Source of the DNA: a virus
Virus record (IMG/VR): IMGVR_UViG_3300042691_020078
Location: 1 to 24,240 of that record
Direction: 5' to 3' (one strand)
Length of the DNA: 24,240 bases
In this document: piece by piece, positions 1 through 24,240 of the stretch
Layout: each line of letters opens with the position of its first letter
Position numbering within the stretch: the stretch's first letter is position 1
Made by a program: the position numbers and the translations under genes
The notes under the pieces: generated by a model
Seen by the model: the letters and a program-made list of their open reading frames with translations, nothing else
Told to the model about the DNA's origin: nothing
Database searches by the model: none

Positions 1-412
1 CGCATGACAGCAGATCGGGGAAGTCGATGAAGCTGTCGGTGATCGTGACCCACTGGCCGTTGATAAATTCCTGCGTTTTCTTGTCGCTGCCTTCGCCTTT
101 TAGGCCGAAAAAGTTATTACGGCCGGAGACAAGTTTTCCGTAATTTGACTCCAGTGCCCACTGCGCAGCGACGAGTTCAGGAAATTTTGCGCCAGCAACT
201 CGGGCCGCTTCAAGGATACCTTCCCAGCTATTGGGGAAGTTAGTTTGTTTACCTGCGACGCTCCAGGTTTTGAACCAGCCTTGGTCGCGGCCCAAGATAT
301 GCGGGTTGGCCTTATTGATGGCTTGCTCCAGCTCGGTGATTGCCGCCATCTGGTGGGGCAACGCTTTGTAGAACCGGAATAGGTCGTTAAGGCGGATCTT
401 GTTGGTTGCCAT
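1..412 (-). CDS. Endolysin, glucosaminidase (GH73/FlgJ-like) type, partial
   Basis: Peptidoglycan hydrolase expected to cut the host wall glycan at the end of infection. 137 codons are visible and the 3' end is cut by the window edge. Residues 1-60 form an N-terminal extension (LFRFYKALPHQMAAITELEQ, then WFKTW) that I recall from cyanophage lysins. The glucosaminidase domain starts near residue 62 and has the typical block AAQWALESNYGK, with E88 as the probable catalytic acid, followed by SGRNNFFGLKG and QEFINGQW. These blocks are characteristic of mannosyl-glycoprotein endo-beta-N-acetylglucosaminidase domains. The ATG is preceded by AGAGGG with 7-base spacing, a good ribosome binding site. 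The gene lies 19 bases after a small membrane protein, as expected for a lysis cassette. The bond cleaved (glucosaminidase or muramidase) cannot be settled from sequence. Confidence 0.88.
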   Translation of the reverse strand, partial: MATNKIRLNDLFRFYKALPHQMAAITELEQAINKANPHILGRDQGWFKTWSVAGKQTNFPNSWEGILEAARVAGAKFPELVAAQWALESNYGKLVSGRNNFFGLKGEGSDKKTQEFINGQWVTITDSFIDFPDLLSC

Positions 413-431
413 CACAAGGCCCTCTTTAGTT

Positions 432-575
432 TTAGCGGCGACGCTTGGGAAAAGCCATTTTTAGAGCTTGCAGTCCCAGCTGGATCCAGCTGTTGGACTT
501 GAGCTTGCTCATGCCGATGATTTCGGAGCCGGCGGCGACGATGATCGCAATGATTGCTAGTTGCTGGTCGGTCAT
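432..575 (-). CDS. Small membrane protein, holin candidate (47 aa)
   Basis: A 47-residue protein with a hydrophobic N-terminal half (residues 5-21, LAIIAIIVAAGSEIIGM), then SKLKSNSWIQLGLQALK and a basic end FPKRRR. One membrane-spanning segment is likely, with the basic tail in the cytoplasm. The segment EIIGMSKLKSNS followed by a QLxLQ stretch matches, from memory, a small protein common in cyanophages and usually annotated as hypothetical. It stands directly before the endolysin (19-base gap), so a role in lysis (holin or antiholin) is a reasonable inference but unproven. The start ATG at 573-575 sits beside a 16-base palindrome (577-592) and lacks a clear ribosome binding site. Confidence 0.72.
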   Translation of the reverse strand: MTDQQLAIIAIIVAAGSEIIGMSKLKSNSWIQLGLQALKMAFPKRRR

Positions 576-673
576 AAAAAGCTAGAGCTTTTCTTGAGTT
601 TAGCTGTACTAGAGAAGAGCGCCAGTGCACGTAATAGTTTCTACCGCTACATTCTGTGGAGCCACTGCTGGGT

Positions 674-991
674 ATGGACCATCGCATTGAAGATGGCGAA
701 TACTTAAACAAAAAAGAAGCAAAGGCGCGATTTAGGCAATCAATTCTTAAACACTGGCACAACAAGTGCGCCTACTGTGCTGCGGATTTGGGGCGTTCTG
801 CCACACTCGATCACGTACATCCCAAAATTCGGGGAGGACATACGCACCAGCAAAACTTGGTGGCTTGCTGCTTTGGGTGCAATATCTCAAAGTCGGCGGA
901 GGACTGGATTGAGTGGTACAGAAACCAGTCGTTTTGGGAGCCGCATCGGGAGGATGCGATTGTGCAGTGGATTACTGGGGGTCTGCTTTAG
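674..991 (+). CDS. HNH endonuclease, free-standing
   Basis: A 105-aa HNH nuclease and the only plus-strand gene in the window. The zinc-binding HNH core is complete: KCAYCAADLG (first CxxC), SATLDHVHPKIRGG (the DH of the active site), HQQNLVACCFGCNISK (second CxxC followed by N). The N-terminus MDHRIEDGEYLNKKEAKARF and the end EWYRNQSFW fit a family of small HNH proteins I recall from cyanophages, which includes the F-CphI-type homing nuclease. I chose the ATG at 674 because the family begins with M-D-x-x-IEDGEY; an in-frame GTG at 656 would add MEPLLG. The 3' end overlaps the convergent 60-aa gene by 20 bases. It probably acts as a mobile homing nuclease, but a packaging role is also possible for phage HNH proteins. 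Confidence 0.85.
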   Translation: MDHRIEDGEYLNKKEAKARFRQSILKHWHNKCAYCAADLGRSATLDHVHPKIRGGHTHQQNLVACCFGCNISKSAEDWIEWYRNQSFWEPHREDAIVQWITGGLL

Positions 992-1154
992 GGTCCCAGC
1001 CCATACCCTCTAAGTACAGCATTGCGATGTAGTGATCTTCGGCGTAACGGCAGATGCTGCCTTTGCAGGCGCGGTAATACAGCTCGCCCCGTTCGTTTTC
1101 CAGTTGGTCCAGGCTGTAACCGTTGCCGTAGTCGGTTGTGTGGATGACGCTCAT
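972..1154 (-). CDS. Hypothetical protein (60 aa)
   Basis: A 60-residue soluble protein beginning MSVIHTTDYGNGYSLDQLEN and containing two cysteines (ACKGSICRY). I do not recognise a named domain. Its ATG overlaps the stop of the preceding holin-like gene in an ATGA arrangement, so it is translated with it, and that coupling is the main support for it being real. The last 20 bases overlap the end of the plus-strand HNH gene. The D/E/Y-rich composition and the GYSLDQLENERGELYYRA block look like a small folded domain, not a membrane protein. Confidence 0.65.
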   Translation of the reverse strand: MSVIHTTDYGNGYSLDQLENERGELYYRACKGSICRYAEDHYIAMLYLEGMGWDPKADPQ

Positions 1155-1402
1155 TTTTTTGTGCCGACAGTCATTTCAATGTGGCGGACTCTAGTTTCGA
1201 GGTCGCTAAGCCTTTCTTTTGAGTCGTTCTTGAGTTCTTGGATGTCGGCGGCGACAGTGCTAACAGACTGATCCAGCTTGGCGACTTGTACAAAAAGGCC
1301 GGCCAAACCCACGACCGCTGCGGTCAAAAGGGCTGGCACGGCTTGGTTAAATGGGTTGGGGTGTTCAGGCGCTGCGGCGTAAACCTCTTCGTGGTTGTCC
1401 AT
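1151..1402 (-). CDS. Holin-like protein with one membrane span and coiled coil (83 aa)
   Basis: The N-terminus is short and polar (MDNHEEVYAAAPEHPNPFNQ). One hydrophobic segment at about residues 20-41 (AVPALLTAAVVGLAGLFVQV) follows, then a heptad-like region (LDQSVSTVAADIQELKNDSK, ERLSDLETRVRHIEM). Small size, a single membrane span and a position in the lysis region fit a holin or a spanin-like protein. The coiled-coil tail with the block KERLSDLETRVRHIE is one I recall from small phage membrane proteins. No lipobox is seen, so an o-spanin is unlikely. Its stop overlaps the start of the 60-aa gene (ATGA). No strong ribosome binding site precedes it. Confidence 0.72.
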   Translation of the reverse strand: MDNHEEVYAAAPEHPNPFNQAVPALLTAAVVGLAGLFVQVAKLDQSVSTVAADIQELKNDSKERLSDLETRVRHIEMTVGTKK

Positions 1403-1441
1403 TGCGAGGCATACTGCCGACCTTTTTTACAGGTTAGCGGC

Positions 1442-1582
1442 TTAGTCCTTTGACTTTTTGGTCTTGCGGCGTACAACGAGTTTGCCGTCTTTCTCGCGGA
1501 CACTCATGCCTGCGTTTTCGGTCTGACGTTTAAGGGCTGCGTACTTTTGCGTAGCCGTCATCTTTTTGGGTTTGTTAGCCAT
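1442..1582 (-). CDS. Small basic protein (46 aa)
   Basis: A 46-residue, very Lys/Arg-rich protein: MANKPKKMTATQKYAALKRQ, then TENAGMSVREKDGKLVVRRK and KKSKD. Its ATG overlaps the stop of the preceding 45-aa gene (TGATG), and this coupling supports it as a real gene. The predicted form is a short helix followed by a beta hairpin, with a strongly positive charge, so nucleic-acid binding or a minor virion role is conceivable. I recognise no named family. Confidence 0.62.
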   Translation of the reverse strand: MANKPKKMTATQKYAALKRQTENAGMSVREKDGKLVVRRKTKKSKD

Positions 1583-1719
1583 CAGCCCTTACCTTGACCT
1601 TTCAGTAACTTACGGGTACCACGCGGTCTGCTGTGCTGACCGTTGCCTTGTTTTGTGCGTTTCGGGCGGCCGGCTTTGTGGTCGACACGTCCCAAGGCAG
1701 TTTTACTTTTTACAGCCAT
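1582..1719 (-). CDS. Small basic phage protein (45 aa)
   Basis: A 45-residue protein of strongly basic composition: MAVKSKTALGRVDHKAGRPK, RTKQGNGQHSRPRGTRKL and KGQGKG. The sequence GRPKxTKxGNG followed by a Ser/Arg stretch and a KGQGK end resembles tiny proteins that I recall as recurring in cyanophages and related marine phages, always of unknown function. The start overlaps the stop of the fibre chaperone (TAATG) and the stop overlaps the next start (TGATG), so the three are one translation unit. Composition suggests RNA or DNA binding; nothing more can be said. Confidence 0.68.
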   Translation of the reverse strand: MAVKSKTALGRVDHKAGRPKRTKQGNGQHSRPRGTRKLLKGQGKG

Positions 1720-2210
1720 TACTCGTTACCCACTGGAGTGTCGGCGACAGGAGCAGGATCCTGCGATGGCCACACGGGGTAGTCCGCACCAGTGATGTAA
1801 GCGGCGAGTTCGTCGGTTGTGGTGGTGGCCTCGATGGCAGTGATCTTGTCGCCAGTAGCTAGGCGAATATCTTCACGCCAAGTTTTGATGGCGGGATCAG
1901 CTTCGACGCCGTTATCTGCTTGGCGGATGATCATCCAGTCCGTTGGCTGCAGCAACGTACCAGCGGTGGTACGTGTCTGCTGCGACCACTGTTCAACCAG
2001 TTGAGCGTGATCTTTAGGGATCAGATTTCCTTCGGCGTCATAGCCCCAGTAGAAGCGCTGATCGTATGGCTGGGGGTCCGGCTCTTCGGTGATGCCGATG
2101 GCGCTGCGCTCTTCGGGTGTTGCAAGACGCAGCCAGTTGGCGGGGTACTGGATGCCGTCATGGGTGAAGGCCACATCCGGGGATAGTGGCTTGCCGTCAA
2201 GAATGAACAT
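1719..2210 (-). CDS. Tail fibre assembly chaperone-like protein
   Basis: A 163-aa protein. The N-terminal part (FILDGKPLSPDVAFTHDGIQ, YPANWLRLATPEERSAIGI) is the type that introduces fibre-assembly proteins, where a conserved motif leads into an ATPEE-RxAIGI helix. The C-terminal half has LLQPTDWMIIRQADNG followed by TWREDIRLAT, which matches the T-D-W-hhh-R ... R-x-x-L/I-R signature of phage tail fibre assembly chaperones (DUF4376/Tfa-like). It lies straight after the large receptor-binding protein (20-base gap), where such chaperones are normally encoded. The inferred role is folding or tip attachment of the 795-aa fibre. The C-terminus is Pro/Ala-rich and probably disordered. Confidence 0.75.
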   Translation of the reverse strand: MFILDGKPLSPDVAFTHDGIQYPANWLRLATPEERSAIGITEEPDPQPYDQRFYWGYDAEGNLIPKDHAQLVEQWSQQTRTTAGTLLQPTDWMIIRQADNGVEADPAIKTWREDIRLATGDKITAIEATTTTDELAAYITGADYPVWPSQDPAPVADTPVGNE

Positions 2211-2230
2211 GGCTCGCTAATGGGTAGGGG

Positions 2231-4618
2231 TTACCTGGCACGAGCCAGGGCAAAGGGCGCTTCCGCAAAACACGCATACACATAGGTGCCTCCAGAAGCG
2301 TTATGCCAAGCGCCTGTATTGCGGTGCTTGAACCCATTGGAGGTAAAGTCAAGCCAATCAAAAGCTCCGGCGCTGTCTTCTGCACCAGCGGATTCGGCTA
2401 GCAGATAAGGACTTACGACATTGGTTGAATCCCTTGCAGCATCTAGCATTAACCACGAGCCTGTTGTGTCTGTGCGTTTGATCATCACCCACCTCGGCCT
2501 GAACCCGGTATAAACAAACGGACCATCTGCGCTGCCGTTGCCGGTGTAGGAACCGAAGGCGCTATAGCCCGCTACTGGGGCGAAGCAGTAGGCAACTATT
2601 TTCTTGGTGCTTTCATTGTTGTTTGTGTTCGCGCCTCCAATCGTGAAAACAGAAGATGTAGGCTCAGTGTCGTTCCAAGGGCCAGAGGCTACAGCAAAAG
2701 CCCCAGTTGTGTTAAACCATGCGTATTCAGTGGCGCCACGAGAAGCGTGATACACAATCCAATTAAGCACAGAGTCCCTATTCTTGATAATGATCAACGA
2801 AGGTTTCACAAGACCGTGGCCCACAGTTCCTGTAACACCCGTTCCTGTATAAGTAACAATCGAGAACCCCGCACTGGCGTTAGCCCGCACCTGCGAGCTG
2901 ATGGTGCCAGAGGTGTTGGTGACTGTTGTGGAGCCGGCGTCAAACACCCAGCCTGCATAGGTCGCAGCGTTTGTGTTGACTTTTGCCAGCGTGCCAAGAC
3001 TAAAACCGTCGCTGTTAAATGCCGTCAAGCCCTGTGTTTGCGTCGTTTCGGCGGCAGTGCTGTTGCTGACAAGATCAAGCGTTGCACCACGCACTGAGTC
3101 ATAGAGCGCGTGGTCTGTTGCACCAGAGCGCCCTTTGATCCACACCAAGTCAGGGTTGAAGCCAAGCCCTGTGATGCTGCGTGCGGAGCCGTTGCCCGTC
3201 CACAGTGCCACATCCATCACGCTGCTGGGCTTGGTGATGGTGGGGGCAGGCAGGTTCTGTGTGCAGAGCGCCTTGAAGCCCGCTGGTGGTGTAAAGGCCC
3301 AGGGGCGTTGGCCGAAGTTGGTTGGATAAACTCCTGCTAAAACATTAGTGCCCATACTGGGCATAACCGTTATCCCTGGAGTAAATACAACATGATTCGC
3401 AGTACGCAACACCCCATCAACGTAAATCTTAAATGTTCCATTGTCGGCATCTAATGCACAGCCGATTACGGAGCCGTTGCTGATTGCGCCTATTTGGGTG
3501 GTTCCGTTCGCAGTACTGAAAGGTGCTAATGCGAAAACAGTCCCGGAAACTTGATTGATACCGCAGCTACCAGTTCCAGTTCCGCCTGTAAATGTGGCGG
3601 TTGGAGTAATACTAGGAAGACAAAGCCCCGTGCATTGATTGGCTGTATCGGTCTTTGTTACTTCCCAGTACCATTTACCGCTAGAAACACCTATGGTTCC
3701 CTTTGCGAATCCGGCATTTGACTGCGAAAAATCAAGGTTGCCATTAGCTAGTGCAACGTCAGTATATTTGTCTAACGGGTTCCAAGTGCAATAGTTCCCT
3801 CTCACCTCCCCGCCAGCGCCTGTGTCGGTGCCGTAGTTGGTGGGTGAATCCGTCAGGCTGTCGTTGCCAGCACCAGCGGTGACGCTGAGGTTGTTTGGCG
3901 TCCAGTTGTTGCCGTTGCCGCTGGTGTCTTTACCCAGCGTGGTGGCGGTGGCTGCGCTGTTATCCGCAAACTTGAGTTGAAAGCCGTTGGTGCCGTAGGT
4001 GCCGCTGTATGCCTTGGGCTGCCAGACGCCATTGATGTCCGTCTCCCCAAAGCTGCTGGGGGTCAGGGCTTGGCCGTCGATGAAGTGGATGTCCGCTAGG
4101 TACAAGCTCGCGTATGTTCCAGATATGCCGCCAATAGCGTGACCATAAATATCATTGATTAGCGGCTCTTGATTTTGCGCAGGATAGCTAGAGCCCCCAG
4201 TCGGCGACAAGGCTACACCGTTGAAATACACTTTCAAACGGTCACTGGCGGTGGCTTGCGCGGTATCAAGAGCAACTGTGATGTGACACCATGCAGAAGC
4301 ATCCCTAAATACAGCGATGGATTGCCAGGTAAAACTCGTAACCCAAGTATTGTCGATGTATAGATTGTTAATATAAAATCCTATCCTTGTTTTGTTAGTG
4401 CTAGGAGATGATTCAAGTATTGTATAAAAGTTAGTATCAACCGCCGTTCGCTTTACCCAAAAAGAAAGAGTCCATTTTTTCTTATTCCCTGCAGACGCAA
4501 ATGTTTTTGTAAGACTAGCCGAATCCGCTGAGTTGAACCGCAGGCTGCGTTCAATTTTGTAGGCAGCTCCTGCTGCACCACCAAGCAGGAGCGGGTTGCC
4601 GGCACCAGGAATCGACAT
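2231..4618 (-). CDS. Receptor-binding tail fibre: LamG + SPRY + three C-terminal repeats
   Basis: A 795-aa distal fibre or tip protein. Residues about 20-225 look like a concanavalin/LamG jelly roll (SLRFNSADSASLTKTF, KWTLSFWVKRT, LKVYFNGVAL, LYLADIHFIDGQAL). Residues about 310-450 look like a SPRY domain (SSGKWYWEVTK, FKIYVDGVLR, NFGQRPWAFTPPAGFKAL). Residues about 465-790 hold three diverged repeats of roughly 100 residues sharing a GF-x-P-hhh-IK-x-R block, with a final TYVYACFAEAPF; I associate this with the DUF7483 type of phage C-terminus. Such lectin-like modules bind sugars, so host-surface recognition is the likely job. It starts one base after the stop of the 528-aa fibre and is followed by a fibre chaperone. 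A six-pair hairpin (2234-2249) overlaps its last codons. Confidence 0.82.
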   Translation of the reverse strand: MSIPGAGNPLLLGGAAGAAYKIERSLRFNSADSASLTKTFASAGNKKKWTLSFWVKRTAVDTNFYTILESSPSTNKTRIGFYINNLYIDNTWVTSFTWQSIAVFRDASAWCHITVALDTAQATASDRLKVYFNGVALSPTGGSSYPAQNQEPLINDIYGHAIGGISGTYASLYLADIHFIDGQALTPSSFGETDINGVWQPKAYSGTYGTNGFQLKFADNSAATATTLGKDTSGNGNNWTPNNLSVTAGAGNDSLTDSPTNYGTDTGAGGEVRGNYCTWNPLDKYTDVALANGNLDFSQSNAGFAKGTIGVSSGKWYWEVTKTDTANQCTGLCLPSITPTATFTGGTGTGSCGINQVSGTVFALAPFSTANGTTQIGAISNGSVIGCALDADNGTFKIYVDGVLRTANHVVFTPGITVMPSMGTNVLAGVYPTNFGQRPWAFTPPAGFKALCTQNLPAPTITKPSSVMDVALWTGNGSARSITGLGFNPDLVWIKGRSGATDHALYDSVRGATLDLVSNSTAAETTQTQGLTAFNSDGFSLGTLAKVNTNAATYAGWVFDAGSTTVTNTSGTISSQVRANASAGFSIVTYTGTGVTGTVGHGLVKPSLIIIKNRDSVLNWIVYHASRGATEYAWFNTTGAFAVASGPWNDTEPTSSVFTIGGANTNNNESTKKIVAYCFAPVAGYSAFGSYTGNGSADGPFVYTGFRPRWVMIKRTDTTGSWLMLDAARDSTNVVSPYLLAESAGAEDSAGAFDWLDFTSNGFKHRNTGAWHNASGGTYVYACFAEAPFALARAR

Positions 4619-4619
4619 A

Positions 4620-6206
4620 TCAGCTCAGGTTGGTGATCAGTTGGGCGGTGATTTGCGTGGCCGACTGGACTGCGTAAACCAGGCAATCCCGTGCATTAGC
4701 CGTTGTGGTTAATGTCGGCGCGGTGCCGCCGGTGAAGTCCCAGTAGCTGCCGTAAGCGAGCGTGCGGGAGCCGGTGCCGTCTTGCGTAATCCAGATGCAG
4801 CCGGACTGCCCAGCAACCAAGTTGGTTGGATTGGCGAGAGTGCGGTTACCGCCGAGAGTCACGCTGTAGTTGTTGCTGTCGCTGAAATCTGGCGTGATCG
4901 TAGCCCCATCAGTAAGAGCTGTAATCTCGCCGCGTTGTCCGGCAGTCCATGTCTGTGCAGTGCTGAGGCTTGCACCTGCAGCTGGAGTGGTCCAGCTAAG
5001 TGTTCCAGCGCCGTCAGTGCTTAGAACTTGAGAGGCAGTGCCGTCAGCGTTGGGTAGTGTCCAAGTGACGTTGCTTGCAACGGTGGAGGGTGCTTGGAAA
5101 GCGACCCAGTTGCCGCCATGCCCGGTAGCTTCCCCGAAACGCAGATCTGACTGGTTATCCAGCAATAGATCGCCTGTGAGTGTGCCCCCTGATGTGGCAA
5201 GCAACCCAGAGGCAGCCACTGTGACAGTGCCGTCACCGTTAGTGACGCTGATGTTTGCGCCAGCAGTGAGGGTAGTTTTTGCCAGAGTGCCGTCGGTCTT
5301 GCCGATCAGCAGTTGACCATTCGTATAGGTGGTCTGGCCGGTGCCGCCGTCTGCAACACCAAGTGTTCCGGTGATGCTGCTGGCGCCAAGGTCAACAGCC
5401 AGTGCATTGGTCTCGGTAACAAGACCGCCGTTCGCCTTAAGACTCAGCGAAATATCAGGGGCTGTACCACCGGAACTTGCAATCGGGGCGGTGCCGGTGA
5501 CCCCGGTAACTGTTCCACCAGATCCAGCGGCTGCAATGGTGATCGAGCCGTTGCCGTTGGTGATCGTGACGCCGGCTCCAGCAGTCAGGGTCGCTTTAGT
5601 CAGCGTGTTACCTGTGCTGTTACCAATCAGCAGCTGACCGTCGGTATAGCTGGTTTGACCAGTTCCGCCCTTGTTGACGGCAATGGTCGAAGCACTCCAG
5701 GTGCCTGTGGTGACGGTGCCGAGGCTGGTGAGGCTGGAGCTGGTGACGCCGCTGCCAAGTGTTGTGCTACTTAAGACTTGGCTGCCGTTAATGTAATAGC
5801 TTTTGCCGCTGGCGAGGTCGACATGCTCACTGCTGGTCCACGCATCTGTGGCGTTGACCCAGTTAAGTGTCTTGTTGGTCGCACCACGCAGAGTTATGCC
5901 GCCACCGTCAGCAGTTACATCGGTGGGGGTGGCGACTGCGCCAAGCTCGATATTTTTGTCGTCGACTACGACTGTTGTGCTTTCAATCGTTGTGCTGGTG
6001 CCGTTGACCGTGAGGTCGCCATTGATGACAACGTCATCGCCAAAGGTGACGGGGCCAGCGTTTAGTCGGGCGCCAGCCTTGACTAGGTCGGCGGCGGTGA
6101 TCTTTTTGGTCTCGGTTGCCGAAATATCCGCAACAGCCAAAACGTCGGCGGATACAACGTCCGCTTCCGCTATGGCTGCCAGCTGACTGATCTTGAGATT
6201 GGCCAT
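4620..6206 (-). CDS. Tail fibre protein with internal repeats (528 aa)
   Basis: A long Gly/Thr/Ser-rich fibre, probably a trimeric beta structure. The N-terminus MANLKISQLAAIAEADVVSA is a common anchoring start in phage fibres. Next come VNGTSTTIESTTVVVDDKNI and a block ending TSSEHVDLASGKSYYING. Two copies of a module begin GGTGQTSYTDGQLLIGN (residue 180) and GGTGQTTYTNGQLLIGK (residue 287), each followed by LTAGA-x-h-x-h-TNG-x-G. A C-terminal beta domain (residues about 415-528) ends in AQLITNLS. No lectin fold or chaperone-like peptidase is seen. It has one of the best ribosome binding sites in the window (GGAGG, 7 bases before ATG), which fixes the start. It likely forms the fibre shaft that carries the 795-aa protein. 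Confidence 0.82.
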   Translation of the reverse strand: MANLKISQLAAIAEADVVSADVLAVADISATETKKITAADLVKAGARLNAGPVTFGDDVVINGDLTVNGTSTTIESTTVVVDDKNIELGAVATPTDVTADGGGITLRGATNKTLNWVNATDAWTSSEHVDLASGKSYYINGSQVLSSTTLGSGVTSSSLTSLGTVTTGTWSASTIAVNKGGTGQTSYTDGQLLIGNSTGNTLTKATLTAGAGVTITNGNGSITIAAAGSGGTVTGVTGTAPIASSGGTAPDISLSLKANGGLVTETNALAVDLGASSITGTLGVADGGTGQTTYTNGQLLIGKTDGTLAKTTLTAGANISVTNGDGTVTVAASGLLATSGGTLTGDLLLDNQSDLRFGEATGHGGNWVAFQAPSTVASNVTWTLPNADGTASQVLSTDGAGTLSWTTPAAGASLSTAQTWTAGQRGEITALTDGATITPDFSDSNNYSVTLGGNRTLANPTNLVAGQSGCIWITQDGTGSRTLAYGSYWDFTGGTAPTLTTTANARDCLVYAVQSATQITAQLITNLS

Positions 6207-6229
6207 AGCAAAGCCTCCGTGTGTACAGT

Positions 6230-7093
6230 TTAAGCCGCTTCAAGCTCCAAGCTGCCTGAGCTTTGCTCCAACAGGATTTCGTCTTCGGACTCCTGCAGAA
6301 GTAGCGCATCGGCTACGTCGCCGTAACGGATTGCAATGAGTCCGGTGGTTGCAAACTCAATCGTGGATCGAACTGGCTCTGAAGGCTCAAAGGACATCGC
6401 CACGTTTGTGACGACGGCGTTAATTAAGTAATACAGAGATTCCGTGGGATTGCCGCTTACGCCTCCAACCGGAGCGCTGTCCGCAGTTTTTAGTACCAGG
6501 GCTGCTTTGAAGGTGCTGCCTAGTTGCTGACGCAGGATTAGCTGGTGGAAGTACATCGAATTTTCGACGTCTCCTGCACCAGCGCTGTAATCCCAGAGGC
6601 ACTCAATGCTGCCACTGCCGCTGATTAGCGTGCCTATTTGTGCGGAGTAGGCGTCACCTAGTGCAGTAACGTCTGCGGAATTTCTGTTGGTGCTAAGTGT
6701 GTACGAGAGAATTTGACCTAGGTCGCGGTAACCATCACCCAGGAGTTCAAATGTTGCTGTGTACGGACTTGCTGGATCGGCAAGTAAAAATGCTTCACCT
6801 GGATCGTTATTAATGGATTTTTTCCAAGTGTCGTACAGGCGGATTCCGCCCAAAGTATCTACGTTGACGTAGGCACTTACGGAGTTTTCTGTGTAGCCGC
6901 TAATAAAGTCAAGCGTGCTAGCGCTGGTGATAGAGATCCTGTCGCCGGTTGTGAAGACATTGGCGCCAAAATCAAGCTCCAGTCGACCGGCAGAGACATT
7001 TACCGCGTTGTCGTCGATAACCGAATCAAAGGAGCGCCCGGAAAGTCGGCGTAGTTTGATTAGCCCGCCGTTGCCGAGATAGATGCCAGACAT
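6230..7093 (-). CDS. Minor tail protein, tail-tube-like (287 aa)
   Basis: The N-terminus is MSGIYLGNGGLIKLRRLSGR. The second half contains LSYTLSTNRNSADVTALGDA, followed by SGSGSIECLWDY and, near the end, TIEFATTGLI. This order (a beta strand, a sxxxDxTxLGD motif, then GSGSxxxxxD) is the pattern of phage tail tube folds. It may therefore be a tail-tube-related tip or collar protein rather than the bulk tube, which is encoded at 13877-14623. The last 26 residues (ALLLQESEDEILLEQSS onward) form a short Leu/Glu repeat like that of the 81-aa protein at 18768. The start overlaps the stop of the 142-aa gene (TGATG). Confidence 0.62.
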   Translation of the reverse strand: MSGIYLGNGGLIKLRRLSGRSFDSVIDDNAVNVSAGRLELDFGANVFTTGDRISITSASTLDFISGYTENSVSAYVNVDTLGGIRLYDTWKKSINNDPGEAFLLADPASPYTATFELLGDGYRDLGQILSYTLSTNRNSADVTALGDAYSAQIGTLISGSGSIECLWDYSAGAGDVENSMYFHQLILRQQLGSTFKAALVLKTADSAPVGGVSGNPTESLYYLINAVVTNVAMSFEPSEPVRSTIEFATTGLIAIRYGDVADALLLQESEDEILLEQSSGSLELEAA

Positions 7094-7521
7094 CAGGAGG
7101 CCCCCATCGTGGCTTCGGTCAGCAGCCCTGTCACAACGAAGTCTACGGAAACCTCCACCACTTCACCGCTGCTAGCGCTAATTGAGGCAGAGTTGATCAG
7201 CACATTTGCTTGGATAGCGCGGGCTGAGGTCAGCTGCAACTTCAGAACATGCGTCGTTGTGCTGGGCAGTGACGTTGTGCGGATCGTGTTAGCCAGCAGC
7301 GGCTGCATGGCCAGTGCTCCAGCGCTGTCTTGGTAGTACAAAACAGTGCAGCTGCCGCTCCAGCCTTGGCGGCCGAAGACATAGGTGCGGGCGTAGTCGG
7401 CAGTTGTGGTGGTTTCGATAGTGTCGGCAGTTGCCGATAGGCTCCAGTTGCGCACTTTGGCGATCTGGGTGCCGCCGATCAGCAGCGCGCCATCAATTCC
7501 AGTGAAGTAGCGGGCGCTCAT
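7093..7521 (-). CDS. Minor tail tube-like protein (142 aa)
   Basis: A 142-aa protein with a clear tail-tube signature: DGALLIGGTQIAKVRNWSLS, ATADTIETTTTADYARTYV, FGRQGWSGSCTVLYYQDSAG, and a final strand VEVSVDFVVTGLL. In tube proteins the G-T-x-I-xx-hxxW-S-h followed by xDxIExT and a GxxxGSGSxT strand is typical. At 142 residues it is a minimal single-domain version, shorter than the 248-aa main tube. Its position after the tail hub suggests a distal-tail ring or an adaptor between hub and fibres. It starts inside the stop of the 128-aa gene (ATGA). Confidence 0.66.
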   Translation of the reverse strand: MSARYFTGIDGALLIGGTQIAKVRNWSLSATADTIETTTTADYARTYVFGRQGWSGSCTVLYYQDSAGALAMQPLLANTIRTTSLPSTTTHVLKLQLTSARAIQANVLINSASISASSGEVVEVSVDFVVTGLLTEATMGAS

Positions 7522-7904
7522 GGGCTAGGTGGGGCGACGACGCCGATGAGTTCCACGCTGACCGTTTGGTAGCCCGGAGAGTTGTAGGTGACTTGTGGGG
7601 GACCGACATAGCGCCACTCGTTGCCGGCGGAAATGACGTAGTCGTAACCGCTCATTCCGCCATAAACAGCAGCCGGGACGGTGAACGACTCGAAGGTGGT
7701 GTCGACGGCTGCGTAGTGGTCGGTGATCTGCTTGCCGACGGCTTCGGTGACGTTGGTGAATTCCAGGGTCAGTCGTTGACCGACTGTGCGGGTGCCGTGG
7801 CGGAAACGAATTTCCCGACCGCCCATGCTCATGAACGTGCTGATGGGCTTCGTTCCGGGGGTCCAGGAACGGGCTGCTGGTGTTAGCGATGGAAAGGCGG
7901 TCAT
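7518..7904 (-). CDS. Minor tail protein (128 aa)
   Basis: A 128-aa protein (MTAFPSLTPAARSWTPGTKP, FMSMGGREIRFRHGTRTVGQ, RLTLEFTNVTEAVGKQITDH). The layout of an early SxRxxTPG segment, a strand with LTLEFxNxxE, a helix and a final strand (YQTVSVELIGVV) is one I recall from small tail-tip proteins of siphoviruses and related marine phages. The start overlaps the stop of the hub gene by four bases (ATGA) and its own stop overlaps the next start, so it belongs to the tail-tip translation unit. A precise role (tip adaptor or fibre attachment) is inferred from position only. Confidence 0.6.
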   Translation of the reverse strand: MTAFPSLTPAARSWTPGTKPISTFMSMGGREIRFRHGTRTVGQRLTLEFTNVTEAVGKQITDHYAAVDTTFESFTVPAAVYGGMSGYDYVISAGNEWRYVGPPQVTYNSPGYQTVSVELIGVVAPPSP

Positions 7905-9853
7905 ACGACGGTAAAGCTGCCGCTAACAATGTCCGTTGCTATCACACTAGCGCCGCTACTCAGAGGGAAGTGTTCGGCTGTAATGGATGCTGTGCCGTCC
8001 ATCCGCCGTGTCAACGTGTCGATCAAATAGTGGTTGGTTTCAGTGCGGCTGGTGCCGTCGCTGGTGACACGATCCAATTCAATCGCAATCAAGTCGCCAG
8101 GTTGCAGTCCCAGTGTGGTGAAAATATCGGTGGAAAATGAAACGCTGTGCGTGGTGCGTTTGCGCTTCGCTAAAAAGTATTTTGCGGCGAGTGTTGCGTG
8201 AGCACTTGTTACGCAAAAATCTGTCATGTCATACTGCTCTTGCGGCAGAACTCCGGTGTCTGCGGCGTAGCGGACTTTCAAGCTGGTTGTAAAAGGTTGA
8301 TCAATACCGAGACCTGCATCCGCTTGATCGCGCCAAAGCATGACCGCTTCAAACGGTTTGCGCTCAGACAGTGGGATGTAATCGACAGCGTAAGTGCCTT
8401 CGACGATTGTGTCTTCGTCGAATGTATAGGCAGGAGTTAATACACCAGTATTGATTGCGTGGGCTCCAGTAACAGGCAACGCAGGGCGGAGACCGATACG
8501 TGATTCAAGATTTAGTGGGACAAGCAGGAAAAACCCTGCGGTTGACTCGATCCACTCCTTGTAATTAACTGCGTCAACGAGAGCGCCGTTAAAAAATAAA
8601 CTGTTTGCGTTGGTGAAATTTGCCGCTGCTGTTAGCGATGTAGTGTCCATCGAGATAGTTTCTGCGTACTGAAGTCCCAGATGATTGACAAGATCAGCGT
8701 AATTGTTGCTTGGTCCTGTCGTAGCTGTGATTAGGTTGTAAACGTTGATTCCATTAGAGCAAAATACAGATGCCTGCGCGTTGTGCGTGTTGTTGATTTG
8801 GTCAATAATATCGTCACTCACAGAAGCATTTGCCGGGTCGGTTTTATCAATCATTTCGTGATTTCCTTTTAGACCCAGCAAAGTCATTCCACTAAAGTTA
8901 CCTGATGTATTCTCCCGGTATATCAGCGATAGGTTAAGTGGGTTCGGGATAATAAAAGGTTTACGGATCACTTCCGTCACCTTAAAGACTTGTTGGTCAA
9001 TAACATTAAAATTTGTGTATGTAAACGTACCGTCTGTATAAGATTTTGGTGAATAACTAGGGGCGTTTAGTGTAACCTTTAACGTCGTAAGTAACACAGA
9101 AGCAGATCGTGTTTGCGTTTTACCTATGGCACTAGATCCAGAAGACAACGTTCCTGTATCGTCTACAAACTCATAGTTCCATGTTACTGCCGCTATGTAA
9201 TCATATAGTCTTGTTGTATTTCTGTTATACAGAACTCTGAAATCGTCCCCACCAAAAATGGTTGTTTCCCAAGTAAGTGACGTACAGTATGGTGAACTTG
9301 ATGTGATAGTTGCCGAACCTGTGCCTGTTTCAGTTAAAGGAGCAGTTGTATTGTGGTAATAAGCATTACCTCCTGCCGCTATAGGTGTTGTGTAATAGAT
9401 GTTTTGATCAAAATCAAAGTATTGATTTAACGTTACTGTGTAGACATTATTTGTTGTGGGAAGCGTTCCGTATGTAACCTCTTCAAACCGATTAGTAATA
9501 AACTGCCCAAATCCTGGTTGCCCTCCCCAAGGATAGGAGCCGATTAAAATGTCAGTATTAAAATTTGCCACTGGTGATGTAATCTCACCATCACTAAGTA
9601 AAAAAGCGTGGCTAAATATCGCGTCTGCATTTAAGTTTTGTAGTCCTGTTCGCACCAGGGGTGGGACAATCCAAGCTCCGCCTATGCCGCTTACACGCTT
9701 GCAGAAAACAATCGGGATGGTTTGTCCAACTTCCGCCGGTTTGAGCGGTGACTCCAGTTCGAGAGTGGGACGGCGAACGAGATTGCCCTGCTCGTCCTTG
9801 CGGAGTGCAAGAGTGTTGGCGTTGGTAGCGGCCTGGCGGTAAATACGGGGCAT
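7901..9853 (-). CDS. Tail hub / host-specificity-like tail tip protein (650 aa)
   Basis: A 650-aa protein placed where the hub of the tail tip is normally encoded. The N-terminus has ESPLKPAEVGQTIPIVFCKR and VGGIGGAWIVPP-like text (seen as VSGIGGAWIVPPLVRTG), matching the start of lambda J-like/TipJ proteins in which an imported-interface strand P-V-x-x-G is followed by a hub domain. Residues about 470-620 (EAVMLWRDQADAGLGI, DFCVTSAHATLAAKYFLAK, LGLQPGDLIAIELDRV) look like the gp27/gp44-type hub fold with its characteristic LxPGDhhxh strand. No fibronectin repeats or peptidase motif are visible. It overlaps both neighbours by one and four bases. The middle (9000-9400) is more A+T-rich than the flanks. 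Confidence 0.7.
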   Translation of the reverse strand: MPRIYRQAATNANTLALRKDEQGNLVRRPTLELESPLKPAEVGQTIPIVFCKRVSGIGGAWIVPPLVRTGLQNLNADAIFSHAFLLSDGEITSPVANFNTDILIGSYPWGGQPGFGQFITNRFEEVTYGTLPTTNNVYTVTLNQYFDFDQNIYYTTPIAAGGNAYYHNTTAPLTETGTGSATITSSSPYCTSLTWETTIFGGDDFRVLYNRNTTRLYDYIAAVTWNYEFVDDTGTLSSGSSAIGKTQTRSASVLLTTLKVTLNAPSYSPKSYTDGTFTYTNFNVIDQQVFKVTEVIRKPFIIPNPLNLSLIYRENTSGNFSGMTLLGLKGNHEMIDKTDPANASVSDDIIDQINNTHNAQASVFCSNGINVYNLITATTGPSNNYADLVNHLGLQYAETISMDTTSLTAAANFTNANSLFFNGALVDAVNYKEWIESTAGFFLLVPLNLESRIGLRPALPVTGAHAINTGVLTPAYTFDEDTIVEGTYAVDYIPLSERKPFEAVMLWRDQADAGLGIDQPFTTSLKVRYAADTGVLPQEQYDMTDFCVTSAHATLAAKYFLAKRKRTTHSVSFSTDIFTTLGLQPGDLIAIELDRVTSDGTSRTETNHYLIDTLTRRMDGTASITAEHFPLSSGASVIATDIVSGSFTVV

Positions 9854-10296
9854 TAGTCGAAGGCCACCATGTCGTAAGTAACTTTGCGGCGTGGGATCTG
9901 GGCTTCTGTGGTGTCGATACCATCCGAGATCACAATACTGACTCCAGAAAAATCGCTGGATCCTGTTTCGGCAATGCCCACAACAGTAGTAAAGATAGAC
10001 GGCAAAATTTCGGCTGCTGTAAAAACCAACGAAAACTTATACCGGTAGGTGACAACCGCGGCTGTCAGCAGATCGACGAACGTTGGTGTCCCAGGAAAGA
10101 TGAGAGTTATGGATAACTTACCGGCAGAGCGTTGCTGCACCATGTCGGAAACGTCGAATGGTGCGTAGCTGTAACTGTTTCCGGTATAGGTAACGTTCTG
10201 GTCGACGGCGAAGTTTTGGTAGCGGGATACAAGAACAGGACTGCCCGAGGTGATGTTGTCAATCTGCAGGTAGAACTGGGGTGTGTAAGTCGTCAT
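9853..10296 (-). CDS. Distal tail protein, lambda gpL/GTA-like (147 aa)
   Basis: A 147-aa protein encoded directly after the tape measure, overlapping it by four bases (ATGA). It begins MTTYTPQFYLQIDNI and continues with VLVSRYQNFAVDQNVTYTGN, YSYAPFDVSDMVQQ and KLSITLIFPGTP. This resembles the tail-tip proteins of the DUF1833/DUF2163 kind, where a short N-terminal beta domain recognises the tape measure end. The C-terminal part ISDGIDTTEAQIPRRKVTYD is typical of these small ring proteins. The inferred role is a ring between the tube and hub at the tail tip. The family assignment is from memory and moderate. Confidence 0.6.
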   Translation of the reverse strand: MTTYTPQFYLQIDNITSGSPVLVSRYQNFAVDQNVTYTGNSYSYAPFDVSDMVQQRSAGKLSITLIFPGTPTFVDLLTAAVVTYRYKFSLVFTAAEILPSIFTTVVGIAETGSSDFSGVSIVISDGIDTTEAQIPRRKVTYDMVAFD

Positions 10297-13190
10297 CGCG
10301 TCACACCAGTGCTCCGGCGAGAAGCCGGGTTGTTTTGCAGCATGTCCAGAGCCATCTTCGCACCCTGTCTAGCGGCTGTGCCAGTGGCTGACACGAGATC
10401 GCGCTGGGTGACATAGTTTGTGCCATCCATTTGCATCACTGGGCCGGTGGTGATATTGACTTGCGGATTTACTGATTCGTTGCCTGTTGAACTAATGCGT
10501 TCGCGTAAAGAAGCCATGGCAGCCTGGCGGTCTTCCTGCGATGTATCGGATCCACCAAAACGGGCAGGACTTATGGTACTCATAAGGGTTGCTTGTCTGG
10601 CTTTCTCGGCCTTAAGTAAGTTCTTTCCTACAAGAGGTAGAGCTTTAGTTCTTACTGTATAGCTCCCGCTGATAGCAGCCTGTGCAGTAGTTGTGGCTGT
10701 TGCTGTGCGTTCGGCGGCGGCTGCGGTGCTCTCCATAGAAGCCTTAAATTTTGCTGCCTGCACAGCTGCTTCGTAAACAGCATCAGCGGCACGCCATTGC
10801 TCGTTGGCAACTTTGATGCTTGTTTGATAGTTTTGCTGTGCAATTACAAGTGCGGATTGTTGAGCCGCTAACGCGTCTAAGTGCCCTTGGTTAAGCACTT
10901 TTTGTGCGCGTGCCAAGTTCACTACTGCTTGAAGTTCGCGGAATTTGACTTCTGCTATCGCTAAGGCAATACGCTGCCGTTCTATCTCTGCTTTAATCTG
11001 AGCGCGAGTTGCGTAGAGTGTGATCTTTGCGTTTTCGATTTCCAGGGCAAGGATTTCTTTAATGATATTGCGACGTTGTCCTTCTGTAGTTGCTTGACTG
11101 AGCTTATTTTGCAGGTTTTGTATTTCTAAGTTGTTAATAGTTTGCTGAGCCTGGCTAAACGCTTGAACAACATTTAAATTATTGTTCAACGCATTTAGAC
11201 TCTCGTTAGCAGCACGACTGAAAGCCTCGGTCTGACGGGCTGCCTCGGCGGCATAGGCGGCTACGTTCTGCTGGCGGCGTTCCAGGTCGATTAGGGCGTT
11301 TGCTCCATCGCGCTCTGCCTGAGCACGTTGAGTAGTTACATGCGCAGCTGCTTTTGTTGTTTCTAGGTCTTTTTCTGCAACAAAAACTTTGTCGACTACT
11401 GCCTGCAACTCTGCTTTTTTGGTCTCTGTAAGTTTATTAGCTGAATCCAGTTGTTTCATTTCTTCGATAGCTGCAACAGCTTTTGCTTTTGCAGCCTCCA
11501 GGGCAAGCTGTTTGTTGATGATCGCGCTTTGCTGCGTTCGTTGTACTTGCTGGTATTCCAGGTTGGCAGATTTGACTTTTTTGGTGGCAATTTGGTCAAT
11601 AATTGTAGACTGTTGATTTAGCGATAAGGCGAATTCTTGTTGTTTAGTGAGAATAGTTACGTCTTGCTGGAGCTGCGCTGTTGCTGCAGCAAGTTCAGCT
11701 TGGCGTAGTTGCGTGATTTGGGCTTGAATTTCGCGGCGGCGTTCCACCGAAGCGGTATCTTGAACCTCTGTGGCACGAAAACCTTGTGCAGGGGCTTGCG
11801 GAGCACCAAAACCAGGCCTAAATTCTTGTTGTAATTTTTTAATAGCTTTTATTTGCTCGGGGCTAGTGCCCTCAAATGCAGCTTTACGTTGATCGAATTT
11901 CTTAGCTAATTCTCTACTTCTTGTCAGATACTGTTTTCGTTCTTCTGGTGTAAGTTGTTGCATAAAATCGCTTGTTGTTTGTGCTTCTGGGGGACCACTA
12001 ACGCCTTTCACAACACGTGTTACCCAATCAAGGAACCCTGCCAAGGGGCCTGCTAAACCTGCCTGTATTTGGAGATTCAACTCTGCCCACGCTCGTGCCA
12101 ATCGATCTGAAGATGCAGTCAGTTGTAACAGAGACTCGCTACCACTTTTACCGACAATTTCGTTATAACGTTTTTGAACTGCAGCGGTAGCTTCAATGTA
12201 CTGACCGGCGTCGATTAGCTGTTTAACGTATCTTTCTTGGCTAGATGATGCGAGAATTGCGCGTTGCTCAATGACAGAAAAATTGTCGATTGGTTTTTGC
12301 AGAGCTTTACCGGCTTCTGCGGCTGAGACACCAAGCTTTTCTATCTGTCCGAAGAGCGCAGAAAAGAGAATTTGACCGCCAAAGCCTGGACCGACAAACG
12401 AGCCAGCAAGACCGCCAAGTACCTGACCGGGACCGCCGCCAAACAGCAAGGGGAAACCTGCGCCAAGCATCAGGTTTTCCATTAACTTGCCGCGTGCTTC
12501 AGATGCAGCTTTTAGTGCGGCAGGACTTCCGGGAATATCGGCGCGTCCACCAATAGGCGAGGTAGGTCCACGTTGTTTTCCACCTCCTGTCGTAGGCGGT
12601 GTTAGCTGCTTATCGACTTTTGCGATAGCAGCAGCTAGCTGCTCAAATTCAACTGTACCAATGTCTACAAGGGAGAATACTCTCTGTAGTTCAGACCTGT
12701 AGAGCTCTAATGAAGCTATATTTTTCGGCAGTTTATCTCCAAAAGCGAGCAGTTCTTCTACGCCTTGGAAGGATTGCGTTGGTGCAGTTCTGCCTACTTT
12801 GTAGAGTTTGTTTAAGGCTTCGATTTCAGCCAGCCCGCCTTTTAAGGAAGCTTTTTGGCGAGCTTGTTCTGCTGCTTGGGTGTAAAGAGTAAACGACTCT
12901 CCCGCTATTTTTGTGTTTGCGGCTAGTTGTTTGAACGCTTGCGCTTGGCTATTAAGACCTGCAGTGGTGCTTGCTAGCTGGCGCTGACCGTTACTTAATT
13001 TGATAACAAAATCGTCTACTTCTTTCTTTAGTACACGGATGCCGTCTACTGCGTTTTTTGCATCAATGGCTAGAGGTGTTTTCTTGATGCTTACAAGAGC
13101 ACTGTCTAACTTATTGATTGTGTCTAGTACGCGTGTAACCTGCGTTACCCCGTCTACCCGTAGCTCAATTACAGCGGGATAGGCGGCCAC
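10293..13190 (-). CDS. Tape measure protein (965 aa)
   Basis: The longest gene here. It has the composition of a tape measure: long Ala/Gln/Glu/Lys-rich helices over residues about 430-880, few Cys or Pro. An interrupting hydrophobic Gly-rich segment lies at residues 240-283 (LGAGFPLLFGGGPGQVLGG, LAGSFVGPGFGGQILFSALF), which probably inserts into the host membrane during DNA entry. At about 0.15 nm per residue the tail would be near 145 nm. The start is GTG at 13188-13190; no stronger start is seen upstream and there is no clear ribosome binding site. It follows the chaperone pair, as usual, across a terminator-like hairpin. No lysozyme or peptidase domain is evident. Confidence 0.88.
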   Translation of the reverse strand: MAAYPAVIELRVDGVTQVTRVLDTINKLDSALVSIKKTPLAIDAKNAVDGIRVLKKEVDDFVIKLSNGQRQLASTTAGLNSQAQAFKQLAANTKIAGESFTLYTQAAEQARQKASLKGGLAEIEALNKLYKVGRTAPTQSFQGVEELLAFGDKLPKNIASLELYRSELQRVFSLVDIGTVEFEQLAAAIAKVDKQLTPPTTGGGKQRGPTSPIGGRADIPGSPAALKAASEARGKLMENLMLGAGFPLLFGGGPGQVLGGLAGSFVGPGFGGQILFSALFGQIEKLGVSAAEAGKALQKPIDNFSVIEQRAILASSSQERYVKQLIDAGQYIEATAAVQKRYNEIVGKSGSESLLQLTASSDRLARAWAELNLQIQAGLAGPLAGFLDWVTRVVKGVSGPPEAQTTSDFMQQLTPEERKQYLTRSRELAKKFDQRKAAFEGTSPEQIKAIKKLQQEFRPGFGAPQAPAQGFRATEVQDTASVERRREIQAQITQLRQAELAAATAQLQQDVTILTKQQEFALSLNQQSTIIDQIATKKVKSANLEYQQVQRTQQSAIINKQLALEAAKAKAVAAIEEMKQLDSANKLTETKKAELQAVVDKVFVAEKDLETTKAAAHVTTQRAQAERDGANALIDLERRQQNVAAYAAEAARQTEAFSRAANESLNALNNNLNVVQAFSQAQQTINNLEIQNLQNKLSQATTEGQRRNIIKEILALEIENAKITLYATRAQIKAEIERQRIALAIAEVKFRELQAVVNLARAQKVLNQGHLDALAAQQSALVIAQQNYQTSIKVANEQWRAADAVYEAAVQAAKFKASMESTAAAAERTATATTTAQAAISGSYTVRTKALPLVGKNLLKAEKARQATLMSTISPARFGGSDTSQEDRQAAMASLRERISSTGNESVNPQVNITTGPVMQMDGTNYVTQRDLVSATGTAARQGAKMALDMLQNNPASRRSTGVTR

Positions 13191-13226
13191 GGGTACTGTC
13201 GTCTCTGATAGCTCAGTTTAAGGCTG

Positions 13227-13250
13227 AAAAGCCGCCGGATTAGCGGCGGC
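13227..13250 (-). terminator. Terminator-like hairpin between chaperone frame and tape measure
   Basis: A 7-pair all-G/C stem (GCCGCCG with CGGCGGC, at 13231-13237 and 13244-13250) with a 6-base loop, followed on the minus strand by TTTT (13227-13230). The stop codon of the chaperone extension (13240-13242) lies in the loop, and its last codons form one arm. The short T tract suggests partial termination or attenuation, which would lower tape measure expression relative to upstream genes. Confidence 0.5.
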
Positions 13251-13461
13251 CGCGCTTGGCTTTGTCGTAGGCAGCTTGCTCTTCGTCCGCCTGGATCTTG
13301 AAGTAGGTGTACCAGCCCAAGAGTTCGGTGTCCGTCATCCGGTTGCGGAGGTCGCTCAACGTCAGGTTGAGTTTTTCGGCAACGAAAAATTGGATGCGCA
13401 GGTAGCCGTCCTTTTTAAGCTCCTCTTCAAGCGCTTTTGGTGTCCAACTCCTCCGAATCAT
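13240..13461 (-). CDS. Tail assembly chaperone, gpT-like extension frame
   Basis: A 73-codon open frame overlapping the end of the 114-aa chaperone gene by 35 bases in another frame (+1, equivalently -2). From residue 8 it reads PKALEEELKKDGYLRIQFF, then LTLSDLRNRMTDTELLGWYT and YFKIQADEE. The MT-x-x-E-L-x-x-W-x-x-YF block is the signature of gpT-like/DUF4035 C-terminal parts of tail chaperones. In lambda-like phages this part is made only as a frameshift fusion with the first frame and binds the tape measure protein. An ATG exists at 13459-13461 but has no ribosome binding site, so the frame is more likely reached by frameshifting; independent translation is possible. The position just before the tape measure is the expected one. 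Confidence 0.72.
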   Translation of the reverse strand: MIRRSWTPKALEEELKKDGYLRIQFFVAEKLNLTLSDLRNRMTDTELLGWYTYFKIQADEEQAAYDKAKRGRR

Positions 13462-13771
13462 CGGTCAAGACGGCCAGCATCAATGCCTGGAGATCCTTGT
13501 CCTTGACCTCGTTCTTGAGGATGTCGATTTCGGCGGCGTTGAACAACTTCGCTCCAGTCTCGTCGCAGGCTTTTTGCAGCAACAGTTGGAGGGCAAAGGC
13601 GGTGGCGTCCTCAGACTTTGCTTGCTTTTGGGCGCGTTCGCGCTCAGCCATGGTCAGAGGTGTGACCCACATTTCAAAAGTGGAGCCGTCGCTGAGTTCC
13701 ACTTCTTTTTTGGTGGGCTCCAGGTTTGCTGCCTTGCGGAGACGGTCGATTGCACGAAGCGCGGCAGGCAT
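13427..13771 (-). CDS. Tail assembly chaperone, gpG-like
   Basis: A 114-aa mainly helical protein: MPAALRAIDRLRKAANLEPT, a short beta part with VELSDGSTFEMWVTPLTMAE, RERAQKQAKSEDATAFALQL, then acidic helices ending DDSEELDTKSA. The early beta region with xPLTMxERxxA followed by helices matches gpG-like chaperones that coat the tape measure before tube assembly. Gene order (tail tube, this gene, overlapping second frame, tape measure) is the classical arrangement. The 3' end contains a candidate slippery site. It lies after the tube terminator and a -10-like element. No ribosome binding site is obvious before the ATG. Confidence 0.75.
   Translation of the reverse strand: MPAALRAIDRLRKAANLEPTKKEVELSDGSTFEMWVTPLTMAERERAQKQAKSEDATAFALQLLLQKACDETGAKLFNAAEIDILKNEVKDKDLQALMLAVLTDDSEELDTKSA
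13435..13438 (-). other. Candidate programmed +1 frameshift site in the chaperone pair
   Basis: On the coding strand the frame-0 codons here are ACC AAA AGC GCT TGA. The run of four A lets tRNA-Lys on AAA slip one base forward onto AAA with full re-pairing, after which reading continues GCG CTT GAA in the gpT-like frame. The TGA stop lies 6 bases downstream of the run. A fusion made here would join K112 of the first frame to A10 of the second, giving about 176 residues. The mechanism is inferred; tail chaperone frameshifting is established in many phages. Confidence 0.5.
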
Positions 13772-13796
13772 AAAAACTGCTACTTAAGACAGAAGT

Positions 13797-13806
13797 AGTG
13801 TAGCGC
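13797..13806 (-). promoter_or_regulatory. -10-like element GCGCTACACT before the tail chaperone gene
   Basis: The coding-strand sequence GCGCTACACT occurs here and again at 16612-16621, in both cases within 20 bases downstream of an intrinsic terminator and before the next gene. It holds TACACT, a 4/6 match to the -10 consensus. No convincing -35 box is present 16-18 bases upstream. It would restart transcription for the chaperone and tape measure genes. This is inference from repeated placement. Confidence 0.4.
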
Positions 13807-13815
13807 AATAGAAAT

Positions 13816-13844
13816 AAAAAGCCCCAGCCGGTGAGGGCTGGGGC
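13816..13844 (-). terminator. Intrinsic terminator after the major tail tube gene
   Basis: A perfect 9-pair stem, GGCTGGGGC type (13821-13829 with 13836-13844), with a 6-base loop, followed on the minus strand by TTTTT and then ATTTC. It begins 33 bases after the tail tube stop codon. It should cap the tube transcript and limit read-through into the chaperone genes. Confidence 0.82.
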
Positions 13845-13876
13845 ACGGTGTGCTGAACTGGCTGAGTAGCAGCCTA

Positions 13877-14623
13877 TCAGGACTTCGACAGGTCGAAGGT
13901 GGGGGCGGCGCTGGGGCGGAAGGCGATTTCCACGCTCTGGCCGTCGTCCGGGTTCACGGTCAGGCTGGCCGAGGTCAGAATCACAGGCACCGTGATGCTG
14001 CGGCTGGTGGTGTCGTTCACCGAGCCAGAGGCAACAATGCGGTCGATGTAGAGCTTCATGGTCGCGCCAGCCTGGGTTGCCTGGATGACGTCCTCGATCA
14101 TCCGGCTGGACAGGTTGGTGTCGTCGTCGGTGGTGTACACCGTTGCGGAACCAGAGCCGTCGGCGAAGCCGGTGATGTAGCTGCGGAAGGGGGCGTACTG
14201 ACCGGCTTCCTGACCGATGGTGGTGACGTCAATTTCGCTTCGTGTGATTTCGAAGCTCCACTCGCGCACAGAGCCCACAGCTGCGGGGGCGGTGTACACG
14301 ATGCTGGCAAAGTTTGCGCCAAAGCCGCTGGGTGCTGCAGTTGCGGTAACGGCCACGCCGCCAGCGGTGGCGCTAAGAGTCATGATGCCGGTCGCGGCGT
14401 TGTACGTCTTAACGAAGTACGGACCGGCGGGAATTGCGTTGGTGGTGGTAGCACCAGCGGGGTAGGCCAGGGTCACGGGATCATTGACCTTGAAACCCAG
14501 GTAGGAGCCGACGGTGATGTTGGCGCCAGTGGAAGGGAAAGCGCCAGCGGCAAGAGTGGTGACGGAGGTGCCGGCAGGGGTGTAATACAGGGCGCCGGAA
14601 GTGCCCGAGAGAACGGTGGCCAT
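13877..14623 (-). CDS. Major tail tube protein (248 aa)
   Basis: Probable main tube subunit. The C-terminal two-thirds shows the tube pattern: VREWSFEITRSEIDVTTIGQ, then FRSYITGFADGSGSATVYTT, and a final domain with ITVPVILTSASLTVNPDDGQ. The N-terminal part (residues about 30-105) is an added domain with a VGSYLGFKVNDPVTLAYPAG strand, an IPAGPYFVKTY block and TLSATAGGVAV, resembling the small beta domain with a YYV-type strand found in diverse viral structural proteins. It may decorate the outside of the tube. Own terminator, Ala/Gly/Thr-rich high-GC coding and position between the tail terminator and chaperones all fit a high-copy protein. A small CGGGC/GCCCG hairpin lies in the leader (14654-14666). 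Confidence 0.82.
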   Translation of the reverse strand: MATVLSGTSGALYYTPAGTSVTTLAAGAFPSTGANITVGSYLGFKVNDPVTLAYPAGATTTNAIPAGPYFVKTYNAATGIMTLSATAGGVAVTATAAPSGFGANFASIVYTAPAAVGSVREWSFEITRSEIDVTTIGQEAGQYAPFRSYITGFADGSGSATVYTTDDDTNLSSRMIEDVIQATQAGATMKLYIDRIVASGSVNDTTSRSITVPVILTSASLTVNPDDGQSVEIAFRPSAAPTFDLSKS

Positions 14624-14700
14624 TGGTTGTACCGAATGGATGGGACAGTGACGCGGGCACAGCCCGGCTTAATACAGGTTAGCTCCAGTGCAGTTGGGGA

Positions 14701-15168
14701 TTAAGAGATAACTTGTGCTTGGAATCCTGCTTCGATTCGTGAAATAAAGAAGGGGGTAAATGCGCGACGGGATTGTTGATCTGGAGTAGTGCCACCGAAG
14801 TCAGGGCTGAAAGCCGGGCCGTCGATGGATCCAGTGCGGACGTAAACGCCGGAAGCTGGTTTTGGTGTGGCGTTGATTGTCTGAAGAGCGGTGGTGGCGA
14901 CGTTGATTAGCGTCTGGTTGCGGGCAGGGCCGCGGCCTTTTGGGGTGTACGTGCGAATAACGATCACGCCGCGCACCATGTCCAAACTTGTTGTAAGTGT
15001 GTTTTCGGTTGTGAGGCCGAATTGGATATTGATGTCGACAAATTCTTCGGCGCTGTCGGCACCGTCGTTCATCACGTTGTCAAAGTAGACCGGGACTGCT
15101 GGGGACAGGCTGTTATACGCCGTCAAAAGCGGAGTTTCAAATACGGCGCGGATGGCTTGGTAGTTCAT
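14701..15168 (-). CDS. Tail terminator-like protein (155 aa)
   Basis: A 155-aa protein starting MNYQAIRAVFETPLLTAYNS, with VPVYFDNVMNDG and VRGVIVIRTYTPKGRGPARN in the middle, then QTLINVATTALQTINATP and a C-terminal FTPFFISRIEAGFQ. An N-terminal helix that precedes P-V-x-(F/W)-x-N-x, a G-x-h-x-V-x-h-(Y/F)-x-P-xGxG strand and a helix is the fold pattern of lambda gpU/DUF4128-type tail terminators, which stop tube growth and join the tail to the head. It overlaps the preceding gene by ATGA and lies just before the tube gene, as expected. Confidence 0.72.
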   Translation of the reverse strand: MNYQAIRAVFETPLLTAYNSLSPAVPVYFDNVMNDGADSAEEFVDINIQFGLTTENTLTTSLDMVRGVIVIRTYTPKGRGPARNQTLINVATTALQTINATPKPASGVYVRTGSIDGPAFSPDFGGTTPDQQSRRAFTPFFISRIEAGFQAQVIS

Positions 15169-15677
15169 TCGGATTTAGCGAGACGTACTCCGCGTTCCAG
15201 GGCTTTTTGCATTTTGCCGCCTTGTGTAAACAATGGGTACCAGTCCAGTGGCGCTGTGCTTCGTGCATTTCCTCTTCCGCTAATTACTTCACCACGTTTT
15301 CCGTTGTCGGGGCGTTCGCCGCGAGCAACAACATCGCCCTGTGGTCCTTGGCCCGGGTACTTAAAGTCCTCACGGGCAACATCAACAAGGTCCAACGCGA
15401 TAGGCGCATGTGGAGCGACGTTTTCAATAATGAACTTCACTTTGCGTTCCGCCTCTCTTCTGGTGGCAGGTAACTTCGGTATGTCAGAAAGGGAATAAGG
15501 ATATTCACCGCCTCCAGATCCTCCTGATGGGGCATGGGCGACCCAGCTATCTTTAAATTCACCAGTCCAATCAGGACCAGCTTCAGCAAGTCCGTTCATT
15601 ATTTCTTTTGCCGCATTACGCGCTGCACTGTTTACCCAGGCGTAGGCATCGCGTTCCAGGGCACGTAAAAGTGACAT
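15165..15677 (-). CDS. Neck/tail completion protein, HK97 gp10-like (170 aa)
   Basis: A 170-aa protein between the head-closure and tail terminator genes. It starts with a helix (RALERDAYAWVNSAARNAAK) and has DWTGEFKDSWVAHAPSGG, which resembles the region 'x-TGxLxxSW' of HK97 gp10-like proteins, and later RREAERKVKFIIENVAPHAP. The C-terminus carries PLDWYPLFTQGGKMQKALER, close to the family ending in which a final helix packs on the neck. A Gly-rich loop (PSGGSGGGEYPYS) and GQGPQGDVVARGERPDNGKR make it longer than usual. The start overlaps the upstream stop (TAATG). The family call is moderate. Confidence 0.65.
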   Translation of the reverse strand: MSLLRALERDAYAWVNSAARNAAKEIMNGLAEAGPDWTGEFKDSWVAHAPSGGSGGGEYPYSLSDIPKLPATRREAERKVKFIIENVAPHAPIALDLVDVAREDFKYPGQGPQGDVVARGERPDNGKRGEVISGRGNARSTAPLDWYPLFTQGGKMQKALERGVRLAKSE

Positions 15678-16054
15678 TATTGGGGCCTCAACAGGATGGT
15701 GTGGACGACGGGGTTTTCGCCGCGAGATGTTTTGCAGCTGATGACGCGGCCGGTGCGGGTTTTGCTGTTTTCGCTGTACTGGATGCGGTCGCGGATGCTT
15801 GGTGAATACGCTCCAAGCTCGGCGTTGCCAATAATGACCTTTAGGTCGTTTGTTTGATAAAACGACTCGAATTCTTCTGGGCGGGCTTCGAAAATTAGGG
15901 CGCGAACCGTAAGGCTGGTATCCGCTCCAGATACTTCGCCGGTAGTGGTGTTATAGGTGGGGGCGGTGTTGGCCTTGAGGTAGGTCACGTTTTGGCCCCA
16001 GTCAGCTAAAAGCTGGGCGGGGATTGCGGCGAATGTGGAGTCGACGAGGCTCAT
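15677..16054 (-). CDS. Head-tail stopper/head closure-like protein (125 aa)
   Basis: A 125-aa mainly beta protein: an N-terminal helix (FAAIPAQLLADWGQNVTYL), then ANTAPTYNTTTGEVSGADTS and LTVRALIFEARPEEFESFYQ, and a terminal strand VVHTILLRPQ. Small beta-barrel proteins with the Y-x-x-x-T-G-x-V segment and position next to the gp6-like adaptor are typical head stoppers (SPP1 gp16, lambda FII class). It would seal the portal after packaging and give the tail docking surface. The call depends on gene order as much as sequence. It sits 2 bases after the adaptor gene and overlaps the next start. Confidence 0.65.
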   Translation of the reverse strand: MSLVDSTFAAIPAQLLADWGQNVTYLKANTAPTYNTTTGEVSGADTSLTVRALIFEARPEEFESFYQTNDLKVIIGNAELGAYSPSIRDRIQYSENSKTRTGRVISCKTSRGENPVVHTILLRPQ

Positions 16055-16056
16055 AA

Positions 16057-16587
16057 TTAACCTCTAAAGACGCGGAGTTGGTAGCCGCCCGAGCCGCCTG
16101 CGCAGTAGGCGCCAAGGTATGACTGGAGCCAGGGATAGACGTCGAAGACGTTGTTGATTGGGTTTTCGACTTTGTCGTCCTTGTAGCGGACTTTGAGGTC
16201 GCCCAATGTGACTTCCTGGTACAGCTCGTTGGGGTCGCTTTCGGTGTTGGTGATTGCGTCGGTGTCGTTGGCGAGGGCCCGAGCTAGTTCATAGGTTGCG
16301 TACTTAATGTCGTTCGGGATAATGCTGCAGCTCAGCGAGATGTTGTCGACGTCGTAGTTGGTGCGCGGCCATTTCAGTGCTTGGCCGGCGTCGCAGCGGT
16401 CGCCGTAGAAATTCAGCGTGTCGATCCAGCGCGTTGCGGAGATCAGGGCGCGGTTTTTTTGGTCGGTGGTTTTGTCGACCCAGGTCGCAGAGTTTGGGAC
16501 GGTTTCGAAATATGCGTCCGCGTCGGCAAGCGTTACGTAGCTGTTGGCCGACGCGCTACTCAAAGTGGCGTTGATCGTCGCGGGCAC
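16057..16587 (-). CDS. Head-tail adaptor, DnaT-like/HK97 gp6-like family (176 aa)
   Basis: The N-terminus SANSYVTLADADAYFETVPN, then ATWVDKTTDQKNRALISATR and ALKWPRTNYDV is the signature of the phage family labelled 'putative DnaT-like ssDNA-binding protein' in domain databases, which is in practice a head-tail connector. A helical C-terminus follows (IKYATYELARALANDTDAI). It would form the ring under the portal. The start codon is GTG at 16585-16587; an in-frame TAA lies just upstream and no nearer ATG fits the family's N-terminus. GGTGG lies about 12 bases before it. The gene is the first one after the capsid terminator, with the candidate -10 element in between. Confidence 0.75.
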   Translation of the reverse strand: MPATINATLSSASANSYVTLADADAYFETVPNSATWVDKTTDQKNRALISATRWIDTLNFYGDRCDAGQALKWPRTNYDVDNISLSCSIIPNDIKYATYELARALANDTDAITNTESDPNELYQEVTLGDLKVRYKDDKVENPINNVFDVYPWLQSYLGAYCAGGSGGYQLRVFRG

Positions 16588-16611
16588 AGCTACTTAGTCC
16601 ACCTTTGTTTC

Positions 16612-16621
16612 AGTGTAGCGC
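16612..16621 (-). promoter_or_regulatory. -10-like element GCGCTACACT before the neck genes
   Basis: The second copy of the 10-base coding-strand sequence GCGCTACACT, placed 5 bases after the T tract of the capsid terminator and 25 bases before the GTG of the adaptor gene. The TACACT core resembles a -10 box. No -35 box is evident. It would restart transcription of the neck genes after termination. Confidence 0.4.
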
Positions 16622-16625
16622 CAAC

Positions 16626-16649
16626 AAAAAAGCCCCACCGAAGTGGGGC
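16626..16649 (-). terminator. Intrinsic terminator after major capsid gene (UUCG tetraloop)
   Basis: A 7-pair stem (GCCCCAC with GTGGGGC, at 16632-16638 and 16643-16649) closed by a C-UUCG-G tetraloop on the minus strand and followed by TTTTTT. This is an unusually stable loop. It starts about 24 bases after the capsid stop codon and should end or trim the capsid message. Confidence 0.88.
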
Positions 16650-16672
16650 CTGGTGTACACGCACTCTGATTA

Positions 16673-17752
16673 TCAGATGGTGCTGGTGTCGAGGGGGCTG
16701 TTGACGGTGACTTGAACCACGGGGATCAGGTCGATGTCGTAGGTGGCTTGCCAGTTGCCGGAGGTGGCGAGGCCGCCGTTGGTCGGGTTGTCGGAGCCCG
16801 AGTTCCACTTGGTGCCCATCACGTGGTAGGCAGAGTGGTAGTCCACCGAGAGCACGTCCTGCTTGGACAGGATGTTGCGGTCGGCTTCGATGCGCAGGTC
16901 CTGCTGGTTGCCTTCCAGAATCGTGCCCGACTTGGTGAGGTAGCAGTAGAACTCACGCTGGTGGCCGGCCGTGCCAGGGGCAACGGTGTTCACCAGGGGA
17001 TCCATGATCACGCGGCAGCCGGCGAATTCGCCGATTGCACGGGCACCAACGCCCACGCCGCCACCGCCCCACACCACGGCGCCGGAGGCGGCCAGGGCAG
17101 AGGTGGAGAAGGTCAGCAGGCCCACCTGGTACAGGTAGAAGCCCACGGAGGGGTGGACCACCAGGGTGTCCAGTTCGTCGCCGCGCTCACCCAGCAGGTT
17201 GCGGGCGCGGGCCACAGCGGCGCCAGTCAGGAAATTGGCTTCGCCAGCGCCAGAGGCGGCGGCCACGCCGAGGTCCAGGCTGTTAGCCGACAGGGCAGAA
17301 CCAAACAGACCAGCCAGTTGGCTGAACAGACGCTGGCTGTTCAGTTTGTTGATGGCGTCGGCAAGCTGGTTGCGGATGTGAAGCATGGGGTCTTCACCGG
17401 CCGCAAGCATCGCGACGTCGTCCACTGCATATGCGAAACCGCGGTGGCAGATGGTGGCAACTTGGGTGGCGGTGCCGATCTTCTGAGGAGTCAGATAGCC
17501 GGCGGTGCTGGTGCCCCAGGTCGCGGTGCCGTCCATGATCTCCTCAGTGGGAGCCACGGGGTTGAACTCGGGAACCTGGATGCGGGTGCCGCCTTCGCGG
17601 GCATCCAGCAGAGGGTTGCGAACAACAGCGCCGCTCTTCAGGAACAGGCTGCGGTCCTTGATTGCCTCAGACACATAGGTGCTGAGGTTATTGCGCTTGA
17701 CGACGTCCGCGAGAAGGACGCCGCCGGAATAGTTCTGAAATGGTGCGGCCAT
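16673..17752 (-). CDS. Major capsid protein, HK97 fold (359 aa)
   Basis: A 359-aa coat protein following the scaffold gene. Sequence features: MAAPFQNYSGGVLLADVVKR, a beta region with RIQVPEFNPVAPTEEIMDGT, then TATQVATICHRGFAYAVDDV and a long helix (DPMLHIRNQLADAINKLNSQ, RLFSQLAGLFGSALS), like the backbone helix of HK97-type coats. A Gly-rich A-domain-like part (VVWGGGGVGVGARAIGEFAG, CRVIMDPLVNTVA) and a final TYDIDLIPVVQVTVNSPL follow. There is no delta-domain-like N-terminal extension, which fits the separate scaffold. Evidence for abundance: a terminator directly downstream, hairpins upstream, and high GC, C/G-ending codons. No clear ribosome binding site other than a weak AAGAA before ATG. 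Confidence 0.88.
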   Translation of the reverse strand: MAAPFQNYSGGVLLADVVKRNNLSTYVSEAIKDRSLFLKSGAVVRNPLLDAREGGTRIQVPEFNPVAPTEEIMDGTATWGTSTAGYLTPQKIGTATQVATICHRGFAYAVDDVAMLAAGEDPMLHIRNQLADAINKLNSQRLFSQLAGLFGSALSANSLDLGVAAASGAGEANFLTGAAVARARNLLGERGDELDTLVVHPSVGFYLYQVGLLTFSTSALAASGAVVWGGGGVGVGARAIGEFAGCRVIMDPLVNTVAPGTAGHQREFYCYLTKSGTILEGNQQDLRIEADRNILSKQDVLSVDYHSAYHVMGTKWNSGSDNPTNGGLATSGNWQATYDIDLIPVVQVTVNSPLDTSTI

Positions 17753-17783
17753 TTCTTAGTACCAGGGGATGGGGTTTGCGGGT

Positions 17784-17816
17784 CCAAGTCACAGACTTGG
17801 CAAGCACCACGGGTGC
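17784..17816 (-). other. Two tandem hairpins in the leader of the capsid gene
   Basis: The 69-bp gap between scaffold and capsid genes holds two hairpins with 3-base loops: CCAAGTC/GACTTGG (17784-17790 and 17794-17800) and GCACC/GGTGC (17804-17808 and 17812-17816). Neither is followed on the minus strand by a T tract, so they are not normal terminators. They could act as RNA processing or stabilising elements for the capsid message. Confidence 0.55.
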
Positions 17817-17821
17817 AAAAA

Positions 17822-18544
17822 TTAGAGTCCTGCTTCCCTCTTCAGCACAGCTGCGAGGTCAGGGTCCTGACTAGAAATTAGCATCTGTTGTGTGAGGTTG
17901 ATTGAACCTTCTTTCCAGGGGTTTGATACTCCTGAAGAAACAACAGATGTGGGATTCGGTTTCGCTCCCATCCCAGCTGCAGAGCTGGGTTTGAAGTGAT
18001 GTTCGTATCCCGAGCCAGGGGCTTTTAGGTTGGCGATATATGTCGCCAGGTCTTGCTCCACGCCGCCATTAAGGATGACGACATTGCCGGACTCGTTTTT
18101 ACGGAGGCTACTTTGAAGTAGCTGGAGCATTTGCTCGGCGTTGATTGCACCAGCCTGGCTGATGGCAGCCATTGCCTTGGTGCGTACTGCAGCGTTCTCG
18201 TTGCTTTGGCGGAGATCCTCAAGTTGGCGCTTGAGGTCGGCGATTTCTTGGTCTTTTTCTTGGCCGGTTCGGTTGGCCTCTTCCCAGAGGTCTTTCCATT
18301 GGCCTTGGTCTTCCAGCGTTTTCTTGCGCTGGTCGTCCTGGCGTTTGTAGACCTCGTCGAGTTTGGCCTTGATGCCTTGGAAACGTTCCTCGGCTTCGGT
18401 GGCTTGCGCCTTCAAAGCGTTGATTTGCGCTTCGTACTCGTTGCGTAACGAGGCAGAAGTGTCAATCGGGGGAGCGGTGTCGACTCCAGCCACGGGCTGG
18501 TCAGGAGTCACCACGGGTGTCTCCTGGATGACTTGCTCGTCCAT
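17822..18544 (-). CDS. Capsid scaffold protein (240 aa)
   Basis: A soluble, mainly helical protein directly before the capsid gene. Residues 1-30 are acidic and Pro-rich. Residues about 32-115 form a coiled coil (YEAQINALKAQATEAEERFQ, DLWEEANRTGQEKDQEIADL). The C-terminal region has SNPWKEGSINLTQQMLISSQ followed by DPDLAAVLKREAGL, a P-(F/W)-K-x-G-S-x-N-L-T-x-Q motif typical of phage scaffolds (gp20-type), where the tail binds the coat subunit. No protease motif is seen, so it probably leaves the procapsid intact or is digested by a protease not encoded here. Its ATG follows the preceding gene's stop by two bases. Confidence 0.82.
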   Translation of the reverse strand: MDEQVIQETPVVTPDQPVAGVDTAPPIDTSASLRNEYEAQINALKAQATEAEERFQGIKAKLDEVYKRQDDQRKKTLEDQGQWKDLWEEANRTGQEKDQEIADLKRQLEDLRQSNENAAVRTKAMAAISQAGAINAEQMLQLLQSSLRKNESGNVVILNGGVEQDLATYIANLKAPGSGYEHHFKPSSAAGMGAKPNPTSVVSSGVSNPWKEGSINLTQQMLISSQDPDLAAVLKREAGL

Positions 18545-18546
18545 AC

Positions 18547-18723
18547 TCAGAATTCAGTGTCAGTGGGGGTTTCGTCGGTTTTGGTGCGGCGGGTCTTGCG
18601 CACCAAGGGCTCGGGTTCGGGAGCGGGTTTGTCCTTTTCGTACAAGTTCTCGGCCCGCAACTCCACAAGTTGCCACTTGTAGGTGCCGTCGGGCTGCAGA
18701 ACTTTGTCTAGCGATTCGGCCAT
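18547..18723 (-). CDS. Hypothetical protein before scaffold (58 aa)
   Basis: A 58-residue gene, MAESLDKVLQPDGTYKWQLV then ELRAENLYEKDKPAPEPEPL and a basic, Thr-rich end. Spacing supports it: its stop lies two bases before the scaffold ATG, and its start is 45 bases after the preceding gene. The second half is low-complexity (Pro/Glu, then Lys/Arg/Thr) and probably disordered. I recognise no family. It would be the first gene transcribed from the -10-like sequence at 18748. No ribosome binding site is seen. Confidence 0.6.
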   Translation of the reverse strand: MAESLDKVLQPDGTYKWQLVELRAENLYEKDKPAPEPEPLVRKTRRTKTDETPTDTEF

Positions 18724-18747
18724 GACAAAGGGTTTTGTGACTCTTGT

Positions 18748-18753
18748 AGTATA
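18748..18753 (-). promoter_or_regulatory. -10-like TATACT before the scaffold/capsid operon
   Basis: The 44-bp gap before the 58-aa gene contains, on the minus strand, CCTATACTACAAG. TATACT matches the -10 consensus at 5 of 6 positions and lies 24 bases before the ATG. The wider sequence resembles the two GCGCTACACT elements. There is no clear -35 box. It may drive the scaffold and capsid genes. Confidence 0.4.
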
Positions 18754-18767
18754 GGAGTACGGGCTGT

Positions 18768-19013
18768 TTAGGTCGCTATAAAGTCGCCGGCCTCAGTAAG
18801 GAGTGGTTCGGAGGTTTCTGTAAGCAGCAGAACTGCCCGCTCCAGCAGCAATAGATATGCGTCCTCTGTTAAAAGTGAGAAACCGTCTTCTAGTAGCAAG
18901 TGGTAATCAGTTATTTCGGGCAGGATTTCGGTATTGTCGATGAAAATTTGAGTGACTTCGGTACTACCTAAGTACAGGGATTGGACTTCTTCGTTGCCGA
19001 GCCGGAAGGCCAT
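18768..19013 (-). CDS. Small virion-type protein with Leu/Glu repeats (81 aa)
   Basis: An 81-residue protein with two parts. Residues 1-33 show a repeated pattern, MAFRLGNEEVQSLYLGSTEV then TQIFIDNTEI, like the 'LGxTEVxxhYLG' repeats found in phage collar and tail appendage proteins. Residues 38-80 are a Leu/Glu repeat: YHLLLEDGFSLLTEDAYLLL, LERAVLLLTETSEPLLTEAG. The repeat unit is a beta-type 'xLLLEDG' motif. Its start overlaps the collagen-like gene's stop (TAATG), so the two are coupled. Probable structural role in head or collar fibres, inferred from repeat type and position; the C-terminus of the 287-aa tail protein has a similar motif. Confidence 0.62.
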   Translation of the reverse strand: MAFRLGNEEVQSLYLGSTEVTQIFIDNTEILPEITDYHLLLEDGFSLLTEDAYLLLLERAVLLLTETSEPLLTEAGDFIAT

Positions 19014-19732
19014 TAGACGATGACGTACAGCGTCGTAGCGCTTTTGGTTGGTAGGGCGTCGTAGTCGGCTTGGCTGATCTTGATGATGTTCGTGATCGCT
19101 GTTGCTCCAGTGATTCCGGTTGTGTTGGAGGTCAGGACGTTGGCCCAGCCGGTGTCGTAGCTGGTGTCTGTGGTTTTGACGAGGGCTTGGCCCGTTAACC
19201 CGCCGCTGGCGATGCCGATTCCGGGACGGCCGTTCAAGCCGTCTTCGCCGTCCTTACCTTTTTTGCCCGGGGGGCCGACCAGGCTTTCCAGCCATTCACT
19301 TTCGGTGCCGTCGAAGCCGTCGGCGACGGCGATTTCGTAGGCGCTTGCTCCAGTGGGACCGTTTAGGCCGTTGATGCCTGGGCGGCCTTCGGGGCCGGGT
19401 GCGCCCTGCTCGCCACGGTCGCCTTTTTCGCCTCGCTCGCCTCGGGGGCCGATCTCGCCGCGTTCGCCCTTAGGGCCGATTTCGCCGCGGTCACCCTTCT
19501 CCCCGCGCTCACCGCGGGGGCCGACTTCGCCCTGTGGGCCTTGCGGGCCTTGCGCTCCAGCTGGCCCGCGGGGGCCGGGGTCGCCTTGGGGGCCTTGTAG
19601 GCCGTCCGCTCCAGCAGGACCTGGTTCGCCGGGTGCTGGTGGGCCTTGGGACTCGATGGCCTCAAGGCGTTTGGCCAAGCGCAGCAGTGTCGCTACCTGC
19701 GCCAGCGTGAGGTAGTCGGCTGCAGTTGGCAT
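19013..19732 (-). CDS. Collagen-like fibre protein in the head module (239 aa)
   Basis: A 239-aa protein. Residues 1-29 form an N-terminal helix (TLAQVATLLRLAKRLEAIES). Residues 35-130 are 32 uninterrupted Gly-X-Y triplets, rich in GERGEKGDRGEIGP. After a linker that matches a fibre module (AYEIAVADGFDGTESEWLES) there are about eight more triplets (GPPGKKGKDGEDGLNGRPG). The end (GLTGQALVKTTDTSYDTGWA, then SQADYDALPTKSATTLYVIV) is a cap seen in many phage upper-fibre proteins. Predicted to form a homotrimer, probably a head fibre or whisker, since it lies between portal and scaffold. It starts 4 bases before the portal stop in reading order and is coupled to the 81-aa gene. Only the location argues against a tail role. 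Confidence 0.82.
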   Translation of the reverse strand: MPTAADYLTLAQVATLLRLAKRLEAIESQGPPAPGEPGPAGADGLQGPQGDPGPRGPAGAQGPQGPQGEVGPRGERGEKGDRGEIGPKGERGEIGPRGERGEKGDRGEQGAPGPEGRPGINGLNGPTGASAYEIAVADGFDGTESEWLESLVGPPGKKGKDGEDGLNGRPGIGIASGGLTGQALVKTTDTSYDTGWANVLTSNTTGITGATAITNIIKISQADYDALPTKSATTLYVIV

Positions 19733-19736
19733 CGAC

Positions 19737-21296
19737 TTACTGCCCCAGCAGTGCTTGCATCAGTTGTTCCATCCGGTCTGGGGTGAGATCGGATTCGGTC
19801 TCGTCCTGCATTTCGCCGGGGGATTCTTCGCCTTCGGGTTCGTCATCCTGCGATTCCATTTCGCCGGGCTCCTCCTCGGGGAGAGCGCCAAGTTCCATCG
19901 AGGGGAGGATTTCGCCCTGCGTCAAAATGGCGCGGACCTCTTCCAACGTGATGACGCCCTTGTCGAAGAGGGCGGTGATTGCCGTGACGTCCTGGCCGAT
20001 CAGACGGTCAATGTCGAAGTCGCGGCTGATGCTCACCTCAGGCGGTTCCAGGCCGAGATAGGCCGCGGCGTAGTCGAATGCTTTTTGGAGGGTTTGCTCC
20101 AGGTCGAGGCTGACGGCAGCCAGCATTGAGTTGGTGTCGACGCGGTCCAGGCGGCGGGCGTCCGCAGATTCAGCTACGAATTTCTGCTGGCTCAGCGTGC
20201 TAATGCCGAGCGTTGCCATTTGCTGCTGTAGTTCGCGGATTTCGTTGCTCTGTGCTTCAAATGCACTAGCCGCAGGCTCCACGTAGTAGACCTTGTTGCC
20301 TGGGGCGGTGGCCATCGCGTAGTTCACGCTTACCGCCATGTCCTTGGTCTGGTCGTCCCAGCCCTCAAGGACAAGCATCGGCTGGGATGCGATGTGGAGG
20401 CTGTGGATGAGGTCCGCTTGGCGTTGGAAGTGCGCCAGGTTTAGGTAGGCGACGTCCAGGAGTGGGGGGCGGCTGACGAGCGTGTCGACCTTGTTGCTGT
20501 AGGTGGTGACGAGGGGGATTTGGTTGAGGCTGTAGGTGCCCGAGTCGATGAGTTCGTAGTCGGTGCTGTTGTTGAGGGGTTCAGCGAAGCCGTGGCCCAG
20601 TGGCTTTTGTTCGTTGCGTTGGCGGTAGATTTCGTAGCGGCCCGGGTAGATAACGCGGATTTGGTCGTAAACCTTTTCGCCGAATTTGCCGTCGGGGACA
20701 ATCGCTTGCTCGTGGATACGCACCTGGGTCAAGGTGCCGTACGCGGCTTCGCGGTCCAGGCGCCAGCCGTAGACGTCGTAAGGGTCGACTTCGACCCAGT
20801 AGGGGCGGCGGCCTAGGGCGCGTTCTTCCGCGAGGCTGCGGATTTCGGTGGGCGCCGGGAAGTCGATTAGTACATTCGCGTGCCCGTAAGTCAGGCTGCA
20901 AATCACCAGCCGGCGGGCAAACTCGTCTAAGTCAGAGCCGCAGCCGTCAACGTCGCGGGCGAAGACCTCGCGCCAGTACGGGTCGCCCTCAAGCGCAATC
21001 GGTTTGCGCATGATCAGTCCCGCAGCAGCACGCACCAAGCGCTGCGTGTAGGGAGAGAAGACGGCGCGGTTGACGCGGCTTAAATACGCCGTGTAGTCCT
21101 CGCGGGGTTCCAGCGGGAGAAACGCTTCGCTGTTTTCGCGCAGATATTCCGTGCCGCGGCTGACCGCTTTCATGATTTCCCAGCCCTTCATCATGTTCAG
21201 GACCGCTGCCGTGCGGTTGAACGGGCTGTCCGTTCCACCCTGGTAGGTGGTGGAGACGATGTTGGTTGGGTAGCGGCCCGGGACTGCGTAGGTCAT
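19737..21296 (-). CDS. Portal protein (DUF4055-type), 519 aa
   Basis: The dodecameric ring at the head vertex through which DNA is packaged. The N-terminal third has YLRENSEAFLPLEPREDY and AYLSRVNRAVFSPYTQRLVR, AAAGLIMRKPIALEG, which are the conserved blocks of the DUF4055 portal family. Residues about 120-150 contain RRLVICSLTYGHANVLIDF, then WVEVDPYDVYGWR. The later part has the clip and wing helices, and the last 50 residues are acidic (EEEPGEMESQDDEPEGEESP). At 519 residues the length is usual. It lies 4 bases after a 90-aa gene and 4 bases before the collagen-like gene, within a run of closely packed genes after the terminase. Confidence 0.85.
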   Translation of the reverse strand: MTYAVPGRYPTNIVSTTYQGGTDSPFNRTAAVLNMMKGWEIMKAVSRGTEYLRENSEAFLPLEPREDYTAYLSRVNRAVFSPYTQRLVRAAAGLIMRKPIALEGDPYWREVFARDVDGCGSDLDEFARRLVICSLTYGHANVLIDFPAPTEIRSLAEERALGRRPYWVEVDPYDVYGWRLDREAAYGTLTQVRIHEQAIVPDGKFGEKVYDQIRVIYPGRYEIYRQRNEQKPLGHGFAEPLNNSTDYELIDSGTYSLNQIPLVTTYSNKVDTLVSRPPLLDVAYLNLAHFQRQADLIHSLHIASQPMLVLEGWDDQTKDMAVSVNYAMATAPGNKVYYVEPAASAFEAQSNEIRELQQQMATLGISTLSQQKFVAESADARRLDRVDTNSMLAAVSLDLEQTLQKAFDYAAAYLGLEPPEVSISRDFDIDRLIGQDVTAITALFDKGVITLEEVRAILTQGEILPSMELGALPEEEPGEMESQDDEPEGEESPGEMQDETESDLTPDRMEQLMQALLGQ

Positions 21297-21300
21297 TTAG

Positions 21301-21573
21301 TCACCATTTTTCGCGGTTGGCCCAGTAGGCAGCCGACATCTTTCCTTTTTTAATGTTAGCCGCATGGCGTGCTTTAAATGCTTCGCGTCGTTTGCGGTCG
21401 GCTTCGCTTTCACCAGCTTTCTTTGGTGAACCGGATACGCCCTGTTGGCCGAAGCGGATTAGTTTTACTTCGGTGCCTTCTTTTGCGAGGACTGCGTGTG
21501 ATTTAGTGGGATGATTTGGGGTGCGTTTGGGTTTGTTGTAGCCCTCGAAGCGTTCGCCGCGGTACTCAATCAT
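21301..21573 (-). CDS. Conserved small phage protein (90 aa)
   Basis: A 90-aa basic protein: MIEYRGERFEGYNKPKRTPN, HPTKSHAVLAKEGTEVKLIR, FGQQGVSGSPKKAGESEADR, then KRREAFKARHAANIKKGKMS and AAYWANREKW. The sequence KLIRFGQQGVxG, then R-x-x-FKARHAxNIxKGKxSAAYWA resembles a protein I recall as common in cyanophages and pelagiphages, always near the packaging genes and without assigned function. The invariant C-terminal FKARH-K-SA-W block suggests a specific nucleic-acid or protein contact. Overlaps the upstream gene by eight bases. Confidence 0.72.
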   Translation of the reverse strand: MIEYRGERFEGYNKPKRTPNHPTKSHAVLAKEGTEVKLIRFGQQGVSGSPKKAGESEADRKRREAFKARHAANIKKGKMSAAYWANREKW

Positions 21574-21760
21574 CGTCTTCCTCCTCGTCGTCGGGGTCGG
21601 TGATAGGTACCAGCACTTCGATACCTTGGGTCAACATAGTTACGAAGCCGCCGATGATCTCGGGGTTTTGGGGGGTCTTAAATACGAAGGTGGCGTGCGT
21701 TAGACCGTCCTCGGCGTCGATTTCGATGTGGACGCAGCCACCGTTGATGGTTTGAATCAT
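21566..21760 (-). CDS. Hypothetical protein with acidic tail (64 aa)
   Basis: A 64-aa protein: MIQTINGGCVHIEIDAEDGL, THATFVFKTPQNPEIIGGFV, TMLTQGIEVLVPITDPDDEE. Two beta hairpins, then an acidic Asp/Glu end. It begins in the stop codon of the 120-aa gene (TAATG) and overlaps the 90-aa gene, so it is an integral member of the cluster. I recognise no family. A small virion-decoration or minor head role is possible from location only. Confidence 0.6.
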   Translation of the reverse strand: MIQTINGGCVHIEIDAEDGLTHATFVFKTPQNPEIIGGFVTMLTQGIEVLVPITDPDDEEEDDD

Positions 21761-22122
21761 TAGTTAGCGGAAAATGCTCCAAGCATGACTGTGATAGTCG
21801 GGCCGGGGTCAGTGATAGTCACTACCTCGAAGCGGTAGCTGCGGACTGGACGGTCTTGGATGAAATACAGGTAGGTGCCGTTGGCGCTGATGCGTTGGGC
21901 TCCAGGATGTTTGGTGGCGGCACTGATGAGGCCGAAGTCGCTGTTGAGGCTTCCGTAGAAGTCGACGTCGATGTGGCCTGAGACAAAACCAGTCACCTTC
22001 ACCTGGAAACAGGTGTGACCGGCGGTAACGTCCGTGAAGTCCAAATAGCCCGCGGTGGTGCGGCTTTGGACTGGGTAGATCGTGAGTTCGCCGTCGTAGA
22101 CGATGCCTGTTCCAGTGGCCAT
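21760..22122 (-). CDS. Hypothetical protein, probable beta-rich structural protein (120 aa)
   Basis: A 120-aa protein beginning MATGTGIVYDGELTIYPVQS, then GYLDFTDVTAGHTCFQVKVT, GFVSGHIDVDFYGSLNSDFG and a final FEVVTITDPGPTITVMLGAF. All beta, with alternating hydrophobic residues, like a virion jelly-roll or decoration domain. I start it at the ATG at 22120-22122. A 43-codon upstream extension to 22251 is open but would overlap the small basic gene, and its composition is unlike the body, so I reject it. Position between terminase and portal suggests a head component. I cannot name the family. Confidence 0.62.
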   Translation of the reverse strand: MATGTGIVYDGELTIYPVQSRTTAGYLDFTDVTAGHTCFQVKVTGFVSGHIDVDFYGSLNSDFGLISAATKHPGAQRISANGTYLYFIQDRPVRSYRFEVVTITDPGPTITVMLGAFSAN

Positions 22123-22138
22123 GGATTTTTTGAGGGGT

Positions 22139-22306
22139 TTACTTGCGACCTTTAGGTCGCTTGGCGGTTTTGGCCGCTTTGCGGAAGTCGGCGGCGGTTG
22201 GGGCGCCTTTGCTGCCCGGTTTGCGCATTCTTTCGCCCGAACCAGCCTCAATGCGCTTGCGTTTGGCCGCGATATTCGCGTAAAGACCTTTTTTCTTGGG
22301 TGCCAT
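22139..22306 (-). CDS. Small basic phage protein (55 aa)
   Basis: A 55-residue Lys/Arg-rich protein: MAPKKKGLYANIAAKRKRIE, AGSGERMRKPGSKGAPTAAD, FRKAAKTAKRPKGRK. The sequence KKGLYANIxAKRxRIxAGSGERMRKPGSKGAPTAxDFxxAAKTAK matches a recurrent tiny protein that I remember from cyanophages and other marine phages, placed near the terminase. No function is assigned. The ATG lies 2 bases after the stop of the next small gene upstream. DNA binding is a guess from charge. Confidence 0.78.
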   Translation of the reverse strand: MAPKKKGLYANIAAKRKRIEAGSGERMRKPGSKGAPTAADFRKAAKTAKRPKGRK

Positions 22307-22308
22307 TG

Positions 22309-22488
22309 TTATTTCTTCCCTTTTTTGGTGGTTTTTGGACGAAATTTGCCCGCTTCGCTTAGTGCAATTGCGATTGCTTGCTTGCGGCTGGTTACTTTTT
22401 TGCCCGAGCTGGACTTAAGTGTTCCAGCGCCGTATTCGCGCATGACCTTGGAGACCTTTTTCTCCGCTTTTGTTGGTTTTTTGGCCAT
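22309..22488 (-). CDS. Small basic protein, DUF6496-type (59 aa)
   Basis: A 59-residue protein: MAKKPTKAEKKVSKVMREYG, AGTLKSSSGKKVTSRKQAIA, IALSEAGKFRPKTTKKGKK. The block KVMREYGAGTLKSSSGKKVT followed by RKQAIAIALSEA is the signature I associate with DUF6496, a short basic protein found in many bacteria and phages. The ATG follows the terminase stop by 33 bases. Its function is unknown; the charge suggests nucleic-acid binding. The ATG has no good ribosome binding site. Confidence 0.8.
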   Translation of the reverse strand: MAKKPTKAEKKVSKVMREYGAGTLKSSSGKKVTSRKQAIAIALSEAGKFRPKTTKKGKK

Positions 22489-22521
22489 GGCGAAGGGGCG
22501 TTTGTACCAGTCTATGAGGGG

Positions 22522-23772
22522 TTAGTAGAGGCGGTAGTTGGTTTGACCCATGGTGCCGATATTGGCCAGGTTGAATTGTTGGAGACACAAGTAGCCGAAG
22601 GCGTCGAAAGCGTGGTCTACGCCTAGGTTTTTGTTGGGGAGACCTGTTCCAGGGGCGTAAGTCAGGGTGCGGAGGGATTTGATGAGTTCCTTGCAGCGCG
22701 GGTGAATCACCGTGCGGCGTGTTCCGGCAGCGTCGAGTAGGGCGGTGTTGACGGCGGTGATCTTGTCGCGGATTTTCCAGGGGGCTTTTGGGCTGGAAAC
22801 GTTGAAACCGCTGCGGCGCAAGATGTTGTGGTCCGTGAGGCCCACGCCGCTGGTCTTTCGCGCTCCACCCGTGGGGTCCGGGCAGGCGATCACGCGGCGA
22901 TCCACGCCGAAGCGGCGGGTAACCTCCTCCGCAAAGTCCCAGGTGGTTGCTCCACCCGTGAGCATGATTTCGTCGAACACGTACAGCGTGTCGTCCTTGC
23001 GGACGGCGCAGATGCCCGACATGGGATCCACGTTGAAGTCGACGCCAAGTAAAAGTGGGAGGACGGAAATGTCTTCGGCTTCGGGGTTGATGTTGTCGTC
23101 TCCAAAGGAGACTGCGACGAGACCGCTGAGATTTTCGAAGCTGGCTTCGAATTCTTGGCGGAAAGTGCGGGCGTCGAGTTGGCCGCGGGCGGCTTCAATT
23201 TCTTCCGGGGGGACGTTGTCGCCGTCAATCGTTGTGAATTGCCAGCGGCTCCAGTTGTCGTCGCCGCTATCGGCGTATTGCCAGAGTTCGTAGAACCAGC
23301 TAGCGGTGCCGTCTGGGGTGGAGATAAATAAGGCCCAGCCTTGTTTGTCCGCTAATGCGGGGCGGATGACCTCGAACCAGACGTCGGCGCTCATGAACGC
23401 GGCTTCGTCGAGAACGACTCCAGCGAGACTTCTGCCTCGCAGGGCCATGGCGTTTTCAGTGCCCTTCAGTTCGATTGTTGAGCCGTTCACTAGCTCCAGC
23501 TTCAGGTCCGTTTCGTTCTTGCTCTTTACCCAGGCTTTCGGGACTAGCTTTTTTAGGACTTTCCAGGCAATATCCTTCGCCATTCGGTATGTAGGGGCCG
23601 CGTAAAAGAAGGTTTCGCCCGGCCGCTCTATCGCCCCACGCAATAATTCGATGCATGAGAGGTAGCTTTTTCCAAAGCGGCGACCTGCTACCAGCACTCT
23701 GAAGCGTTTGCGGCTGTTGAAGACCTGACCCTGGGCGTAACGGAGGGTGAGTGCTCCAGCAGATTCGGGCAT
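22522..23772 (-). CDS. terL: Terminase large subunit
   Basis: The DNA-packaging motor: an N-terminal ATPase and a C-terminal nuclease that cuts concatemers. Walker A lies at G30-S36 (AGRRFGKSY), Walker B at VVLDEA (residues 119-124), and the coupling motif at ISTPDG (150-155). The RNase H-like nuclease has D245 (LLGVDFN), D299 (ACPDPTGG) and D386/D390 (GVDHAFDAFGY). All catalytic groups are present and 416 residues is within the usual range. I start it at ATG 23770-23772; upstream DNA is A-rich (AAATAAAA) and the nearest purine run (AGAAGG) is 17 bases away. No small terminase gene is seen in its usual place. Confidence 0.92.
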   Translation of the reverse strand: MPESAGALTLRYAQGQVFNSRKRFRVLVAGRRFGKSYLSCIELLRGAIERPGETFFYAAPTYRMAKDIAWKVLKKLVPKAWVKSKNETDLKLELVNGSTIELKGTENAMALRGRSLAGVVLDEAAFMSADVWFEVIRPALADKQGWALFISTPDGTASWFYELWQYADSGDDNWSRWQFTTIDGDNVPPEEIEAARGQLDARTFRQEFEASFENLSGLVAVSFGDDNINPEAEDISVLPLLLGVDFNVDPMSGICAVRKDDTLYVFDEIMLTGGATTWDFAEEVTRRFGVDRRVIACPDPTGGARKTSGVGLTDHNILRRSGFNVSSPKAPWKIRDKITAVNTALLDAAGTRRTVIHPRCKELIKSLRTLTYAPGTGLPNKNLGVDHAFDAFGYLCLQQFNLANIGTMGQTNYRLY

Positions 23773-23925
23773 TTTTATTTAGGGGGGTACCTTCTAGGTT
23801 ATTACAGGAATTCAACCCCTCCCCCCGGTGTGTAACAGAGAAGGGAAATGGGGTTATATCAGTAGGTTCCTAGGGCCTCGACACAGCATCACAGAATCGC
23901 GAACCCGCCCCCATGTGTTAATGCA

Positions 23926-23943
23926 ATAACACAGTAGTGTTAT
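23926..23943. promoter_or_regulatory. Operator-like inverted repeat ATAACAC-AGTA-GTGTTAT
   Basis: A perfect 7-base inverted repeat with a 4-base spacer, symmetric around AGTA. It lies about 155 bases upstream of the terminase ATG. Its right arm overlaps AGTAGTGT, also found at 13794-13801 beside the tail chaperone -10-like element. The arrangement suits a dimeric repressor or activator site, inferred from symmetry alone. Confidence 0.4.
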
Positions 23944-23960
23944 ACCGCATCAACACAGAA

Positions 23961-23982
23961 GGCCGGCTGTGTGATGCCGGCC
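23961..23982 (-). terminator. GC-rich hairpin after the 65-aa gene
   Basis: A 7-pair stem GGCCGGC/GCCGGCC (23961-23967 and 23976-23982) with an 8-base loop, starting 11 bases after the stop codon of the 65-aa gene. On the minus strand it is followed by TTCTGTG rather than a T run, so termination would be weak or factor-dependent. Confidence 0.4.
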
Positions 23983-23993
23983 AGCGGTGCGGA

Positions 23994-24191
23994 TCAGGAG
24001 TGCAGTCGGCGGTGCTGCTCCCTGTATAAGGCCTGCAGGGTCTCGTGCTGCGATGGCTTGCGGTCACGTTGGAAGTTGCGCTGCAGCTCGGCCACGGTGC
24101 GGGTCAGCTCGGCATCGTTCTGATGTGCTACTGCCAGGCGGACAGCGTTCTCAAACTCGCTCCAGCCCTCGGGTGTGTTGAGCAGTGTCAT
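23994..24191 (-). CDS. Hypothetical helical protein (65 aa)
   Basis: A 65-aa protein: MTLLNTPEGWSEFENAVRLA, VAHQNDAELTRTVAELQRNF, QRDRKPSQHETLQALYREQH. Nearly all helical and rich in Gln, Arg and Glu. I recognise no domain. It lies upstream of the terminase, where a small terminase subunit would be encoded, but at 65 residues it lacks a visible helix-turn-helix and is much shorter than known small terminases, so I do not call it one. GGGAG lies 11 bases before the ATG. It is separated from the terminase by 221 bp and probably belongs to another transcript. Confidence 0.65.
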   Translation of the reverse strand: MTLLNTPEGWSEFENAVRLAVAHQNDAELTRTVAELQRNFQRDRKPSQHETLQALYREQHRRLHS

Positions 24192-24218
24192 GGTGGGTCT
24201 GTCTCCCTTTACTGTGTC

Positions 24219-24224
24219 AGTCTA
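24219..24224 (-). promoter_or_regulatory. -10-like TAGACT before the 65-aa gene
   Basis: On the minus strand the sequence CTGTAGACTGACAC lies 28 bases before the ATG at 24191. TAGACT differs from the TACACT of the two GCGCTACACT sites by one base and the flanking CTG...TGA(C/A)AC resembles the copy at 16612. The upstream part is cut by the window edge, so a -35 box cannot be judged. Low confidence. Confidence 0.25.
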
Positions 24225-24240
24225 CAGCATCATCGGCCAA

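Follow-up and report, generated by a model that had tools for sequence, protein, structure and literature searches.

For the G/GT pair of tail assembly chaperones, tailed phages use −1, −2 or +1 frameshifting (PMC5009743). In lambda, G/GT depends on a programmed −1 shift at G GGA AAG, with counterparts in long-tailed phages (PMC5009743), and a +1 shift has been proposed for G/GT in the archaeal tailed viruses HSTV-2 (PMC5009743) and the HF1 group (PMC7230728). Other +1 sites lie in the capsid and tail shaft genes of the Listeria phages PSA, A118 and A500 (CCC_UGA, CCC_UCC) and in yeast, where those of Ty1, ABP140, EST3 and Ty3 read CUU_AGG_C, CUU_AGU_U and GCG_AGU_U (PMC5009743). An AGN codon stands in the A site at yeast (AGG, AGU) and at some mitochondrial (AGY) +1 sites, and the Ty1 shift is helped by an abundant tRNA for the +1 codon (PMC5009743). 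According to the PRFect paper, a general forward motif has yet to be identified (PMC10885494).

Here we analysed a chaperone pair carried by a linear IMG/VR virus record, IMGVR_UViG_3300042691_020078 (24,240 nucleotides, hereafter the window). We predict, with a probability of about 0.93, that the pair consists of a tail assembly chaperone G and a frameshift extension GT, reached by a +1 slip at AAA_AGC. It resembles lambda G/GT in gene position, in the kind of chaperone pair and in the logic of a rare C-terminal extension; unlike lambda, the window would slip +1 at AAA_AGC, with neither heptamer nor consistent 3′ structure. A lambda-like GGGAAAG is present in one relative (L199). With HSTV-2 and HF1 the window shares +1 access to the T part of the chaperone, predicted from sequence in both cases, but the HF1 motif is TTT_CGC, whereas here it is AAA_AGN, with hundreds of relatives and −1 sisters. 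In our literature search, which was weak on subscription journals, neither AAA_AGC in the role of a +1 site nor direction switching at one chaperone seam turned up as the subject of a paper. As +1 shifting in phage G/GT is already known, what is new here is the AAA_AGN rule and the repeated switching of direction at one seam.

Results

Gene order around the chaperone pair

The late genes of the window lie on the minus strand and comprise terminase, portal, scaffold, major capsid protein, connectors, putative tail tube, chaperone pair, putative tape measure and tail proteins. The features used below are as follows.

10293..13190, minus strand: putative tape measure gene, GTG start as drawn, downstream of the chaperone pair (size and position)
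13240..13461, minus strand: ORF2, a mechanical frame of 73 aa in the +1 (equivalently −2) frame relative to ORF1 (sequence)
13243..13434, minus strand: T part of GT, 64 residues after the predicted +1 slip (ALEEELKKDGY...RGRR), conserved in 34 relatives
13427..13429, minus strand: TGA stop of G (sequence)
13427..13771, minus strand: ORF1, or G, gpG-like tail assembly chaperone of 114 aa, the unshifted product (PHROG profiles, Pfam, model)
13433..13438, minus strand: predicted slip site AAA_AGC, with P-site AAA at 13438-13436 and A-site AGC at 13435-13433, the base effectively skipped being A 13435
13459..13461, minus strand: ATG of the mechanical ORF2, probably unused, without Shine-Dalgarno and not conserved in the clade
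13821..13844, minus strand: intrinsic-terminator-like hairpin with a run of T, downstream of the putative tail tube gene and ahead of G
13877..14623, minus strand: putative tail tube gene, upstream of G (position)

The tail tube and tape measure genes of the window were named by position. In phage KBS-S-2A, the gene in the same place as the putative tape measure is annotated as such, while the window's own gene matched nothing in PHROG and Pfam profile searches. The putative tail tube gene had no match in the profile searches either; its DNA is 69% identical over 173 bases to the KBS-S-2A gene in the same place. The overlapping pair is thus present where a G/GT pair is expected, between neighbours assigned by position and from the KBS-S-2A record. 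The phage appears cyanophage-like, its cyanobacterial kinship being drawn from KBS-S-2A, S-2L and S-H1 only, and no prophage relative was found in the 84,980 genomes of the host search.

Among the matches listed, a hairpin similar to the terminator-like one was found ahead of G in the window's group (51/51), clade B (29/29), the KBS group (20/23) and the L189 group (48/55), but in few members of the L201 group (5/39) and in none of the marine clade (0/62). The element may keep expression of the chaperone below that of the tail tube protein. Two other genes of the window were recorded. A 239-aa protein with a long collagen-like Gly-X-Y repeat (19013-19732, minus strand) adjoins the portal gene, and an HNH endonuclease frame (656-991, PHROG 2214, E 9e-26) lies on the plus strand, opposite to the late genes.

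The first product is a gpG-like chaperone

ORF1 ends GAC ACC AAA AGC GCT TGA, where AAA at 13438-13436 encodes K112 and the fourth A is at 13435. G matches PHROG 20784 (E 6e-33) and the tail assembly chaperone family PHROG 344 (E 1.4e-6), and the latter is also matched by G of 24 of the 34 relatives. The Pfam family Phage_TAC_13 scored E 8e-4, below the family cut-off. Among solved structures, the predicted model of G (mean pLDDT 77) is best matched by 2OB9, the tail assembly chaperone of HK97 (probability 1.00, E 9e-4), which points to the HK97 chaperone fold, although the TM-score is below 0.5. By PHROG 344 and by this best fold match, the first product is a tail assembly chaperone of the gpG kind.

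The T part is conserved as protein but has no conserved start

The mechanical ORF2 enters the predicted T part at its residue A10 (GCG, 13434-13432), and the T stop codon is at 13242-13240 on the minus strand. T matches PHROG 26456, and 26 of the 34 members of the T alignment match the tail protein family PHROG 337. In the window's clade the median dN/dS of T was 0.21 for the +1 frame, compared to 1.1 and 1.6 for the two others, which supports the view that selection acts in the +1 frame and that T evolves as protein. The stretch MTDTELLGWYTYF, taken in the sequence-only reading for a gpT signature, is indeed present in ORF2; at least 90% of 34 relatives keep the T, E and W of this stretch. 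That reading also placed two overlapping frames here, the second one +1 (or −2) of the first, and this overlap, the coordinates and the residue numbers K112 and A10 all hold, on the minus strand, which it had not specified.

T could also be made without a frameshift, as a separate protein initiated at its own ATG 13461 or through translational coupling. The window's T frame does hold this ATG, 23 bases ahead of the slip codon. However, no Shine-Dalgarno sequence precedes it, as had been remarked from the sequence alone, and in 193 of the 218 listed loci with T in the +1 frame, that frame offers no start codon (ATG, GTG or TTG) ahead of the slip (among distinct close +1 relatives, only 10 of 50 have one). 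Beyond the slip, the first T-frame start mostly comes 30-120 bases on, inside T. We therefore consider a separate start very unlikely: T is under protein selection and lacks a conserved start of its own. The 73-aa second frame described earlier exists as an open frame, but its ATG appears incidental, and the translated T would be the 64 residues that follow the slip (13434-13243).

T has been left out of deposited annotations. Gene 44 of S-2L (L083:2501-2887) is drawn in the unshifted frame only, and in KBS-S-2A (L002:6805-6981) no annotated feature covers T.

AAA_AGN marks the seam in all +1 relatives

Relatives were collected as G/T loci from viral contigs and phage records, giving 282 distinct loci among the matches listed; they are mostly metagenome contigs and are not mutually independent. 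The T frame was assigned with the T profile, blind to the slip motif. It was +1 in 218 loci and −1 in 64, and in none of those listed was T fused to G in frame. The phage records covered included no cultured +1 member. For each +1 locus we defined a permitted window, the zero-frame codons after which a +1 slip enters the open T frame, which spans 3-21 codons (3 codons in 52 loci and 4-6 in 103, among the matches listed). Within it, AAA followed by A was found in 218/218 listed loci, exactly once in 211 and with a second occurrence in 7. The codon after AAA was in every one of these 218 an AGN codon (AGC 207, AGT 7, AGG 2, AGA 2), while none of the 299 further in-frame AAA_A listed from these genes reads AAA_AGC. 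After clustering of the +1 relatives at 80% identity, the four-base run lay in the permitted window of 34/34 clusters, against 4.5 expected by chance. In the window's clade the lysine at the seam is encoded by AAA in 50/50 cases, whereas elsewhere AAA makes up 41% of the lysine codons. An upstream T-frame stop touches AAA in the marine clade (TTR AAA AGC) and in the ATG AAA AGC groups, and the position of the slip is thereby pinned.

The sequence-only reading had placed a +1 slip at the A run and named alignment of the junction across relatives as a check. The alignment shows A run, overlap and T frame to be conserved, with AAA_A in all 218 +1 loci listed; the site is conserved, upstream start codons are mostly lacking, the predicted fusion is gapless in the main groups and there is no heptamer. 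The proposal is thus supported, except that the conserved motif is AAA_AGN and not the mere A run. In the window, no −1 heptamer of the X XXY YYZ kind is found at the seam and T is in the +1 frame, which sets it apart from canonical −1 sites, and a conserved shift site does lie within the overlap.

Conservation of AAA_AGC could also reflect overlapping coding or a constraint on the protein, T not being joined to G. The seam does lie within the ORF overlap, and its lysine is conserved in −1 relatives too. Three observations speak against this explanation. In most +1 relatives, stops close the T frame ahead of the slip or it cannot be started there, which leaves no second code in need of protection. 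In −1 relatives the lysine is followed by different residues (I, N, A, E), yet in +1 loci AAAA is invariably followed by G. Finally, AT-rich relatives take AGC over AGT 62 to 3 at the slip site, against 55 to 103 elsewhere. We judge that a constraint of this kind is highly improbable as the sole cause.

The rule was fixed before three new searches, which brought 131 further distinct loci among the matches listed. In a new +1 lineage (L369-L372), which shares about 40% identity with members known before, 4/4 loci carry AAA_AGC, and heptamers were found in 127/127 −1 loci listed. Taken together, the comparative evidence supports programmed +1 frameshifting, with its site pinned on the sequence.

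Predicted −1 shifts at the same joint in sister phages

Among the matches listed, 62 of the 64 −1 loci have an X XXY YYZ heptamer at or near the same seam (CCCAAAA, CCCAAAG, AAAAAAC, AAAAAAA or GGGAAAG). The exceptions are the Prochlorococcus phages MED4-184 and MED4-117 (L205, L206), in which T is in the −1 frame without such a heptamer and the seam reads GCA AAG GAA TCC TAA; a single-tRNA slip from AAG to AAA is perhaps used there. Clade B, which is −1 with CCCAAAA or CCCAAAG, is the sister of the +1 clade that includes the window, with 80-84% identity between its G proteins and that of the window. The L189 clade, +1 with ATG AAA AGC, nests among the −1 phages resembling KBS-S-2A.

In a careful tree, 3 direction changes were needed, 2 of them forced by starred branches, and a single change was rejected (AU test, p 4e-6; G alone, 2e-7; T alone, 0.014). 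With more lineages included, 5 changes were needed, 2 of them forced. Swapping of the T module as the only cause of the changes was discarded, since the G-only and T-only trees each reject a single change.

The fused proteins of the window's clade, clade B and the KBS, L189 and L201 groups align without gaps at D-x-K-[A/I/N]-[L/I]. The seam is about 6 residues later in the marine clade, and a few columns away in S-H1 and the MED4 phages. Between GAC and CGAACTC, a +1 phage (L006) has 21 bases and a −1 phage (L029) has 19, a net two-base difference by which the direction was swapped with both flanks kept in register. From these alignments and trees, one orthologous joint is read as having switched frameshift direction at least two to three times. 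This −1 use by sister phages at the same place is beyond what could be seen from the window alone.

The register of the joint also bears on how the +1 frame is reached, as a −2 slip like that of phage Mu leads to the identical net frame, in the same kind of gene pair. The Mu slip is nevertheless different: the tRNA re-pairs two bases upstream and one residue is added, neither of which is supported here. After a −2 slip tRNA-Lys would sit on CCA in the window, or on UGA in relatives, a poor match in either case, whereas after a +1 slip all three bases re-pair; and the extra residue would disturb fused proteins that the +1 reading already aligns without gaps to −1 relatives. The gapless fusions of the main +1 and −1 groups favour +1 over −2, and we give the −2 slip as little credence as the constraint explanation.

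Least probable of all are transcriptional slippage on the A run, which is present but at four A is too short for known cases, where runs usually count about 8 or more, and an assembly error, since the same seam recurs in 218 distinct contigs among the matches listed, from many samples.

RNA structure and candidate stimulators

In the −1 KBS group, the heptamer is followed after about 7 bases by two hairpins, in which 8 of 25 pairs show compensatory changes. Their pairs form in 93% and 90% of cells in the KBS group against 52% and 59% for the neighbouring nested +1 clade, a comparison that favours KBS, from which the hairpin model was derived. Over the 60 bases 3′ of the slip, the −1 representatives had a mean folding z-score of −2.0 and the +1 representatives one of −0.5 (p 3e-4, kinship uncorrected), and a control stretch showed no such difference. 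The low values come mainly from KBS, clade B being weaker (−0.6 over 60 bases, −2.1 over 80). The contrast fits the use of a 3′ stimulator by −1 sites and not by +1 sites. In the window's clade, no consistent signal of a 3′ stem-loop was seen (mean z −0.7 over 60 bases and −1.8 over 80, 18 representatives).

Other stimulators were considered for the window. At +1 sites of the prfB type the A-site codon is a stop, and a Shine-Dalgarno sequence lies about 3 bases upstream. The window has AGC in the A site, and its GGAGG, which lies 11 bases ahead of AAA and lacks conservation across the clade, was rejected as a 5′ stimulator. A rare A-site codon was set aside as far as the codon usage of the phage goes, AGC being its commonest serine codon; slow decoding of AGC by a scarce tRNA would be at most a candidate cause. 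The window's clade thus yielded no conserved stimulator.

In the marine clade (L087-L166; L084:2819-2830), GAG GCT AAA GCC occupies the codons six to three before the slip and is invariant in 58/58 distinct sequences, though synonymous codons vary elsewhere; it is absent from the other +1 clades. It is possible that it acts as a 5′ stimulator, through GAGG or through a GGC-UAAA-GCC mini-hairpin.

Discussion

The scheme that we propose for the +1 slip is as follows. Most ribosomes would end at the TGA at 13429-13427 and release G. In a minority, the peptidyl-tRNA-Lys on AAA 13438-13436, with AGC in the A site, would move one base forward and re-pair with the overlapping AAA, so that the next codon read would be GCG (Ala). 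Another 64 residues would then be added, completing GT (...D-T-K-A-L-E-E-E-L...). If the roles are those known from lambda, G may coat the tape measure protein and the T part may recruit the tail tube protein. Site, overlap, T frame, direction and protein register are what the comparison of related loci reveals; that slippage occurs in cells, driven by competition between the in-frame AGC and the +1 codon GCN, and that the roles of G and T are lambda-like, we infer. One tRNA is expected to decode both AGC and AGT, and the preference for AGC over AGT thus suggests that selection may act on the GCN codon of the +1 frame, in a way comparable to Ty1, whose shift profits from the tRNA for its +1 codon.

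Among described +1 sites, those of the Ty type share with this one a sense AGN codon in the A site (218/218 +1 relatives listed). They differ in being eukaryotic; here, lysine AAA in the P site would re-pair perfectly and AGC is not rare in the phage. We take the yeast and mitochondrial parallel as a lead, with no kinship implied. The Listeria phages also shift +1 in structural genes, and there too the direction varies for the capsid (PSA +1, A118 and A500 −1), but other genes are concerned, with Ig-like extensions, the P-site codon is for proline, and no shared joint is kept in register.

A wider hypothesis, to which we give even odds, is that AAA_AGN, chiefly AGC, represents a general class of bacterial +1 site, as yet without a name, that needs no stop codon, rare codon or RNA structure. 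Competition between AGC and GCN (Ala) would drive it; it would have arisen repeatedly in chaperone genes of marine and freshwater phages, exchanging with −1 heptamers through net two-base length changes, and the direction of the shift would be near neutral and freely evolvable.

Frameshift direction is generally treated as case-specific, even though −1, −2 and +1 are known from different phages. Here, sister clades with 81-84% identical chaperones differ in direction with the register kept, which makes them a natural experiment on direction and rate; in the KBS comparison, the 3′ hairpin is missing on the +1 side. The simple +1 motif could serve annotation tools, and would make the T part annotatable in hundreds of genomes that now omit it.
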